64,000 nucleotides of DNA from Sutcliffiella horikoshii. Its GTDB lineage: Bacteria; Bacillota; Bacilli; Bacillales; Bacillaceae_I. The position numbers and the translations under genes were made by a program. Where the stretch lies: positions 2,000,666 through 2,064,665 of the forward strand of contig KV440964.1 of NCBI GenBank assembly GCA_001636495.1. Reading direction: 5' to 3'. The notes under the pieces were generated by a model, which saw only the letters and a program-made list of their open reading frames with translations, was not told where the DNA came from and searched no databases. How positions within the stretch are numbered: position 1 is the stretch's first letter; each line of letters begins with the position of its first letter. This document shows positions 1 through 64,000 of the stretch, piece after piece.

Positions 1-866
1 TGAATGATTCCAATACAGAATACCAAATGTACCAAACAGGGGACCTGGATACTTCAGGAGTTCCTGCTGATGTTAGTGAAAAGTTATTTGACGAAGGGAA
101 AGTGAATGTTGGGGAGCAAGCGGGAACCTACTTCTTCCGTTTCGGTGTGGAGCAGGAGCCATTCCAAAATGCCAACATCCGTAAAGCATTCGCAATGGCT
201 GTAAACCAACAGGATATCGTCGACTATATTACAAAAAGAGATGAAGAGCCTGCTAAAGGATTTGTCTCCACAGGATTCACAGATCCATCCGGAAATGACT
301 TCCGCGAAACAAACGGAGATCTTGTATCTTTTAATGCAGAAGAAGCAAAAGCGTTACTAGAAAAAGGGATGGAAGAAGAAGGGTATGAAACATTACCTGA
401 AGTAACATTAACATACAACACAAGTGATGAGCATAAGCGTATCGCTGAAACACTTCAACAAATGTTCAAAGACGATTTGGGAGTAGATGTGAAGCTTGCA
501 AACATGGAATGGAATGTATTCCTTGATGCGCAAAGAAACCTTGAATTCCAATTCTCCCGCAGCTCTTTCTTGGCTGATTATGCAGATCCAATCAACTTCT
601 TAGAGAATTTCCAGACTGGTCATTCCATGAACCGTACCGGCTGGACAAATTCCAAGTATGATGAGTTGATTCAAAATGCTCTTAATGAGGCAGATGAAGC
701 AAAACGATTTGAGTACATGTATGAAGCAGAAAAGGTATTATTTGAAGAAATGCCGATTATTCCACTGTATTTCTACAACCACGTTTATCTACAAAACGAA
801 GCGGTAAAAGGGATTGTCCGTCACCCGGTTGGCTACATCGAACTTAAATGGGCGGATAAAGAGTAA
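1..866 (+). CDS. dppE: Dipeptide/oligopeptide ABC transporter substrate-binding protein, C-terminal part
   Basis: Only the C-terminal part is present; the reading frame is open to the left edge. The visible 288 or so residues look like the second lobe of a cluster C (SBP family 5) extracellular peptide-binding protein: a region beginning NIRKAFAMAVN, typical of the hinge and second lobe, and a terminal segment ending in HPVGYIELKWADKE. The family delivers di- and oligopeptides to a DppBCDF or Opp-type ABC importer on the outer face of the membrane. The ykfABCD genes directly downstream match the B. subtilis dppABCDE-ykfABCD arrangement, so import of cell-wall-derived dipeptides such as L-Ala-D-Glu is the likely role. 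The lipoprotein signal would lie outside the window. The family is clear; the exact subunit name rests on synteny. Confidence 0.85.
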   Translation, partial: NDSNTEYQMYQTGDLDTSGVPADVSEKLFDEGKVNVGEQAGTYFFRFGVEQEPFQNANIRKAFAMAVNQQDIVDYITKRDEEPAKGFVSTGFTDPSGNDFRETNGDLVSFNAEEAKALLEKGMEEEGYETLPEVTLTYNTSDEHKRIAETLQQMFKDDLGVDVKLANMEWNVFLDAQRNLEFQFSRSSFLADYADPINFLENFQTGHSMNRTGWTNSKYDELIQNALNEADEAKRFEYMYEAEKVLFEEMPIIPLYFYNHVYLQNEAVKGIVRHPVGYIELKWADKE

Positions 867-889
867 TTCATTATATGCATTAACTAGAG

Positions 890-915
890 AAGGGTGTTCA
901 CTGAACACCCTTTTC
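890..915 (+). terminator. Rho-independent terminator after the peptide-binding protein
   Basis: AAGGGTGTTC and GAACACCCTT form a perfect 10-bp stem with a 3-nt loop, ending in a short T run. It separates the binding-protein gene from ykfA, so ykfA-D may be expressed by partial read-through or from a promoter in the 85 bases that follow. Confidence 0.75.
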
Positions 916-1001
916 ATTGAAATAGGGATTACATACTGATGAAGCATCACCATACATATACATAGTTGGACGGAAACTATACAGGAGAGGAGTGGCAAAG
1001 A

Positions 1002-1922
1002 ATGAAGCCACTGCGTTTAAAAAAAGGGGACACAGTCGGAATCATCGCTCCTGCAAGCCCCCCGAAACAGGATAAGCTGAAACGTGCACTGCCTTTTTTG
1101 GAAGAAGAACTAGGGTTGAAAATCAAGATGGGCAAGTATGTGGATGCTCCATACGGTTACCTTGCATCCAAAGATGAGCAGAAACTGGAGGATCTGCATG
1201 CGATGTTTCAGGATGAAGAGGTAAAGGCGATTTTCTGTGCATGTGGAGGATTTGGAACAGCAAGAATTGCCTCTGACATAGATTATGACATTATTAAAAA
1301 TAACCCCAAAATCTTCTGGGGGTACAGTGATATCACTTTTTTACATCAGGCATTCTATCAAAATGCCGGTTTAACTTCTTTCCATGGTCCGATGCTGAGT
1401 TCGGATATCGGGCTGGATACCATCCACCCTCTAGCTAAAGCCTATTTTCAGCAGCTGTTTGCACCAACCGAGATGGTTTATACAGAAGAACTTTCCCCAC
1501 TTGAAGTCATGAACGAGGGTATTGCAACCGGAGAGCTGGTTGGCGGAAACCTAACCTTGCTTGTGAGTTCGCTCGGAACTCCGTTTGAACTGGAGACCAA
1601 AGGGAAGATTCTCTTTTTTGAAGATATTGACGAACGACCCTACAAAGTGGACAGAATGCTAAATCAATTGAAAATGGCCGGCAAGTTTGCAGATGCGGAA
1701 GGAATTGTCATTGGCAATTTCCATAACTGTGTACCGGATGAAGGGAAAGCCTCCCTGACCTTGGATGAGGTCATCTCTCAGCATGTAAAAGATGCAGGCA
1801 AACCGACCATGAGCGGCTTCCAATTTGGACACTGCTCTCCAAACATCGCCATTCCGCATGGGGCCAAAGCAGAACTCCATACGTACAACAAGACATTAAC
1901 CATTGAAGCCGGAGTGGAATGA
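1002..1922 (+). CDS. ykfA: LD-carboxypeptidase, peptidase family S66 (YkfA-like)
   Basis: A 306-residue cytosolic serine peptidase of family S66, which removes the terminal D-alanine from L-Ala-D-Glu-meso-A2pm-D-Ala tetrapeptides during murein recycling. The family triad can be placed at Ser109 in GYSD, Glu207 in FFEDIDERP and His277 in QFGHCSP. There is no signal peptide. The ATG at 1002 is chosen because AGGAGAGGAG lies just upstream; an in-frame TTG at 966 would add 12 residues with no ribosome site. The stop is followed by ykfB after 14 bases, so the two genes are co-transcribed. Length is normal for the family. Confidence 0.92.
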   Translation: MKPLRLKKGDTVGIIAPASPPKQDKLKRALPFLEEELGLKIKMGKYVDAPYGYLASKDEQKLEDLHAMFQDEEVKAIFCACGGFGTARIASDIDYDIIKNNPKIFWGYSDITFLHQAFYQNAGLTSFHGPMLSSDIGLDTIHPLAKAYFQQLFAPTEMVYTEELSPLEVMNEGIATGELVGGNLTLLVSSLGTPFELETKGKILFFEDIDERPYKVDRMLNQLKMAGKFADAEGIVIGNFHNCVPDEGKASLTLDEVISQHVKDAGKPTMSGFQFGHCSPNIAIPHGAKAELHTYNKTLTIEAGVE

Positions 1923-1936
1923 AAGGAGCGGGAAAC

Positions 1937-3037
1937 ATGAACATCCAACAAGTCGAGACTTTTCGTACCGCTGTACCTCTATCAAAGCCATTCAAGACTG
2001 CGTTGCGTACGGTGTATGTTGCCGAAGCAGTAGTAGTCAAAATCACCTGTGACAACGGTATGATAGGGTGGGGAGAAGCACCACCAACCCATGTGATCAC
2101 AGGTGACAGCCTGGATAGTGTGGAATACGCCATTCAACAGATTTTAAAGCCAATTCTATTAAATGTAGATCTTCTAAACTATGAACCGCTACTACAAAAA
2201 CTACATAAATCGCTTGTCCGTAATACAAGCGCAAAGGCTGCGGTGGACATGGCCATCTATGACTGCTTGGCACAGCATAGCAGACTGCCTCTGTATCAAT
2301 ATTTGGGAGGAGCCAAATCCCAGCTTGAAACAGACTTCACGGTCAGCGTCAATTCCCCGAAGGAGATGGGGGAGGACGCCTCGCTTTACCTAGAGAGAGG
2401 TTTCCGTGTACTCAAGGTAAAAGTGGGAAAAGACGATATGGCAAGCGATATTGCTAGAATTAGAGAGATCAGAAGTCGTGTAGGAGATGCGGTAGAAATT
2501 CGTCTTGATGCCAACCAGGGGTGGTCTGCCAAGGAGGCGATCCGTGGCATCCGAAAAATGGAAGATTTGGGGTTGAACATCGAGCTCGTCGAACAGCCTG
2601 TTGTCGCCCACGATTTAGAGGGTTTGAAACAAGTTACCGACTCGGTGGAAACACCTATCATGGCGGATGAGAGCATCTTTACACCAGAGCAAGCACTTCA
2701 GGTACTCAAAACGCGCAGTGCAGACCTGATCAATATCAAGCTTATGAAGTCAGGGGGCATCTTTCAGGCGGAGAAGATTAATAGTATGGCAGAAGCCTTT
2801 GGAGTAGAATGCATGGTTGGAAGCATGATTGAAACAAGGCTTGGCATCACAGCAGCGGCTCATTTTGCCGCCAGTAAAAGCAACATCACACGATTTGATT
2901 TCGATGCACCACTCATGCTGGCTGAGGATATCGTAACAGGAGGTATCCTTTATAACGGGCGAATCATAAACTTCCCGGATGCCAATGGATTAGGAATCAC
3001 GGATGTGAAAGTCAAAGGAGGAGTCAGCATTGAGTAA
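1937..3037 (+). CDS. ykfB: L-Ala-D/L-Glu epimerase
   Basis: A 366-residue enolase-superfamily enzyme that interconverts L-Ala-D-Glu and L-Ala-L-Glu, letting cell-wall dipeptide enter normal peptide degradation. The catalytic lysines are at 162 (KVKVG) and 268 (NIKLMKSGG), with metal ligands Asp191, Glu219 and Asp244. These positions agree with the B. subtilis enzyme as I recall it, supporting the start at 1937, which is preceded by AAAGGAG. An upstream in-frame ATG at 1919 overlaps the ykfA stop but lacks a ribosome site. The 3' end overlaps ykfC by 8 bases, a sign of translational coupling in the murein-peptide recycling operon. Confidence 0.95.
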   Translation: MNIQQVETFRTAVPLSKPFKTALRTVYVAEAVVVKITCDNGMIGWGEAPPTHVITGDSLDSVEYAIQQILKPILLNVDLLNYEPLLQKLHKSLVRNTSAKAAVDMAIYDCLAQHSRLPLYQYLGGAKSQLETDFTVSVNSPKEMGEDASLYLERGFRVLKVKVGKDDMASDIARIREIRSRVGDAVEIRLDANQGWSAKEAIRGIRKMEDLGLNIELVEQPVVAHDLEGLKQVTDSVETPIMADESIFTPEQALQVLKTRSADLINIKLMKSGGIFQAEKINSMAEAFGVECMVGSMIETRLGITAAAHFAASKSNITRFDFDAPLMLAEDIVTGGILYNGRIINFPDANGLGITDVKVKGGVSIE

Positions 3038-3956
3038 ATATGTCATAAACGTACCGGTAGCCACCATTTGGACCTCTTATGATTCAGCAAGAAAGCTGGA
3101 TGAAAAAGCTACTTCTAATCCAACTGATATTAGAAGCTGGTTAGATTCGCTTAATTTTGATACAAGATTGGAACTTTGTGATGCCAATCTCATCCAGTCT
3201 CAACTGCTTTACGGGCAGGAAGTTCTGATCCTGGAAGAAAAAGAAAACTATTATCATATAATTGCCTTGACCCAAGGTTCCTCAAAGGATGAAAGGGGAT
3301 ATCCTGGCTGGGTACCGAAATGTCAGATTGCAAAAGTGGCAGAATGGAAGCTTGCCGAGGGTCCTGTGGCAGTCGTAACAAGTAACCTTGCCCTTTTATT
3401 TTCCACAACGGGCGAGAAGGAGTTACTGGAGCTTAGCTTTCAAACCATTTTACCAGTGGTGGAAAAAAGAGAGGGTACAGTAAAGGTCACCCTTCCGGAT
3501 GGAACTTTCGGAGTTCTGAGGGATAGTGATACTTCTGTCTATGATGCTCTATCCGCCATTCCGAAGGGTGCTGGCGCAGATATCGTCCGTACAGGTGAAA
3601 GATTCATCGACCTCCCATATTTATGGGGTGGCATGAGTGGCTATGGCATGGATTGTTCCGGCTTCAGCTACACGATGTGCAAAGCAAACGGTTATATCAT
3701 TCCACGAGATGCCCATGATCAGGCAAAAGAGGGAGTGGAAGTGCCGTTGGATGCCTTAGAGCCTGGTGACCTTCTGTTCTTTGCTTATGAAGAAGGAAAG
3801 GGAAAACTTCACCACGTTGGAATCTACTATGGTGACGGCAAACTCTTACACTCACCCAAAACAGGCAGGGATATTGAGATTCTACCTATGGAAAACACTA
3901 TCTATGAAAAAGAACTATGTGCAGCAAGAAGGTACTGGCAGAAGGATGGGGAATAA
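3030..3956 (+). CDS. ykfC: Gamma-D-glutamyl-L-diamino acid endopeptidase, NlpC/P60 family
   Basis: A 308-residue cysteine peptidase that cuts the gamma-D-Glu-diamino acid bond of murein tripeptides, releasing L-Ala-D-Glu for YkfB. The N-terminal 170 or so residues look like SH3b-type domains. The C-terminal NlpC/P60 domain has Cys209 in GMDCSGFS, a His in LHHVGIYYG and a third polar residue in LLHSPKTG. No signal peptide is present, consistent with a cytosolic recycling enzyme. The start is TTG with AAAGGAGG seven to ten bases upstream, inside the end of ykfB. The gene sits between epimerase and ATPase genes as in B. subtilis. Confidence 0.93.
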
Positions 3957-3958
3957 AC

Positions 3959-4978
3959 ATGCAAAAGAAACTACTTCAAGTGAAAAATCTGCAGAAATAT
4001 TTCTTTCTGGGGAAAAATCAGACCCTGAAAGCGGTCGACAACGTCTCTTTTGATATCTATCAGGGAGAAACCTTTGGCCTTGTCGGAGAATCCGGATGCG
4101 GGAAATCGACCACCGGACGGACCATCATCGGCCTTTATGGAAAAACTTCCGGTGAAGTGAATTTTAAAGGGAAAGATGTTCACAACCTGACCGAGAAGGA
4201 GAAGTTTGCCTTTCACCGGAACATGCAAATGATTTTCCAGGATCCTTATGCTTCTTTAAATCCACGCTCCACGGTAAAAGAAATCATTGCCGAGCCGATG
4301 GAAGTGCATGGAATCTATAAAAATAACAAAGAGCGCACAGAAAAGGTCTATCAACTATTGGAGGATGTGGGACTAAACCGCGAGCATGCCAACCGTTACC
4401 CTCATGAATTCAGTGGGGGACAAAGGCAGCGAATCGGAATTGCCCGTGCGTTGGCATTGAACCCCGATTTCATCATTGCTGATGAGCCAATATCTGCATT
4501 GGATGTATCCGTCCAGGCACAAGTTGTGAATTTAATGAAGCGGCTCCAGAAAGAAAAAGGATTAACCTATCTGTTTATCGCCCATGACCTCTCCATGGTA
4601 AAACATATCAGTGATCGTATAGGGGTTATGTATCTCGGGAAAATGATGGAATTGACGGAAAGTAAGGCACTTTATAAGAAGCCGCTGCACCCCTATACAC
4701 AAGCTTTGTTGTCCGCAATACCAATTCCAGATCCAGATGTGGAAGACAGACGGGAAAGGCAAATTGTCCAAGGGGAGATACCAAGCCCAATCAACCCGCC
4801 AAGTGGTTGTGTGTTCCGTACCCGCTGCCCACATGCGATGGAAGCTTGCAGTAAAACGGTACCTGAGTGGCAGGAAGTGGAAGAGCTCCATTATGTGGCA
4901 TGCCATTTATATAACGAAAAGATTGTAGGACCTGATAAGGTAAGAGAAATGGTGGCAAGTGCGCATGATGGGAACTGA
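3959..4978 (+). CDS. ykfD: Oligopeptide/dipeptide ABC transporter ATPase
   Basis: A 339-residue OppF/DppF-type nucleotide-binding subunit that powers peptide import at the inner face of the membrane. It shows Walker [10 protein letters not shown], signature [15 protein letters not shown], Walker [14 protein letters not shown] and the C-terminal oligopeptide-transport extension with the Cys-rich segment [15 protein letters not shown] that is typical of this subfamily. The ATG at 3959 lies two bases after the ykfC stop behind GGATGGGG; a longer frame from 3917 would overlap ykfC and has no ribosome site. It likely pairs with the Dpp permeases encoded to the left of the window. Confidence 0.93.
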
Positions 4979-5780
4979 TGCAAAACTGATGAAGCTGAAG
5001 GAACGTGTCCAGGCGGTGGTGGATTCCACTGCCGGGCACGTTAGTTTTGTGTTGGAGGACGATTATGGTCAGCATCTGGAAATGGATGGTTGTACCCAGA
5101 AAAAGGCGGCAAGTTTGATAAAAATCCCTATATTGTTAGCTACATTTAAACAGGTAGAACATGGCCGTCTGAAACTTTCCGACAGGTTCACGATAAATGT
5201 GGAAAGTCGCGTCGGTGGAGCAGGTGTCATTGCACAATTGGATAGTGAGACGGATTTTACATTATGGGACTTGTTGACACTGATGATTACCGTATCGGAT
5301 AATACTGCGACAAATAAGGTGATAGATATTTTGGGAATGGATGCTGTGAACGAGTTCTGTGCGAAGTACGGTTTGAGCAGAACGAAACTTGAGCGGAAAA
5401 TGATGGACTTTAAAGCGGCAGCTGTAGGGTTTGAGAACAGAACAAGTGCAAGGGATATGGTGGCGTGTCTCAAGCTTCTCTTAAACAGCAGGTCAGATAT
5501 ATTTACGGAGGAGAGTAGACAGCAGATGTTGGTAATTCTTCAAGGTCAGCAGCTTTTGGATAAGCTGCCATTCTACATGAATCTTGATTCGGTGAAGGTT
5601 GCCAACAAGACTGGTGAACTGCCGGGTGTGGAGCATGATTGCGGAATTGTTACCCTTGGAGAGAAGAAGCTGATGGTAGCAGTTCTTGTCGATGACCTGT
5701 TTACTAACTCTATGGGTAAAAGGGCTATACAGGAGATTGGCAGGTTAGTGGAGGAATATATGAGAGGTTCCTGTTCTTAG
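4965..5780 (+). CDS. Class A beta-lactamase-like serine hydrolase, apparently cytosolic
   Basis: About 271 residues of the class A beta-lactamase/transpeptidase fold. The SxxK motif is in SLIKIP, an SDN motif is in TVSDNTATN, and the KTG motif is in ANKTGELPG. There is no signal peptide or lipobox, whereas true secreted beta-lactamases have one. The start is ambiguous: GTG 4959, ATG 4965 and ATG 4968 are in frame, and GGTGG at 4951 best serves 4965. It overlaps the end of ykfD, so it belongs to the same transcript. That context suggests a substrate related to murein peptides inside the cell, but this is inference. Plain beta-lactam resistance is less likely given its location. Confidence 0.8.
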
Positions 5781-5794
5781 TCAAGAGTAGGATC

Positions 5795-5821
5795 TTTTTA
5801 TTTTTTTGAAAAAAATAAAAA
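5795..5821. repeat. Perfect A/T palindrome after the ykf operon
   Basis: Thirteen bases of T/A (TTTTTATTTTTTT) are followed by one G and their exact reverse complement. The structure starts 14 bases after the stop codon at 5780. It has no GC stem, so it is a poor classical terminator, but a T-rich hairpin could still end transcripts on either strand. Confidence 0.6.
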
Positions 5822-6053
5822 TAATTGAAGGAATCTGTCAATCTGTGTAGAAAAATATTAAAGCAGGGAATTTTTTGGAAAGGAGTACTTGTTTCGACCT
5901 TAATATCTTGAGCCTGCGAAATGTAAGCTTCAATCTTGACCCATATCCCAGCAACAACACGACCCTCAACCCACATTTCAACCTTTGCATCAGGCCACCC
6001 AAGCTCACCCTCTCCCACCTAAAATACAGACCAACACAATAATGAGGTGACAA
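5822..6053. other. Non-coding leader of comGA, with a CACC/GACC-rich stretch
   Basis: I see no gene here. Between about 5890 and 6020 the plus strand is unusually rich in C and A, with GACC, AACC or CACC recurring at 5896, 5938, 5961, 5980 and 5996. The minus strand is open for 97 codons, but without a ribosome site or recognisable protein. The ribosome site of comGA (GAGGTG) closes the region. Confidence 0.5.
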
Positions 6054-7121
6054 ATGAATATTGAAAAAAAGTGTGAAGAAATTGTTCGCCAAGCTATACG
6101 TTTACGTGTATCTGATATTCACATCAAACCACTTGAAGCGTCCGCGAAAGTACTATTCCGCCTGGACCACTACCTCTATGACCAAGAAGACCTACCTCTT
6201 GATATTTATGAACGAATGCTCTCCCACCTTAAATTCCAAGCAGAAATGGACATAGGTGAGACAAGAAAACCCCAAAACGGCGCATTACACCTTTATCTTG
6301 ACTCCAAACAAATCAACCTGCGACTCTCGACCTTGCCTACAGTGAACCAGGAAAGCCTGGTTATTAGAATCCTCCCGCACGATGACAGCCATTTCCCTTT
6401 GAAACGTCTATCCTTATTTCCGAACTCTACCAGAAAACTATTTTCATTAATGAAGCATTCCCACGGCCTCGTTCTGTTTACAGGACCGACCGGCTCTGGC
6501 AAGACAACTACTTTGTATTCGATTTTGGAAGAATCAAAAGGGTTGTTGCAACGGAATATCATTACGCTTGAAGATCCGGTGGAGCGAAGAAGCAGGCATG
6601 TCCTGCAAGTGCAGGTGAATGAAAAGGCGGGAATAACCTATGCGGCGGGCTTGAAGGCTATTCTCAGGCATGATCCAGATATTATCATGGTCGGGGAAAT
6701 AAGGGATGAGGAAACTGCAAAAATTGCCATAAGGGCCGCGTTAACGGGCCATTTGGTGTTAAGCACCTTGCATACGAGGGATGCAAAAGGGGCCGTTCAT
6801 CGCCTGTTGGAGTTCGGAGTCACTCAACAGGAGTTGGAGCAGACATTGATTGCCATATCGGCGCAAAGACTGGTGGAATTGAAATGTCCATTTTGCCAAG
6901 GGGACTGTACGTCTTTCTGCAGGAAATACCGGCATCATCGTTTGGCCAGTGTATATGAACTTTTATATGGCCGCGAGCTGTCCATGGTGATGGAGGAGTG
7001 TAAGGGGGCAAATGTGGAATTAAGCTATCCCACATTAAAGGAAGTGATTAAAAAGGGGATTGCACTCGGGTTCATTCATCAAAGGGAATACGAAAAATGG
7101 GTGAATGATGGGAAAGGGTAA
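6054..7121 (+). CDS. comGA: Competence traffic ATPase ComGA
   Basis: A 355-residue GspE/PilB-type secretion ATPase that drives assembly of the ComG pseudopilus for DNA uptake at the cytoplasmic face of the membrane. It has Walker A GPTGSGKTTTLYS, an Asp box region DPVERRSR, Walker B DPDIIMVGEIRDEET and a His box TGHLVLSTLHTRDA. A CxxC pair (CPFCQGDC) follows near residue 285, in the zinc-knuckle position of the family. GAGGTGACAA precedes the ATG. It is the first gene of the seven-gene comG operon; comGB starts 17 bases before its stop. Confidence 0.95.
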   Translation: MNIEKKCEEIVRQAIRLRVSDIHIKPLEASAKVLFRLDHYLYDQEDLPLDIYERMLSHLKFQAEMDIGETRKPQNGALHLYLDSKQINLRLSTLPTVNQESLVIRILPHDDSHFPLKRLSLFPNSTRKLFSLMKHSHGLVLFTGPTGSGKTTTLYSILEESKGLLQRNIITLEDPVERRSRHVLQVQVNEKAGITYAAGLKAILRHDPDIIMVGEIRDEETAKIAIRAALTGHLVLSTLHTRDAKGAVHRLLEFGVTQQELEQTLIAISAQRLVELKCPFCQGDCTSFCRKYRHHRLASVYELLYGRELSMVMEECKGANVELSYPTLKEVIKKGIALGFIHQREYEKWVNDGKG

Positions 7122-8145
7122 TACGGGCTGGCCGCTAAAAGTTCAGGAGGATTTCCTGAAAAGGATGGGAGACCTCTATTACAATGGGTACTCCCTGATG
7201 GAAGCGTTGGAATTGATGAGCATCCATTTTGAAGCGGATAAAAAAAGAAGGTTGCTAAATGCCATACAAGAGTTGAAAAGTGGGTACAGTGTTCATGAAG
7301 TTTTAGAAGGACTGCATTTCAATCAGGATATTTTGTCTCTGCTATTCTTTTCCCAGAAGCATGGAAATCTTGGGCAGGCTTTTCGATCAGGAGGAGCACT
7401 ACTGGAGAGGAAGCGGTATTACCGGGAAAGAATCTTCTCCATTCTCAGGTATCCTGTCATGCTACTGTTTCTGGTGATCATTATGCTTGTCTTTGTTCAA
7501 ATGATTCTGCTTCCGCAATTTCATCTGCTATTTTCACAGATGAATATTTCCTTAAGTCCGGTCATATCAGTATTTTTCTTTTTGGTAGTCCATATTCCAA
7601 TGGTACTGATAGGATCTGTTGTCGGGTTCTTTGCTGTCTACAGCACATATAAAGTCTATGAAAAAAGATTGCTGCCATCTCAAAAGGTGGATTTACTTTT
7701 AAAGTTTCCTCTCATCAAAACCTTTCTCTCCCTACATTATTCTCATTATTTCACTCAACAATTAAGCAGTTTGCTTTTAAGTGGTTTAACGATCAATGAG
7801 GCTATATCTGTCTTCGAGCAACAACGCTACCATTCTTTTTTCCATTCGAAAGCAAAAGAATTTCGAAACCGTTTGGTGGAAGGGGAGAAATTGGAGAAGT
7901 TGGTTGAAAGCGAGAAAGTATTCGTGGAGGGGTTGGATGTCGTTATAATGCACGGGCAAAAGAATGGCAGGTTGGGACAGGAGCTTGATCAGTACAGCAA
8001 GCTTCTGTTGGTGAAAATGCAGGAGAAGAGCGAAAAGCTGTTGGGCAGAATTCAGCCTGTTCTATTTTTAGGGATCGGGTCATTTGTTTTTGTGTTATAT
8101 CTTTGTATTTTCATTCCGATGTTTCAACTATTAGGAGGATTATAG
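7105..8145 (+). CDS. comGB: Competence pseudopilus platform protein ComGB
   Basis: A 346-residue GspF/PilC-type polytopic membrane protein that forms the inner-membrane platform for the ComG pseudopilus. Two homologous cytosolic helical segments alternate with hydrophobic stretches at about residues 115-140, 155-180 and 320-345. The sequence around GHLGQAF-like motifs (KHGNLGQAF and KNGRLGQEL) is the duplicated GspF signature. It overlaps comGA by 17 bases and is followed immediately by comGC, so it is translated as part of the operon. Confidence 0.93.
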   Translation: MMGKGNTGWPLKVQEDFLKRMGDLYYNGYSLMEALELMSIHFEADKKRRLLNAIQELKSGYSVHEVLEGLHFNQDILSLLFFSQKHGNLGQAFRSGGALLERKRYYRERIFSILRYPVMLLFLVIIMLVFVQMILLPQFHLLFSQMNISLSPVISVFFFLVVHIPMVLIGSVVGFFAVYSTYKVYEKRLLPSQKVDLLLKFPLIKTFLSLHYSHYFTQQLSSLLLSGLTINEAISVFEQQRYHSFFHSKAKEFRNRLVEGEKLEKLVESEKVFVEGLDVVIMHGQKNGRLGQELDQYSKLLLVKMQEKSEKLLGRIQPVLFLGIGSFVFVLYLCIFIPMFQLLGGL

Positions 8146-8484
8146 ATGAAAAAGATATTAATGGATGAACGTGGATTTACGTTGGTGGAAATGCTTCTGG
8201 TCATGCTGGTTATCACTGTATTGCTTTTAATTATGATTCCGAATGTAACAAAGAACTCCAGTATCATCGGAGATAAAGGATGCGATGCCCTGCTCAGCAT
8301 GGTAGATGCCCAGATACAGGCATACCGATTGGATACAGGATCCCAACCGGGATCCATCAATGATCTGAATACGTCAGATTATCTGGAAGACCGGTTTGAT
8401 GAAGAAACCGGCACATTGAACTGTCCGAACGGAAGCACCATCACTATTGTCAATAATAAGGCGAAAGCAAATGGTGGGGAATAG
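8146..8484 (+). CDS. comGC: Major competence pseudopilin ComGC
   Basis: A 112-residue prepilin, the main subunit of the competence pseudopilus. The short basic leader ends at the prepilin peptidase site RG-FTLVEM, followed by a long hydrophobic helix. Two cysteines (GDKGCDALL and TLNCPNG) fit the intramolecular disulfide known for ComGC. AGGAGG lies seven bases before the ATG. The maturation enzyme ComC is not in this window. Confidence 0.95.
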   Translation: MKKILMDERGFTLVEMLLVMLVITVLLLIMIPNVTKNSSIIGDKGCDALLSMVDAQIQAYRLDTGSQPGSINDLNTSDYLEDRFDEETGTLNCPNGSTITIVNNKAKANGGE

Positions 8485-8929
8485 ATTTTTGGACGCTAGA
8501 GGCTATACACTTATGGAATCACTTTTGGTTCTCTCTTTAGTCTCCATCATTCTGTCCGTGACCATCCTCAATCTAACTGCTACCAGCGATAAAAAACTTG
8601 GAGAGCAATTCAGCGAACAATTGAGCAATGATCTCCTATTTGCACAACAATATGCCCTAAGTACAAAAAATAGCGTCCATATCATCTTTACACCAAAGGA
8701 CAACTATTACCGTATCCGGGCAGGAAACTTTCAGATTCAAGAGCTGATTTATAGGGAATACCATCGGGATATAAGGATTGAACCCCGTACGATGGGGGAA
8801 CGGATCACTTACAATGGTAATGGAAGTATTAATAAATCCGGAGCAATAGGGATTTATGTGGACGGTATGGAGAATTACCAATACGTTTTTACTCTTGGAA
8901 AAGGGCGTTTCTATGTGGAAAAACGCTAA
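8471..8929 (+). CDS. comGD: Minor competence pseudopilin ComGD
   Basis: A 152-residue minor prepilin with a cleavage site at RG-YTLMES and a following transmembrane helix. The ATG at 8471 overlaps the last 14 bases of comGC, which suits a translationally coupled operon; a TTG at 8447 in the same frame would add eight residues and lies deeper in comGC. The rest of the protein is the variable beta domain of type II pseudopilins. Identity rests on the prepilin motif plus position in the operon. Confidence 0.9.
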   Translation: MVGNRFLDARGYTLMESLLVLSLVSIILSVTILNLTATSDKKLGEQFSEQLSNDLLFAQQYALSTKNSVHIIFTPKDNYYRIRAGNFQIQELIYREYHRDIRIEPRTMGERITYNGNGSINKSGAIGIYVDGMENYQYVFTLGKGRFYVEKR

Positions 8930-9248
8930 AGGATTTACACTAGTAGAAGTCCTAGGGGCAATGGTGGTCTGGATGGTAATTGCTTCACTCCTTCTTCCGG
9001 GGATTGTGAGACTGAATCAAGAACGTAAAGGTTTTATTTTAGAGCAGCAGGCAAGGTTCGTTTTAACTTTGGAACTGGACCAGATTCGACTGGAAGCGAA
9101 TCTGGTTGACGGCAAAACTGTTAATAGGAATGGGACTGACTATAGATTGACATTAGACGAAGGAAGCAAGCCAAACATACTGTGTGTTTCTTATACAGAT
9201 TATAGGTTGTTAGAACAAGAAAGATGTGTTTATGTTTATCTTCCTTAA
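8913..9248 (+). CDS. comGE: Minor competence pseudopilin ComGE
   Basis: A 111-residue protein starting with MWKNAKGFTLVEVLGAM, a prepilin cleavage site (KG-FTLVE) and hydrophobic helix. The ATG at 8913 follows GGAAAAGGGCG and overlaps the end of comGD by 17 bases. The longer frame from 8856 would place 19 residues in front of an otherwise ideal prepilin leader, so it is rejected. The call as ComGE depends on operon order. Confidence 0.88.
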   Translation: MWKNAKGFTLVEVLGAMVVWMVIASLLLPGIVRLNQERKGFILEQQARFVLTLELDQIRLEANLVDGKTVNRNGTDYRLTLDEGSKPNILCVSYTDYRLLEQERCVYVYLP

Positions 9249-9678
9249 AGAAAAAGGTTTCACACTCTTAGAAGTGCTTGTCAGTTTTTCGGTTGTTCTA
9301 ATTCTCACAGTATTTTTTCCGCTTTTAATAAAAAATCTTATTGTATTGACAGAACAAGACGATGGAATCCATCCTTTGGAACTAGAAATATTCATCCAAC
9401 AGGCATCAAAAGAAATGAGAAATGCGAAGGGGGTCTCAGTGGAGGGTGAAAGGATTGTAATGATAAACCAAGCCGATCAAAGGGTGACATATGAATTTTA
9501 TCAAAATAACCTCAGACGGAGGGTCAATGGTACAGGACATGAGCTGCTCCTTCATAGAGTGGAAAGTATTTCTCTTGAAGAAGATGGTAACGGAGTCGTA
9601 TGCAAGGTGAAGGGGAGGGACAATGTGGTTCATGAATTCAAAATTGGAAAAGTTGTTCTCATACGGAATACAGAATAG
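9232..9678 (+). CDS. comGF: Competence protein ComGF
   Basis: About 148 residues, again beginning with a short leader and a prepilin-like motif EKG-FTLLEV followed by a hydrophobic helix. The C-terminal part (HELLLHRVESISLEE and later) has the look of the ComGF domain. Starts at GTG 9226 or ATG 9232 are both possible and overlap comGE. It is a required small component of the pseudopilus complex in competent cells. Confidence 0.88.
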   Translation: MFIFLKEKGFTLLEVLVSFSVVLILTVFFPLLIKNLIVLTEQDDGIHPLELEIFIQQASKEMRNAKGVSVEGERIVMINQADQRVTYEFYQNNLRRRVNGTGHELLLHRVESISLEEDGNGVVCKVKGRDNVVHEFKIGKVVLIRNTE

Positions 9679-10048
9679 GCAGGACAAGGGCTATATTTTT
9701 CCAATTACCCTGATACTGAGTGTCCTATTTTCCTCCTTTTTGCTTCATCAAATCGAAAATTACCGGCTTGAAAAACTGTTTTATCATGAAGTTAAACAGC
9801 AATTCGACTTGGATGTAATGATGAAATATACATGGGACTTTATTGAGGGGCAATTGATAGATGAGCAACAAGACATCACGTCGTCGTTGGTTTTTGCAAG
9901 AGGAGATGCCAAAGTCACAACCAAAAATATTGGTTCTGCAAAAGAAATCATCATTGTTTGTACCACCTCGATGGGAAGGGTGTATAGAGCTATCATCTTG
10001 TACGATTTGGAAAATAAGAAGGTGCTTGAATGGCATGAAAACATTTAA
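9623..10048 (+). CDS. comGG: Competence protein ComGG
   Basis: A 141-residue last member of the comG operon. It has a single N-terminal hydrophobic segment (residues about 24-42) but, as is usual for ComGG, no canonical prepilin glycine-phenylalanine site. The start ATG at 9623 is preceded by GGGGAGGG and overlaps comGF by 56 bases. It is weakly conserved across species, so the name relies on position and general layout. Confidence 0.85.
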   Translation: MWFMNSKLEKLFSYGIQNRQDKGYIFPITLILSVLFSSFLLHQIENYRLEKLFYHEVKQQFDLDVMMKYTWDFIEGQLIDEQQDITSSLVFARGDAKVTTKNIGSAKEIIIVCTTSMGRVYRAIILYDLENKKVLEWHENI

Positions 10049-10123
10049 TTCAATTTAATACAATCACCAACCATCTGTCCCAAACATATAAATGTACCGT
10101 GTATTAAAGGAGGTATTTGCCTA

Positions 10124-10351
10124 ATGAATCAAGCGGATAATGAGATGCCTATTCAATATATGGTGATAGAACCGTATGTGTACCATACGTTAAAGAGTAT
10201 AGTTGGAACCGAAGTGGTAATTGAGACTACGCGAGGATCGATCAGAGGTAACCTGAAGGATGTTAAACCAGACCATGTTGTTCTAGTTGCTGGGGATTCC
10301 AGCTTCTTTATTCGAACTGCGGAAATAATCTGGGTCATGCCTGATAACTAA
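10124..10351 (+). CDS. DUF2642 family protein (YuzF-like)
   Basis: A 75-residue protein matching the small DUF2642 family, whose members in Bacillus have an Sm-like or coat-associated look (VVIETTRGSIRGNLKDVKPDHVVL). Function is unknown. AAAGGAGG sits ten bases before the ATG, and a strong terminator follows, so it is a single-gene unit between comG and aroK. No signal peptide or membrane segment is visible. Confidence 0.75.
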   Translation: MNQADNEMPIQYMVIEPYVYHTLKSIVGTEVVIETTRGSIRGNLKDVKPDHVVLVAGDSSFFIRTAEIIWVMPDN

Positions 10352-10363
10352 ACGGCGCAGTTG

Positions 10364-10397
10364 AAAAAGTGTCTCCTTGACCGGAGGCACTTTTTTT
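10364..10397 (+). terminator. Rho-independent terminator after the DUF2642 gene
   Basis: AAAAGTGTCTCC pairs with GGAGGCACTTTT around a 6-nt loop and is followed by T residues. One wobble pair in the stem. Confidence 0.85.
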
Positions 10398-10400
10398 GGG

Positions 10401-10422
10401 GGGGTCTCCAAGATTGTTGCTA
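10401..10422. repeat. Short fragment of the 127-bp dispersed element
   Basis: GGGGTCTCCAAGATTGTTGC and the next two bases match the inner part of the element at 24999-25125 (bases 25063-25083), with one inserted base and one mismatch. The flanks do not match, so this looks like a remnant or deletion product. Confidence 0.55.
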
Positions 10423-10427
10423 TTAAC

Positions 10428-10459
10428 TTGTAAAAAGTCGGCCTTTGGACTTTTTACAA
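10428..10459. repeat. 12-bp-stem hairpin between DUF2642 and aroK
   Basis: TTGTAAAAAGTC and GACTTTTTACAA form a perfect 12-bp stem with an 8-nt loop. There is no T run after it, so it is not an obvious terminator. A related hairpin occurs at 29022-29049. Confidence 0.65.
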
Positions 10460-10567
10460 AGTTTACGAAAACAGCTTTGTTTAATAAGGAAGAAGTGGAG
10501 AGAGAGGTATTTTTGCCCTATAATAAAAAACAAATGGGGCATCCCGAAAGAAAGAGAGGCATGTAAA

Positions 10568-11083
10568 ATGAAAAGCATCTATCTTACAGGGTTTATGGGA
10601 GCGGGAAAAACCACAATTGGACAAAAGTTGGCGGGAAAACTAAGACTCCCTGTCTACGATACAGACACAGTGATTGTGCAGGATATGAATATGGAAATAA
10701 AGGATATCTTCGAGAAATACGGGGAGAAACACTTTCGCGAATTAGAAACAAAGACACTACATGACCTTCCTGTCAGTAATGCAATAGTGACAACTGGGGG
10801 AGGAATAGTCACTGTCCAGCCTAATATTGATTGGATGAAGGAAAATGGCTGTACGATATTTCTTTACGCTGATCCGGAAATAATCTGGGAGCGTTTAGAA
10901 AGTGATACCACCAGACCTCTTGTGCAACAGAAGAATAAAGAAGAGGTCATGGAGCTTTTTAAAAGACGTCTACCTTTTTATAAGCAAGCACATATAACGG
11001 TGGATACAACCGGGATGTCGCTAGAGGAAGCGGTTGACGCTGTACATAACACGATTAAAACATGGAGTAACAGTCAACACTAA
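10568..11083 (+). CDS. aroK: Shikimate kinase
   Basis: A 171-residue kinase that phosphorylates shikimate in the common aromatic amino acid pathway. The P-loop is GFMGAGKTT at residues 7-15, the shikimate-binding Asp is in YDTDTVI, the GGG motif is in TTGGGIVT, and the lid segment has SDTTRPL. The ATG at 10568 begins the conserved MKSIYLTGF; 41 upstream in-frame codons from 10445 run through a hairpin and have no homology. AAAGAGAGG is the likely ribosome site. aroQ lies in a separate operon 30 kb away. Confidence 0.92.
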   Translation: MKSIYLTGFMGAGKTTIGQKLAGKLRLPVYDTDTVIVQDMNMEIKDIFEKYGEKHFRELETKTLHDLPVSNAIVTTGGGIVTVQPNIDWMKENGCTIFLYADPEIIWERLESDTTRPLVQQKNKEEVMELFKRRLPFYKQAHITVDTTGMSLEEAVDAVHNTIKTWSNSQH

Positions 11084-11115
11084 AGATAAAAGTATCTCTT
11101 TGGTGGTGGACTAAA

Positions 11116-11304
11116 TTGAAAACGAATGATTACGTGAAATATGTGACACAGCAGTTAGTAACCTACATGGATCAGCCGAAAGAAGTGAAGCGCGAGCAAA
11201 GGCAAATCAAAAAACAGGAGCGTTCTCCTATTGCGTTTCAGCTCTTCGGGGTGATCCCATATGCAATTATGATGCTCTTTAAAAAGAAAAAGAAGGAAGG
11301 ATGA
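11116..11304 (+). CDS. yqzE: YqzE family protein
   Basis: A 62-residue small basic protein of the YqzE family, found beside comG in B. subtilis. It begins MKTNDYVKYVTQQLV and ends in a hydrophobic patch (FGVIPYAIMMLF) followed by a lysine-rich tail, suggesting membrane association. The start is TTG, with GGTGGTGG about eight bases upstream. It lies 32 bases after aroK and probably shares its transcript. Function is unknown. Confidence 0.8.
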   Translation: MKTNDYVKYVTQQLVTYMDQPKEVKREQRQIKKQERSPIAFQLFGVIPYAIMMLFKKKKKEG

Positions 11305-11314
11305 GTCAAAAGTA

Positions 11315-11344
11315 TTGCCAAGCTTTTGTTTTTTGTGCTACAAT
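11315..11344 (+). promoter_or_regulatory. Promoter of the ptsHI operon
   Basis: TTGCCA and TACAAT with an 18-base spacer form a good sigma-A promoter. The sequence TGCAAATGCTTTCA at 11383-11396 resembles a CcpA cre site with two mismatches, a weak call. Confidence 0.65.
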
Positions 11345-11410
11345 CTCAACGGACAGTTAAGAAGCGTTCAACTACTTGTTAATGCAAATGCTTTCAACAT
11401 AGATAAGAAC

Positions 11411-11517
11411 TTTACGTGTTACTGATACGATCAGGCATGAGTGAAGAGGTTTTGATCCATACTAAGGGGACGAGTGTACCCTTTTATAGAGACGAACCCC
11501 TCTCTCATGCCTTTTTC
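11411..11517 (+). promoter_or_regulatory. GlcT-type antiterminator (RAT) and terminator leader
   Basis: The segment beginning ACGTGTTACTGATACGATCA overlaps the 5' arm of a long terminator. AGGCATGAG (11433-11441) pairs with CTCATGCCT (11504-11512), with an inner G-rich/C-rich stem and a final T run. This layout, and the wording of the RAT part as I recall it, resembles the ptsG leader of B. subtilis, where the antiterminator GlcT binds the RAT hairpin when glucose is present. Here the leader stands before ptsH with no ptsG between. Confidence 0.7.
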
Positions 11518-11650
11518 TATATTCTATCCTACATATTCACCGCGATTACTGGTGAAAGCTACAGGGTATAGGAATAAAGGGAAACAAAGTTCTTTTAGTT
11601 GAATAGTTTCTAATCAAAAAATACACATATTCCAAAGGAGTTTGATTACA

Positions 11651-11917
11651 ATGGCAGAAAAAACATTCAAAGTAACAGCAGATTCAGGAATCCACGCACG
11701 TCCGGCAACTCAACTGGTTCAAACAGCAGGAAAGTTCGACGCGGACGTTAACCTTGAGTATAACGGCAAGTCTGTAAACTTGAAATCCATCATGGGAGTT
11801 ATGTCTTTAGGGATTCCTCAAGGCGCGGAAATCAAGATCGTTGCAGAAGGTTCTGATGAGAGCGAGGCAATTTCTGCAATTGAAGAAACTTTGAAATCAG
11901 AAGGGTTAGGGGAATAA
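11651..11917 (+). CDS. ptsH: Phosphocarrier protein HPr
   Basis: An 88-residue cytosolic phosphocarrier of the sugar phosphotransferase system. His15, phosphorylated by enzyme I, is in [10 protein letters not shown]. Ser46, phosphorylated by HPr kinase for CcpA-dependent catabolite repression, is in [16 protein letters not shown] precedes the ATG; an in-frame TTG at 11642 is inferior. The stop codon overlaps the ptsI ATG by one base (TAATG), so the two are translationally coupled. Confidence 0.98.
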
Positions 11918-13635
11918 TGTCAAACACGATCCAAGGTATACCTGCTTCCAGCGGGATTGCCATTGCGAAAGCATATCGTCTAGAAAACCCGGAACTTTCC
12001 GTGGAAAAAAAGACAATCGACAATGCCCAAGCGGAAGTGGAAAGATTTGAAAAAGCAGTAGAGATTTCTAAAAGTGAATTGGAAAAAATCAAGGAGCACG
12101 CACATAAGGAGCTTGGAGCGGACAAGGCTGAAATCTTCTCTGCACACCTTCTTGTATTGAGTGACCCTGAACTTTTAAATCCAATCAAAGATAAAATTAA
12201 GAGCGACAGTGTAAATGCTGAATATGCTTTAGATGAAACAGCTGGAATGTTCATCAATATGTTTGAACAAATGGATAACGAGTACATGAAGGAACGTGCA
12301 GCGGATATCCGCGACGTGACGAAACGTGTTCTTGCTCACCTACTTGGTGTGACTGTATCCAATCCTGCACTTATTTCTGAAGAAGTGATCATCATCGCAG
12401 AAGACTTGACGCCTTCTGACACTGCACAGCTTAATCGTCAATATGTAAAAGCATTTACGACTGACATCGGTGGACGTACGTCTCACTCCGCTATCATGGC
12501 TCGTTCTATGGAAATTCCAGCAGTAGTTGGTACAAAGAACGTCATGGAATCCATTCAAAATGACACAATGGTTATTATTGATGGGTTGGATGGTGTGGTA
12601 ATCGTTGATCCGACAGAAGAAGAAATTGCTACTTATACAGAAAAGCAAGAGAAGCATGAAGAGCAGAAAAAAGAGTGGGCGAAGCTTGTAAACGAGAAGA
12701 GTCTTTCTTCTGACGGACAAGAAGTAGAGCTTGCTGCAAACATCGGTACGCCTAAAGATGTGAAGGGTGTTCTAGCGAATGGCGGAGAAGGTGTTGGCCT
12801 TTACCGTACAGAATTCCTTTACATGGGCAGAACGGAACTTCCAACAGAGGACGAGCAGTACAAAGCATATAAAGAGGTTCTTGAAAGCATGGAAGGCAAA
12901 CCGGTTGTTGTCCGCACATTGGACATCGGCGGAGATAAGGAACTTCCTTATCTAAACCTTCCAAAAGAAATGAACCCTTTCCTAGGCTTCCGTGCGATTC
13001 GCCTTTGCCTAGAGGAACAAGATATCTTCCGCACACAGCTTCGTGCATTATTGCGTGCTAGCTCTTATGGAAACCTGAAAATCATGTTCCCGATGATTGC
13101 GACATTGGACGAGTTCCGCCAAGCAAAAGCAATTCTTATGGAAGAAAAAGAAGAGCTTGTGAAGAATGGTACAACTGTTAACGAAAATATCGAGATCGGA
13201 ATCATGGTGGAAATCCCATCAACAGCGGTCTTGGCTGATATTTTCGCCAAGGAAGTAGACTTCTTCAGCATCGGAACAAACGACTTAATCCAATACACAA
13301 TGGCTGCCGACCGTATGAACGAGCAGGTTTCCTACCTGTATCAACCATATAACCCGGCCATCCTGCGTCTAGTGGATAATGTCATCCAAGCTGCACACAA
13401 AAACGGCAAATGGGCCGGCATGTGTGGAGAAATGGCTGGCGATCCAATCGCGATTCCAATCCTTCTTGGACTTGGACTTGACGAGTTCAGCATGAGCGCA
13501 ACATCCATCCTTCCTGCAAGAAGCCAATTGCGTGGTATCTCCAAGGAGGAAGCTGTTTCCTATCGTGAAGAGATTCTAAGCATGGGGACAGCAGAAGAAG
13601 TTGTGGAATTTGTGAAAGAGAAGTTTAATGTGTAA
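11917..13635 (+). CDS. ptsI: PTS enzyme I (phosphoenolpyruvate-protein phosphotransferase)
   Basis: A 572-residue enzyme that transfers the phosphoryl group from phosphoenolpyruvate to HPr. The active-site His190 lies in [13 protein letters not shown]. The C-terminal PEP-binding barrel has [14 protein letters not shown], the arginine segment [21 protein letters not shown], the [10 protein letters not shown] motif and MCGEMAGD with the catalytic Cys. Full length for the family. Co-transcribed with ptsH and closed by a terminator. No PTS permease gene is in the window. Confidence 0.98.
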
Positions 13636-13660
13636 TGTGTAAGCATTGAAATATTGAAAG

Positions 13661-13697
13661 AAGCTGACTTTCCCTTGGGGGAGGTTGGCTTTTTTTG
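13661..13697 (+). terminator. Rho-independent terminator after ptsI
   Basis: AAGCTGACTTTCCC pairs with GGGGGAGGTTGGCTT with minor wobbles, followed by seven T. Confidence 0.8.
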
Positions 13698-13803
13698 TAT
13701 TCTGTTGAAATTCGTAGTTGTGACAAGGCTCGCTTCAGGAAAAATGATTACCTTTTGCAAAGTATTATCTAAAAATGAGGACAATTTATTATCTTTCTTT
13801 TGA

Positions 13804-14001
13804 TTCCCACCATTCAACAGCATTTTCTCGTCATTATCAATCGCCATTCCCACCACTCGCGCTGCCAATCCCCCCACTTAAAGTATCTATTCCCCCATAT
13901 GATTTTTAATCCCCCCACAACTTTTCGTTTTTCCCCCATTCGAAAAGGTTTTCCCACCAAAAGTAAGTGTTTTCCCCCCACGAATCGCAATAATCCCCCC
14001 A
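13804..14001. repeat. Intergenic array of C-runs with about 21-bp spacing
   Basis: Nine copies of a TTCCCCCCA-like motif start at 13806, 13849, 13870, 13892, 13911, 13933, 13953, 13974 and 13995, at spacings of 19-22 bases (one double step of 43). The bases between copies are not conserved. On the minus strand these are runs of three to six G. No ORF, promoter or terminator explains the pattern. It fills the gap between ptsI and the aminopeptidase gene. Confidence 0.8.
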
Positions 14002-14089
14002 TAACCCTAAAATGTTTCATCGAACCTACATTCCACAACCGTAATCCTATGATACAATAATCTCATCGACTCTAAGGAGGAAATCCATA

Positions 14090-15316
14090 GTGCTACAAGA
14101 AAAATTGACCAAATATGCCGAGCTTGCGTTGAAAGTTGGGATTAATCTACAACCCAACCAGCCGCTTGTTATCAATGCCCCAATATCAGCTGCACCTTTT
14201 GTCAGAGAGGTTGCTAAAATTGCGTACAAGCTAGGAGCCAAATACGTACATACAGAATGGAACGACGAGCAGTTAACGAAAATTACATATGAAACAGCCT
14301 CCACAGAAGCTCTCGGACATGTTCGCGAGTGGAAAGTTAGAGGAATGGAAGAGATGGCGGAAGAGGGAGCGGCATTTATGTCCATCGTAGCTTCTAACCC
14401 CGACCTTCTAAAAGACGTAGATCCTGAGCGAGTATCCATTTCTAACAAAGCCCAGGCAAAAGCTATGCAAAACTATCGAAAATATATTCAAACGGCACAG
14501 GTCAGCTGGGCAATTGTTTCCGTGCCATCTCAAGAATGGGCAGCAAAGCTTTACCCGAAAAAATCTCCTGAAGAGCAGGTTGCAAGCCTTTGGGAAAATA
14601 TCTTCCAAGTAACGCGCGTTAATGAAAATGATCCTGTTGAAGCATGGAATGACCACATCAAAACCCTGCAAGAGAAGTTACAAGTGCTGAATACGAAAAA
14701 ATATAAAAAGCTTCATTACAAAGCACCAGGAACAGACCTAACAATCGAACTTCCAAAAGAACAGGTTTGGCTTGGTGGTGGAATGAACAACGACCAAGGA
14801 ACTTATTTTGTTCCGAACCTTCCAACAGAGGAAGTCTTTACAGCACCTGTGAAAACAGGAGTAAATGGCGTGGTTTCTTCCACAAAACCACTAAATCTCA
14901 ACGGAAACCTAGTAGACAACTTCAGCCTTACGTTCAAGGACGGTAAAGTAGTAGAGTTTTCTGCGGAGCAAGGATATGAAGTGTTAAAAAAGCTTCTAGA
15001 AACCGATGAAGGAGCTCTTCATTTAGGTGAGGTGGCGCTTGTACCGCACAGTTCACCAGTTTCCAAGCAAGAAGTAATTTTCTATAATACACTGTTTGAT
15101 GAAAATGCCTCTTGTCACTTGGCGCTAGGCTCGGCCTACCCAATCAATATTGAAGGCGGAGCAAAAATGAGCAAGGAAGAGTTAGAAGCAAAGGGAATTA
15201 ATACGAGTATGATTCATGTTGACTTCATGATTGGTTCAGCAGAGCTGAGCATTGATGGGGAAACGGCAGAGGGTGTTTTAGAAACGATAATGACTGATGG
15301 TGAATGGGCTATCTAA
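14090..15316 (+). CDS. Metallo-aminopeptidase, family M29 (AmpS-like)
   Basis: A 408-residue cytosolic aminopeptidase of family M29 (thermophilic aminopeptidase/AmpS), which removes N-terminal residues from peptides using two metal ions. Recognisable metal-site segments are EVFTAPVKTGVNG, LGEVALVPHSSPV, ASCHLALGSAYP and HVDFMIGS near the C terminus. The start is GTG with AAGGAGG nine bases upstream, so translation should be efficient. It is a single gene with its own terminator. Length is standard. Confidence 0.93.
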   Translation: MLQEKLTKYAELALKVGINLQPNQPLVINAPISAAPFVREVAKIAYKLGAKYVHTEWNDEQLTKITYETASTEALGHVREWKVRGMEEMAEEGAAFMSIVASNPDLLKDVDPERVSISNKAQAKAMQNYRKYIQTAQVSWAIVSVPSQEWAAKLYPKKSPEEQVASLWENIFQVTRVNENDPVEAWNDHIKTLQEKLQVLNTKKYKKLHYKAPGTDLTIELPKEQVWLGGGMNNDQGTYFVPNLPTEEVFTAPVKTGVNGVVSSTKPLNLNGNLVDNFSLTFKDGKVVEFSAEQGYEVLKKLLETDEGALHLGEVALVPHSSPVSKQEVIFYNTLFDENASCHLALGSAYPINIEGGAKMSKEELEAKGINTSMIHVDFMIGSAELSIDGETAEGVLETIMTDGEWAI

Positions 15317-15322
15317 ACTTGG

Positions 15323-15365
15323 GCAGGAGAACTTCTTTTTAAAAGAGAGGTTCTGCTGCTTTTTC
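15323..15365 (+). terminator. Rho-independent terminator after the M29 aminopeptidase
   Basis: GCAGGAGAACTTCTTTT pairs with a later AAGAGAGGTTCTGCTGC arm with few mismatches, followed by a T run. Confidence 0.75.
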
Positions 15366-15495
15366 TTTTGGTAAAATTAAAAGAAAGATTTTCCAAACTT
15401 TCGAAGTGTCAATTTGATTTTTGAGATAAGACGGAAAGGTTTTAGGCTATCGAAAGTGGAAGTAATAGTAGAGATTATAGACAGGGGATAGAGAT

Positions 15496-15939
15496 ATGAA
15501 AAGGGGTCTATTATTGTTTGTAATTTTCTTCATAATGGCTTCCTCTTCAACTTATGCACTTAGCTGGGCATATAAGTTTGTTGCATGGGAAGGTGGAGTG
15601 TATGAAGTAACAGAGGAAGTTGTGGATGCTTCAGACATAGGGAAAAAGATTGGTAAGGTAAAACGGATGGCTGATGATAGGACTGGAGCCTATTATGGCG
15701 ACACCTCCAACTATTATGAAAAGGGTACGAAGTATTACGCTATTAAGGGAATCGACTCTGGAACTGCCATCGCAGTCGAAGAGCAACAAGATATATGGGT
15801 AAAAGCGGTGTACCTCCATGAAGCACCTTTTCATTGGACTGATATTCTTCCATATATGTTGATGGGAATTGCGGCTTTTGTCCTTTTTACTGTTTTTTCC
15901 CTAAGGTATGCAAGCAAAAAAGAGCCCCGTCCGCACTAA
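15496..15939 (+). CDS. Hypothetical exported membrane-anchored protein
   Basis: A 147-residue protein I do not recognise. Residues 1-22 form a signal peptide or first membrane segment (ending SSSTYALS), the middle 85 residues are a polar extracellular domain rich in Tyr, Gly and Asp, and a second hydrophobic segment (about 115-137, ILPYMLMGIAAFVLF) is followed by a positively charged tail. This predicts a small sensor-like or structural protein with both ends near the membrane. GGGGATAGAGAT precedes the ATG. It is convergent with the bicupin gene. Confidence 0.7.
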   Translation: MKRGLLLFVIFFIMASSSTYALSWAYKFVAWEGGVYEVTEEVVDASDIGKKIGKVKRMADDRTGAYYGDTSNYYEKGTKYYAIKGIDSGTAIAVEEQQDIWVKAVYLHEAPFHWTDILPYMLMGIAAFVLFTVFSLRYASKKEPRPH

Positions 15940-15959
15940 CCAGGGCCATCTATAAGTCT

Positions 15960-17144
15960 TTAATTATTCTTCGGCTTATACGTATATGGAGCTAACTTCA
16001 CCACTGGTTCCTTTTCCTTCCGTATGTTCTTCGTAAAAGAGGAACTGACGTTGACATTACTGTCCACTAGCTGTCTTGGTGTAAGTGCCATCCACTGGGC
16101 CAGGGATACGTCTTCGAACCGGTCGCTTTTGAACATTTCGAGGAACCAGACCGTTTCATCGCCTGTGTTTTGAATGTAATGTCCGGTGGCGAATGGGACG
16201 TAACCGACATCGCCCGCCATGTAATCAAAGGTTCTGGCTGTTCCGTCGCCAAGAAATACGGTCATGCGTGCTTTTCCTGTAAGGTAGTACTGCCACTCAT
16301 CATTATTCGGGTGCCAGTGAAGTTCCCGCATTCCACCAGGCTTCACTTCCACAAGGGCGGCGGCGACGGTTTTGGAAATTTTAAAAACAGTGGAGTCAAC
16401 AATACGAACAGATCCTCCGGAAAATTCCAGTGGTGGCTGTTTTAACATTTCGTACTTGAATGGTAATGGAACTTTCCCGTTAGGCGATTGGATAGCCTGT
16501 GTTTCAAGAGGTCCGGGGACCTCACTTTGATAGATATAAAGTTGCCCTTTTGGACGGTCGTCAAATGTGCTCTCTGGGACTCCAAAGTTAGCTGATAACA
16601 CTTCCTTTGGGGTATGGGCAAACCAGTCGGAAATCGAGAGAGTGCTCAAATCGGAAAAATCGCCAGAATCAAAAACCAACAAGAATTCACAATGCTCCAA
16701 TCCTTGAATGGAATGGGGAATGCCGGGTGGAAAATACCACAAGTCACCAGGTCCGACATCTGCAATGAAATTCCTTCCGTCCTGGTCAACAGCTGTAATG
16801 CGGGCACGGCCGAGTATCATATAGGACCATTCTGCCTCTTTGTGCCAATGGAGCTCCCTTACACCACCGGCGGTCAGACTCATATTTACACCAGCCAGAG
16901 TGGTGGCGATGGGAAGTTCTCTGACCGTAATCTCTCTGGACCATCCACCATGTTTCAAAATCATAGACGTATCCGAGAAGGAGAAACGCAGATTTGGAAC
17001 AATTCCAGCATCGGTTTTTGGTGGCACAAGCAAATCAGGATTCTGTAAATCTCTCAGCACGTTTCTGGGACCAAAATCTAATGCTCCAGCACCATCGCTC
17101 CTGATAGGTTGAGGAATTCGTTTGTCAATTTTATCATCAGTCAT
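15960..17144 (-). CDS. Oxalate decarboxylase family bicupin (OxdC/OxdD-like)
   Basis: A 394-residue protein with two cupin domains, each with a manganese site: HWHKEAEW (His99, His101, Glu105, plus His144 in GIPHS) and HWHPNNDEW in the second. Members convert oxalate to formate and CO2; B. subtilis OxdD is a spore-coat protein. No signal peptide. The N-terminal site lid, SENST in OxdC with catalytic Glu162, reads SDLST here (residues 164-168), so Asp165 replaces the Glu; activity may differ. AAGGGTGATTCTAG precedes the ATG. It is a single gene, divergent from the acetyltransferase operon. Confidence 0.88.
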
Positions 17145-17233
17145 CTAGAATCACCCTTCATTAAAGATAATGGGGAAATACACGCTATTCTATTGGTATG
17201 AAGATAACTAAAAAATAGAAGAGGGACAAAATC

Positions 17234-18142
17234 ATGAAAATTACACTACGAGAAATAACAGCTGAAAATTGGCAAAAGGCAATTCAACTAAAAGTTTCAG
17301 AGGATCAACAAAACTTCGTGGCATCCAACCTCTATTCCCTTGCACAGGTGCAATTCTTACCGGATTTCAAAGCAATGGGAGTTTATGAGGAAGAGGAAAT
17401 GATTGGTTTCGCGATGTATGGGATTGATCCGGATGACGGGAATTACTGGATCTACCGGCTGATGATCGACGAAAAATCCCAAGGAAAAGGATTTGGAAAA
17501 GCTGCGCTTGATGAAGTATTGAAGGATATTAATAAAGAAAACACCACTTCCATCCCGTTTGTCGTTCTTGGCTATGAACCGACCAACCATCTAGCGAAAA
17601 AGTTATATAAAAATGCTGGTTTTGTAGAAACGGAGATTGCTTCGTGGGGGGAGCAGCTTGCTAGGCTGAAGCTAAAATTTTCTGAAGATCGTATAGATGA
17701 AAACGTTGTAGTTGCTTCAAACAATCATATAGACTACTACACTGAAATGGCTTTAGATCTCTGGCAGGAAAGCAACAAGGAAGAGTTGCAGGAGTCATTC
17801 CAGGAAATCATGGCTTCCAACCGGGACAAGATTCTATTTTACCGCTTAGGTACCGAGTTTGTTTCCTTTATCCATCTCTCTATCAGAGTCGATTATGTGG
17901 AAGGGACAGAATCAACTCCAACCGGCTACATCGAAGGGGTATATGTGAAACCAGAGTATAGAAGGAAAGGATACTCTGCAAAGTTAGTAGAAGTAGGCGA
18001 GCTTTGGTTAAAAAAGAAAGGCTGTAAGCAAATAGGCTCAGACATCCACTTAGATAATCATGTTAGCTATGATTTTCACATTGGAATGGGGTTTAAGGAA
18101 TCAAGCAGGTTAATTGCATTTATAAAAGATATAAAGGGGTAA
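17234..18142 (+). CDS. Double GNAT acetyltransferase (spermidine-type plus AAC(6')-like domains)
   Basis: A 302-residue protein with two GNAT acetyl-CoA domains. Residues 1-147 resemble BltD/SpeG-type diamine acetyltransferases (acetyl-CoA loop DEKSQGKGFGKAAL, then NHLAKKLYKNAGF). Residues 152-302 resemble aminoglycoside 6'-N-acetyltransferases (VYVKPEYRRKGYSAKLV, then GSDIHLDNHVSYDFHIGMGF). The two halves are normally separate proteins, so this is a fusion. It is the first gene of a run with a methyltransferase and a Nudix hydrolase, overlapping the methyltransferase frame by one base. Substrate is not determinable; the aminoglycoside link is by fold only. Confidence 0.85.
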   Translation: MKITLREITAENWQKAIQLKVSEDQQNFVASNLYSLAQVQFLPDFKAMGVYEEEEMIGFAMYGIDPDDGNYWIYRLMIDEKSQGKGFGKAALDEVLKDINKENTTSIPFVVLGYEPTNHLAKKLYKNAGFVETEIASWGEQLARLKLKFSEDRIDENVVVASNNHIDYYTEMALDLWQESNKEELQESFQEIMASNRDKILFYRLGTEFVSFIHLSIRVDYVEGTESTPTGYIEGVYVKPEYRRKGYSAKLVEVGELWLKKKGCKQIGSDIHLDNHVSYDFHIGMGFKESSRLIAFIKDIKG

Positions 18143-18147
18143 TGGTC

Positions 18148-18900
18148 ATGAATCAACTGTTGGAAAGTAATCGAAAAAGCTGGGACAAGGTCGCCCATTA
18201 TTTTAACGGGGTGGATGCCCTTCCGAGTTATGGGCCGTTTTCACAGACGGAAGATGAATTGAAACTATTGGATGATCTGAAAAATAAAAAGGTGTTGGAT
18301 ATTGGTTTTGGAAGTGGTCATTCCTTAAAATATATGGCGGAGGTAAAACAAGCAGGCGAACTTTGGGGAGTGGACCTTTCTTCTGAGCAGAAATCAGCTG
18401 CCGAAAAAACCCTTCAAGGTCTACAACCTCGTTTATTCTGTGCTCCGATGGAACAGGAAATCGACCTTCCAAAAGAGTATTTCGATTGTGTTTATTCCAT
18501 CTATGCATTGGGGTGGACAACGGATTTGAAGGCAACTTTGAAGTTGATTCATTCTTACCTGAAAGAAGGTGGTAGCTTCCTCTTCAGCTGGGACCATCCA
18601 TTGTATGCCCATATAAAAAGTGAAAACGGCATTATGACGCTCGAAAGCTCTTACCAACAAGAAGGCCTACACACCTTTGAAAAATTCAAAGGGGAAGATG
18701 CACCGATGACAATCCATACAAGAAAACTGGCAACCTACATAAACGAACTGATTCAAGCTGGCTTTACCATTGAACAGGTTGTGGAAAGTGATGCGGGAGC
18801 TGGATTTAATGATGAGGAAGCCCCGGTATCGGACCGATACTACTCTCTTTATAAGACTCGCAGATTTCCGTCGACTCTGATAATTAAAGCAAGAAAATAA
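18148..18900 (+). CDS. Class I SAM-dependent methyltransferase
   Basis: About 250 residues with a Rossmann-type methyltransferase core: motif I VLDIGFGSGHSLKYM, the acidic end of strand 2 in LWGVDLS, and motif IV FDCVYSIYALGW. The later part (FLFSWDHPLYAHI, then DRYYSLYKTRRFPSTLII) matches small-molecule methyltransferases of Bacillus with unknown substrate. AAAGGGG is eight bases before ATG 18148; the ATG at 18142 is too close to it. It follows the acetyltransferase gene directly and precedes a Nudix gene by 11 bases. Confidence 0.85.
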   Translation: MNQLLESNRKSWDKVAHYFNGVDALPSYGPFSQTEDELKLLDDLKNKKVLDIGFGSGHSLKYMAEVKQAGELWGVDLSSEQKSAAEKTLQGLQPRLFCAPMEQEIDLPKEYFDCVYSIYALGWTTDLKATLKLIHSYLKEGGSFLFSWDHPLYAHIKSENGIMTLESSYQQEGLHTFEKFKGEDAPMTIHTRKLATYINELIQAGFTIEQVVESDAGAGFNDEEAPVSDRYYSLYKTRRFPSTLIIKARK

Positions 18901-18911
18901 GGGGGATTAAG

Positions 18912-19379
18912 ATGTTTTTAATAAATGTGGAAGGTGCTGTGTACAGAGAGGACAAGTGGCTGATGATCGAGCGGAGTCACAAGGAGGAACATGCGGCGGG
19001 GATGCTTTCCTTTGTTGGAGGAATGGTCGACCCTGAAGGTGCTTCCTCTAATATTTTGGAACGGACATTGAGACGAGAGCTGATGGAGGAAGTAGGCATA
19101 AATGTTCAGGAAAAGATGACGTATGTGCGAAATACCTCTTTTGTTTTGGCGGATGGTCAGGAGGTAGTGGACATTGTGTTCCTATGTGAATGGCAGAGTG
19201 GAGAACCTTATCCGAAAAGTCCGGATGAGGTAGAGGCTGTTCATTGGATGACGACCGATGAAATTATCAACCACCCGCAGACGGAATTCTATTTACATGA
19301 TAATATTCGAGAAGCAGCTCGATTAAGAAACCTGCCAAAACAAAGCACAAACGAACAGGAATCCTATCGTTCACGCTGA
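18912..19379 (+). CDS. Nudix hydrolase
   Basis: A 155-residue Nudix-fold hydrolase. The Nudix box runs from GGMVDPEG to RRELMEEVGI (residues about 36-63), with the REXXEE metal-binding core intact. Members hydrolyse nucleoside diphosphates linked to another group; the substrate here is unknown. AAGGGGGATTAAG precedes the ATG. It is third in the acetyltransferase-methyltransferase run, and an AraC-type gene follows after a short gap. Confidence 0.9.
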   Translation: MFLINVEGAVYREDKWLMIERSHKEEHAAGMLSFVGGMVDPEGASSNILERTLRRELMEEVGINVQEKMTYVRNTSFVLADGQEVVDIVFLCEWQSGEPYPKSPDEVEAVHWMTTDEIINHPQTEFYLHDNIREAARLRNLPKQSTNEQESYRSR

Positions 19380-19406
19380 TAGGATAGACATAAGGAGTGA
19401 GGTCAT

Positions 19407-20273
19407 ATGGCGTTGGTGGAATCGATTCAGCGGGCAATTGAATATATGGAAGAGAATCTGACAGAAGACATAACAATTGAGGATATAGCTAGACATGCAA
19501 ATGTTTCTTCCTTTCATTTTCAACGGACTTTCGGATTGCTGACAGATACCTCGGTTGCAGAGTATTTGAGAAGAAGAAGGTTGACGCTAGCTGCACAGGA
19601 GTTGCTTACAACGGACAACAAGATTATTGATATCGCCTGCAACTATGGTTACGACACTCCCGAGGCTTTCACGAAGGCATTTCGCAGGCAGCACGGCACT
19701 TCTCCAACTGAAGTGCGGAGGCATGAAGGGAAGCTGCAAACTTATAACCGCCTGGTCATCCAGGTGACATTGGAAGGGGCAGAACCGATGAAGTATAGTG
19801 TAGTGAACAAAGAGGCGTTTACAGTGGCTGGGAAAAAGAGAAGATTCTCTTGTGTTAACGATGAACAGTCTATGGAGATTCCGAAGTTCTGGCAGGACGT
19901 AAACCAAGAAGGCTTTACGGATAAGTTATTCCAACTCAATAATGGTCCAATTAAAGGAGTTCTCGGTGTATGTGAAGGAACCACCGAAGAAATGAAAACA
20001 GAGCAAGTGATGGACTACTGGGTAGCTGCAGCCATGGAAGGTGACATCCCAGTTGAATTGGATAAGTTAGAGATTCCTGCTTCAAAATGGGTAGTCTTTG
20101 AAGTGCACGGCCCGATGCCACATGCCATGCAAGACACTTGGAAGCGCATCTTCTCAGAGTGGTTCCCATCCAACAGCTACGAGCATTCTGGAGCACCGGA
20201 TTTTGAGTTGTACACAGATGAGGATCCGTCGAACCCGGACCTTTACTCGGAGATATGGATACCGATAAAATAG
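19407..20273 (+). CDS. AraC family regulator with GyrI-like effector domain
   Basis: A 288-residue transcription regulator. Residues 1-105 contain two helix-turn-helix motifs of the AraC/XylS type (ITIEDIARHANVSSFHFQRTF and IIDIACNYGYDTPEAFTKAF). Residues 125-288 form a GyrI-like/Rob-type effector-binding domain ending in DLYSEIWIPIK. Such proteins sense small hydrophobic or cationic drugs. AAGGAGTGAGGTC precedes the ATG. It may control the preceding acetyltransferase cluster, but no operator was identified. Confidence 0.9.
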   Translation: MALVESIQRAIEYMEENLTEDITIEDIARHANVSSFHFQRTFGLLTDTSVAEYLRRRRLTLAAQELLTTDNKIIDIACNYGYDTPEAFTKAFRRQHGTSPTEVRRHEGKLQTYNRLVIQVTLEGAEPMKYSVVNKEAFTVAGKKRRFSCVNDEQSMEIPKFWQDVNQEGFTDKLFQLNNGPIKGVLGVCEGTTEEMKTEQVMDYWVAAAMEGDIPVELDKLEIPASKWVVFEVHGPMPHAMQDTWKRIFSEWFPSNSYEHSGAPDFELYTDEDPSNPDLYSEIWIPIK

Positions 20274-20277
20274 ATAG

Positions 20278-20325
20278 GAAAAAGGAGTGAGCACTGATCC
20301 GATGGATCAGACTCACTCCTTTTCT
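20278..20325 (+). terminator. Rho-independent terminator after the AraC-type gene
   Basis: AAAAAGGAGTGAG pairs with CTCACTCCTTTT; an inner GATCC/GGATC stem caps the hairpin, and T-rich sequence follows. Confidence 0.85.
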
Positions 20326-20386
20326 TTATTTAGGGGTCAGAATTGGTTTCTTCTACTTTGGACAAAATTAAAGGTATTACATAAAG

Positions 20387-20461
20387 TTTTCGTTCTTAAA
20401 AAAGAACAAATAAATTGTTTTATTGAGAACGAAAAGGGTATAATAGTTCTTGTAAGAGAAC
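20387..20461 (+). promoter_or_regulatory. Promoter flanked by two GTTCT-N6-AGAAC dyads
   Basis: TTGTTT (20415) and TATAAT (20439-20444) with an 18-base spacer form the promoter. GTTCT-N6-AGAAC occurs at 20392-20407 upstream and at 20446-20461 downstream, 54 bases apart. Another AGAAC lies at 20426, and TTTTCGTTCT at 20387 is the exact inverse of AGAACGAAAA at 20426. This looks like a paired operator for an unknown repressor or activator of the next gene. Confidence 0.6.
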
Positions 20462-20476
20462 GTTAGGAGGGAGAGC

Positions 20477-20779
20477 GTGGTCAGAAAACTTTTAATCGTA
20501 CTGTTACTATTAAATATTTTTGATGGAGGTGCGACTTACTATGGCCTTCAATTTCATATGATTGAAGAAGTGAACCCTTTGATGAAAGCTCTCTATGAAA
20601 AAAGCCCTTTATTATTTCTTTCCTTTAAACTGGGAGTTTCCTTTTTATTATTGTTTTTTATTAAAAAAAACTTGAAATTAAAATCGGTCCTCTTAAAAGT
20701 GGTGAGTGCGACAGCTGTTTGTGGATACAGTATGGTTACCATCCTACATATATATTGGATTTTCTATTATATAAATTAA
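20477..20779 (+). CDS. Small membrane protein, DUF5658 family
   Basis: A 100-residue protein with three predicted membrane helices (about 4-20, 46-62 and 75-97). The motif NIFDGGATYYGLQF followed by EVNPLM is characteristic of DUF5658. Function is unknown. The start is GTG, with GGAGGG seven bases upstream. It has a distinct promoter framed by palindromes and ends at a bidirectional terminator shared with yqhG. Confidence 0.75.
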   Translation: MVRKLLIVLLLLNIFDGGATYYGLQFHMIEEVNPLMKALYEKSPLLFLSFKLGVSFLLLFFIKKNLKLKSVLLKVVSATAVCGYSMVTILHIYWIFYYIN

Positions 20780-20823
20780 ACATACACAATGGGTTAGGAT
20801 TATTGCCCATTGTGTATGTTGTT
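20780..20823. terminator. Bidirectional terminator between the DUF5658 gene and yqhG
   Basis: ACATACACAATGGG and CCCATTGTGTATGT form a perfect 14-bp stem that also contains the yqhG stop codon region. It can serve both convergent genes. Confidence 0.85.
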
Positions 20824-21618
20824 TATAAAGGAAGGACTAAGGTAGAAAAGCCCACCATTAATAATCGTTACATGAATCTTCGGCTCATACTGCTCCTGTA
20901 GGGCCTTTTTCTCCGTTTCATATGCTTCAGGCTTTTCTTCGTCATCCTCGTAGAAATGCTGTAAAAGTTGGAGATCTTTTTCCCAGCGTTTCCTTGCTTC
21001 ATCTCCCCATTGGTGATCCTGGCTTGCGATAAATCCATTCACATAATGCTCAAGCCTCGATAGTCCGCTAGCCGGCATGATGATGGGGGTCATGGTAAAA
21101 CAGAAATCGGGTATTTTAGGTGTCAGGTTCATTCTTTCTACTTTCTCTTGGAACCGTTCCAATATGGTCCCTGTAATCAGGTGAATTCCCAGCGACATGA
21201 TCACATCCTTCTTGCGATCACATTGATAACTTACTTTCATGTTCACATTCAGCCATGGATGAAGCGGGAGGTGGCCCGCCCCGTTGTGCGCTTGAACATT
21301 TTCATAAAGGCGGATATACCCTGCAAGACTCTTCGTGGACTCGAAAATCTGATGCATCCTAGGGGATCCAAAATGGACATGGTCCCCTTTAAGGTCTTCC
21401 GAAGCTTGATTACTATCTGTGATCAAGGTCATTTTCATCGGGTTCGGTACCCCCCCCGTCTTTTCGAGATAGTGCCAATAGAAAGGACGGTTCATCAGTT
21501 CCTTATCCATATCAATGGTTAACTGAACGGCGAGATGACTATTTGTATTCTCGATGATCTCACAGCTGTTTGCTGTAAAATAACGCTCCAAAAACCTATG
21601 AATTTCCCGCTGCTGCAT
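20800..21618 (-). CDS. yqhG: YqhG family protein
   Basis: A 272-residue protein of the Bacillus YqhG family, found next to the YqhH helicase and the gcv operon. It begins MQQREIHRFLERYF and contains no obvious catalytic motif, signal peptide or membrane segment. The segment starting YQCDRKKDVIMSLGI is typical of the family. AAAGGAGGAAGAG precedes the ATG. It overlaps the end of yqhH by 23 bases, so both come from one minus-strand transcript. Function is unknown. Confidence 0.88.
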   Translation of the reverse strand: MQQREIHRFLERYFTANSCEIIENTNSHLAVQLTIDMDKELMNRPFYWHYLEKTGGVPNPMKMTLITDSNQASEDLKGDHVHFGSPRMHQIFESTKSLAGYIRLYENVQAHNGAGHLPLHPWLNVNMKVSYQCDRKKDVIMSLGIHLITGTILERFQEKVERMNLTPKIPDFCFTMTPIIMPASGLSRLEHYVNGFIASQDHQWGDEARKRWEKDLQLLQHFYEDDEEKPEAYETEKKALQEQYEPKIHVTIINGGLFYLSPSFINNIHNGQ

Positions 21619-23293
21619 GTGGCTCTTCCTCCTTTTTCATCTGATCGGCAAATTCAATGATAGATGAGAGGTTTTCCATTTTGATTTTCATTTCACCCTC
21701 GGACTTGGAGTGGAGCATGATATCTTGAATATGCTCTTCTAGGTTCTTGATCTCCATCTTCGTCAAGATATCATCTAGCTCCCCAATGACACGCTCAAAC
21801 AGGTTTATTTTTTCATAGAGAAGCTTTAAAATATGCTCCTCAACGGTATTGCTTGTTGCAAAATTGTAGATATGGACATCCCGCTCCTGCCCGAGCCTGT
21901 GGATACGACCGATACGCTGCTCCAACCTCATCGGATTCCAAGGTAGATCATAGTTGATGATATGGTTACAGAACTGTAGATTGATCCCTTCGCCCCCTGC
22001 CTCTGTGGCAATAAGCACCTGAACATGATTTTTAAACAATTCCCGCATCCAATCTTTTTTCCCGCGCTTGAACCCGCCTCGGAACGGAACGGAGGTAATG
22101 CCGTTCTGCTTCAGGAACCATTGGAGGTACATCTGAGTGGCTCTGTATTCCGTGAAAATAATGACTTTATCCTTTACCTTATGAATCAGCTCCAACACTT
22201 TTTCCGCTTTGGAATTTCGTCCAACCAGGTCAATCTTTGCAAAAATATTAAGCAGTCCCTGTGACGGTTGGTAATGTGGATTTTCTTGCTGCTTTCTCTC
22301 TATCATGTTCTTTACGGTATAATAAACAGCTTCCCTGCTGCTGCATGCCTCCCGCTGTAACGTCATGATTGAGAATTGGCTGGTAATAGGTACATAAGGA
22401 TCGACCTTCAATTGATTAATCGCTTCATATAAATCCTGTTCCTCTTTGGTGAATTCGATGATACAAGACTCCACATTCCGCTTAGGCCAATCAATTCCAG
22501 TGTCACCACGTCTGTTCCGGATCATTACCTTGTTAACCAGCTCTTTTAAATACTCATCGTTTTCAAGCTTGCGATCCTTGGCTCGGAATACCTCGGCAAA
22601 ATTGCTCTCACTTCCAAGATGACCAGGTTTAAGAAGGGAAACCAAGTTGAATATTTCCTCGACCTTATTTTGAATCGGTGTGGCGGTAAGAAGAAGGCAG
22701 AACTTTTTCTTCAGATTCTGCACAAATTCATAGTTTTTGGTTTTATTGTTTTTCAGTTTATGAGCCTCATCAATGATTACCATGTCATACTCCAAGCTGT
22801 TGATGATCTCTCTGTGCGGACTCCGCTTCGCCGTATCAATAGAAGAGACGACCACATCACACTGTTCCCACACATAGCTCTTACGCTGTGCGATAGCCGG
22901 GATATAGAACTTCTGATTCAACTCGATGGCCCATTGAGAGACAAGGGAAGCGGGAACGAGGATTAATACTTTCTTGACCAATCCACGAATCATATACTCT
23001 TTTAAAACAAGCCCAGCTTCAATTGTCTTTCCAAGTCCCACTTCATCGGCAAGTATCGCCTTCCCATTCATTTCTTCGACCACATTCCTCGCTACTTCCA
23101 ACTGGTGGGGAAGTGGTGTGAGCTGTGGAAGGTGGGAAGGAGCCAGCAACCCTTCGAATTCCGGGATGCTAAGATGGTTTTCTACTTCCAATGCAAGTTT
23201 GAATAATTCGTAATTAGCCCAAGGTCCATCATCTGTCATTCGTTTCAGCAGTTCTTCCTGCCATTCCTTGTCAAATACAATCTCTACATTCAT
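21596..23293 (-). CDS. yqhH: SNF2/RapA-like helicase
   Basis: A 565-residue superfamily 2 ATPase. Motif I is LADEVGLGKTIEAG, motif II IIDEAHKLKN, motif III LLLTATPIQN, and the C-terminal helicase half has VLIATEAGGEGINLQ and NPMRLEQRIGRIHRLGQ. It resembles RapA and other Swi2/Snf2 enzymes that move along double-stranded nucleic acid or displace bound proteins rather than unwinding. The target in Bacillus is unknown. It lacks extra accessory domains. AAAGGA precedes the ATG. It is divergent from the glycine riboswitch operon. Confidence 0.92.
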   Translation of the reverse strand: MNVEIVFDKEWQEELLKRMTDDGPWANYELFKLALEVENHLSIPEFEGLLAPSHLPQLTPLPHQLEVARNVVEEMNGKAILADEVGLGKTIEAGLVLKEYMIRGLVKKVLILVPASLVSQWAIELNQKFYIPAIAQRKSYVWEQCDVVVSSIDTAKRSPHREIINSLEYDMVIIDEAHKLKNNKTKNYEFVQNLKKKFCLLLTATPIQNKVEEIFNLVSLLKPGHLGSESNFAEVFRAKDRKLENDEYLKELVNKVMIRNRRGDTGIDWPKRNVESCIIEFTKEEQDLYEAINQLKVDPYVPITSQFSIMTLQREACSSREAVYYTVKNMIERKQQENPHYQPSQGLLNIFAKIDLVGRNSKAEKVLELIHKVKDKVIIFTEYRATQMYLQWFLKQNGITSVPFRGGFKRGKKDWMRELFKNHVQVLIATEAGGEGINLQFCNHIINYDLPWNPMRLEQRIGRIHRLGQERDVHIYNFATSNTVEEHILKLLYEKINLFERVIGELDDILTKMEIKNLEEHIQDIMLHSKSEGEMKIKMENLSSIIEFADQMKKEEEPHAAAGNS

Positions 23294-23564
23294 TACCGTG
23301 CATCCTTTCTGAATTATCCAATTTTTAGTGCGTTGTAAAAGGATAGCGTTTTCATTAGAAAATATTGAAAAATACCTTGTATAAAGACGAACGTTTAGCT
23401 ATATAAAAATAATAATAGTAAGTGTTTTAGTATTGCCAGAATCCTTTGTCTAATGGTAGGATAATAGTGAGCTTGGAAAGGTGATTTCCCTAACTCAATA
23501 AACATGAATGTTGTAACTTCCTATCTAGTATGACCATGTTTGAAAAAAATATTATATTGCGAAT

Positions 23565-23802
23565 GAGAACAAGGGGAGAGACTGTCCACTAAGATGCGGC
23601 AGCGCCGAAGGAGCAAGCAAACTAAATGTGAATCTCTCAGGCAAAAAGACTCTTGTTGGACGCAGCTCTGGAGAGTGTTTATTCTTGTTTTGCATGGATA
23701 AACCACCAAAGGGGAAAGCCTTCTACATAAGGTAAACTTTCAGGTGCAAGGGACAGAGAACTCTTTTTTGAAAAAAGGAGCTTCTCTGTCCTTTTTTGAG
23801 CA
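23565..23802 (+). promoter_or_regulatory. Tandem glycine riboswitch with expression-platform terminator
   Basis: Two glycine aptamers follow one another. The first runs from GGGGAGAGACTG through GCGCCGAAGGAGCAA to GCAGCTCTGGAGAG. The second runs from ACCACCAAAGGGGAAAGCC to CTTTCAGGTGCAAGG. These are the family's conserved core strings. GGACAGAGAA pairs with TTCTCTGTCC before a T run (23751-23795), giving a terminator. Glycine binding should favour read-through into gcvT, as in B. subtilis. The 270 bases to the left, up to yqhH, hold the divergent promoters and no gene. Confidence 0.95.
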
Positions 23803-23858
23803 AAAAGAGAAATTAGTAGGTTGAAATTCTTTTGGTTACTAAAAGGAGGAGAAAAGTA

Positions 23859-24962
23859 ATGACTGAACTTAAAAGAACACCTTTATATGAAGTGTACAAA
23901 GACCATGGTGCAAAAACCATCGATTTTGGTGGATGGGACTTGCCCGTTCAATTTTCAAGCATCAAAGACGAGCACGAAGCGGTGCGTACAACTGCCGGTT
24001 TATTCGATGTATCCCACATGGGTGAAATTGAAGTAAAAGGAAAAGACAGTCTTGCTTACCTACAAAAAATGATGACAAATGACGTTTCCAAACTAAAAGA
24101 CGGTGGCGCGCAATATACAGCGATGTGCTATCCGGACGGCGGGACAGTGGATGATCTTCTTATCTACAAAAAAGCGGACGAAGATTACCTGCTTGTTGTC
24201 AATGCATCTAATATCGAAAAAGATTTTGACTGGTTAAAAAGCCATGCCACAGAAGAAGTAGAAGTAACAAATATCTCTGAAAGCATCGCACAATTGGCGA
24301 TTCAGGGGCCTTTAGCTGAGAAAGTCCTTCAAAAGCTTACAAACACAGACCTTTCAGCAATAAAATTCTTTAAATTTAATGAAAATGTAAATATCGATGG
24401 TGTCTCTGCACTTGTTTCCAGAACCGGCTATACAGGAGAAGACGGCTTTGAAATCTACTGCCACCAGGAAGATGCGGTTCACCTCTGGAACAAGCTACTT
24501 GAGGCCGGCAAAGAAGATGGACTTGTACCATGTGGATTAGGCTCGCGTGATACATTACGTTTTGAAGCTAATCTTGCTTTATATGGACAGGAGCTATCAA
24601 AGGATATTACCCCTATCGAGGCAGGCATCGGTTTTGCTGTAAAAACGAACAAAGAAGAAGATTTCTTTGGAAAAGAAGTATTGAAAGAACAACGAGAAAA
24701 CGGTGCTCCACGCCGCATTGTAGGAATTGAAATGATTGACAAAGGAATTCCGCGTCACGGCTATGAAGTGTTTGTTGGTGAGGAAAAAATCGGTGAGGTG
24801 ACAACTGGTACACAGTCTCCTACCTTAAAGAAAAATATCGGCCTAGCGTTAGTGGATAAGAAGTTCACGGAGCTTGAAACCGAAGTTGAAGTACAGGTGC
24901 GGAAGAAACGCCTGAAAGGGAAAGTGGTCAAAACACCTTTCTACCAACGACCAAAAAACTAG
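23859..24962 (+). CDS. gcvT: Glycine cleavage system T protein (aminomethyltransferase)
   Basis: A 367-residue tetrahydrofolate-dependent aminomethyltransferase of the glycine cleavage system, which takes the methylene group from aminomethylated H protein and releases ammonia. It starts with [19 protein letters not shown] and has the folate-binding segment [15 protein letters not shown] and the motif [24 protein letters not shown] lies nine bases before ATG 23859, which is preferred to the frame start at 23832. It is first in the riboswitch operon, separated from gcvPA by a 246-base gap holding a repeat element. Confidence 0.97.
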
Positions 24963-24998
24963 ACTCTTATTATATAAATTAAGGCTCTGTTAAACGCC

Positions 24999-25125
24999 GC
25001 TGTTGCTCTCCACAAAAGGCTTCGCTTTCCGCGGGGCGACCTTGAGCCTCCTCGCTTCGCTGCGGGGTCTCAAGATTGTCGCTACTCTCCCGCTGGAGTC
25101 TACGCCTTTTGCTCCAAGCAACAGC
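24999..25125. repeat. 127-bp dispersed element, copy 1
   Basis: It begins GCTGTTG and ends CAACAGC, perfect terminal inverted repeats, and its interior has CTTTCCGCGGGGCGACCTTG, GAGCCTCCTCG, TGCGGGGTCTC and a CTGGAGTC core. Copy 2 at 47477-47604 shares ends, length and the inner blocks. No protein is encoded. It lies between gcvT and gcvPA within one operon, so it must be transcribed. High GC for an intergenic region here. Confidence 0.85.
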
Positions 25126-25208
25126 TAGAAATCTTATTTTTTATCACCATCTAACTTCAAAGAGCTTAAATTAAAAAAACCCAAAACGAACCGGAGAGGG
25201 GAACTCAC

Positions 25209-26555
25209 ATGAAACATCGTTATTTACCGATGACAGACCAAGACATCCAGGAAATGCTGCAAGTAATCGGTGTAGAGAACATAGAAGAACTTTTTTCAGA
25301 TATCCCAGAAAGCGTCCGCTATGACGGAGAACTGAAAATCAAAAAGGCAAAATCTGAATCAGAATTGATGCGTGAACTTAGTGATTTGGCTGCAAAGAAC
25401 AAAGATCTACGCAAGCATGCCTCCTTCTTGGGAGCTGGCGTTTATGATCACTACATGCCGGTTATCGTAGATCACGTCATTTCCCGTTCTGAATTTTATA
25501 CAGCATACACACCTTACCAACCTGAGATTTCTCAAGGGGAACTGCAAGCAATCTTTGAATTCCAAACCATGATTTGTGAACTGACAGGCATGGACGTTGC
25601 AAACTCCTCTATGTATGATGGCCCAACAGCCTTTGCAGAAGCGGCGATGCTTGCATGCGGTCATACCAAAAAGAAGAAAGTGCTTATCTCAGGTGCTGTA
25701 CATCCTGAAGCGAAAGCGGTAGTTACATCGTACGCAAAAGGTCAATATGTGGAAGTTGTTGAAATTCCAACGAAAGACGGAGTGACAGATGTAGCGGCAC
25801 TTGAAGAAATGATGTCTTCAGACGTTGCAGCGGTTATGGTTCAATATCCAAACTTCTTTGGTCAAATCGAACCCCTTCAAGAGATTGAAAAACTTGCCCA
25901 TACAGATAAGGGAATGTTCGTTGTTTCTTCCAATCCATTGGCGCTTGGTGCTTTGACTCCTCCAGGTAAATTTGGCGCTGATATTGTAACAGGTGATGCA
26001 CAGCCGTTCGGTATACCAACCCAATTCGGTGGACCTCACTGCGGTTATTTTGCTGTAACAACTAAATTGATGCGTAAGGTTCCGGGTAGATTAGTAGGTC
26101 AGACAGTGGATGAGGAAGGCCAACGCGGATTCGTTCTTACGCTTCAAGCACGTGAACAGCATATCCGCCGTGACAAAGCGACTTCTAACATCTGTTCCAA
26201 TCAGGCATTGAACGCACTTGCTGCCTCTGTTGCCATGACGGCACTTGGCAAAAAGGGTGTGAAGGAAATGGCCGTTCAAAACATCCAAAAAGCGCAGTAT
26301 GCTAAACGCACTTTAGAAGCGGCGGGGCTTGAAGTAACGTTCAGCGGACCATTCTTCAACGAGTTTGTTGTTAAGCTGTCCACTCCAATTAAAGAAGTCA
26401 ATCGTAAGCTTCTTGAAAAAGGATTGATTGGTGGTTACGACTTAGGTACTTACTATCCTGAGCTTGAAAACCACATGCTACTTGCGGTAACTGAACTGCG
26501 ATCAAAAGAGGAAATCGACACACTAGCGAGAGAAATGGGGGCTCATCAACAATGA
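25209..26555 (+). CDS. gcvPA: Glycine dehydrogenase (decarboxylating) subunit 1
   Basis: A 448-residue alpha subunit of the split P protein of the glycine cleavage system, which decarboxylates glycine and passes the aminomethyl group to H protein lipoate. It begins [17 protein letters not shown] and has the family blocks [35 protein letters not shown] and [30 protein letters not shown] precedes the ATG. It overlaps gcvPB by 4 bases (ATGA), so subunits are made in equal amounts. Full length. Confidence 0.97.
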
Positions 26556-28018
26556 AAAAGCAAAATCAACCACTCATTTTTGAAATGTCCAGAGAAGGTC
26601 GTATCGGATACAGCCTACCTGAAAACGATGTACCAGAAGTAGATTTAGCAGAACTTTTCCCAAGCGAATACATCCGCGAGGAAGCGCCGGAACTTCCGGA
26701 AGTTTCCGAGCTTGATATTATGCGTCACTATACGGCATTAAGTAATCGTAACCACGGTGTGGACTCTGGGTTCTACCCGCTTGGTTCTTGTACGATGAAG
26801 TATAACCCGAAAATCAATGAAAACGTAGCTCGCTTCCCAGGTTTCGCACATATCCATCCGTTGCAGGATGAGTCAACTGTGCAAGGTGCGTTGGAGTTAA
26901 TGCACGACTTGCAAGAGCACCTAATCGAAATAACAGGAATGGACGAAGTGACACTGCAACCTGCAGCAGGTGCGCATGGTGAGTGGACAGGACTTATGAT
27001 GATTCGTGCTTTCCATGAGGCAAACAATGATCATAACCGTACAAAAGTTATCGTTCCTGACTCCGCACACGGAACAAACCCGGCATCTGCAACAGTAGCT
27101 GGTTTTGAAACTATTACCGTAAAATCCGACGAGAACGGGTTGGTAGACTTAGAGGATCTTCGCAGAGTGGTAGGGGAAGATACGGCTGCATTGATGCTGA
27201 CCAACCCCAACACGCTTGGACTATTTGAAGAAAACATTCTTGAGATGGCCAGCATCATCCATGATGCAGGCGGAAAGCTCTATTATGACGGAGCAAATCT
27301 GAATGCGGTTCTAAGCAAGGCTCGCCCAGGGGACATGGGCTTTGATGTGGTTCACTTGAACTTACACAAAACATTCACAGGCCCTCACGGTGGCGGTGGC
27401 CCTGGTTCCGGTCCAGTCGGGGTAAAAGCTGATTTAATCCCTTACTTCCCAAAACCTTTGGTAGTGAAAAAAGAAGACGGCACGTTCGGATTTGATTATG
27501 ACCGTCCAGAATCTATCGGCCGTGTGAAGCCATTCTACGGTAACTTCGGCATCAACGTTCGTGCTTACACGTATATCCGTTCTATGGGTCCGGATGGATT
27601 GAAAGCAGTAACGGAATATGCCGTATTGAATGCGAACTACATGATGCGCCGCTTGGCAGAGCACTACGACCTGCCGTTTGACAGACATTGTAAGCACGAA
27701 TTCGTGTTGAGCGGTAAGCGTCAGAAGAAGCTTGGCGTACGTACTTTGGACATTGCCAAACGCTTACTTGACTTTGGCTACCACCCGCCAACAATCTACT
27801 TCCCACTGAATGTGGAAGAATGCATCATGATCGAGCCTACAGAAACGGAATCAAAAGAAACATTGGATTCCTTCATTGACGCAATGATCCAGATTGCGCG
27901 TGAAGCAGAAGAAAATCCAGAAGTAGTGCAAGAAGCACCTCATACGACAGTGATTAAGAGATTGGATGAAACGCTAGCAGCGCGTAAGCCTGTGTTGCGT
28001 TATAAGAAGGAAGCTTAA
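26552..28018 (+). CDS. gcvPB: Glycine dehydrogenase (decarboxylating) subunit 2
   Basis: A 488-residue beta subunit of the P protein carrying the pyridoxal phosphate lysine in [21 protein letters not shown]. Other conserved blocks are [13 protein letters not shown] and [17 protein letters not shown]. It works with GcvPA in the cytosol. Translation is coupled to gcvPA through an ATGA overlap. A terminator follows, closing the operon. The H protein gene is elsewhere, as in B. subtilis. LipM, which starts lipoate synthesis for H protein, is encoded 1.6 kb downstream. Confidence 0.97.
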
Positions 28019-28032
28019 TTGGGATTATGAAT

Positions 28033-28071
28033 GGAGAGATGGGACGGGGCGACCTGTCCTCTTTTTTTTTA
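28033..28071 (+). terminator. Rho-independent terminator of the gcv operon
   Basis: AGATGGGAC pairs with GTCCTCT across a GC-rich loop with a bulge, followed by nine or more T. Confidence 0.7.
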
Positions 28072-28118
28072 TGTAGTTGAAAACTTGCGGAAGTGGTGAG
28101 TGTGCATGTTTTTGTCGA

Positions 28119-28230
28119 ATTATTGATATAATCGAATTTTTGTTGATATATCGTGAAAATTATTGATAAAACTCAAAAATTATTGATATATTGAAATTTT
28201 TACTGATATATTCCATATTTTGTTGATATC
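28119..28230. repeat. Six-copy intergenic array with exact 20-bp period
   Basis: TTGATA (once CTGATA) starts at 28123, 28143, 28163, 28183, 28203 and 28223, exactly 20 bases apart. Between copies there is a degenerate AT-rich spacer often ending in AATTTT. The rest of the 335-base gap between gcvPB and the DinB gene shows nothing else. The exact phasing argues against random AT richness. Confidence 0.8.
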
Positions 28231-28353
28231 CGCAGCATCCCGACTCCATTTTATCCCCAAATTGTCACAAAACAGTACACCTGACTGCTTATCACTTCTC
28301 AAACTTCCCAAAAACCCTTAAGATAAAACTAGAACCAAAGGGAGGGAACGCAA

Positions 28354-28848
28354 ATGTACTATGAGCAAACCTATAAAGCAAGAGAAGAGCTACTTGAACT
28401 ATTAAAAGGGATCTCAGAAGAACAACTGCACCAAAAGCACGAAAACCTCTGGACCGTCTCTCAAAACGTAGAGCACTTATATTTAATTGAAAACAAAATT
28501 ACCAATGGCCTAAGAAAAGCGATTGAAGTAAAGAATGAAGTGGAAGAAAAAGAATTGCCTCTTGCAAAAATGCTTGCTAATAGAACATATAAGGTGGAAG
28601 CACCAGAAGACATCACTCCATCTGAACATCCATACACCAAAGCTGAGCTAACCGAGCTACTGGAGCAATCCAGAACTAACCTAAATACATTCATTCAAGA
28701 AGTGGATGATGAAGCGCTACATAAATATGGCTTCAATCATCGCTGGATAGGCGATCTTTCCGCACAGCAATGGGTGCAGCTGATTGGCTTCCATGAACGT
28801 CGACACATTGAGCAGATCAACCAAACAATAAATAATACCGTCCAATGA
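28354..28848 (+). CDS. DinB family protein
   Basis: A 164-residue four-helix-bundle protein of the DinB/YfiT superfamily. Likely metal-binding histidines are in NVEHLYLIE and in FHERRHIEQI near the C terminus, the typical spacing of this fold. Members are often thiol-dependent metalloenzymes (bacillithiol S-transferase-like), but this one cannot be assigned a substrate. GGGAGGGAACG precedes the ATG. It is a single gene with its own terminator. Confidence 0.85.
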   Translation: MYYEQTYKAREELLELLKGISEEQLHQKHENLWTVSQNVEHLYLIENKITNGLRKAIEVKNEVEEKELPLAKMLANRTYKVEAPEDITPSEHPYTKAELTELLEQSRTNLNTFIQEVDDEALHKYGFNHRWIGDLSAQQWVQLIGFHERRHIEQINQTINNTVQ

Positions 28849-28854
28849 ATACAA

Positions 28855-28897
28855 AAGAGCACTTGCAGTTACTCACCCTGCAAGTGCTCTTATCTTT
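28855..28897 (+). terminator. Rho-independent terminator after the DinB gene
   Basis: AAGAGCACTTGCAG and CTGCAAGTGCTCTT form a perfect 14-bp stem around a 9-nt loop, followed by T-rich sequence. Confidence 0.9.
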
Positions 28898-29021
28898 ATG
28901 CTATTTCCGCATACAATGTTGTTTTTTCGTATGGTTGAACTAACCGTACTATTCCTTGCTACCGTGCTCTTTTCTTAACTGTACAGAACGGCTTTCATGC
29001 CTATTTTAGATAATTTAAGCT

Positions 29022-29049
29022 GTAAAAAGTCCAATTGCCGATTTTTTAC
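29022..29049. repeat. Hairpin related to the one at 10428-10459
   Basis: GTAAAAAGTC and GATTTTTTAC pair with one G-T wobble around an 8-nt loop. The left arm is identical to that of the hairpin before aroK. It lies just beyond the yqhL stop codon and may act as a terminator on the minus strand. Confidence 0.55.
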
Positions 29050-29071
29050 TAGTAAATAGAAAAGAGCTCTA

Positions 29072-29452
29072 TTAGTTCTTCGTTCTAATTTTACCGCCCC
29101 AGCGCTTGAAACCGCCTTTAAGTGAATAAAGTTGGGTGTAGCCTTTTCGCTTCAGCATTTGAGCTGCACGCCCACTGCGCATGGTGTTTTGGCAATAAAT
29201 ATAGACTGGTTGGTCTTGACGTACCTCTCTCATTCTCATTTTCATCTGAGATAGAGGAATATTTCTCGCGCCCAAGATGTGCCCGCCTTCAAACTCTTTT
29301 GGTTCACGAACATCAATCAATTGAGCTTTACGATAACCAGCGCGAAATTCTTCTTCCGTTAAGGTTGTAAGAATTTTACGTTGATAGATGAACATAATCA
29401 CTGAATAGGCAATGAATGCTGCCAAAATTCCTAACGTTACGTATAAAGCCAA
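29072..29452 (-). CDS. yqhL: Membrane-anchored rhodanese-like protein
   Basis: About 126 residues: one N-terminal membrane helix (ALYVTLGILAAFIAYSVIMF), then a cytosolic rhodanese domain with the active-site cysteine in YIYCQNTMRSGRAA. Rhodaneses carry sulfur as a persulfide. The start is chosen as a TTG at 29452 because GAGGGG lies eight bases before it; the frame is open to another TTG at 29485, which would add a charged segment and has a poorer ribosome site. It sits between gcv and lipM as in B. subtilis, where YqhL has a similar size. Confidence 0.87.
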   Translation of the reverse strand: MALYVTLGILAAFIAYSVIMFIYQRKILTTLTEEEFRAGYRKAQLIDVREPKEFEGGHILGARNIPLSQMKMRMREVRQDQPVYIYCQNTMRSGRAAQMLKRKGYTQLYSLKGGFKRWGGKIRTKN

Positions 29453-29624
29453 ACTAGACAACCCCTCTTTTTCTTTTTCTACCAAAGTATATTATATAAA
29501 AGCTGGACCAAAATGTCATCCTTTTCTACTATTCATATAAAAAAACTGCCAAGCTTTAACTTTGAAATTATAGGGGAGTTTTGATAGACTAATTTATCAT
29601 AAAGAAATAAAAGAGGTACATAAC

Positions 29625-30461
29625 ATGACCAAAGAAATCTGGAGGTTCATTGACTCTAGGGATCAATCTCCTGCATTCAATATGGCGCTTGATGAAGCGT
29701 TATTAGAATGGCACAGCGAAGGCATAATTCCACCCACCATCCGATTTTACGGTTGGAATCCTCCGACTTTATCTGTCGGTTATTTTCAAAAAGTAGAAAA
29801 AGAAATCAATTTGGATCGCGTAAGAGAATTGGGTCTTGGATTTGTAAGAAGACCAACTGGAGGCCGCGGCGTCCTTCATGATAAGGAACTGACATATAGT
29901 GTCATCGTCTCTGAAGAACATCCAGACATGCCTCAAACTGTCACAGAGGCATACCGGGTGATTTCAGAAGGTATACTGGAAGGATTCAAGGCACTTGGAC
30001 TTGATGCATACTTTGCCATTCCAAGAACAGAGGAAGAGAAGGAAGGGCTTAAAAATCCACGTTCCTCCGTATGTTTTGATGCACCATCCTGGTATGAGCT
30101 TGTGGTGGAGGGAAGAAAGGTTGCCGGCAGTGCACAGACACGTCAAAAAGGTGTAATCCTGCAGCACGGTTCCATCCTACTAGATATTGATGAAGACTTA
30201 CTTTTTAGCCTATTCAACTACCCTAGTGAACGGGTGAAGGAACGGATGCAGAAGAACTTCAAAAATAAAGCGGTGGCGATCAATGCCCTTCGCGATACTC
30301 CAGTAACTATTGAAGAAGCAAAAAAAGCTTTTTATGATGGCTTTGAAAAAGGATTGAACATTACGCTTGAACCACATGAGCTAACGGAAGCGGAACTCGC
30401 TGAAGTTTATGCCATAATGCAAAAAAAATATTCCACAGACGAGTGGAATTATAAAAGATAA
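29625..30461 (+). CDS. lipM: Octanoyltransferase LipM
   Basis: A 278-residue enzyme that moves the octanoyl group from acyl carrier protein to the H protein of the glycine cleavage system, the first step of lipoate assembly in Bacillus. The catalytic Cys150 is in [13 protein letters not shown], followed by [11 protein letters not shown] with the conserved Lys and then QHGSILLD. The N-terminal [12 protein letters not shown] block is also diagnostic. AAAGAGGTAC precedes the ATG. Its location near gcvT-PA-PB fits its role in modifying the same complex. Confidence 0.95.
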
Positions 30462-30494
30462 CGAGGAGCATATTTCTCGTTATCTTTTTGTTTT
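30453..30494 (+). terminator. Rho-independent terminator overlapping the lipM stop
   Basis: AAAGATAACGAG pairs perfectly with CTCGTTATCTTT, followed by TTGTTTTG. Confidence 0.85.
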
Positions 30495-30853
30495 GTACTA
30501 CATGTAGTAGGGTAGTGTAAAGAGTTGACTAGATATGTAAAAGTCAAGAATGGAAAATAAAAAAATATTTTTCGTCAAATAGAAAGGATTTTCTTAAAAC
30601 GTTGATACAGTAGGCTCCCTATATTTCGTAAAAATGCGCAAGCGACAAAAAAAGTCATTCTGCCTCGAAAATAGATTATAATCTTCGTTTCTCTTGATAT
30701 TCCTCCCTAATTTGACGGTTTTACAATTTGACAAATTTAGATTTATTCTGCGGAAAATCAATATATAGTAGTGTCGAAAAATAAACACATACTATATATG
30801 GGTATTATACTTGTCTAATCGGGTATATGTATGGTAAGTTATGTGTAATTAAA
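30495..30853. promoter_or_regulatory. Non-coding leader of nrdJ with possible NrdR-type sites
   Basis: No gene is visible. CAATATATAGTAGTGT (30759) and ACTATATATGGGT (30791), about 33 bases apart, resemble the ATATAT-centred boxes of the NrdR repressor of ribonucleotide reductase genes, but the match is loose. No B12 riboswitch motif is present. Confidence 0.35.
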
Positions 30854-30886
30854 TTCATGATGGACTTTTATAAAGTCCATCATGAA
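30854..30886. promoter_or_regulatory. Perfect 15-bp hairpin just before the nrdJ ribosome site
   Basis: TTCATGATGGACTTT and AAAGTCCATCATGAA form a perfect stem with a TAT loop. It ends seven bases before AGAGGAG. There is no T run, so it is not a terminator; it may stabilise the mRNA, gate translation or bind a dimeric regulator. Confidence 0.7.
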
Positions 30887-30905
30887 ATTTAGAGGAGTTG
30901 TAATA

Positions 30906-31703
30906 ATGACGATTGCTATTAATGAAAACAAATTGAAAATCAATGTAGAACGCTTGAACAAGGACATCGGCTTGTTTCCTCAAGTACACCCCATTTCAGA
31001 GGACATGACCACCACACATAAAGGTGTTTCCCGCCTGGTCATGCTCGATCGTTACGCATTCAAAGATACAGAGAAAGTAACCCTTACAGCTGGAGATTTT
31101 GTTGTATTAACGATAAAAGAAGATCCTAAATTCCCTGCAAGAGGTCTTGGTTATATACAAGACATTGACTGGTCTACCAAAAAGGCTTCTGTACTAATTG
31201 AAGAAGAGTATCGTGGAGTTTTGACAAAGCAAGGTGAAGCCGAAACGGGCGTTGTCGTTCGTTCCCTGGATGTCATTGAGAAGCCTCTGGAAGTCTTTTA
31301 CGAGCAAATTGCCAAACGTAACGCAAAAGGCTTGGCAGCGGTAGAAACGACAGAAGAGAAGCGCCAGGAATGGTTTGAAAAGTTCTATCATGAATTGGTT
31401 AACATGAACTTTGTTCCAGCAGGACGTGTGTTATACGGAGCTGGGGCAGACACAGATGTAACTTATTTCAACTGTTACGTGATGCCGTTCGTACAAGATT
31501 CTCGTGAAGGAATTTCAGAACACCGTAAACAAGTAATGGAAATCATGAGCCGCGGAGGCGGAGTTGGTACAAACGGATCAACGCTTCGTCCACGAAACGC
31601 GCTGGCAAGAGGGGTGAACGGTAAATCCTCTGGTAGTGTCTCCTGGTTGGATGACATTGCAAAATTAACACATCTTGTGGAACAAGGTGGATCAAGACGT
31701 GGT
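30906..31703 (+). CDS. nrdJ: Class II ribonucleotide reductase, exon 1
   Basis: First 266 codons of an adenosylcobalamin-dependent ribonucleotide reductase, which makes deoxyribonucleotides. It holds the first redox cysteine in YFNCYVMPF and ends inside LVEQGGSRRG, a conserved loop. Reading continues only 3 codons into the intron before a TAA at 31713, so unspliced mRNA gives a truncated protein. The ATG at 30906 has AGAGGAG eight bases upstream; an upstream in-frame ATG at 30882 lies inside the hairpin and is rejected. The spliced protein would be 855 residues, normal for the family. Confidence 0.93.
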
Positions 31704-32023
31704 AAATCAGCTTAAGTGCCTCGTCTATAAACAAACCTCGTGAATTGCTGGAAAGTCTTTTATGACTTGTTGGCTACAACGTGACTGGAAACGGTGAGCG
31801 TGAATGCTTAAAAACAACAAGCGGTCAAAGATAATCAGCAGCCAAGCACCTGTGAAATGGTGAAGGTTCAACGACCATCGAAAACATGCCGAAGTATGGC
31901 AGAAGTGAGTAGAGTAGGATTCAAGCGAATCCGAAGTGCGAGGACACTTTAAAAAGTGTAAGATATGGTCTGAACTCTATGGTGACATAGAGAGTCGATT
32001 AAGCGAATCGGCGTAACGAAATG
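31704..32023 (+). ncRNA. Group I intron interrupting nrdJ
   Basis: A 320-nt self-splicing intron without an endonuclease gene. The 5' exon ends in U and the intron ends in G. The last exon bases GACGTGGT (31696-31703) pair with an internal guide GCCTCGTC (31718-31725) through seven pairs, including the required terminal U-G, with one U-U mismatch. Core strings GTTCAACGACC (31866-31876) and AAGATATGGTC (31960-31970) are the conserved R and S segments; their GACC and GGTC form P7. Small hairpins ATTCAAGCGAAT, ACACTTTAAAAAGTGT and CTCTATGGTGACATAGAG fit peripheral stems. Removal joins SRRG to AQMIML exactly in frame. Confidence 0.93.
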
Positions 32024-33793
32024 GCTCAAATGATTATGCTAGCAGACTGGCATCCGGATATCGTAGAATTCATCATCTCCAAAATGCAAAACCCGAGAAT
32101 TTTACGCTACCTAATTGAAAATACAAATGACGAAAGCATCAAGAAAGCTGCAGAGGACAAGTTGAAGTTCACGCCATTAACAGATCAGGAAATCACGATG
32201 TACCAATCTGTTACAAACTTCAAACACATCCCTGGATATGGCGGATTTACAGAAGCCATCATCAAGGATGCTGAACAGAAACTAAAAGTTGGCGGAACTT
32301 ACACGGTTCATAACTCAGAGTTCCTGACAGGAGCCAACATCTCCATTACCTTAACGAAAGAGTTTATGGAAGCTGTTGAAAACGACGCTGACTTTGATCT
32401 TCGTTTCCCAGATGTGGAAGCATACGATAAAGACGAAATGGCCATCTACAATGAACAGTGGTCAGAAGTTGGAGACGTGCGAGAGTGGGAGAAACTTGGT
32501 CACAAGGTGAGAGTGTACAGAAAGATTAAGGCGAAAGAACTTTGGAACCTGGTCAATATTTGTGCAACCTACTCAGCTGAGCCTGGAATCTTCTTCATCG
32601 ACAATGCTAACGATATGACAAATGCAAAAGCATATGGACAAAAGGTTGTAGCAACCAACCCATGTGGGGAACAACCCCTCGCACCATTTTCTGTCTGTAA
32701 CTTAGCAGCTGTTAACTTGGCTCAATTTGCGGATAAGGAAACGAAAACAGTAAACTTTGAAAAGCTGAAACAAACAGTGGAAGTCGGCGTAAGAATGCAA
32801 GATAACGTTATCGATGCAACGCCTTACTTCTTAGAAGAAAATAAAAAGCAAGCATTAGGTGAACGCCGTGTTGGTTTAGGAGTAATGGGTCTTCACGATC
32901 TTCTAATCTATTGCGAAACAGAATACGGTTCTGAAAAAGGCAACGAGCTTGTAGACAAGGTTTTTGAAACGATTGCAGTTACAGCGTATCGTGCTTCCGT
33001 TGAACTTGGAAAAGAAAAGGGAAGCTTCCCGTTCTTAGAAGGTGCTACAGAAGAAGAAACCAACCGTCTTCGTGACGCATTCACGAAAACAGGCTTCATG
33101 AGCAAAATGCCGGAAGACATTAAAGAAGGTATCTTGTCTTCTGGAATCCGTAACTCTCACCTATTAACAGTAGCTCCAACCGGATCTACAGGAACAATGG
33201 TAGGGGTGTCAACTGGACTTGAGCCATACTTCTCCTTCTCTTACTTCCGCAGTGGACGTTTAGGGAAGTTTATCGAAGTTAAAGCCGACATTGTACAAGA
33301 GTACCTGAATGCCAACCCTGGAGCGGATGCAGAGAACCTTCCGAACTGGTTCATTTCCGCGATGGAGTTAGCTCCAGAAGCGCATGCCGATGTACAATGC
33401 ATCATCCAAAATTGGATTGACAGCTCTATTTCCAAAACGGTAAACGCTCCGAAAGGATATTCAGTTGATCAGGTCAAGAAAGTATACGAACGTCTTTACA
33501 AAGGTGGAGCAAAAGGTGGTACCGTTTATGTAGACGGAAGCCGTGACTCCCAAGTATTGACGCTGAAAGCGGAAGAAAACACCATGGATGATAGTGAACA
33601 GATTCAGATGGAAGACGTGGTAAAGAAGCCGGTTGTACTTGTTGAAACAATTAACGATCTGCGTTCAACCAATGTTCAATTCGGATCTGAAGTCGGAAAT
33701 ACATGTCCGGTTTGCCGAATAGGAACTGTTAAGGAAATTGGCGGATGCAATACGTGTACGGATTGCGGTGCCCAACTGAAGTGTGGTCTATAA
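32024..33793 (+). CDS. nrdJ: Class II ribonucleotide reductase, exon 2
   Basis: The remaining 589 codons. It starts with AQMIMLADWHPDIVEFI, which continues the interrupted loop. The thiyl radical cysteine is in NPCGEQPLAPFSVC, whose second Cys, 11 residues on, is the redox partner of the exon 1 Cys. The tail TCPVCRIG followed by GCNTCTDCG is the Cys-rich re-reduction and zinc segment of class II enzymes. The last three bases of the intron happen to read ATG in frame, so automated callers will start a false separate gene at 32021. A terminator follows the stop. Confidence 0.93.
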   Translation, partial: AQMIMLADWHPDIVEFIISKMQNPRILRYLIENTNDESIKKAAEDKLKFTPLTDQEITMYQSVTNFKHIPGYGGFTEAIIKDAEQKLKVGGTYTVHNSEFLTGANISITLTKEFMEAVENDADFDLRFPDVEAYDKDEMAIYNEQWSEVGDVREWEKLGHKVRVYRKIKAKELWNLVNICATYSAEPGIFFIDNANDMTNAKAYGQKVVATNPCGEQPLAPFSVCNLAAVNLAQFADKETKTVNFEKLKQTVEVGVRMQDNVIDATPYFLEENKKQALGERRVGLGVMGLHDLLIYCETEYGSEKGNELVDKVFETIAVTAYRASVELGKEKGSFPFLEGATEEETNRLRDAFTKTGFMSKMPEDIKEGILSSGIRNSHLLTVAPTGSTGTMVGVSTGLEPYFSFSYFRSGRLGKFIEVKADIVQEYLNANPGADAENLPNWFISAMELAPEAHADVQCIIQNWIDSSISKTVNAPKGYSVDQVKKVYERLYKGGAKGGTVYVDGSRDSQVLTLKAEENTMDDSEQIQMEDVVKKPVVLVETINDLRSTNVQFGSEVGNTCPVCRIGTVKEIGGCNTCTDCGAQLKCGL

Positions 33794-33817
33794 ATAAAAT
33801 AATATTGTAATCAGATA

Positions 33818-33848
33818 GAGTACATCCCGATGGATGTGCTCTTTTTTG
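33818..33848 (+). terminator. Rho-independent terminator after nrdJ
   Basis: GAGTACATCC pairs with GGATGTGCTC (one wobble) around CGAT, followed by six T. Confidence 0.85.
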
Positions 33849-33919
33849 TATGTTTGCTGCACATAATTTTCACATAAAATGGAAAAAGTAAGACTACCAT
33901 TTAGAACTGGAGATTCCCC

Positions 33920-35047
33920 ATGCAAAATTTGATTAAAGTATTAATTCCAAGGCAATTGTTCATGATGCTTATTTTATCGACAGGTTTATTGAATCATGTC
34001 ATTTTAATTCCTAATTTACTCGATGCAGGTGGAAGGGATAGTTGGGTAAGTGTTTTGCTTGCTTTTCCTATTGCCCTTTTTTTTATATGGCTCATTTACT
34101 TTATTGTAAAAAACAGTCCGCCAGAGGGCTTTTTTGCTTGGATAGAAAAGAGGGGAGGAAAGGTTGTATCATTCCTACTTTCATTTCCCGTTGTGCTTTT
34201 CTTGTTTGTTAGTGCATTTATAACGATAAGGGATTTACTAATATGGTTGAATTCTTATTTTTTATCTGATGCTTCTCTTACGGTAATAAATATGATTGTA
34301 ATCATTGTGTGCTTCATTATTGCCGCTGGAGGTGTCAAGTATATGGCAATTTCCAGCGGTGTATTATTACCAATCGTGATGATTTTTGGGATTTTCATAG
34401 CTATCACCAACACTTCCATTAAAGATCCGAGTCTTCTTTTTCCTATATTAAGTGAAGGGTATATGCCTATTTGGAAGGGGATGGTGTATGCTCTTTCTGG
34501 TCTACTCGAAGTATATATCGTAGTGCTATTGCAACCTTTTTCACAAGAGAGGATTAAATTTCATCAGTTATTTATCCTTCTTACAATATTGACCATATTA
34601 ATGTTGGGCCCTTTGACAGCCTCCATAATGGAATTTGGGCCAACAGAAGCCACAAACCTAAGATATCCTGCTTATGAACAGTGGCGGGTCTTGAATATTG
34701 GAGATTACATCTCACACCTCGACTTTTTTGCCCTTTTTCAATGGTTGAGTGGTGCTGTTATCAGAGTCGGATTGTTCATCTATTTGCTGTCCCGCTTTTT
34801 TTCTAAAAAGCAAAACCACTATAAGCCAAATCGTATAGTAGTTGGAATAATATTTTCCATGCTATTTATGCTTACTTATATTAGAATGGAAACTTATTAT
34901 TTTTATGAATTCATTTATCGTTATTTTTTACCAGCATGTATGGCTTTCTTCCTTTTTCAAATACTAATATCAGCCTTTCTTCTGTTAGTTCTAAAAAAGA
35001 GGGATGAAAAGAATGGAAAAAATCGAAGAAACCAATCTACATACTGA
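33920..35047 (+). CDS. Spore germination receptor subunit B (GerAB family permease)
   Basis: A 375-residue integral membrane protein with about ten helices, of the amino acid/polyamine transporter-like GerAB family. It begins MQNLIKVLIPRQLFMMLIL and has the typical GRDSWVSVLLAF stretch. In spores it forms the germinant-sensing part of a nutrient receptor in the inner membrane with the A and C subunits. GGAGATTCCCC precedes the ATG. It overlaps the start of the A subunit gene. This receptor set has the order B-A-C. The germinant cannot be read from sequence. Confidence 0.92.
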   Translation: MQNLIKVLIPRQLFMMLILSTGLLNHVILIPNLLDAGGRDSWVSVLLAFPIALFFIWLIYFIVKNSPPEGFFAWIEKRGGKVVSFLLSFPVVLFLFVSAFITIRDLLIWLNSYFLSDASLTVINMIVIIVCFIIAAGGVKYMAISSGVLLPIVMIFGIFIAITNTSIKDPSLLFPILSEGYMPIWKGMVYALSGLLEVYIVVLLQPFSQERIKFHQLFILLTILTILMLGPLTASIMEFGPTEATNLRYPAYEQWRVLNIGDYISHLDFFALFQWLSGAVIRVGLFIYLLSRFFSKKQNHYKPNRIVVGIIFSMLFMLTYIRMETYYFYEFIYRYFLPACMAFFLFQILISAFLLLVLKKRDEKNGKNRRNQSTY

Positions 35048-36470
35048 TTTACCCTTGAAAGAGAAAGTCAGCCTTTTGAAAAATCAGTTTCTTAAAAGCC
35101 AAGACTTTACATGGATTAAACAACAGAAAGAGTCAGATGAATATGAAATTACCTATTTCGAAACCATGGTTGATGTCCAACATCTTAATCAGTACATTCT
35201 GCCAAGACTAAGTGAAAGTAAAGAAATATCTATGAAGGAACATCTAAAGACTGTTTTTCAAGTGAAGGACCTGACTGAGGAGGCAGTTGAGGATATTTGC
35301 TCCTATCTTCTAGAAGGAAATATCCTTTTTATATTTGAGGAAGGATTGTTCAGTTTAGAATTAACGGATCTCCCTAAACGGCAACCGGAAGAATCGGCTT
35401 TAGAAACGTCCATTAGAGGCCCAAAGGATGGTTTTGTCGAGGACTTAAGGACTAACATCTCCCTTGTAAGAAGGAGAATGAATACCACAACACTCTGCCT
35501 TGAAAAATACACTATAGGAAAGCGCAGTAAAACGAAAGTGGCATTAATGTACCTGAGTGATGTCATTAATAAGGACGTGCTGATAGAAATAAAGAGAAGG
35601 TTGGAAAATGTGGAAACAGATGTGCTGACCTCTACATACGAATTAGAGTCATTGGTTAGGGACAAACCATATTCCATTTTTCCCAGTATGGATTTCACAG
35701 GGAGGCCTGACTTTATCGCACAATCACTTAATCAAGGGAGATTTGTGTTATTTGTGGACGGCAATCCAACGGTTACGTACGCTCCAATCAGCTTATTAGT
35801 ACAGACTAAATCTCCAGAGGACAGTTATATTAATTATGCGTATGTTTCCTTAGAGAGGGTAATCCGTATGCTTGGGATTATGATTTCCGGTTTTCTCCCA
35901 GGATTGTGGATTGCATTCTCCTCCTTCAATATTGAACAAATACCATATTTGCTCGTTGCCACCATTTCTGTGTCACGCTTTGGCTTGCCCCTTTCAGCAG
36001 CTGTTGAAATGTTTATCATTTTGTTTTTATTTGAGTTGTTTAATGAAGCTGGAATTCGCCTGCCACAAGCAATCGGTCAAACAGTGGCTGTTTTGGGAGG
36101 GTTAATTGTAGGGGATGCTGCAATTAGGGCAGGACTCACCTCACCAACCATGCTGGTAGTTGCAGCAATAACCTATATTGCATCTTTTACACTAGTTAAC
36201 CAGTCCCTCAGCTCGGCTGTAACAATCATTAGATTTTCCATTATCATTCTGAGTACCATATTTGGACTCTTTGGTGTGGTGTTAGGGTTTATTTTAGCCG
36301 TGTTTTATTTCTCGACTTTAACATCCTTTGGAGAACCTTACTTGGGATCTCTGGCACCGATAAGTGCATCAGAAATATTAAAGTCCTTTCTGAAGCTCCC
36401 TGTCCAGTTATACCGTTCCAGAGGCGCTGCCACAGATACGGATGACTCCAACAGAGGTAACCAAGTATGA
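35013..36470 (+). CDS. Spore germination receptor subunit A (GerAA family)
   Basis: A 485-residue subunit with a large hydrophilic N-terminal part (residues 1-280, including LRTNISLVRRRMNTTTLCLE and SIFPSMDFTGRPDFIAQSL) and five or so membrane helices to the end. It forms the ion-conducting body of Ger receptors. ATG 35013 is preferred because AGAGGG lies nine bases upstream; an in-frame ATG at 35004 abuts that site. It overlaps the B gene by 35 bases and the C gene by an ATGA, so the three are co-translated. Confidence 0.93.
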   Translation: MEKIEETNLHTDLPLKEKVSLLKNQFLKSQDFTWIKQQKESDEYEITYFETMVDVQHLNQYILPRLSESKEISMKEHLKTVFQVKDLTEEAVEDICSYLLEGNILFIFEEGLFSLELTDLPKRQPEESALETSIRGPKDGFVEDLRTNISLVRRRMNTTTLCLEKYTIGKRSKTKVALMYLSDVINKDVLIEIKRRLENVETDVLTSTYELESLVRDKPYSIFPSMDFTGRPDFIAQSLNQGRFVLFVDGNPTVTYAPISLLVQTKSPEDSYINYAYVSLERVIRMLGIMISGFLPGLWIAFSSFNIEQIPYLLVATISVSRFGLPLSAAVEMFIILFLFELFNEAGIRLPQAIGQTVAVLGGLIVGDAAIRAGLTSPTMLVVAAITYIASFTLVNQSLSSAVTIIRFSIIILSTIFGLFGVVLGFILAVFYFSTLTSFGEPYLGSLAPISASEILKSFLKLPVQLYRSRGAATDTDDSNRGNQV

Positions 36471-37615
36471 AGAAAATTTCTTTAATCTTACTTTCAGCAA
36501 TCACATTATCATTAGCAGGTTGTGCAGGAATTAAAAATATTCAAGATTTGACCTATATTGTAGCTATCGGAATGGATTATGATGAGACAAGTGAGGAATA
36601 TATCGTCTATTTGCAGGGGTTGAATTTCGCTAATATCGCCAAGCAGGAAGGTGGAAAACCGGTAGGGCCAGTCCCGATTTATATTGCATCTGCAAGAGGA
36701 GAATCCATCAACCTAGCCATCGGTAAACTTTATAAAAAATCAGAGCCACCCATTTATTTTGGACATGTAAGGACGCTTGTCTTAAGTCAAAAACTTGTTA
36801 ACGATAGAGCGGAACAAGTACTGGAGGAAATTGCACGGAACCGTTCGGTCAGGCACCGCCTCCGTTTAGTAACGACAAAAGAGAGTATTGAGGAGGTGCT
36901 AAATACCAAAGCACTTTTCGACTATCCTGCAGTCTATACGGTACTTTATAGAGAAAAGGGTAAGGGCCTTGCTCAAGATGAGTTGAATCCGACCTCTCTC
37001 CTATATTTTTTAAGGGACTATTATGAGCCAATGGGGATTGCTAAAATACCGGTTGTTAAAATTGATAGGGATACATGGTTCGCAGATGAAGATTATCCGA
37101 TTTTGTATTTAGACGGATTTAGCGTATTTTCCAATCAAAAATATATTAAAAACATACCTGTAGAGGATTCAATCTTTATTGAATGGCTTCTGGAAAAGAG
37201 AATTTCCCTCAATGAGAAAGTAGAAGAGGACGGCAAGCTTTCCGTTGTCCTAAACATCGATCGCCCTAAATTGAAAATTAAATACGATAAAAACTCTTCA
37301 GAGCCGAAAGTGAATATGGAAATATCGGTTAATGCAGATGTTGTGGGGAAAATGAGGGAGATTCCCATAGATAAATTAACTGCTATCATTGAAAAAAATT
37401 TAAAAGAGAAAGTAGAGAGAATTTATGCGGACGGAATCAAAGAACAATTGGATTTATTTAATCTTGGAGAGAACTGGTACAGGAAACACCCAAAATCATA
37501 CAATAAGTTAAAAACAACAGGAGAGTTCTATTTAAAGGAGGACTCTTTACAGGAAGTTAAGGTTAATGTACAAATATTGAATTTTAACGCCTATGAATAT
37601 GAAAAATATGGTTAA
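36467..37615 (+). CDS. Spore germination receptor subunit C (Ger(x)C lipoprotein)
   Basis: A 382-residue lipoprotein. The signal peptide ends in the lipobox LSLAGCAG with Cys19, followed by the Ger(x)C pattern IQDLTYIVAIGMDYDE. The protein sits on the outer face of the spore inner membrane in complex with A and B. The start overlaps the A-subunit stop. The operon is closed by an inverted repeat 57 bases downstream. In B. subtilis no ger operon lies at this position, so the cluster is a lineage-specific insertion between nrdJ and mntR. Confidence 0.92.
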   Translation: MKKISLILLSAITLSLAGCAGIKNIQDLTYIVAIGMDYDETSEEYIVYLQGLNFANIAKQEGGKPVGPVPIYIASARGESINLAIGKLYKKSEPPIYFGHVRTLVLSQKLVNDRAEQVLEEIARNRSVRHRLRLVTTKESIEEVLNTKALFDYPAVYTVLYREKGKGLAQDELNPTSLLYFLRDYYEPMGIAKIPVVKIDRDTWFADEDYPILYLDGFSVFSNQKYIKNIPVEDSIFIEWLLEKRISLNEKVEEDGKLSVVLNIDRPKLKIKYDKNSSEPKVNMEISVNADVVGKMREIPIDKLTAIIEKNLKEKVERIYADGIKEQLDLFNLGENWYRKHPKSYNKLKTTGEFYLKEDSLQEVKVNVQILNFNAYEYEKYG

Positions 37616-37672
37616 GGATTTATCGATAGATGCATACTTGAAGTAACCGAAAAGTTCCCTCCTGTAACAAAA

Positions 37673-37710
37673 CCCTAACTTGTCAACCCTCTAAAGTTAG
37701 GGTATCATTT
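37673..37710. terminator. Inverted repeat between gerC and mntR
   Basis: CCCTAACTT and AAGTTAGGG form a 9-bp stem with a 12-nt loop, followed by TATCATTTT. It probably ends the ger transcript; an operator role for mntR cannot be excluded. Confidence 0.55.
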
Positions 37711-37752
37711 TAAATGACGGCTTAGAACGTGGATTGGAAATGGAGGGATATT

Positions 37753-38178
37753 ATGCCTACCCCAAGTATGGAAGACTACATAGAACAGATTTACATGTTA
37801 ATTGAAGATAAAGGATATGCACGCGTATCAGACATTGCCGAAGCATTGGCAGTACATCCCTCTTCTGTAACAAAAATGGTCCAGAAACTGGATAAGGATC
37901 AATACTTAATTTATGAAAAATATCGCGGGCTTGTTCTGACCTCCAAGGGGAAGAAGATTGGTAAGCGGTTGGTATATCGACACGAGTTACTAGAGCAGTT
38001 CTTAAGAGTGATAGGCGTGGACGAAGAAAATATCTATGAAGATGTGGAAGGCATTGAACATCACCTGAGTTGGAATGCGATAGATCGTATTGGGGATCTT
38101 GTTCAATTCTTTGAAGAAGAGAAAGAACGGGTGGAAGCTCTGCAATCCATCCAGAAACAAAATGAAGATAATCAATAA
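37753..38178 (+). CDS. mntR: Manganese-responsive transcription regulator MntR
   Basis: A 141-residue DtxR-family repressor that binds manganese and turns off manganese importer genes. The winged helix spans residues 1-70 ([19 protein letters not shown]). The metal ligands Asp8, Glu11, His77, Glu99, Glu102 and His103 are all present at the B. subtilis numbering, confirming the start at 37753, which follows GGAGGGATATT. A longer frame from 37729 is rejected. Single gene with terminator, at the yqhN position of the B. subtilis map. Confidence 0.96.
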
Positions 38179-38180
38179 AA

Positions 38181-38223
38181 AGATAGACCTTGTCAAGTGA
38201 CAGTGAGGTCTGTCTTTTTTTTG
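38181..38223 (+). terminator. Rho-independent terminator after mntR
   Basis: AGATAGACCT pairs with AGGTCTGTCT, followed by a run of T. Confidence 0.85.
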
Positions 38224-38314
38224 ATTACAACAAGGAAAATGGTATATTTCCCCTTCTTGCTTATTAGAAATGTAAGAGGAAGAGTCACGGCTTGGTGTGA
38301 TGGAGGGGATGCCA

Positions 38315-39199
38315 TTGAAGATAGATGGTGTATTTTCAGGGGGCGGAATAAAAGGTTTTGCATTGATTGGGGCATTGCAGGCGGTGGAAGCAAGGGGGCT
38401 GAAGTACCAGCGACTAGCAGGGACAAGTGCAGGGTCCATTGTTGCTGCTTTCACAGCAGCTGGCTATTCCGCAAACGAAATTTACAATATGCTCGATGAA
38501 ACAGACATTATGAATTTTTTGGATCAAAGAAGGACTCTATTGCCATCACCGATAACCAAGTGGTTGTTATTATATTGGAGACTTGGACTATATAAGGGAG
38601 ACGTCTTAGAGAAATGGCTAGAACAGAAGCTAGCAGAAAAGGGGGTTAGGACATTTGGAGATCTTCCAAAGGACCAGCTAAGAATCATTGCTTCCGACCT
38701 CACCAGTGGAACAATTGCAGTCTTACCAGATGATCTTCCCAGATACCATCTCGACCCCAAGAAGTTTTCAGTTGCAAAGGCGGTAAGGATGAGTTGTAGC
38801 ATCCCTTATTTTTTTGAACCAGTTAAAATAAAAGGAAAAGGTGTGACCTATCTATTTGTAGATGGGGGAGTATTAAGTAATTTTCCAATCTGGCTATTCG
38901 ATAATGACCGGATACCAAAAGTTAGACCTGTACTAGGGATTCAGCTTAGCGCTAAACAAGAGGATCGTCCGGTCAATCAGATTAACAACGCCATCACTAT
39001 GTTTGGTGCCTTGTTTGAAACAATGAAGGATGCGCATGATGCAAAACATATATCTAGTCGTCACGAGAAGGACGTAATTTTTATACCGATGGACCATATC
39101 GCGGTAACAGAATTTGCGTTGACCGAAGAACGAAAAAGAGGGCTTGTGGAAATTGGTAAAAAGAGAGCGGAGGCATTTTTGATGAAGTGGTGCTACTGA
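38315..39199 (+). CDS. yqhO: Patatin-like phospholipase family protein
   Basis: A 294-residue patatin-fold lipid acyl hydrolase. The oxyanion loop is SGGGIKG (near residue 8), the nucleophile Ser lies in GTSAGS, and the catalytic Asp is in FVDGGVLSNFP. No signal peptide, so it acts in the cytosol or at the inner membrane surface. The start is taken as TTG 38315, because GGAGGGG stands six bases before it and the protein then begins MKIDGVFSGGG; GTG 38297 and ATG 38300 or 38309 are alternatives. Substrate unknown. Confidence 0.88.
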   Translation: MKIDGVFSGGGIKGFALIGALQAVEARGLKYQRLAGTSAGSIVAAFTAAGYSANEIYNMLDETDIMNFLDQRRTLLPSPITKWLLLYWRLGLYKGDVLEKWLEQKLAEKGVRTFGDLPKDQLRIIASDLTSGTIAVLPDDLPRYHLDPKKFSVAKAVRMSCSIPYFFEPVKIKGKGVTYLFVDGGVLSNFPIWLFDNDRIPKVRPVLGIQLSAKQEDRPVNQINNAITMFGALFETMKDAHDAKHISSRHEKDVIFIPMDHIAVTEFALTEERKRGLVEIGKKRAEAFLMKWCY

Positions 39200-39202
39200 C
39201 AT

Positions 39203-39249
39203 AGAAAAACCGAGCTTTCTAATTAGAAGAAAGCCCGGTTTTTCTTTTT
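39203..39249. terminator. Bidirectional terminator between yqhO and yqhP
   Basis: AGAAAAACCGAGCTTTCT pairs with AGAAAGCCCGGTTTTTCT with one mismatch. It overlaps the end of the yqhP frame and serves both convergent genes. Confidence 0.85.
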
Positions 39250-39606
39250 GCCCTTTTTCCCTTCGATGACGGTCAGATGGGAAGGGGTCTTACGTTTTGG
39301 AACGGACGGTTTGGAGCTAGCACGGTCCCTGCTAGTGATAGGACTAACATTGGGTTTTGCACTGCCTGGGGCTGCATATCGCTTTTTCGATTGCTTGACA
39401 GCTTTACTGTATCTGGCATCCGTTTTCCCTCCGATTCTACCTTGGATAAAATAGCGGAAAATCAGATAAAAAACGGTTGCTCCTCCTACAATTAAAAGGA
39501 GATTCGTAAATAACCCTCCTGGATTGCTAAATAATTCAATGATTAAATAAAAAGCTGCTAAGGAAACGAGGGTAAAGAATATTGGTTTTCGATAGCTTCT
39601 CTTCAT
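39223..39606 (-). CDS. yqhP: YqhP family membrane protein
   Basis: A 127-residue protein with two membrane helices in its first half (about 10-26 and 35-52) and a lysine/arginine- and serine-rich cytosolic tail ending in KKGKKKNRAFF. It belongs to the SA1362/YqhP family of unknown function. ATG 39606 is preferred: GGGAGG lies eight bases before it, while the GTG at 39615 is too close. Its position between yqhO and yqhQ matches B. subtilis. Confidence 0.83.
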   Translation of the reverse strand: MKRSYRKPIFFTLVSLAAFYLIIELFSNPGGLFTNLLLIVGGATVFYLIFRYFIQGRIGGKTDARYSKAVKQSKKRYAAPGSAKPNVSPITSRDRASSKPSVPKRKTPSHLTVIEGKKGKKKNRAFF

Positions 39607-39706
39607 TTTCGCCACCTCCCAGGTAACCAGTATGCTTATTTTTAACGGTTACCACCACTGATTGTTTTAATAGTATATTTTCTAGGATAAGGCTTGTTGC
39701 AGATTT

Positions 39707-40654
39707 TTATACTATTTCTTCTGTAATCTTTTTCTCGGAATCTTGTTCGAGCTCCAGAAGTTTGTTGAAAGAATGGATGGCAACTTCCACTTGGTCGTCC
39801 GTTGGTTCCTTCGTTGTTAATAGTTGTAACCAAAGGCCAGGATACCCTAAAACTTTTAAAACAGGAATATCACGTACTTTGTTAGTAAGCTGTAAGACTT
39901 CAAAAGAAATTCCCAGAACAACAGGAATGAGTGCTAGACGATTGACTACTCGCAGCCAAAGAGGGTCTAGTGGAACCAGTAGATACACAAAGAATCCGAC
40001 AATGACTGTGAACAGGATAAAGCTGCTTCCACATCTGTAATGCAATCTTGATTGTGCTTGGATATTGCTTACAGTTAATTCTTTCCCGTTTTCGTACGCG
40101 TTAATCACTTTATGCTCGGCACCATGATATTGAAATACCCTTTTAATAATCGGGGTAAAGGAAATGAAGTATATGTATGTCAATAAAAGCATTAATTTAA
40201 AAACTGTTTCTACTAAAACTTGAGCAAAATCGCCTGGAAATATCGGTTTTGTTAGTTCTGCCAAAAAGACAGGGACAAGCGTGAAAATGAACTTTGCAAA
40301 AATAAAAGATAAAATACCGACTGCAGCTACACTTAGAACCATTTCAAGTTTGGATGGTTCTTTTTTATTATAAATCTCTTCCTCATCTTGACTTGGATCT
40401 ACATCATAGCGCTCCGTGGAGAAGTTCAAATGTTTGGATCCGTTACCTGCCGCTTCTACAATCGCGACAATCCCGCGTAAAAAAGGAATCTTTTTTAAAG
40501 ACTGTAATGTCGGATTTGTTTTCCTAGGGACGTGAAGGTATTCGATGGAATCATCTTTTCTGCGGATGGCTGTCACGTAATGGCGTTTTCCGCCGAACAT
40601 AACACCCTCCACCACAGCCTGTCCACCATAAACAGGTTTTGAATATTTTGACAT
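39707..40654 (-). CDS. yqhQ: DUF1385 family membrane protein YqhQ
   Basis: A 315-residue membrane protein of the DUF1385 family, described as a putative metal-dependent enzyme. It starts MSKYSKPVYGGQAVVEGVMF, has four or five membrane helices, and contains the conserved YHGAEHKVINAYE motif and HYRCGSSF, likely metal ligands. Function is unknown. The ATG at 40654 follows TTAGGTTGG; an upstream TTG at 40666 is weaker. It is divergent from yqhR. Confidence 0.88.
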   Translation of the reverse strand: MSKYSKPVYGGQAVVEGVMFGGKRHYVTAIRRKDDSIEYLHVPRKTNPTLQSLKKIPFLRGIVAIVEAAGNGSKHLNFSTERYDVDPSQDEEEIYNKKEPSKLEMVLSVAAVGILSFIFAKFIFTLVPVFLAELTKPIFPGDFAQVLVETVFKLMLLLTYIYFISFTPIIKRVFQYHGAEHKVINAYENGKELTVSNIQAQSRLHYRCGSSFILFTVIVGFFVYLLVPLDPLWLRVVNRLALIPVVLGISFEVLQLTNKVRDIPVLKVLGYPGLWLQLLTTKEPTDDQVEVAIHSFNKLLELEQDSEKKITEEIV

Positions 40655-40836
40655 AAATAGCACCAACCTAACTTTTCTAAGAAGAAAAAATTTCTATTAC
40701 TTAATATTCTACCCGAATCTTCAAAAAACCTCTACTCCCTGAGATTCTTTGTTGGAAAAAGTATGGTGTTTTTGTATGGTTCTGCGATTCTTATGGAAAG
40801 ATATGTTTATAAATGTGGAAGAGAGGAAGACATGCG

Positions 40837-41364
40837 ATGAGTGAAAAAAAGCAATTGGAACAGAACCAAAGAGAAGAGCCGATGAGCTTTATGACAAAAG
40901 TCATCATTACCGGATTTATAGGTGGTGTATTTTGGAGTCTTATCGGATATTTTGCGTACATGTTCAGCTTCACTGAAATCAGCCCGAATGTGGTCCTCCA
41001 GCCTTGGGCTTTAGGAGATTGGAAAAAAGGGTGGCTTGGTCATATAATCAGCGTCATTCTACTTGGACTGTTCGGCATAGGAGCAGCCTTGATTTATGCA
41101 ACCATATTAAAAAAGTTCCAGCAATTCTGGATTGGCATCGTATATGGGGTTGCGATTTGGGGACTCGTTTTCTTTTTGTTGAATCCCATGTTTCCTTCCA
41201 TTAAAACAGTGATGGAACTTACACTTAATACGAACGTAACAAATGTATGCTTATACATTCTGTTCGGGGTGTTTGTTGGATACTCTATCTCTTTTGAGTA
41301 CAATGAAATGCAGAACCAAGATCAACACTCCAAACAGCAGACACAATCCTCATCGAATGAGTAG
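40837..41364 (+). CDS. yqhR: YqhR family membrane protein
   Basis: A 175-residue protein with four predicted membrane helices and charged ends, matching the YqhR family by layout and position between yqhQ and aroQ. GAGGAAGAC precedes ATG 40837; eight upstream in-frame codons from 40813 are unlikely to be used. The C-terminal tail is rich in Gln and Ser. No catalytic motif can be seen and the function is unknown. Confidence 0.82.
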   Translation: MSEKKQLEQNQREEPMSFMTKVIITGFIGGVFWSLIGYFAYMFSFTEISPNVVLQPWALGDWKKGWLGHIISVILLGLFGIGAALIYATILKKFQQFWIGIVYGVAIWGLVFFLLNPMFPSIKTVMELTLNTNVTNVCLYILFGVFVGYSISFEYNEMQNQDQHSKQQTQSSSNE

Positions 41365-41469
41365 TAGGGAATAGCGGAATGTGATAGAATGTTCAGTAAT
41401 TGGACATTCTTTTCTTTATGGATTCGGGTGTCGTTTATAGTTTATTTCACAGAAAGAGGAGATTTAGGA

Positions 41470-41907
41470 ATGCGCTTACTTGTTCTTAACGGGCCCAACC
41501 TAAACCGATTAGGACTAAGGGAACCAGCAGTATATGGCAAACAAACATTGCAGGACTTAGAAGCGCAACTACAGATGTTCGCAAAAAATCATTCATGTGA
41601 GCTGGACAGTTTTCAAAGCAATCATGAAGGGGAGCTTATAGATAAGCTTCACGATGCGGAAGGTCACTATGATGGGATAGTCATGAACCCAGGGGCGTTC
41701 ACCCATTACAGCTATGCCATACGCGATGCCATTGCTAGCATCAGCGTCCCGGTAATGGAAGTACATATCTCCAATATACATAAGCGGGAAGAATTCAGAC
41801 ATACATCCGTCACCGCACCCGTAACAGCTGGCCAGATTGTCGGGCTGGGCTTTTACGGATACGAACTAGCACTATTAGCTTTATTGAATCAGAACAAGGG
41901 GGAATAG
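41470..41907 (+). CDS. aroQ: Type II 3-dehydroquinate dehydratase
   Basis: A 145-residue enzyme of the shikimate pathway. It begins MRLLVLNGPNLNRLG, with the active-site Tyr22 in REPAVYGKQT, Asn in MNPGAFTHYSYA, the catalytic His in VHISNIHKREEFRH and the final TAPVTAGQIVGLG. AAAGAGGAGATTTAGGA precedes ATG 41470; a longer frame from 41389 is not supported. It is four bases upstream of the yqhT peptidase gene, forming a two- or three-gene unit with it and perhaps efp. Confidence 0.96.
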   Translation: MRLLVLNGPNLNRLGLREPAVYGKQTLQDLEAQLQMFAKNHSCELDSFQSNHEGELIDKLHDAEGHYDGIVMNPGAFTHYSYAIRDAIASISVPVMEVHISNIHKREEFRHTSVTAPVTAGQIVGLGFYGYELALLALLNQNKGE

Positions 41908-41911
41908 CAAG

Positions 41912-42973
41912 ATGACAAAATTAACAAAACTTAGAGAGAGTTTTCAAGGTTCCGGTATTGATGCTTTACTTGTAACAAGCGGGAAAAACCGTCAGTACAT
42001 CACAGGATTCACAGGTTCTGCCGGCGTTGCAATCGTGACAGAAGAAAAAGCTGTGTTTATCACAGATTTTAGATACACAGAGCAGGCTGCCAAACAGTGC
42101 ACAGGCTTTGATCTCGTCCAGCATAAAGGCGGGCTTGTAGAGGAAATCGCGAATGTAGTGAGAGACCTTGGTGTAGCAAAGCTTGGCTTCGAACAAGATC
42201 ATGTCACTTTTTCATCTTATTTAAACTACAAAACAACCATAAAAGCGGATCTAGTCCCTGTTTCTGGCGTTATTGAAAAGTTACGCTTGATTAAGAGTGA
42301 ACAAGAGATTAAGATATTAAAGGAAGCTACACAAATTGCTGACGCAGCTTTTGAACATATCCTTACATACATCAAGCCAGGTCTGACAGAATTGGATGTT
42401 TCTAACGAATTAGAATTTTTCATGAGAAAACAAGGTGCTGTTTCTTCATCCTTTGATATCATTGTGGCTTCAGGCTACCGCTCCGCCTTGCCGCATGGTG
42501 TGGCATCGGACAAAGTAATTGAAAAGGGTGAATTTGTAACCCTGGATTTCGGTGCTTACTATAAAGGCTTCAATTCCGATATTACCAGAACTTTAGCTGT
42601 TGGTGAGCCAAGCGACGAACTGAAAACCATCTATGATATCGTATTAGAAGCACAGTTAAGAGGCATGAGAGGCATAAAGGCGGGAATCACCGGCCGTGAA
42701 GCCGATGCACTAACACGTGATTATATTACAGAAAAAGGCTACGGAGAGTATTTCGGACATTCTACAGGTCACGGACTTGGAATGGAAGTACATGAAGGAC
42801 CTTCATTGTCCATGAAATCGGATACTGTCTTGGAACCTGGAATGGTTGTAACAGTGGAACCGGGTATTTATGTTGCTGGATTAGGCGGAGTGCGTATCGA
42901 GGACGATACGATTGTTACGGAAACAGGTAACCAAACACTTTCCTTCTCTACAAAAGAACTTATTATTTTGTAA
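41912..42973 (+). CDS. yqhT: Xaa-Pro peptidase, M24 family
   Basis: A 353-residue M24B metallopeptidase that cleaves next to proline. The C-terminal pita-bread domain carries the two-metal site: Asp in LDFGAYYKG, Asp in FNSDITRT, His in HSTGHGLGMEVHEGP, Glu in TVEPGIY and Glu in GVRIEDD. The N-terminal domain has the creatinase-like fold. It directly precedes efp, a gene pair conserved in Firmicutes; turning over proline-containing peptides next to the factor that aids proline synthesis may not be an accident. Full length. Confidence 0.95.
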   Translation: MTKLTKLRESFQGSGIDALLVTSGKNRQYITGFTGSAGVAIVTEEKAVFITDFRYTEQAAKQCTGFDLVQHKGGLVEEIANVVRDLGVAKLGFEQDHVTFSSYLNYKTTIKADLVPVSGVIEKLRLIKSEQEIKILKEATQIADAAFEHILTYIKPGLTELDVSNELEFFMRKQGAVSSSFDIIVASGYRSALPHGVASDKVIEKGEFVTLDFGAYYKGFNSDITRTLAVGEPSDELKTIYDIVLEAQLRGMRGIKAGITGREADALTRDYITEKGYGEYFGHSTGHGLGMEVHEGPSLSMKSDTVLEPGMVVTVEPGIYVAGLGGVRIEDDTIVTETGNQTLSFSTKELIIL

Positions 42974-43067
42974 AAATGTATCGAGCGTGGTGTAGACTAG
43001 AGTATGGGTCTCAAGGATACAATACGTTTAGGGCATTATTTTACATAGCTTTAGGAGGAACTAATAA

Positions 43068-43625
43068 ATGATTTCAGTAAACGATTTTCGTACAGGTTTA
43101 ACAATTGAAGTGGACAACGGCATTTGGCGTGTTATGGATTTCCAACACGTAAAGCCAGGAAAAGGAGCAGCATTCGTACGTTCTAAATTGCGTAACCTAC
43201 GTAATGGTGCTATTCAGGAAAAAACATTCCGTGCTGGTGAAAAAGTGGCTAAAGCCCAAATCGACAACCGTAAAATGCAATACCTTTACGCAAACGGCGA
43301 CATGCACGTATTCATGGACAACGAGTCTTATGACCAGTTGGAACTTCCATCTGCTCAAATCGAATACGAATTGAAGTTCTTGAAAGAAAACATGGAAGTT
43401 GCTATCATGATGTACCATAGCGAGACGCTTGGTGTAGAACTGCCAAACACAGTGGAACTGAAAGTAGCTGAAACAGAGCCTGGTATCAAAGGCGACACAG
43501 CTTCCGGCGGATCCAAGCCTGCTATAATGGAAACTGGAGTAACCGTTAACGTACCGTTCTTCGTGAATGAAGGCGACGTATTGATCATCAATACAACCGA
43601 TTCTTCTTACGTTTCAAGAGCGTAA
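43068..43625 (+). CDS. efp: Elongation factor P
   Basis: A 185-residue three-domain translation factor that relieves ribosome stalling at runs of proline. The tip lysine is Lys32 in [10 protein letters not shown], the site modified (5-aminopentanol in B. subtilis) or left bare in various species. The C-terminal ends in the conserved [21 protein letters not shown] lies eight bases before the ATG. Strong terminator after the gene. Confidence 0.98.
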
Positions 43626-43643
43626 GTTTGTTTAGGAAAGTGA

Positions 43644-43676
43644 AAATCCCGCTCTGGTGGCGGGGTTTTTCTTTTG
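43644..43676 (+). terminator. Rho-independent terminator after efp
   Basis: AAATCCCGC pairs with GCGGGGTTT around a 7-nt loop, followed by T-rich sequence. Confidence 0.85.
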
Positions 43677-43750
43677 TTATGAATTTATAGTAGTATCGGT
43701 GGTATGGTTTAAGCTGATTGTTAGTAAATGTCCTTTAAAACAGTAACACC

Positions 43751-44989
43751 CTACTTCCCAAACCAAACCACTTCAAACACATTTTCCACAAGCAACCTGC
43801 CATTGGATCCATCTGCATTACTTCTCCAGATATGCCTTCTACCTTCCGCATCTTCCCGCACCCATGCCAGGAGAGAACCTTCCTGCAATACAGTAGGCTC
43901 ACCGTCAGAACTACCATCAGGAGTATTCGTAACCTTCTTAGCTTCTTTTTCCTTAAGACTTATCAAATACAGAGAAGACTTGAATTCTTGGGAATCCTCG
44001 CTTGTTTCACGCCCCCGTGCCACTATAATCCTCTCATCATCCAGCCAGTCAAAGTCTACATCCGCAAATCCTTTTGGCGTATGTGTCTTTTTATAATTCG
44101 GTATTATGGTGCTAGTTGTCAGCACTTTGTTTTTGACGCCTTTAGAAGTCATGCGGCCACCGCCCTGAATAGAGGCAAGAAGAGGCTTGGTTGGTGCCCA
44201 TTTAATCCAGTTGGGATCAAGCAGGACTTCCCCAAGTGGGATGAAAAGCTTGTTTTCTTTTACATACACACTGAGCATATTGCTGTCAGCAGACCATGAT
44301 GCAGTTGGTGCGACTACCATTGCTAAGTTTTTCCCGTCATGTGACCAGGAGAAGTTCTCTACATCTACAGAAAGTATAGAAATGTCTTCATACTTTAGTG
44401 GAGATCCAATTGTGTGTAGAGGAGTTACTTTTACATCCATTTCATGCGCTTCCTTTTCGATTCCCCAATGGACCTCGTAAAGCCTCGGATGGCTCCAACC
44501 ATCAGGAAATAAGGCAGCGCTGGCTGAAGCTATTAGATTGACACCTTTCCCATCCCAGGTGAAATTTGATACGCCGCCAGTTAGCTGATGTATCACAGGT
44601 GTTCCAGAAGAAAGCTCCACTACGCAAAGGATAGACCCAGTCAGGAAAGCAAGCGTATGGTCAACAGGATTCCACATTGGATCATGGCCAACGATTTTTA
44701 ACTTGGTGGAAGACTTTGTTTCAGAGTTGTACAACCAGATTTCTGCATCGCCCGAATCGGAAGCTAGCTGTCTAACTTCATACACAAGCCATTTTCCATC
44801 AAACGACCAGCTGAACTTACCAACAATAATATTTTCATGAATGGGAGCTTCTTTATTGCCGTCAAAAAGCCACAAGGAATTGAACCTGGTGAAAGCGGCT
44901 TTAGGTTGTTCGTCAGGTGCTGCGTGGACGGGAAGTGGGGCCAATACAAGGGTTACGGCCAATAGGCAAATCCATATATATTTCATCAT
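43751..44989 (-). CDS. Secreted TolB-like beta-propeller protein
   Basis: A 412-residue protein with a cleavable signal peptide ending near VHAAPDEQ. The mature part contains repeated propeller-blade motifs such as FSWSFDGKWLVYEV, FSWSHDGKNLAMVV, DFDWLDDERIIVAR and GSLLAWVREDAEGRRHIW, the pattern of TolB/WD40-like folds. No catalytic motif is visible. AGGAGG stands six bases before the ATG. Such extracellular propellers bind proteins or sugars. Single gene, convergent with efp. Confidence 0.82.
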   Translation of the reverse strand: MMKYIWICLLAVTLVLAPLPVHAAPDEQPKAAFTRFNSLWLFDGNKEAPIHENIIVGKFSWSFDGKWLVYEVRQLASDSGDAEIWLYNSETKSSTKLKIVGHDPMWNPVDHTLAFLTGSILCVVELSSGTPVIHQLTGGVSNFTWDGKGVNLIASASAALFPDGWSHPRLYEVHWGIEKEAHEMDVKVTPLHTIGSPLKYEDISILSVDVENFSWSHDGKNLAMVVAPTASWSADSNMLSVYVKENKLFIPLGEVLLDPNWIKWAPTKPLLASIQGGGRMTSKGVKNKVLTTSTIIPNYKKTHTPKGFADVDFDWLDDERIIVARGRETSEDSQEFKSSLYLISLKEKEAKKVTNTPDGSSDGEPTVLQEGSLLAWVREDAEGRRHIWRSNADGSNGRLLVENVFEVVWFGK

Positions 44990-45070
44990 TGGTTTCCTCC
45001 TAAAATATTCCTACCAGTTAGTGTTACCATCTACAATCATTTCATGAATGAAACTAATTCAGAATTTGAG

Positions 45071-45177
45071 TTGAAATTAGTGAAAAAGATGGTATAGTAA
45101 AGTAGTGGAATTATTCCAAGTGATATTTTTTTTGTAGATTTGTGCAAACGGTTACGCAATCGTGCAACCGTTATCAT
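45071..45177 (+). promoter_or_regulatory. Promoter and LacI-family operator region of the glucosidase gene
   Basis: TTGAAA (45071) and TATAGT (45093) with a 16-base spacer form the promoter. Downstream, GCAAACGGTTACGCA (45145 region) and GCAACCGTTATCA (45164 region) are inverted half-related sites centred on AACGGTT/AACCGTT, typical of LacI/GalR-type regulators such as MalR or CcpA. Confidence 0.55.
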
Positions 45178-45211
45178 AGTTCAGTGTAGTTTATAAGGGA
45201 GTGTATCAAGA

Positions 45212-46882
45212 TTGAAAAAGATATGGTGGAAAGAAGCAGTTGCCTATCAGGTATATCCAAGAAGTTTCATGGATTCCAATGGGGACGGTATTGGTGATTT
45301 ACGAGGAGTTATTTCTAAACTAGATTATTTAAAAGATATGGGTATAGATGTTATTTGGATCTGTCCGATGTATAAGTCTCCGAATGTAGATAATGGCTAT
45401 GACATCAGTGATTATCAGGACATCATGGAAGACTTCGGAAACATGGCGGATTTCGATGAGTTACTAGAAGAAGTGCATAACCGTGAAATGAAGCTTATCA
45501 TTGATTTAGTAATCAATCATACTTCTGATCAGCATGAGTGGTTCATTGAATCTGCATCTTCTAAGGACAATCCAAAACGCGATTGGTACATTTGGGAAGA
45601 TGGAAAGGACGGCAAAGAGCCAAACAACTGGGAAAGTATCTTCAATGGTCCAGCTTGGAAGCTAGATGAGAAGACTGGCCAGTATTACATGCACATCTTT
45701 GCAACAGAGCAGCCTGACTTGAACTGGGAAAATAAAGATGTTCGCTTTGCGTTGTATGATATGATCAACTGGTGGTTGGATAAAGGGATTGACGGTTTCC
45801 GAGTGGATGCTATTTCTCACATTAAAAAAGAGCCTGGTTTCCCGGACTTGCCAAATCCAAAGGGCTTAGATTATGTTCCATCTTTTGACTACATGATGAA
45901 TGTGGAAGGAATCCAAAAGCATCTTGAGGAACTGAGAGAGCAAACGTTTGCACGTTATGACATCATGACTGTCGGAGAAGCAAACGGTGTTAAATTGAAC
46001 CAAGCAGATGAGTGGGTTGGAGAAGAGAACGGGAAATTCAATATGATCTTCCAATTCGAACATCTTGGACTTTGGGAAAAAGGAACAGAAGGCGGCGTAG
46101 ACCTTCTTCAACTGAAGAAAACTTTGACGAAGTGGCAAAAAGGATTGGAAGGGAATGGCTGGAATGCGTTATTCCTTGAAAACCATGACCAAGCTCGTTC
46201 GGTTTCTACATGGGGTAACGATAAAGAATACCTAGTAGAAAGCGCGAAATCACTAGGAGCATTGTATTTCTTAATGCAAGGAACGCCTTTCATCTATCAA
46301 GGCCAAGAACTTGGTATGACGAATGTGAAGTTTGACAGCATTAACGATTACGATGATGTTGGCATGAAAAACCTTTATGACATTGAAAGTGCTAAAGGCG
46401 AGGAGTATGCTGAAAAAGTGATGGAGATCATATGGGCTAAAGGCCGTGACAACTCCCGTACTCCAATGCAGTGGAACGATGAGCCAAACGGTGGATTCTC
46501 AACAGGTACTCCATGGATGGGCGTGAATGAAAACTACAAAACCATCAATGTGAAGAAGCAATGGAACGATCCGAACTCCGTATTAAGCTTCTACCGCGAC
46601 ATGATCAAAATCCGTAAAGAAGAGGATGTATTTGTCTATGGCGAATACAATCTGATTCTAGAAGATGATACACAAGTTTACGGTTATACAAGAACGCTTG
46701 ATAACAAGGTAGCGGTTGTATTATGTAACTTGTGTGAAGAAGAAGTAACAGTAGAGCTTGAAGACCTTGAGGTTGCTTCTACAGACCTACGTCTTCAAAA
46801 CTATGAAGTTGCTGTGCATGAAGGTGTGTCTGAATTGACATTGAAGCCTTATGAGACTCGTGTTTATGTGGTAGCGAAATAA
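45212..46882 (+). CDS. malL: Oligo-1,6-glucosidase / alpha-glucosidase, GH13
   Basis: A 556-residue cytosolic GH13 enzyme that hydrolyses isomaltose-type or sucrose/maltose-type alpha-glucosides. The nucleophile Asp199 is in DGFRVDAI, the acid/base Glu256 in TVGEANG and the third Asp326 in LENHDQAR. The N terminus has the usual WWKEAVAYQVYPRSF. The start is TTG, ten bases after AAGGGAG. A single gene with candidate LacI-type operators and a terminator; no transporter is adjacent. Exact linkage preference is not readable; malL is used on family grounds. Confidence 0.9.
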   Translation: MKKIWWKEAVAYQVYPRSFMDSNGDGIGDLRGVISKLDYLKDMGIDVIWICPMYKSPNVDNGYDISDYQDIMEDFGNMADFDELLEEVHNREMKLIIDLVINHTSDQHEWFIESASSKDNPKRDWYIWEDGKDGKEPNNWESIFNGPAWKLDEKTGQYYMHIFATEQPDLNWENKDVRFALYDMINWWLDKGIDGFRVDAISHIKKEPGFPDLPNPKGLDYVPSFDYMMNVEGIQKHLEELREQTFARYDIMTVGEANGVKLNQADEWVGEENGKFNMIFQFEHLGLWEKGTEGGVDLLQLKKTLTKWQKGLEGNGWNALFLENHDQARSVSTWGNDKEYLVESAKSLGALYFLMQGTPFIYQGQELGMTNVKFDSINDYDDVGMKNLYDIESAKGEEYAEKVMEIIWAKGRDNSRTPMQWNDEPNGGFSTGTPWMGVNENYKTINVKKQWNDPNSVLSFYRDMIKIRKEEDVFVYGEYNLILEDDTQVYGYTRTLDNKVAVVLCNLCEEEVTVELEDLEVASTDLRLQNYEVAVHEGVSELTLKPYETRVYVVAK

Positions 46883-46891
46883 AATATGCTG

Positions 46892-46930
46892 GGAAAGTCT
46901 CACCATTTTGGGTGGGGCTTTTCTTTTTTT
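46892..46930 (+). terminator. Rho-independent terminator after the glucosidase gene
   Basis: AAAGTCTCACC pairs with GGTGGGGCTTT around a 6-nt loop, followed by a T run. Confidence 0.85.
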
Positions 46931-46991
46931 GGTGTGAGAAGAGTTTTAGGTGGGAGGAGGTAACGAGTTTTCTTGGCGGCGATGTGATGAA

Positions 46992-47140
46992 GACCTCTGA
47001 TTCGCTAAAATCTAAAGGGAGAGGTCTTCATTGGCCTTATGAGGACATCAGTTTGATAAGAATGGCAGGAGAGAGGTCTTCATCGCTCTTATGAAGACAT
47101 CAGTTTGGTAGAAATGGCAGGAGAGAGGTCTTCATCACCC
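46992..47140. repeat. 52-bp tandem repeat, about 2.8 copies, hairpin-forming
   Basis: GACCTC/GACATCAG starts recur at 46992, 47044 and 47096, exactly 52 bases apart. The last two units are nearly identical (GTTTGRTARAATGGCAGGAG core); the first is more diverged. At each junction GTCTTCAT pairs with ATGAAGAC (perfect at the second, one mismatch at the first). No protein is encoded. It lies in the 776-base gap between the glucosidase and transporter genes. Confidence 0.85.
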
Positions 47141-47287
47141 CCTATAAAGGCGAGATGGACAGCCCTTTAAACTATCATTCCTAAGTTTTCTTGTATACTT
47201 TTAATATCTATCAAAAAAATCATTGACACTTCTCCTTTAAGGCGGTAAAGTAATACTTAATTCTTTTAATAAACTAAATATTTCGAT

Positions 47288-47457
47288 CTCTTATCAAGAG
47301 TGGCAGAGGGACTGGCCCTATGACGCCCAGCAACCGTTCCGTTTGGAATTGGTGCTAAATCCTGCAAAACAGTGATGTTTTGAAAGATGAGAGAGGGACA
47401 AGTCTATTTGTTTTCATTTAGCGCTCAAACCTCTCTTACTTGGAGAGGTTTTTTATT
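47288..47457 (+). promoter_or_regulatory. SAM-I (S-box) riboswitch with terminator
   Basis: P1 is CTCTTATC (47288-47295) pairing with GATGAGAG (47386-47393). Between them are the conserved S-box strings GAGGGACTGGCCC, ATGACGCCCAGCAACC and GGTGCTAAATCC. The terminator is AACCTCTC (47428) with GAGAGGTT (47443) and T run. The P1 3' strand GAGAGAGG can pair instead with CCTCTCTT of the terminator, forming the antiterminator. High SAM should turn downstream genes off; low SAM or methionine turns them on. Confidence 0.96.
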
Positions 47458-47476
47458 TTGGGTTCGAATAAACACC

Positions 47477-47604
47477 GCTGTTGATTTCCGCACTGAGCTT
47501 CGCTTTCCTAGGGGCGCTGGTGGAGCCTCCTCGGCTTTGCCTGCGGGGTCTCCACCTAGCGCTATCTCCCTCAGGAGTCTTCGCTCTGTGCTTCAATCAA
47601 CAGC
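47477..47604. repeat. Dispersed element, copy 2 (128 bp)
   Basis: It has the same GCTGTTG and CAACAGC ends as copy 1 and the shared blocks CTTCGCTTTCC, GGAGCCTCCTCG, TGCGGGGTCTCC, GCTATCTCCC and AGGAGTCT. The flanks AAACACC before and TAG after also match copy 1. It stands between the S-box terminator and the binding-protein gene, so it is part of the transporter mRNA leader. Confidence 0.85.
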
Positions 47605-47658
47605 TAGGTTATCCCAAATTAACAAAAGACAAATTATGCAAAAAGGGGAGTAAAAAGA

Positions 47659-48771
47659 ATGAACAGAAACTTTTTTAAAAAGGGAATTGTTGCACTAACT
47701 ACAGCAACATTATTATTGGCAGGTTGCAGTGGAGGAGGAGATTCTGCGGCTAGCAGTAAGCCGACAGGGCCGATTGAGAATGTACCAGAGAAGTTTGCTG
47801 ATGGAGAAGGTGCAAAAATTAAGGTGATCCGGAAAATTGGCGGGGATGATCATACGGCTCAATTTTTAGCTGGAGCGAAAGAGGAAGGGGAGTCCCTTGG
47901 ATTTACAGTAGATGTTTTCACTGCAAATGGTGACAGTGCTAAATTCCATGATGCTATCAATCAAACCGTTAACCAAGATTATGATGGAGTCATCATTTCT
48001 CATGGTGACGATGCTGCAACTGTGGAAGGTGTTCAGCAGCTTATCGACAGTGGCAAAGAAGTGGTGACATTCGATTCTAATGGAGACCTTGCAAACATTG
48101 ATGGAGTTACGCTAACTTCTCAAGATGATGAGGAGTTGGCAAAATTAGCACTGGATCAGCTGGTCAACGATTTCAACGGGGAAGCAAATGTGGTGTATCT
48201 ATGGGTTGACGGTTTTCCGCCAATGGTTCGACGTAACAATGTGTATAAAGAAACATTAGAAAACAATCCTGGTCTGAATGAAGTGGAACGCTTTGGAGTT
48301 GCAGCTGCTGACACTTCCGTACAAACACAGAACGCGGTTGCGGCAATGTTGAACAAGCATCCAAAAGGAAGCATTGATGCCATTTTTGCTACTTGGGATG
48401 CATTCGCTGTCGGAGCGGCACGTGCGCTGAAAGAAGCAGGACGTGAAGAAATCAAGATTTACGGAATTGATGTTTCCAATGCGGATCTTCAGGAAATCAG
48501 TACGGAAGGAAGTCCTTGGAAATACACAGCTGCTGTGGATCCAAAATTGATTGGTGCGGTAAACCTTCGTTTACTTGCTAAAAAGCTTGCAGGGGAAGAA
48601 ACGCCGCAAACTTATGACTTGGAAGCTTCCTTAATCTCTCAGGAAGAATTGCAACAATCAAGTGAAGCGGTAAACATGGGCAACCTTTCATCAGTAGTGG
48701 AAGGCTGGGGAGAATCGGATGCCTTTTTAGAGGAATGGATGAACACGTTGAAAGAGCATTACAAAAAATAA
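47659..48771 (+). CDS. Sugar-type ABC transporter substrate-binding lipoprotein
   Basis: A 370-residue lipoprotein: signal peptide with lipobox LLAGCSGG (Cys22), then a type I periplasmic-binding fold of the ribose/autoinducer-2 class (IKVIRKIGGDDHTAQFLAGA, the YDGVIISHGD strand, and IKIYGIDVS). It captures substrate outside the cell. GGGGAGTAAAAAG precedes the ATG. It is first of three transporter genes behind an S-box, so the substrate is probably linked to methionine or SAM, with 5-methylthioribose the best guess. A ribose or AI-2 receptor is the alternative, but neither would be expected under SAM control. Confidence 0.88.
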   Translation: MNRNFFKKGIVALTTATLLLAGCSGGGDSAASSKPTGPIENVPEKFADGEGAKIKVIRKIGGDDHTAQFLAGAKEEGESLGFTVDVFTANGDSAKFHDAINQTVNQDYDGVIISHGDDAATVEGVQQLIDSGKEVVTFDSNGDLANIDGVTLTSQDDEELAKLALDQLVNDFNGEANVVYLWVDGFPPMVRRNNVYKETLENNPGLNEVERFGVAAADTSVQTQNAVAAMLNKHPKGSIDAIFATWDAFAVGAARALKEAGREEIKIYGIDVSNADLQEISTEGSPWKYTAAVDPKLIGAVNLRLLAKKLAGEETPQTYDLEASLISQEELQQSSEAVNMGNLSSVVEGWGESDAFLEEWMNTLKEHYKK

Positions 48772-48778
48772 TAGACTG

Positions 48779-48812
48779 CACTCTCTTCATCCGGAGAGAG
48801 TGTTTGTATGTT
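48779..48812 (+). terminator. Hairpin between binding-protein and ATPase genes
   Basis: CACTCTCT and AGAGAGTG form an 8-bp stem followed by TTTGTATGTTTT. It may be a leaky terminator that keeps the binding protein more abundant than the membrane subunits. Confidence 0.6.
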
Positions 48813-48830
48813 TTAGAAAGGGGGAGCAGA

Positions 48831-50348
48831 ATGACAAATACAACACTTGAAATGAAAGATATATCCATTGAGTTTCCTGGGGTAAAAGCGCTAGATCAGG
48901 TGACATTTACAGCAAAGCCCGGTAGTGTGCATGCATTGATCGGCGCAAATGGTGCCGGAAAATCGACATTGATGAAAGTGCTGGCAGGAGCGTACGATCA
49001 TTTCAGCGGGGAAATCAAACTCGGAGGAAAGGGACTTTCTATTTCTAAACCAACTGACTCCCAAAAAGCAGGTGTGCAAATTGTCTATCAGGAAGTGGAT
49101 GCGGCGTTGATTCCAACTCTGTCAGTTGCAGAGAATATCATGCTACAAGAGACGGTCCAGCACTCCGGAAACAAGCAGTGGATCCAATGGAGAAACGTAC
49201 ATAAGAAAGCAGCCAAACAATTAGAGAAGTTGAATAGTAGTATTTCTACTAAGCGTCTAGTAAGTTCACTGACCCTAGCAGAGAAGCAGATGGTCCTGCT
49301 GGCAAGAGCCATTTCAACAGATTGTAAGTTTTTGATTTTGGATGAACCAACAGCCCCTCTTAGCAACAGGGAGACAGAAAAACTATTTTCTGTCATCAAG
49401 AGATTGAAAGAAGAAGGGGTAGGAATCATCTTCATTTCGCACCGAATTCCTGAGATTGTGGAAATCTGTGATGAAATAACGATTATGAGAAACGGACACG
49501 TAGTCAAGAGGGACTTGGTTGAAAACCTCACGCCAGAAAAGATAGTAGAGTGTATGCTTGGCCAGAAGCTAGAGCAACAATTTCCAGCAAACAACACAGC
49601 CAGTGGGGAGCCAATCCTAGAAGTAAAAGGACTCACTGACCATACTATAGTCAAAAATGTAAGCCTCCACGTAAGTGCTGGCGAGGTAGTGGGAATAGCT
49701 GGACTTGTTGGAGCAGGAAAAACGGAGCTGTGCAAGGCGCTGTTTGGAGATACACCAAAAACTAACGGGACCATTCGAATCAAAGGGAAAACGGTCAAGG
49801 TAAACAGCCCCCATGTGGCAGTGCAGAATGGGATGGCATTTGTCCCAGAGGAGCGGAGGAAGGAAGGCCTCAACCTTTACGAATCTGTACAAACCAATTT
49901 GATTTCCGCAAACCTACATGCGTTCACGAAAGCATTGCATTTCCTTGATAAAAAAGCACAGAAAAACAAATCACAAGAGATCATCCAAGCATTAGGCATT
50001 AAAACGCCATCACCGGAAACAAGTGTACACACCCTTTCAGGTGGAAACCAGCAAAAGATTGCTATCGGTAAATGGCTTGTTTCAGAAGCTGATATCTATA
50101 TTTTTGATGAGCCGACAAAAGGCGTTGATGTTGGCGCAAAACGGGACATTTTTGAACTGATTGCGGCCCTTGCAAAGCGTGGTAAAGCCATACTTTATGC
50201 ATCATCTGAGCTTTCTGAGATAGTTGGACTGACAAATCGGGTGTATGTCCTTTACGATGGCAAGGTTACCAAAGAACTTTCCACCGCTGAAACAGACGAA
50301 CAAGAGCTTTTATATTTTTCAACAGGGGGACAAAGTAATGAAAACTGA
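48831..50348 (+). CDS. Sugar-type ABC transporter ATPase, two nucleotide-binding domains
   Basis: A 505-residue RbsA/MglA-class ATPase with two fused nucleotide-binding domains. The N-terminal domain has Walker A GANGAGKSTLMK and Walker B FLILDEPTAPLS. The C-terminal domain has the degenerate Walker A GLVGAGKTEL, signature LSGGNQQKIAIGKWL and IYIFDEPTKGVDVGAK. GAAAGGGGGAG precedes ATG 48831; the longer frame from 48735 overlaps the preceding gene and hairpin. It energises the permease encoded next. Confidence 0.92.
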   Translation: MTNTTLEMKDISIEFPGVKALDQVTFTAKPGSVHALIGANGAGKSTLMKVLAGAYDHFSGEIKLGGKGLSISKPTDSQKAGVQIVYQEVDAALIPTLSVAENIMLQETVQHSGNKQWIQWRNVHKKAAKQLEKLNSSISTKRLVSSLTLAEKQMVLLARAISTDCKFLILDEPTAPLSNRETEKLFSVIKRLKEEGVGIIFISHRIPEIVEICDEITIMRNGHVVKRDLVENLTPEKIVECMLGQKLEQQFPANNTASGEPILEVKGLTDHTIVKNVSLHVSAGEVVGIAGLVGAGKTELCKALFGDTPKTNGTIRIKGKTVKVNSPHVAVQNGMAFVPEERRKEGLNLYESVQTNLISANLHAFTKALHFLDKKAQKNKSQEIIQALGIKTPSPETSVHTLSGGNQQKIAIGKWLVSEADIYIFDEPTKGVDVGAKRDIFELIAALAKRGKAILYASSELSEIVGLTNRVYVLYDGKVTKELSTAETDEQELLYFSTGGQSNEN

Positions 50349-51339
50349 CATTCCAGTTCAAGACAATGCGAAACCGGCTTTCCGTTTTGAATTGTTCGAT
50401 TTTCTATACAAATACGGAACCATCCTTACCATTTTTGTATTGATTGCCGTGTTTGCCCTAGCGAACCCAGCATTTATCCAATCCAATAATGTCATCAATA
50501 TCTTAAGGTCAATTTCGATTGTTACGATTATCGCGATTGGCATCACCATCTCCCTGACAGTGAATGGCTTTGACTTATCCGTCGGGTCTGTTGCTTCCTT
50601 ATCCAATGCCATCGTCCTTTCCATGTTTGTCTGGTTTTCGCAAAATACGGCAGTGGCCATCTTTTCGGCAATAGCAGCAGCACTCTTAGTAGGGGCATTT
50701 AACTCTTTCATGATTGTAAAGTTGAAAATTCCCGATATGCTGATGACGCTTGCGACCATGTTCATCATCCAGGGAATCGCGTTGACCTATACAAAAGGTT
50801 CCACGATATCACAAAATATGGTCATGGCTGACGGAACGTTTGCAACAGGAACAATCAGTCCGCTATTTCAGAAATTTGGACAGGTCCCATGGATCATCGT
50901 CATCATGCTAACGATTGTGGTGGTTGTTCATATTTTCCTCACCTACACAAAGCACGGAAGGTTCATGTATATCATCGGAGGAAATGCAGAAGCGGCAAGG
51001 CTTTCGGGGATTGCAGTAAATAAATACAAAGTAGCGGCCTATTTATTCTCCGCCTTATTAGCAGCAATCGGAGGAATGGTGCTTGCGTCAAGGATCATGA
51101 CAGCGGAAATCAATGCCGGAACACCATACTTAATGGATTCCGTTGCGGCCGCATTTATAGGTTTTGCGGTCTTAGGGGCAGGCAAGCCAAATGCATTTGG
51201 CACATTTATTGGGGCGGTATTGATCGGGATTTTGCAGAATGGCCTCGTCATGATGTCCGTTCCTTATTATGCGATGGATATCGTCAAAGGCTTTGTGCTC
51301 GCCTTTGCGTTGGGGATTACGTATTATAAGCAAAAATAA
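50338..51339 (+). CDS. Sugar-type ABC transporter permease
   Basis: A 333-residue RbsC-family permease with eight to ten membrane helices. The conserved signature GFDLSVGSVASLSN is in the first half and GNAEAARLSGIAVNKYKVAAY is the cytoplasmic coupling loop. ATG 50338 follows AGGGGGACAAAG and overlaps the ATPase stop by 11 bases, so ATPase and permease are coupled. The operon ends here, followed by the tyrS T-box. It likely forms an importer with the two preceding products. Confidence 0.92.
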   Translation: MKTDIPVQDNAKPAFRFELFDFLYKYGTILTIFVLIAVFALANPAFIQSNNVINILRSISIVTIIAIGITISLTVNGFDLSVGSVASLSNAIVLSMFVWFSQNTAVAIFSAIAAALLVGAFNSFMIVKLKIPDMLMTLATMFIIQGIALTYTKGSTISQNMVMADGTFATGTISPLFQKFGQVPWIIVIMLTIVVVVHIFLTYTKHGRFMYIIGGNAEAARLSGIAVNKYKVAAYLFSALLAAIGGMVLASRIMTAEINAGTPYLMDSVAAAFIGFAVLGAGKPNAFGTFIGAVLIGILQNGLVMMSVPYYAMDIVKGFVLAFALGITYYKQK

Positions 51340-51384
51340 ATTTATTGACATTTAAAAATAAATCGCTAAAATAACTATTAATAT

Positions 51385-51712
51385 CTGCATAACGAAGATT
51401 TGTTTTAAACATTTCGGAGTATAAGAACAAAGGCTATGATAAGAAAGAGTAGCAATCATGTAAACAGACAGAAAGTTACCGGCTGATGAGAGGTGCATGT
51501 TGAACGATTGTGAATACATCTTGGAGCTGTGTACCGAAAAGTCATGACTGTGACTGTGTAGGCTACACCGGTGAAGCACCCGTAATCATGTGCTAGAGTA
51601 TCGTCATATGACTGTACTTTCAAAGGTAGGCAATGTGAATTGCTTATGAATTAAAGGTGGTAACACGAGATGAATCGTCCTTTTGGTTAATCCAAAAGGG
51701 CGTTTTTTTTTA
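51385..51712 (+). promoter_or_regulatory. Tyrosine T-box riboswitch
   Basis: Leader of about 330 nt before tyrS. The specifier codon TAC (51515-51517) lies in the loop GTGAATACATC, the AG-bulge area is AGAGTAGCAATC, and the T-box proper is AAAGGTGGTAACACGAG (51653-51669), which pairs with the uncharged tRNA end. The terminator is CGTCCTTTTGG pairing with CCAAAAGGGCG (51676-51702) and T run. Uncharged tyrosyl tRNA should switch on tyrS. Confidence 0.95.
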
Positions 51713-51772
51713 TACCCTTTAGTTCTTATAGAGCTTGCTATATTAGAAATAATATTCCAAGGAGATGTTAGT

Positions 51773-52987
51773 ATGTTGTTAAAACCAGAAGAACAATTGA
51801 CCATCATCATGAAAGGTGCTCAGGAGATTGTAAACAAAGAAGAGCTATTGGCAAAATTGCAGAAGTCTTTCGAAACGCAGACACCCCTGACAGTTAAATT
51901 AGGACTTGATCCTTCAGCCCCTGATATTCATTTGGGTCATGCAGTAGTGCTTAGAAAAATGAAGCAAATGCAAGATTTGGGCCATAAAATTGTCATTATC
52001 ATTGGGGACTTCACTGGGCGTATCGGGGATCCGACTGGAAAAGCAAAGGGTCGGAAAGCCTTAAGTGATGAGCAGGTAAAACAGAATGCACAAACATACT
52101 GTGAGCAGATCTTTAAAGTGTTGGATGCAGAGAAAACGGCGGTGCGATTCAACAGTGAGTGGCTATTTAAACTAACCTTTGAGGAAGTAATCAAACTAGC
52201 AGCCACCACATCGGTAGCAAGAATACTCGAGCGAGACGATTTCCAAAAAAGATACAACAACCAAGTGCCGATCGGCATCCATGAATTCTTCTACCCATTA
52301 ATGCAAGCATATGATTCTGTCGAAATCCAAGCAGACATCGAACTAGGTGGTACAGACCAAACATTTAATATTCTCATGGGACGCACTCTCCAAAAACAGT
52401 GGGGATTAGAAAAGCAAGTTGCCATTTTCATGCCACTACTGGAAGGGTTGGACGGTGTAGAAAAAATGAGCAAAAGCCTTGGTAATTATATCGGTGTTCA
52501 TGAACCGGCTGAAGTAATGTTCAAAAAAGTAATGGAAGTACCAGACGAACTGATTATCAAATACTTTGAACTAGCCACAGATGAACATCCAAAAGAAATT
52601 CAAAAATGGATTCAACAGTTAGAACAAGGAGCAAACCCGAGAGATATCAAACTTAAATTAGCAGAGATCATTACTAACTTATACTGCGGAGAAGAAGAAA
52701 CTAAGAGAGCCATCACATTCTACGAAACGGCCTTTAGCAAAAAAGAAATACCTGATGACATCCCAAAATTATTAATCGAAATAGGAGCCGAAACCGTCCT
52801 AGCCATCATTCCACAATTAGTGGAAAAAGGATATGTTAAAAGCAAAAGCGAATTCCTGCGTTTAATTAAACAAAACGGTGTACAACTCAATAAAGGAAAA
52901 TTAAGCATCGATGAACTAGATCGCGTACTGATGAACGATGAAGTACTGCAAATTGGTAAGAAGCGATTTTTACGGTTAATAAAATAA
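51773..52987 (+). CDS. tyrS: Tyrosyl-tRNA synthetase
   Basis: A 404-residue class I synthetase that charges tRNA-Tyr. The HIGH motif is PDIHLGHAVVL, KMSKS is in EKMSKSLGNYIGVHEP, and an S4 RNA-binding domain ends the protein (KSKSEFLRLIKQNGVQLNKGKLS). The N terminus LLKPEEQLTIIMKGAQEIV is typical of the second bacterial subclass (TyrZ-like), so a second tyrS may exist elsewhere. AAGGAGATGTT precedes ATG 51773. Regulated by the T-box leader. Confidence 0.95.
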   Translation: MLLKPEEQLTIIMKGAQEIVNKEELLAKLQKSFETQTPLTVKLGLDPSAPDIHLGHAVVLRKMKQMQDLGHKIVIIIGDFTGRIGDPTGKAKGRKALSDEQVKQNAQTYCEQIFKVLDAEKTAVRFNSEWLFKLTFEEVIKLAATTSVARILERDDFQKRYNNQVPIGIHEFFYPLMQAYDSVEIQADIELGGTDQTFNILMGRTLQKQWGLEKQVAIFMPLLEGLDGVEKMSKSLGNYIGVHEPAEVMFKKVMEVPDELIIKYFELATDEHPKEIQKWIQQLEQGANPRDIKLKLAEIITNLYCGEEETKRAITFYETAFSKKEIPDDIPKLLIEIGAETVLAIIPQLVEKGYVKSKSEFLRLIKQNGVQLNKGKLSIDELDRVLMNDEVLQIGKKRFLRLIK

Positions 52988-53005
52988 ATATTGAATATTT
53001 TAGGG

Positions 53006-53040
53006 AGCGTTAATTCAGTGATGAGTTAACGCTTTTACTA
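53006..53040 (+). terminator. Probable terminator after tyrS
   Basis: AGCGTTAA pairs with TTAACGCT across a 14-nt loop, followed by TTTAC. The remaining 190 bases up to the next gene show no other gene. Confidence 0.6.
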
Positions 53041-53233
53041 ATATGATTGAAATATTTAGATTAGTTTTAAACCTAAATCTCTACAAGTTGGAGTGTGGGT
53101 TTATTATGTTTAGAGAAAATTATACGAAGTATTACAGGAAGTTTTATAAAAATGGAGAACCTTAAATAAAGGAATCATATTAATTGAGGTTGATCAACCT
53201 CATCAAATTCTAATATTCAAGGGAGAGATTACA

Positions 53234-53704
53234 TTGAAACGAATTGACAATCTTTTAGAAGTACTAGATTCAACATTCGAAAAAGAGAGTTGGTATGTTC
53301 CGTTCAGAAATGCTATAGAAGGACTTACACCAGAACAAGCTATCTGGAAGCCATTTGGTGAGGCAACTAATACTATCTGGGAGAACGTTAATCATCTTAT
53401 TTATTACAAAGAGAGACTTGTTGCAAACTTGGAAGGCAGTGAATGGACAAGTAATCTCGACGGTAATGAAACCTTCTATCTTACCAATCAATCTAATGAT
53501 GATAAAGAATGGAAGAAAGTTGTTGAACGTTCCGAAAACGCTCAACATAATTTAAGACAGGTAATGTCTACAATTTCCGACCGTGATCTTGATCAAAATT
53601 CACTTGAGAGGAAATTACTAGACATCATGCTCCATGATGCATATCATACAGGACAAATTATTCAATTAAGAAAAATGCAAGGATCGTGGCCATCAAATCG
53701 TTGA
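53234..53704 (+). CDS. DinB family protein, second copy
   Basis: A 156-residue DinB-superfamily four-helix protein. Histidines likely to hold a metal are in WENVNHLIYYKERL and in LHDAYHTGQIIQLRKM near the C terminus. It is only distantly similar to the DinB protein at 28354. The start is TTG, eight bases after AAGGGAGAG. It stands alone in the accessory stretch. The substrate is unknown. Confidence 0.85.
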   Translation: MKRIDNLLEVLDSTFEKESWYVPFRNAIEGLTPEQAIWKPFGEATNTIWENVNHLIYYKERLVANLEGSEWTSNLDGNETFYLTNQSNDDKEWKKVVERSENAQHNLRQVMSTISDRDLDQNSLERKLLDIMLHDAYHTGQIIQLRKMQGSWPSNR

Positions 53705-53841
53705 ATTGTAATTATGAACCTAATTTGCGTTTATCCAGAAAGGATTAACAATATTTTTGTGGAACTTGCTGAAAACGAGAAGGATAGTTCAATCATATTG
53801 TCTAACACCAATGTTTAAAAATCTAGACAAGGAGTGAGGTT

Positions 53842-54510
53842 ATGAAATTTCTACTCACATCTGCTGGCGTCAATAACAAAAGCATACACAAAGAATTGGT
53901 TGACTTGCTGGGCAAGCCAATAGCCGATTCTAACGCTCTGTGTATCCCCACTGCAATGTACGGACACCCGTGGGTTGGACCAGGCGTCAAGGCCTGGGAG
54001 TTCATCAGTGGGAATTCCGGAAATCCCATGGTCGACCTCGGCTGGAAGTCCGTTGGCGTGCTAGAACTTACAGCGCTGCCAAGCATAGATAAAGAACGCT
54101 GGGTGCCGCTGGTCCAGGAGACTGACGTCCTGTTGGTTTCGGGAGGGGATGCCCTCTTCCTGTCTCATTGGATGAAGCAATCCGGTTTGGTAGATCTTTT
54201 GCTCTCATTAGATATTGTTTATGTTGGAATGAGCGCCGGTAGTATGGTGATGGCACCTAAAATAGGAAGATATTTCGTGGGCTGGACTCCTCCAAGCGGT
54301 AAAGATGAAACGCTCAATATAGTTAATTTTTCAATTTTCCCCCACGTGGACCATGAGATGTTACCGGGTAATACTATGGACGCCGCAGAAAAATGGGCAA
54401 CAGAAATAAAAGGACCGGCATATGCGATTGATGACCAAACCGCCATCAAAGTTATCGACGGAGAAGTTGAAGTTGTTTCAGAAGGGCACTGGAAATTGTT
54501 AACGACCTAA
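53842..54510 (+). CDS. Peptidase E-like protein, family S51
   Basis: A 222-residue class I glutamine amidotransferase-like serine peptidase (dipeptidase E family), which in other bacteria cleaves Asp-Xaa dipeptides. The nucleophile Ser is in VGMSAGSMVM, preceded by the DVLLVSGGDALFL strand; a likely His is in FPHVDHEML. AAGGAGTGAGGTT precedes the ATG. Base composition is richer in G and C than its neighbours, hinting at a separate origin. No signal peptide. Confidence 0.88.
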   Translation: MKFLLTSAGVNNKSIHKELVDLLGKPIADSNALCIPTAMYGHPWVGPGVKAWEFISGNSGNPMVDLGWKSVGVLELTALPSIDKERWVPLVQETDVLLVSGGDALFLSHWMKQSGLVDLLLSLDIVYVGMSAGSMVMAPKIGRYFVGWTPPSGKDETLNIVNFSIFPHVDHEMLPGNTMDAAEKWATEIKGPAYAIDDQTAIKVIDGEVEVVSEGHWKLLTT

Positions 54511-54570
54511 TTTTTTACCCGAGACTACAGAGCACCGTACTTAGTATTGAATAGACTTCTTATTAAGCTA

Positions 54571-54608
54571 ATGGACGCATTTCTGATATAAGAAATGCGT
54601 CTTTTTGA
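54571..54608 (+). terminator. Rho-independent terminator before the CBO0543-like gene
   Basis: GACGCATTTCT and AGAAATGCGTC form an 11-bp stem with a 6-nt loop, followed by TTTTTG. An ATG inside its right arm (54595) is therefore not a real start. Confidence 0.85.
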
Positions 54609-54675
54609 CGAAAGAATAATAATTGATAGGAATGAAATAATAAAAGTATCCAGCAGTATAAGAGGGTTGATTACT

Positions 54676-55155
54676 TTGTTAAATAAAATAATATTATGGA
54701 CAATATTAATTGCTCCATGGTTCACGTTATTTTTTGTTAAAAAGGAATACATAAAACGTTTTATGCCTGCAGCTATATTTGCCTCCTTTATAATGATCAT
54801 TTATAACGTGGTAGCTAGTAATCAAAAACATTGGGTAATAAATGAGACGTTTATTCCATGGTTAAAACCCTTATTTGTTTCTGGTGTATTTGGAGCGTTC
54901 CCAGTAATAACTTTTTGGGTTTTTTATTATACCTACGGAAATTTTCGGAAGTATCTTCTTACTAATATCATCATAGATTTCTTGTTTGCAGTTTTCCCTA
55001 TACATTATATGTTTCAAGAAGTATTAGGCATCTATGAGCTAGTTAACATTACTCCATGGGGTCGTTTTGTGCTATTTGTCTTTTTTTCCATAGTTATTTA
55101 TGGTTACTACAAGTGGCAAGAGGATATAATCCATTCAAACCCTAAGGGGACGTAA
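54676..55155 (+). CDS. Integral membrane protein, possibly CBO0543 family
   Basis: A 159-residue protein with about five hydrophobic helices and no polar domain. It resembles the CBO0543 group of Bacillus and Clostridium membrane proteins (SNQKHWVINETFIPWLKP and a final YYKWQED) in size and layout. The start is TTG 54676 with AGAGGG nine bases upstream; the frame extends to 54595 but through a terminator hairpin. Function is unknown. A terminator follows. Confidence 0.65.
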   Translation: MLNKIILWTILIAPWFTLFFVKKEYIKRFMPAAIFASFIMIIYNVVASNQKHWVINETFIPWLKPLFVSGVFGAFPVITFWVFYYTYGNFRKYLLTNIIIDFLFAVFPIHYMFQEVLGIYELVNITPWGRFVLFVFFSIVIYGYYKWQEDIIHSNPKGT

Positions 55156-55161
55156 TATTTC

Positions 55162-55206
55162 GATCGGGCGCACTCCTGTTAAAAGGATTAGCGCTCGTTT
55201 TTATTT
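55162..55206 (+). terminator. Terminator after the CBO0543-like gene
   Basis: CGGGCGCACTCCT pairs with AGGATTAGCGCTCG imperfectly, followed by TTTTTATTTTG. Confidence 0.65.
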
Positions 55207-55238
55207 TGTTTAGAGGAAAAAACATTTATTGTAGGAAA

Positions 55239-55276
55239 TTTTAGATTATGAAATAATTGGTATTAAGTAATCAGGG
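55239..55276. promoter_or_regulatory. Repeated upstream element, copy A
   Basis: TTTTAGATTATGAAATAATT continues into GGTATTAAG, closely matching 62044-62080 (copy B, upstream of a lipoprotein gene), and less well 61772-61793 (copy C). Each copy lies 55 to 110 bases before a short gene, so it may be a shared promoter type or short repeat. Confidence 0.5.
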
Positions 55277-55344
55277 TAGAAATCCTGGTGAACAAGAAAA
55301 CTTATTGAAAAGGCATTTTTTTTTGTAAAAAAGGAGGCTGTTTT

Positions 55345-56238
55345 ATGGAGAGAAGATTAGAGAAATTTTCTACAAATGGGTTAACTCTAGAATACTCTAT
55401 TATTGGTGAAGGTGAACCTATATTTGTCATGCACGGGGGACATTCGAACTGTAAAGAAGAGTTTGGGTATAAAGCATTATTAAACAATGGGTTTTCTATA
55501 ATTACCCCTTCAAGAGCAGGGTATGGAAGTACATCGAAAGAAGTAGGAGAAAGTCTTTTTGTTGCATGTGAGTATTATATGAAGTTACTAAAACATTTGA
55601 ATATAAAAAAAGTCCACCTTGTGGCAATGTCCGCAGGTGGTCCTAGTGGTATATATTTTGCTTCTAAATATCCTGAAATGGTTTGCTCGCTGACTTTACA
55701 ATCTGCCGTTACAAAGGAATGGCTTACACCCAAGGATAAAGAATTAAAAGCTGCAAGGGTATTATTTCGTCCCAAAACTGAAAAATACACATGGAAGTTA
55801 ATATCCTTTATGAATAATCTCTTTCCGCAAGTTATCTTTAATAAAATGTTTCCTTCCTTTAGTAAATTAACGCATGATGAAGCAAAGGAGATGTTAAGTA
55901 AGGAGGATGTGGAAGCAATAAGAAAAATGAATAATCGACAACGATCAGGATATGGATTTTTTATTGACTTAGCCCAGATAAATGAGATAGGTACTGAAAA
56001 TTTACAAGCCATAACTTGTCCAACGCTTATTATGCACAGTAAACATGATGGTTCTGTTCCATTAGAACACCCTTATCTTGCCCATGAAAAAATACCTGCA
56101 TCTGAATTATGTCTCCTTGATACATGGGGACATCTAATTTGGCTAGGTAAATCATCAAAAGAAACAGATGAAATACTTATTAAGTTCCTTAAATCTCATA
56201 CATTTTTATTAATTGAACCTGCCCCATTAGATTATTAA
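55345..56238 (+). CDS. Alpha/beta hydrolase
   Basis: A 297-residue alpha/beta-hydrolase fold protein. The oxyanion region is VMHGGHSN, the nucleophile Ser is in VAMSAGGPSG, the Asp is probably in MHSKHDGSVP and the His in DTWGHLIWLG. No signal peptide, so it is cytosolic. AAAAAAGGAGGC precedes the ATG. The substrate cannot be inferred; esterase, thioesterase or dehalogenase-like relatives exist. Confidence 0.87.
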   Translation: MERRLEKFSTNGLTLEYSIIGEGEPIFVMHGGHSNCKEEFGYKALLNNGFSIITPSRAGYGSTSKEVGESLFVACEYYMKLLKHLNIKKVHLVAMSAGGPSGIYFASKYPEMVCSLTLQSAVTKEWLTPKDKELKAARVLFRPKTEKYTWKLISFMNNLFPQVIFNKMFPSFSKLTHDEAKEMLSKEDVEAIRKMNNRQRSGYGFFIDLAQINEIGTENLQAITCPTLIMHSKHDGSVPLEHPYLAHEKIPASELCLLDTWGHLIWLGKSSKETDEILIKFLKSHTFLLIEPAPLDY

Positions 56239-56328
56239 TTGGTTGGAATTATTTAGTGATTGAGAATATAAAAGGAGCGATCCTAATTAGGCTCAGTGCT
56301 ATGGAATGCAAAAATAGGAGGGATAACC

Positions 56329-56619
56329 TTGAAAGCAGAAAAAACCTTAAGAGTTTGTGAAAAAGGGCATGAATATTTCAAAAGCAGCGACTGTACAAGT
56401 TGCCCTATTTGCAATAAAGAGAATAAACCTGTTAGTGGCTTCCTATCAAAATTAAATTCACCTGCTAGAAGTGCCTTAGTTCACGAAGGGATTGACACTT
56501 TACAAAAACTCTCTATGTACACCGAAAAAGAAATACTAAAACTCCATGGTATTGGACCAGCTTCATTACCAACTATAAAAAAATCCTTAGAAGAGGCTGG
56601 TTTAGCATTTAAAGAATAA
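56329..56619 (+). CDS. Small zinc-ribbon plus alpha-CTD-like helix-hairpin-helix protein
   Basis: A 96-residue protein. Residues 7-27 hold four cysteines (CEKGHEYFKSSDCTSCPICN) that suggest a zinc site. Residues 40-93 match the RNA polymerase alpha C-terminal domain fold, with ALVHEGIDTLQKLSMYTEKE and the hairpin LHGIGPASLPTIKKSLEE. Such orphan alpha-CTD-like proteins may bind DNA or regulators. The start is TTG with AGGAGGG seven bases upstream. Role unknown. Confidence 0.78.
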   Translation: MKAEKTLRVCEKGHEYFKSSDCTSCPICNKENKPVSGFLSKLNSPARSALVHEGIDTLQKLSMYTEKEILKLHGIGPASLPTIKKSLEEAGLAFKE

Positions 56620-56793
56620 TTAAGGTTATCGAACCTGAATCAACTTTGACAGATATAGAGAAAATGCCAGATTTAATTAATGAAAAGACCTTCTTTTATT
56701 ATTATTAAGTCACTAAAAACTAAGTGATTCTTTAATTCTAGCACAGGGGAGCTTGACTAATACGGAATAAGTATGTACGAGATACCCTCTTCT

Positions 56794-57327
56794 CTAAGGT
56801 AGAGTTGTCTCACTAATGATTTCATCTGTGTCCTTGTCTTGCAGGCGGACATATACGTGATAATTGTCCAGAGAAGCTCCATTGTACAATTGGTACAGAG
56901 CAGCATTCATGCCGATTAACAAAGATACGATTCTATCTAAACCAAGACTCCCCTCACTCTTGGATCTATCTATGAAAAAGGTAAATTGGTTAAGGGATTT
57001 ATTATGGGTCACATCATATATAGGTTCATAGTACTCATCGTCGGCTATGATGTCTTGGATGGTATGTATAATGATATTTTTATATTCAGCCTTTTTCTCG
57101 TAATGTTTTAATCTATTCATTCTATATATCATGGATCCATCCTCATTTTTGGTAACCAGGATTCCTTCTTGTTCTGAGCTGGAAATTAGCTCATCCTCAT
57201 TAATATCACTAATAAATAATGATGAAGGAATGGTTACCTCGACATAAAATAAATCATTTCTTTCCAGTGTAATATAAACAGTTAGTGCAATTAATGAAGC
57301 GAGCACTACAATCCACCATTTCTTCAT
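56794..57327 (-). CDS. Hypothetical membrane-anchored protein
   Basis: A 177-residue protein that I do not recognise. One N-terminal hydrophobic segment (KWWIVVLASLIALTVYI) anchors a polar domain of about 155 residues that should face outside the cell. It has no cysteines and no obvious motif. ATG 57327 has GAGGTG six bases upstream; a longer frame begins at 57345. It is divergent from the large protease gene. Confidence 0.65.
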   Translation of the reverse strand: MKKWWIVVLASLIALTVYITLERNDLFYVEVTIPSSLFISDINEDELISSSEQEGILVTKNEDGSMIYRMNRLKHYEKKAEYKNIIIHTIQDIIADDEYYEPIYDVTHNKSLNQFTFFIDRSKSEGSLGLDRIVSLLIGMNAALYQLYNGASLDNYHVYVRLQDKDTDEIISETTLP

Positions 57328-57512
57328 ATCATTCACCTCACTCAAATTTCTTCCTAAAGTGTAAGGTTTCTACCGTTTTCTTGCAACGGTTTTCTATATG
57401 AGAATTTTTAAATGATTAGGTCTTAAGAATTACTTGAAAACCCCAACTGACAAAAAACCTTCTCTATTATAGCCTTAAGTAGAAAGAAAATTTAGAAAAC
57501 TAGGAGGGCAAA

Positions 57513-60500
57513 ATGAGAAGGTTTAGGTATCTATTATCCGTTTTATTCGTATGTTTATTGGTAATTAGCAGTGTATTTCCTGGACAACATGAAGTTCGAG
57601 CAACAAGTGAACAGATTGATGACGTGGAAGAATACTTAAAAAATGTAACAGGTTATGATCGTGAGAAAATGAGAGAAATCTCTGGAACAACAGGCATTCA
57701 GTCTAAAATATTATTTCCTGATTTAAATATTCACTCTGACCAAGATGTGAATATTATTGTTCAATTCACTGAGGAGCCATCAATTGTGGAAGTCGAAAAT
57801 AAGAAAGCAAAAGGAATTTCTACAACCTTAAGTAAAGAAAGAGAAAAAGTAAGTAAAACACATAATAAATTTAAAAGTTTCGTTCACAAAAATATAGCAA
57901 AAGCTAAGTATTCCAAAGCAAAAATAAAAAGAAATTATGATTTAACTTTTAATGGAGTTTCAATGACTTTATCTTCCAAAGATGTACCGAAAATATCAGA
58001 GTTAGAATACGTAAAAGCGATTTGGGAAGATTTTGAGGTGACAGTAGAGCCTGTAGCATCTCCTAAAGTTTCGAATGAATCTCCTGCACTTGATAGTATT
58101 AAACAAATCGATGCTGATAGATTACATGAGGAAGGAATTACAGGTAAAGGCATTAAGGTAGGGGTCCTTGACACAGGAATTGACTATAACCACCCTGACT
58201 TACAGCAAGTGTACAAAGGTGGCTATGACTTAATAGACGATGATAATGACCCAATGGAAACAACATTTGAAGATTGGCTCAATTCAGGTCAACCGGAAAG
58301 AAACCCATGGTCAGAAACCACCTATTATACGTCACATGGAACACATGTTGCAGGTTCTATTGCAGGAAACGGGGCAAATGAATCGGAATACGCTGTAACA
58401 GGGGTTGCACCAGAGGTAGACCTATACGGTTATAGAGTCTTAGGTCCCTATGGATCAGGAATGATGTCTATCGTCATTGATGGTATTGAAAAAGCTGTAG
58501 AAGATGGGATGGACGTTATTAATTTATCGTTAGGCTCTTCTGCAAACCACCCATTTGATCCTAGTGCAGTGGCAATTGATAACGCAGTAAAAGCGGGTGT
58601 AGTAGCGGTAATAGCTTCAGGAAATTCGGGTTCGTTAGGCTCTTTCTCTATTGGTTCTCCAGCGACTTCCACACTGGGAATAGCAGTCGGAGCATCCAGC
58701 TACTCCATCTCAAGGCCAACAATGGATGCAACGTATGAATCTGGAACAGCCAATGACACTTTTACACAATTACCTTTACTAGGTAAAGATTATATGGCAG
58801 ATTTACAGTCCTTCTTGAAAAGCCCTACAGAAATAGTTTATGTGCAGAAGGGGACAAGGCAAGATTATCAAGGGAAAGACGTGCAAGGAAAAGTTGTTTT
58901 AGTAGCCAGAGGTGATTTTGCTCTACATGACAAGGTGGTTTTTGCGAAAGAAAATGGTGCCAAGGCAGTTGTTATGTACAATAACAACCAGGAAGAAGGG
59001 CATATCCCATTTTACTTAGGAGAGGCAAATGCATATATTCCTAGTTTTTCATTAACGTATGACCAAGGTTTGATAATTAAGCAGTTAGTAGAAAAGGAAG
59101 CAACAAAACTATCTTTTTCTAATGTATCTTCAGTGAAAACCGATGGGGACGTACTTGCAGGATTCAGCTCAAAAGGACCAAGTCGACTTACTTACGACAT
59201 TAAGCCGGAAGTGGTAGCTCCAGGAGTGGACGTTTTCTCTACGGTTCCTTCCTTTACAGTGGATCCAACTAACACAGAAGATTATACCTCTTCCTATAGA
59301 AGAGCATCTGGTACTTCTATGGCGGCACCTCACGTAGCTGGGGCAGTTGCCCTACTACTTCAAGCTAAACCAGACCTTACTCCAGAGCAAGTCAAAGCAA
59401 CATTGATGAATACCGCAGAAAAATTGAACGGAGATACAAGTGTTTGGGAAAGTGGTGCCGGTAGAATCAATATTTATGAAGCGGTACAAACTGAAACCTC
59501 GATTTCAGTTAGGCAGGAAACAAAAAATCACCAAGGAGAGCTTTTAGTAGAAAATGGCGGCAGCTTAAGCTTTGGCAGTTACTATACATCTGAAAAGGAA
59601 ATGAAATATAAGTTGCCAATTACAGTTTCCAACAATAGTAACAAGGTTAAGAAATACTCGGTTTCTTTTATAGAAAACCATACAAATGGTTCAAAGAAAC
59701 TAGATGAAAACGGAGTGAAACTAACTTTACCTAACAACATTACTGTGCCTCATAAAAAATTAAAGACAAGAGATGTGACGCTCGAATTTTCTAAAGATGC
59801 AGAGCCTGGTTACTATGAAGGAATGGTTGTTTTGACAAATAGGGAAGACGAGAACGAACAATACCATATTCCATTTGGCACTGTGTTAATGAAACAAGGG
59901 ATTAAAGAATTAATTGTTCCATACACGAGTTTTACAACGCGAAGAGACTATAATCATGGCTATATGGGTTATACTCCTGTCTTATTCTCGTTTAATAGCC
60001 CGATGGTAGCCCTAGACTTGGTTCTTAAAGATAGAGATACTGGTAAGGCGTTAGGCATCATTGAATCCTATCAAGGAGATATAAACGAAGACACATTATT
60101 CGGGATGGAATTTGGATTTGTAGGATTATACTTCCCGTTTACAGGTAATCAAGAGCATCCGGTTGAATATGCGAAACAATTAGCACCTCCCGGAAATTAT
60201 GAGATTAAGGCAATTTCAAGAGCTGATAATGGGAAAGTTTTCAGTAAAAGCCAGCCATTATTTATTGAAAATACTCTGCCGGAATTATCAATGAGCACCC
60301 GAGGAGGAGTGTATGAAGTTGATGAGAATGGGCTAACAATCTCTGGGAATGTTTTCGATGAACACGTAGGTGTATTAAATCAATATGGAATGGAAACATC
60401 ACAAGCTTCTAACGAAGTAACACTTTTAAACCTTACACGTTATAACGCGAAAAATTTAGAGGTAGCAGCTGACGGTAGTTTTACTACGGATTTGAAGTTG

Positions 60501-61646
60501 AATGAAGGAGCGAATACTACAAGGTTTACACTTAGAACATTAGACTTAGCGATGAACGGGATGCAAGAGCATCCGCATTCAACGTACCATTTAATCAAAG
60601 CAGGCATACCTTACGTAAAGCTTGCTTCTGAAAATATTGATGTAAAATATGGAGAAGATGTATCTGTTAAGTTATCTTCACAACATATAGAAAAAATGCA
60701 AAAAGCAAATTTTGAATTACAATTCCCACAAAATATTTTTACGCTTGAAGATGTGAAGATTAGTAGTGAATTGCAACAATTACTAGATGACAAAGGAGTA
60801 GAAGGAACAATCAGTACAAGTTCTTCTACCATTGGTACAAATGAAGTGTTGGGAATTCAGCTAGAATTAAATAGTCAAATAGAAGGTATTCATGAAATGC
60901 CGTTACTTGATCTTTCGTTTAGTTTGAAGGAAAATCACACTACTTATGCAAAGTGGATCCAGAATATTAATATAACTAAGGCAACCTTTCATGATGAAAA
61001 CGCTTCTAGTGATGTGCAAAGGTTTGGTCAAGGATTCAACATCTTGCCAACTGTTTCGCAACTTGAAGGCGGAATTCTACCGGAAGCATTCATGAGCGGT
61101 GTTTGGTTAGATTATACGAAAGACATGCTTAGCGCAGGAATTACAGCTACTCTGACTTCAAAAGATGGAACCGTGTATGAAGGTACTATAAATAATGCAG
61201 CAAGATATATCTTCAAAGGCCTTCCAACGTTAGATGAACCATATACACTTTCTGTTAAACTACCAGGTCACTTTGAGCGAGTAGTGGAAGTTAGCCACCT
61301 TGGAGATGAGTTTAACGGAGTAGACGTAGGTAGAATGACATACATTTTTTATGCGATGACACTTGCTGGAGATGTAAATCAAGATGGAGTCATTGATATC
61401 CTCGATGCTCTAGAAATGAAAAAGCACTACGGCTCAAACGAACGTCTAGCAGATCTTGACCACGATGGTACTGTGGGTGAAAAGGATATGAGGTTCGTCG
61501 TAAGAAATTATTTAGAACAAAATACTTTGCTGAAAAATGCCCCTGAACCTAAAGAAGAAGTAGATGGTGTAAATCTACTAAGCATTCTAGAAGAATTAGG
61601 ACTAACTCACTTGCTTGAAGAAGAAGGGCATGGACATAATCATTAA
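57513..61646 (+). CDS. Large subtilisin-like serine protease with PA and dockerin-like domains
   Basis: A 1377-residue secreted peptidase of family S8 (Vpr/lactocepin-like). Order: signal peptide (1-30), an I9-type propeptide (about 65-180), catalytic domain with Asp220 (VLDTGID), His275 (SHGTHVAGS) and Ser602 (SGTSMAAPH), a PA insert (about 445-530), fibronectin-like and unknown beta domains (690-1280), then at 1286-1335 two calcium-loop motifs, GDVNQDGVIDILDA and DLDHDGTVGEKD, the pattern of type I dockerins. It ends in a short His-rich tail GHGHNH. No LPXTG or SLH anchor. AGGAGGGC precedes the ATG. Confidence 0.92.
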   Translation: MRRFRYLLSVLFVCLLVISSVFPGQHEVRATSEQIDDVEEYLKNVTGYDREKMREISGTTGIQSKILFPDLNIHSDQDVNIIVQFTEEPSIVEVENKKAKGISTTLSKEREKVSKTHNKFKSFVHKNIAKAKYSKAKIKRNYDLTFNGVSMTLSSKDVPKISELEYVKAIWEDFEVTVEPVASPKVSNESPALDSIKQIDADRLHEEGITGKGIKVGVLDTGIDYNHPDLQQVYKGGYDLIDDDNDPMETTFEDWLNSGQPERNPWSETTYYTSHGTHVAGSIAGNGANESEYAVTGVAPEVDLYGYRVLGPYGSGMMSIVIDGIEKAVEDGMDVINLSLGSSANHPFDPSAVAIDNAVKAGVVAVIASGNSGSLGSFSIGSPATSTLGIAVGASSYSISRPTMDATYESGTANDTFTQLPLLGKDYMADLQSFLKSPTEIVYVQKGTRQDYQGKDVQGKVVLVARGDFALHDKVVFAKENGAKAVVMYNNNQEEGHIPFYLGEANAYIPSFSLTYDQGLIIKQLVEKEATKLSFSNVSSVKTDGDVLAGFSSKGPSRLTYDIKPEVVAPGVDVFSTVPSFTVDPTNTEDYTSSYRRASGTSMAAPHVAGAVALLLQAKPDLTPEQVKATLMNTAEKLNGDTSVWESGAGRINIYEAVQTETSISVRQETKNHQGELLVENGGSLSFGSYYTSEKEMKYKLPITVSNNSNKVKKYSVSFIENHTNGSKKLDENGVKLTLPNNITVPHKKLKTRDVTLEFSKDAEPGYYEGMVVLTNREDENEQYHIPFGTVLMKQGIKELIVPYTSFTTRRDYNHGYMGYTPVLFSFNSPMVALDLVLKDRDTGKALGIIESYQGDINEDTLFGMEFGFVGLYFPFTGNQEHPVEYAKQLAPPGNYEIKAISRADNGKVFSKSQPLFIENTLPELSMSTRGGVYEVDENGLTISGNVFDEHVGVLNQYGMETSQASNEVTLLNLTRYNAKNLEVAADGSFTTDLKLNEGANTTRFTLRTLDLAMNGMQEHPHSTYHLIKAGIPYVKLASENIDVKYGEDVSVKLSSQHIEKMQKANFELQFPQNIFTLEDVKISSELQQLLDDKGVEGTISTSSSTIGTNEVLGIQLELNSQIEGIHEMPLLDLSFSLKENHTTYAKWIQNINITKATFHDENASSDVQRFGQGFNILPTVSQLEGGILPEAFMSGVWLDYTKDMLSAGITATLTSKDGTVYEGTINNAARYIFKGLPTLDEPYTLSVKLPGHFERVVEVSHLGDEFNGVDVGRMTYIFYAMTLAGDVNQDGVIDILDALEMKKHYGSNERLADLDHDGTVGEKDMRFVVRNYLEQNTLLKNAPEPKEEVDGVNLLSILEELGLTHLLEEEGHGHNH

Positions 61647-61668
61647 TTTTTGACTTATGAAAAAAAGT

Positions 61669-61703
61669 AATGACCTCGGTATTGTACCGGGGTCATTTGA
61701 TTG
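61669..61703 (+). terminator. Rho-independent terminator after the large protease gene
   Basis: AATGACCTCGGTA pairs with TACCGGGGTCATT (one wobble) around TTG, followed by a short T-rich stretch. Confidence 0.8.
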
Positions 61704-61854
61704 TATCCACAATTTCAATCAGAAGGTTAAAAAAGGCAAGCTATTTTTAAGATATACCTTGAGTAAATAGGTTTAATTTGAAATAATTGGCATGGAAGAC
61801 CAGTTCGATCAATAATTCAAGTGATTCTTTTATAAAGTAGAAAGGAAGTTTTTA

Positions 61855-62019
61855 ATGTTTTTCTTGTATGCAATTTTATTTTTATTGTTTGGTTATGCCT
61901 TTATCCTATCATTATTAAAAGCTATGAAAGACGAAGTATCTCATCATCTCGTAGCTATTCTTTTTATTATTTGGGCTTCATCAGCCATATTAGTTACGGT
62001 TAGTTTAGTGAGTTTATAA
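61855..62019 (+). CDS. Small membrane protein of 54 residues
   Basis: An ORF beginning MFFLYAILFLLFGYAFILSL and ending VTVSLVSL. It has two hydrophobic helices separated by the polar segment KAMKDEVSHH. AGAAAGGAAG lies seven bases before the ATG. It is not a recognised family and could be a small integral membrane regulator or an uncharacterised orphan. Composition resembles that of flanking genes. Confidence 0.6.
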   Translation: MFFLYAILFLLFGYAFILSLLKAMKDEVSHHLVAILFIIWASSAILVTVSLVSL

Positions 62020-62132
62020 AACATTTTAACTTATTTGAGGTATTTTTAGATTTTGAAATAATTTGTATTAAGCTATAGGGCAGGATTATCGAGGTGCTTT
62101 ATATTCATGGAATGTTGATAGGGGGTTGGTGA

Positions 62133-62567
62133 ATGAGAAACATAATGCTGTTAATGTTAGCGATAAGTACGCTTATAATAACTGCAAGTTGTTCAGGGAA
62201 CAACAAATTAGAGGGAACTAAACCACCAATTCCTGTTATTTATATAGATTCAGTTGATATTCCTGTTGTAAGGGGGACGTATTGTTGGTATGAATGCGCT
62301 GACTATCCTTCTATTCCAGAAATTGTTAAAGAAAGAGAACCAACAGTAGTTCCTGGAAATTCTAAATTTAACATCAGTTTTCAATACACTCCTAGACCAA
62401 GCAATATTTCCATAGCTCGAATGAAACAAGGTGAAGAAAAATTGTATAACCAGTCTTTGGAAACGCCTTCTGAACAAGGTGTATACTATTATGAAATAGA
62501 TGCAAGATGGAACTATGATAACTTAGAAGCTGACTCGTTCTACGCATTTGTAATTGAAGTCAAATAG
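62133..62567 (+). CDS. Hypothetical lipoprotein
   Basis: A 144-residue protein with a signal peptide and lipobox IITASCSG (Cys20), predicting attachment to the outer face of the membrane. The mature part has a single pair of cysteines (TYCWYECADYP) that could form a disulfide, and a beta-rich second half. AGGGGGTTGGTG precedes the ATG. I do not recognise it. Confidence 0.75.
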   Translation: MRNIMLLMLAISTLIITASCSGNNKLEGTKPPIPVIYIDSVDIPVVRGTYCWYECADYPSIPEIVKEREPTVVPGNSKFNISFQYTPRPSNISIARMKQGEEKLYNQSLETPSEQGVYYYEIDARWNYDNLEADSFYAFVIEVK

Positions 62568-62650
62568 TTTATTTTAAAGTACCTTGTAGAGTATTTCTAA
62601 ACAAGAAAGTGAATAAGGTAAAATACTATATTCTTGTAGGGGGAGTCTAA

Positions 62651-63586
62651 TTGAAACACTTTGCAAAATGGATAAATCGGGCGTTCAAACATTATCCAAG
62701 AAAAGAAATGACTCTCGTTATGGGAGCTCAATATGAACCGCAAACATTTGGACAGCCAGTTGAACGAAACCAAACTTTGTTCATAAGTAACCATGATGCC
62801 GAAAAATACTTTCGTCCTTCCCGCCTCCCTATAAAAAATACCCTTTTCAAGAATACCCAATTTTTCGGCCCCTATTATGAAGTAAACTACGAAGAAATCA
62901 AACTGCCTGCAACATTAACCCGGACTGCTGATGAAACTATTTTAAACTACTTTAGTATTTTAAGAGAGGCAGAAAACCTGACTCAAAACCAGTTGGGTGG
63001 GTGCGGAACGGTAGGGATGGCAAAATTGCCCTATCCAATTGCTTATAATTTTTTTACAAAAGACTATCATAAAAGAGTTTCCTATAATGAATATCTTCAA
63101 TCGTTTGCTGGAATTGGACATATAAACCTCATTAAGATGAACAGACTTCCAGATGAAAAAGACATTTTTCCTTATTTCATTGAACTGGAAAGCATCGAAG
63201 GTTCATCAAAAGGTGTTACCTATTTTGCTTATTATTATGGTTATGTCCAATTAAAAAAAGAGCAAAACCTGTATAAGATTGAACAGATGAAATTGTATGG
63301 AGAGGACTTCCTTTGTGCAGCCTATCATCTCTGGCAGCATGATGCGGAAGCCGTGGTTGCTATTATGTATGGAGAATGGTGCAAATTAATAAAAAAACAG
63401 CTGCCTGCAAAACAAGACGGTTACATCAAAACCATTGATTATATTGGTACGGATGGAGCCGATTATCGCTTCATCTTTTATCAATTATCAAACGATACAG
63501 ACGTTTTAATTTCTCAGTATAAAAAGGATTTTGAAGGGAACTGGAAATCCATCAAAATTGATCCTTACCAATGTCTTAAAAACTAA
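62651..63586 (+). CDS. Hypothetical protein
   Basis: A 311-residue soluble protein with no signal peptide and few hydrophobic stretches. It has many aromatic residues and no visible catalytic motif. It begins MKHFAKWINRAFKHYPRKEM, and GGCGTVGMAKLPYPIAYNFF and YFAYYYGYVQLKKEQNLYKI are notable but not diagnostic segments. The start is TTG with GGGGGGAG eight bases upstream. The C-terminal half could be an NTF2-like or substrate-sensing fold, but I cannot assign a family. Confidence 0.65.
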   Translation: MKHFAKWINRAFKHYPRKEMTLVMGAQYEPQTFGQPVERNQTLFISNHDAEKYFRPSRLPIKNTLFKNTQFFGPYYEVNYEEIKLPATLTRTADETILNYFSILREAENLTQNQLGGCGTVGMAKLPYPIAYNFFTKDYHKRVSYNEYLQSFAGIGHINLIKMNRLPDEKDIFPYFIELESIEGSSKGVTYFAYYYGYVQLKKEQNLYKIEQMKLYGEDFLCAAYHLWQHDAEAVVAIMYGEWCKLIKKQLPAKQDGYIKTIDYIGTDGADYRFIFYQLSNDTDVLISQYKKDFEGNWKSIKIDPYQCLKN

Positions 63587-63709
63587 GAATAAGATAAAAG
63601 AAACTTGAACCTTTACTCTAAAGCCCGCGGCAATTTTAGAAGGTATTTCAAAGAGAATTGTTATTTATAACTTGTGACAAGATAACCCTATAAATATAGG
63701 GGGCATTAA

Positions 63710-64000
63710 ATGATTCATTTAGTTATATTTTTATCCTTATTGAATGTATTAAATCCAGTTGATACTAATGCTTTAGAATTTAAAGCCAGTGACACTTGTA
63801 TAGAAATCTCTCATAAGTTCAGAGATCAATACATTAATGAAATTAAACAAGATTTAATAAACAGCTTTCAATTGGATGTATCTAATTATAGTGAATATAA
63901 TTCCCATGATGAAACCGAAAAACTATATCATGATTTAGGTAGTTCCGATAAAAGGACTTCTAGTTTAACGGATATGCTTATAGGTGAATACTACGGTGTG
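63710..64000 (+). CDS. Partial exported hypothetical protein, open at the right edge
   Basis: An ATG frame with no stop for 97 codons to the window end. Residues 1-20 (MIHLVIFLSLLNVLNPVDTN) look like a signal peptide, followed by a polar, Asp/Ser-rich segment. TATAGGGGGCATTAA precedes the ATG. The family is not recognisable from this part. Confidence 0.6.
   Translation, partial: MIHLVIFLSLLNVLNPVDTNALEFKASDTCIEISHKFRDQYINEIKQDLINSFQLDVSNYSEYNSHDETEKLYHDLGSSDKRTSSLTDMLIGEYYGV

Follow-up and report, generated by a model that had tools for sequence, protein, structure and literature searches.

A probably active group I intron in the class II ribonucleotide reductase gene of Sutcliffiella that appears to have lost its homing gene

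Group I introns favour conserved sites (PMC2814812, available part), and genes for ribonucleotide reductase (RNR) are among their known hosts: according to the accessible text of the RNRdb paper (PMC2795772), curation of RNR entries had recorded more than 100 group I introns by 2009. Close bacterial cases, described in the available portion of PMC3984707, are the introns of Bacillus nrdE, nrdF and recA and of the flagellin gene of thermophilic Bacillus, which are likewise group I introns in protein genes and some of which have been linked to phage introns. Whereas these interrupt a class I reductase, recA or flagellin, the intron reported here lies in a class II reductase gene, nrdJ, at GGSRRG^AQM (the caret marks the insertion point). 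Among the matches listed by a search of the PMC literature, and in those of their parts that were accessible, there was no report of introns in Bacillaceae nrdJ, but some of these introns may already be in RNRdb, given how many RNR introns are curated there.

The intron occupies 320 nt of the + strand, positions 31704-32023 of the window, by which we mean the whole 64,000-nt stretch of a Sutcliffiella genome that was analysed; its insertion point is called site A below. A first-pass annotation, made from the letters of the window, had placed a group I intron there and named a covariance-model search as a check. This search, now run, bore the proposal out: Rfam family Intron_gpI (RF00028) matched 31664-31992 on the + strand with 73.6 bits (E 8.4e-17; gathering threshold 50). 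The boundary letters, ...AGACGTGGT^AAATCAGCTTAAGTG...CGAAATG^GCTCAAATG, fit 31704-32023 exactly, with a U at -1 before the 5' cut and G as the last intron base, and the exon flanks, once joined, match nrdJ of uninterrupted relatives. As had also been stated, the intron carries no homing endonuclease gene, in that no open reading frame of 60 codons or more was found within it on the + strand. The features of the locus are as follows.

30906..31703, + strand: nrdJ exon 1, 266 codons, ending in GGSRRG (profile match, dN/dS)
31696..31703, + strand: 5' exon strand of P1, GACGUGGU, with U.G at -1 (kept in 37 of 40 distinct site-A introns)
31704..32023, + strand: group I intron without an endonuclease gene, 320 nt (Rfam, 13-intron alignment, uninterrupted alleles)
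31713..31715, + strand: in-frame TAA at intron codon 4, ahead of the ribozyme core (early stop in relatives)
31715..31717, + strand: P10 strand, pairing with 3' exon GCU at 32024-32026 (partial co-variation at exon +3)
31718..31725, + strand: P1 internal guide, GCCUCGUC (alignment, splice-site comparison)
31736..31742, + strand: P3 5' strand; 3' strand at 31937-31943 (no variation in 13 introns)
31746..31751, + strand: P4 5' strand; 3' strand at 31835-31840 (13-intron pair count)
31755..31760, + strand: P5 5' strand; 3' strand at 31827-31832 (five of six pairs in 13/13 introns, outer pair in 6/13)
31761..31763, + strand: P5/P5a junction, the place of the endonuclease gene or its remnants in relatives (locus comparison)
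31762..31825, + strand: P5a and inner P5b/c hairpins (five two-sided pairs in both helices together; outer P5a pair in 5/13)
31841..31867, + strand: P6 and P6a (one two-sided pair)
31873..31877, + strand: P7 5' strand, GACCA; 3' strand UGGUC at 31966-31970 (Rfam, pair count)
31887..31901, + strand: P7.1 (two-sided change in 3/4 pairs)
31917..31932, + strand: P7.2 (two-sided change in 3/6 pairs)
31944..31959, + strand: P8 (two-sided change in 4/7 pairs)
31975..31992, + strand: P9 with a GUGA tetraloop (two-sided change in 1/7 pairs)
31994..32012, + strand: P9.1 (two-sided change in 2/7 pairs)
32024..33793, + strand: nrdJ exon 2, AQMIMLAD... to the stop (profile match, dN/dS)

As first proposed, the interrupted gene encodes a class II RNR, and the intron sits inside its conserved GGSRRG-AQM site; by nrdJ, the nearest named relatives are S. 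horikoshii. Exon 2 alone scored 1169.5 bits against the vitamin B12-dependent ribonucleotide reductase profile NF005991 (cut-off 854) and exon 1 scored 502.8 bits, the two covering adjoining profile positions, 5-266 and 266-858. In 56 uninterrupted proteins, conservation averages 0.982 over the 21 residues with site A at their centre, which is the 90th percentile of the protein. Comparisons with Sutcliffiella relatives gave dN/dS values of 0.009-0.049 for exon 1 (seven comparisons) and 0.011-0.018 for exon 2 (six; unequal lengths led to the exclusion of L090, L009 and, for exon 2, L085), with no internal stops in either, which indicates strong purifying selection on both exons. Annotation software is likely to split such nrdJ genes into two pieces.

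The description of nrdJ as essential-type was overstated: the genome also holds an intact NrdE/NrdA-type gene (G000:C1:3692106-3693881; 755-residue frame, above the TIGR02506 cut-off), expected to be class Ib, and a gene of this type is present in 16/16 Sutcliffiella genomes, so that loss of NrdJ need not be lethal. It could thus be argued that nrdJ is dying or split, that the intron no longer splices, that the other reductase suffices and that the halves are made separately, exon 2 starting from ATG 32021, since the final three intron bases are an in-frame ATG. The first-pass annotation had foreseen that a second intact RNR gene might show this one to be dead; the second gene is indeed present, but the low dN/dS of both stop-free exons speaks for a living nrdJ. 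In addition, guide-exon pairing extends over at least six positions in every one of 40 site-A introns (read by eye), and the introns of relatives end in TTG, CTG, GTG or ATG, two of them in A, so that the ATG is not kept. We therefore consider a dying or split gene extremely unlikely.

Energy folding of the window sequence gave -93.7 kcal/mol (z -2.81 against 100 shuffles) and yielded P1, P3, P4, P5, P5a, P6a, P7.1, P7.2, P8, P9 and P9.1, onto which P7, a pseudoknot, was placed by hand. Both pairings that the earlier annotation had pointed out, P1 and P7, were found, at the positions listed above; P1 of the window copy has U.G at the splice site and a single U.U mismatch at -4. The structure drawn from this copy was then counted in an alignment of 13 distinct site-A introns shorter than 450 nt (window, L085, L004, L006, L007, L008, L022, L074, L045, L034, L054, L079 and L051). 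Standard pairs filled 95.7% of the 1170 cells (13 introns by named structure), 19 of the 90 pairs showed change on both sides, and 0/500 shuffles reached either the observed pairing or the two-sided count; only 34-41% of cells remained paired when the partner strand was shifted by 1-3 columns, and two-sided pairs then numbered at most five. This comparison with shuffle and slide controls excludes a chance fold. Further pair types came out below the shuffles (35 vs 40.6), probably because real pairs are limited to matched types.

The helices are not equally well documented by this alignment. The U.G at the 5' splice site is present in 13/13 introns, and P7.1 and P7.2, extra helices that are a feature of subgroup IA, are both present in site-A introns with two-sided changes. 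Co-variation says little for the core helices P3, P4 and P7, since P3 is constant and a single one-sided change was counted in each of P4 and P7; P3 is backed by the Rfam family model rather than by co-variation. The outer drawn pairs of P5 and P5a fail in 7/13 and 8/13 introns, respectively. P10 is short, with two pairs in 13/13 introns and the third in 7/13; these points, together with the U.U mismatch in P1 of the window copy, count against our preferred explanation.

The splice site itself was compared across a larger set of 40 distinct introns assigned to site A by a script, the guide pattern of which missed at least two more distinct ones (L138 and L159). Of the 40, 37 have GACGTGGT as the exon octamer that precedes the cut, and in the three exceptions the guide is altered to match: L051 and L155 have GACGCGGT with G instead of U in the guide opposite -4 (L155 with an additional G-A mismatch at -5), and L142 has GCAGAGGT with a guide read by eye as GCCTCT, giving six pairs. 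The 56 uninterrupted genes have 26 different octamers, GACGTGGT occurring in three. Third-position diversity at codons -1 to -3 is 0, 0.14 and 0 among carriers (13 rows) and 0.72, 0.74 and 0.65 among the uninterrupted genes; that of carriers is intermediate at codons -4 to -6 and similar to that of uninterrupted genes from about -7 outward. Such codon fixation would be expected either from a P1 helix that extends into the exon or from conversion over a short tract, and suggests that a splicing guide may lock synonymous codons of its host. The U at -1 is absent from all eight uninterrupted nrdJ of the GTDB family (GGA or GGG) and present in 19/56 of the wider set.

At the 3' side, co-variation of P10 is partial. 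At exon +3, T goes with guide A in 19/20 introns, A with guide T in 6/11, C with guide G in 1/6 and G with guide T in 1/1; these counts cover 38 introns, excluding L142 (no guide by script) and L078 (3' end of its second intron). The last intron base is G in 37/40 and A in two, the remaining one being a double insert. The two introns with a final A, L144 and L154, are possibly dead or differently spliced. At the 5' side, the first in-frame stop falls at codon 4 in 29 introns, codon 2 in eight, codon 5 in one and codon 12 in two; the available text of PMC3984707 regards such early stops as a likely means of letting the intron fold.

We predict, with a probability of about 0.92 and on sequence evidence, that the P1/P3-P9 intron splices itself and joins GGSRRG to AQM, in an element derived from a homing intron by loss of its endonuclease. 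Exon octamer GACGUGGU would pair with the intron guide as P1, with U.G at the cut; the P3-P9 core would bind guanosine in P7; and two transesterifications would join GGSRRG to AQM, giving full-length NrdJ. A ribosome on exon 1 would halt at intron codon 4, short of the core, so that translation would not unfold the ribozyme. The element would have arisen as a homing intron with an endonuclease gene at the P5/P5a junction, and deletion of that gene would have left the mini-intron now inherited within Sutcliffiella.

The distribution of the insertion was examined at three levels. In the GTDB family, nrdJ is present in 17/18 genomes (the genome lacking it is 80% complete); eight copies are uninterrupted, eight are split at site A and one at a second site, B. 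For Sutcliffiella, the site-A intron is missing from 7/15 nrdJ, six being uninterrupted and one split at site B. At the order level, site A is occupied in at least 34/397 genomes (30 from an intron search with flanking exons checked, and four from an endonuclease search), and the statement that group I introns are rare in bacterial protein genes does not hold in this order. The 397 genomes are an even draw from a larger group and are counted irrespective of the presence of nrdJ; in L164 the contig ends before exon 2, and some records represent one genome (e.g., L007 and G013).

An early stop close to the splice site could also serve a regulatory switch, in which splicing efficiency would respond to growth state, to GTP or to translation and thereby determine NrdJ supply, much as the first-pass annotation had suggested that dNTP supply could be coupled to splicing efficiency, because an in-frame stop at that place could render splicing translation-sensitive. 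The accessible part of PMC11878797 proposes introns as 'molecular on-switches' of phage enzymes including reductase, and that of PMC3653736 suggests that introns could aid phages via splicing control and cites T4 work on splicing and growth state. The patchiness of the intron within Sutcliffiella argues against a conserved regulatory role, as does the nrdJ tree, on which occupancy of site A changes 13 times or more. No other RNA family lies beside the intron at Rfam gathering thresholds, a result that also led us to reject a riboswitch coupled to the ribozyme. On balance, a regulatory switch appears very improbable, and self-splicing of an eroded homing intron remains our preferred reading.

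Site A is one of four insertion sites within 30 nt. Of 584 relatives in a contig search, 80 named loci were kept as the sample for site counts; nrdJ is interrupted in 24 of them, and the introns number 26, with 15 at site A (GGSRRG^AQM), six at B (GGSR^RG), one at C (GGSRR^G) and four at D (AQMIMLAD^WHP). Two genes have double introns, L078 at A and D and L066 at B and D; at 2390-4000 of L078 the two introns enclose a 24-nt micro-exon, and at 3302-4000 of L066 a 30-nt micro-exon. An Rfam scan of seven site B/C/D loci (L053, L059 and L069 being left out) gave six matches in five of them (L020, L026, L048, L066 twice and L078 once). It gave none for the site-A intron of L078 or for L009 and L057, whose introns contain ORFs; these two are classed as introns by their cores, which are 69-71% similar to the window intron over about 150 nt. 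Inteins were rejected as an explanation, the host frame reaching a stop within four codons of the insertion in interrupted named loci. A stretch of a Priestia megaterium plasmid that bears no annotated feature (NZ_CP045273.1, positions 849543-849824) is 70.8% identical to the window intron and covers 83% of it.

The clustering of these sites raises the idea that the 30-nt stretch coding for RGAQMIMLAD is a contested homing site of Bacillales nrdJ, used at four or more insertion points by endonucleases of three families (Vsr/EDxHD-like, LAGLIDADG and HNH), and that the mini-intron is kept as immunity for nrdJ. If so, an intron at one point would cut the overlapping targets of its neighbours. 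Sites A and B/C, 3-6 nt apart, are never occupied together in the 24 interrupted genes, and site D, 24 nt from A, co-occurs with both A (L078) and B (L066). The missing A and B/C pairs prove little, however, as chance alone predicts only about 1.3 of them in 80 genes (15 x 7 / 80), and we hold the immunity idea to be quite improbable. The four adjacent sites permit a test of mutual exclusion among homing elements.

Relatives of the window intron carry the gene that it lacks. In the site-A introns of L018, L024, L062 and L090, a gene of about 290 codons lies at the P5/P5a junction. Its last codons, NDLLATT, overlap P5a in these four and in L091, coding and ribozyme sequence being shared. The L090 protein matches DUF559 over cut-off and Vsr under cut-off. 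A nine-sequence profile of the site-A endonuclease found as its best PDB match 3r3p, 'Mobile intron protein' (E 7.2e-4), followed by Vsr 1cw0 (E 0.016), the 3r3p alignment spanning the catalytic region only. We take 3r3p to be I-Bth0305I. Single-sequence structure prediction of the endonuclease was poor, with a mean pLDDT of 42.5. Other sites have other genes, with LAGLIDADG in the site-B intron of L009 and HNH in the site-D intron of L026; ORFs in the site-A intron of L078 and the site-C intron of L057 look LAGLIDADG-like by eye.

Matches to the site-A endonuclease were found in 31/397 genomes, 13 of them strong (at least 80 bits) and 18 weak (at most 33 bits). All 13 strong matches are preceded by nrdJ exon 1, and 12 are also followed by exon 2 (the contig of L139 ends first); the weak matches L149 and L150 lie in loci without nrdJ. 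The nrdJ-linked genes are 54-74% identical to that of L018. The first-pass annotation had the intron depend on past spread or help in trans. The former holds in spirit, in that relatives have endonuclease genes at the same site, which would fit past homing by DNA cleavage; for the latter, a search of the window's own genome with the site-A type of endonuclease found no candidate. Phages were considered as a source of the endonuclease and rejected: four phage records match, all at less than 60% identity, and of 139 stretches of viral contigs that encode relatives, the best 80 are at most 44% identical, mostly over the catalytic region. Phage nrdJ was also considered as a donor and appears an improbable one: over residues 1-200 of exon 2, the best match from a phage is 60.4% identical.

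Between the endonuclease-bearing introns and the shortest ones lie forms that seem to be losing the gene. Endonuclease-like remnants (E up to 0.05) were found in 10 of 14 site-A introns of 325-700 nt and in none of the reversed controls; no remnant was found in the other four (L045, L151, L161 and L167). The remnants come from the gene's 5' end, its 3' end or both, the mid-gene match of L054 being doubtful, and are best read as erosion of the gene in place. The window copy is in turn best read as an eroded homing intron. One non-phage bacterial gene would thus display the homing-intron cycle, from uninterrupted target through endonuclease-bearing intron and eroding gene to mini-intron.

On an 84-row nrdJ tree, the number of changes required is at least 13 for site A (19 carriers), six for B/C (seven) and four for D (four). 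The Sutcliffiella introns form one clade (support 98/98), a result compatible with vertical descent and with spread alike, and within the intron tree the endonuclease-bearing L090 adjoins the window copy with moderate support (87/74). The intron tree is at odds with the host clade of L018, L022 and L034, which has a support of 97 in the corresponding nrdJ tree and was rejected with p_AU 0.0011; three further groups were not rejected (p_AU 0.255, 0.368 and 0.319); two long rows were omitted from these tests, and the four clades were picked after the trees were seen. Transfer between lineages is likely, resting on one test named post hoc. A co-conversion tract was also sought: within 30 codons, four-fold sites differ in 64/376 carrier-carrier and 91/304 carrier-uninterrupted comparisons. 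As carriers are nearer to each other further out too, we make no claim of co-conversion, for which the flanking exon gives at most a weak hint.

The trees also bear on the direction of change. Were the 320-nt form ancestral and endonuclease-free, relatives would have gained the gene later; the second of the three groups not rejected above (p_AU 0.368) unites the six endonuclease-less Sutcliffiella introns as one clade, as that order of events would allow. Partly deleted genes in most mid-sized introns, some retaining both gene ends, argue that loss is frequent, and the position of L090 beside the window copy also tells against an ancestral mini-intron, which we consider unlikely. Taken together, we infer that the window element is a real, probably active group I intron that went from endonuclease-bearing to endonuclease-less.

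The same genome has two further group I matches, one of 77.4 bits in hag and one of 41.8 bits, below cut-off, in tmRNA. The former is an intron near the 3' end of the flagellin gene (L001, G000:C1:1080636-1083965, about 1464-1838), a host already known in thermophilic Bacillus (cited in the accessible part of PMC3984707). Over its first 42 nt and the stop codon after them, this intron carries its own version of the flagellin C-terminus (QSNQMPQGVLQLLR). At the splice site assumed here, the unspliced message reads AMLA-QSNQMPQGVLQLLR-stop and the spliced one would read AMLA-QANQQPQGVLQLLR-stop, so that unspliced hag mRNA would still give full-length flagellin. That site is tentative, because the region folds no better than shuffles (z -0.31) and P1 would have only 3-4 pairs. 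Both copies of the C-terminus are kept in 30/30 order-level hag loci, own genome included, with six variants of the intron's copy, in which 3, 2 and 12 of 14 sites vary at first, second and third codon positions, respectively; this mostly third-position variation makes it look selected as coding sequence. No other paper on copied flagellin ends in introns was among the literature matches listed. In L092, L101 (G007), L097, L103 (G015) and L098 (G014), hag has additional breaks, which apparently reflect the presence of more than one intron. The tmRNA of L003 (from 1171) is apparently interrupted in its T-loop at about 1510-1790 by the second group I match, at 41.8 bits under gathering, a known kind of insertion according to the available text of PMC11915505; ARAGORN found no tmRNA gene in L003, and the Rfam tmRNA family does match it. 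The + strand of the window also has RNA elements ordinary for the group: a glycine riboswitch pair (23563-23758), a SAM riboswitch (47288-47393) and a T-box leader (51427-51685).

Compared with known systems, the nrdJ intron resembles that of the Nostoc punctiforme RNR gene (Meng et al. 2007, via the accessible parts of PMC12702839 and PMC3984707), likewise a group I intron in a bacterial RNR gene and described as spliced to a functional protein, although that host is a cyanobacterium and the case, judging by the title of the paper, involves an insertion-sequence element. Introns of Bastille-like and Twort-like phages in reductase and other genes mostly have IA-like cores and often an endonuclease encoded in a loop (PMC11878797, available part). 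Phage DNA, mostly from Staphylococcus phages, matches the window intron at 86-88% identity over 45-46% of its length (20 listed of 182 records), but these introns reside in phage genomes, and 0/182 phage records cover 80% of the window intron. Among the EDxHD/Vsr-like homing endonucleases, I-Bth0305I (3r3p), which is of the EDxHD type (PMC3943268, available text), is the best profile match of the relatives' endonuclease, aligned in the catalytic region only; the window copy is without such a gene. The tmRNA T-loop introns (PMC11915505, in the part available) differ in interrupting an RNA gene and in having few endonucleases (36/883), but offer a close parallel to nrdJ: they occupy four adjacent subsites, point to several founding invasions of a conserved stretch, and each follows a U.
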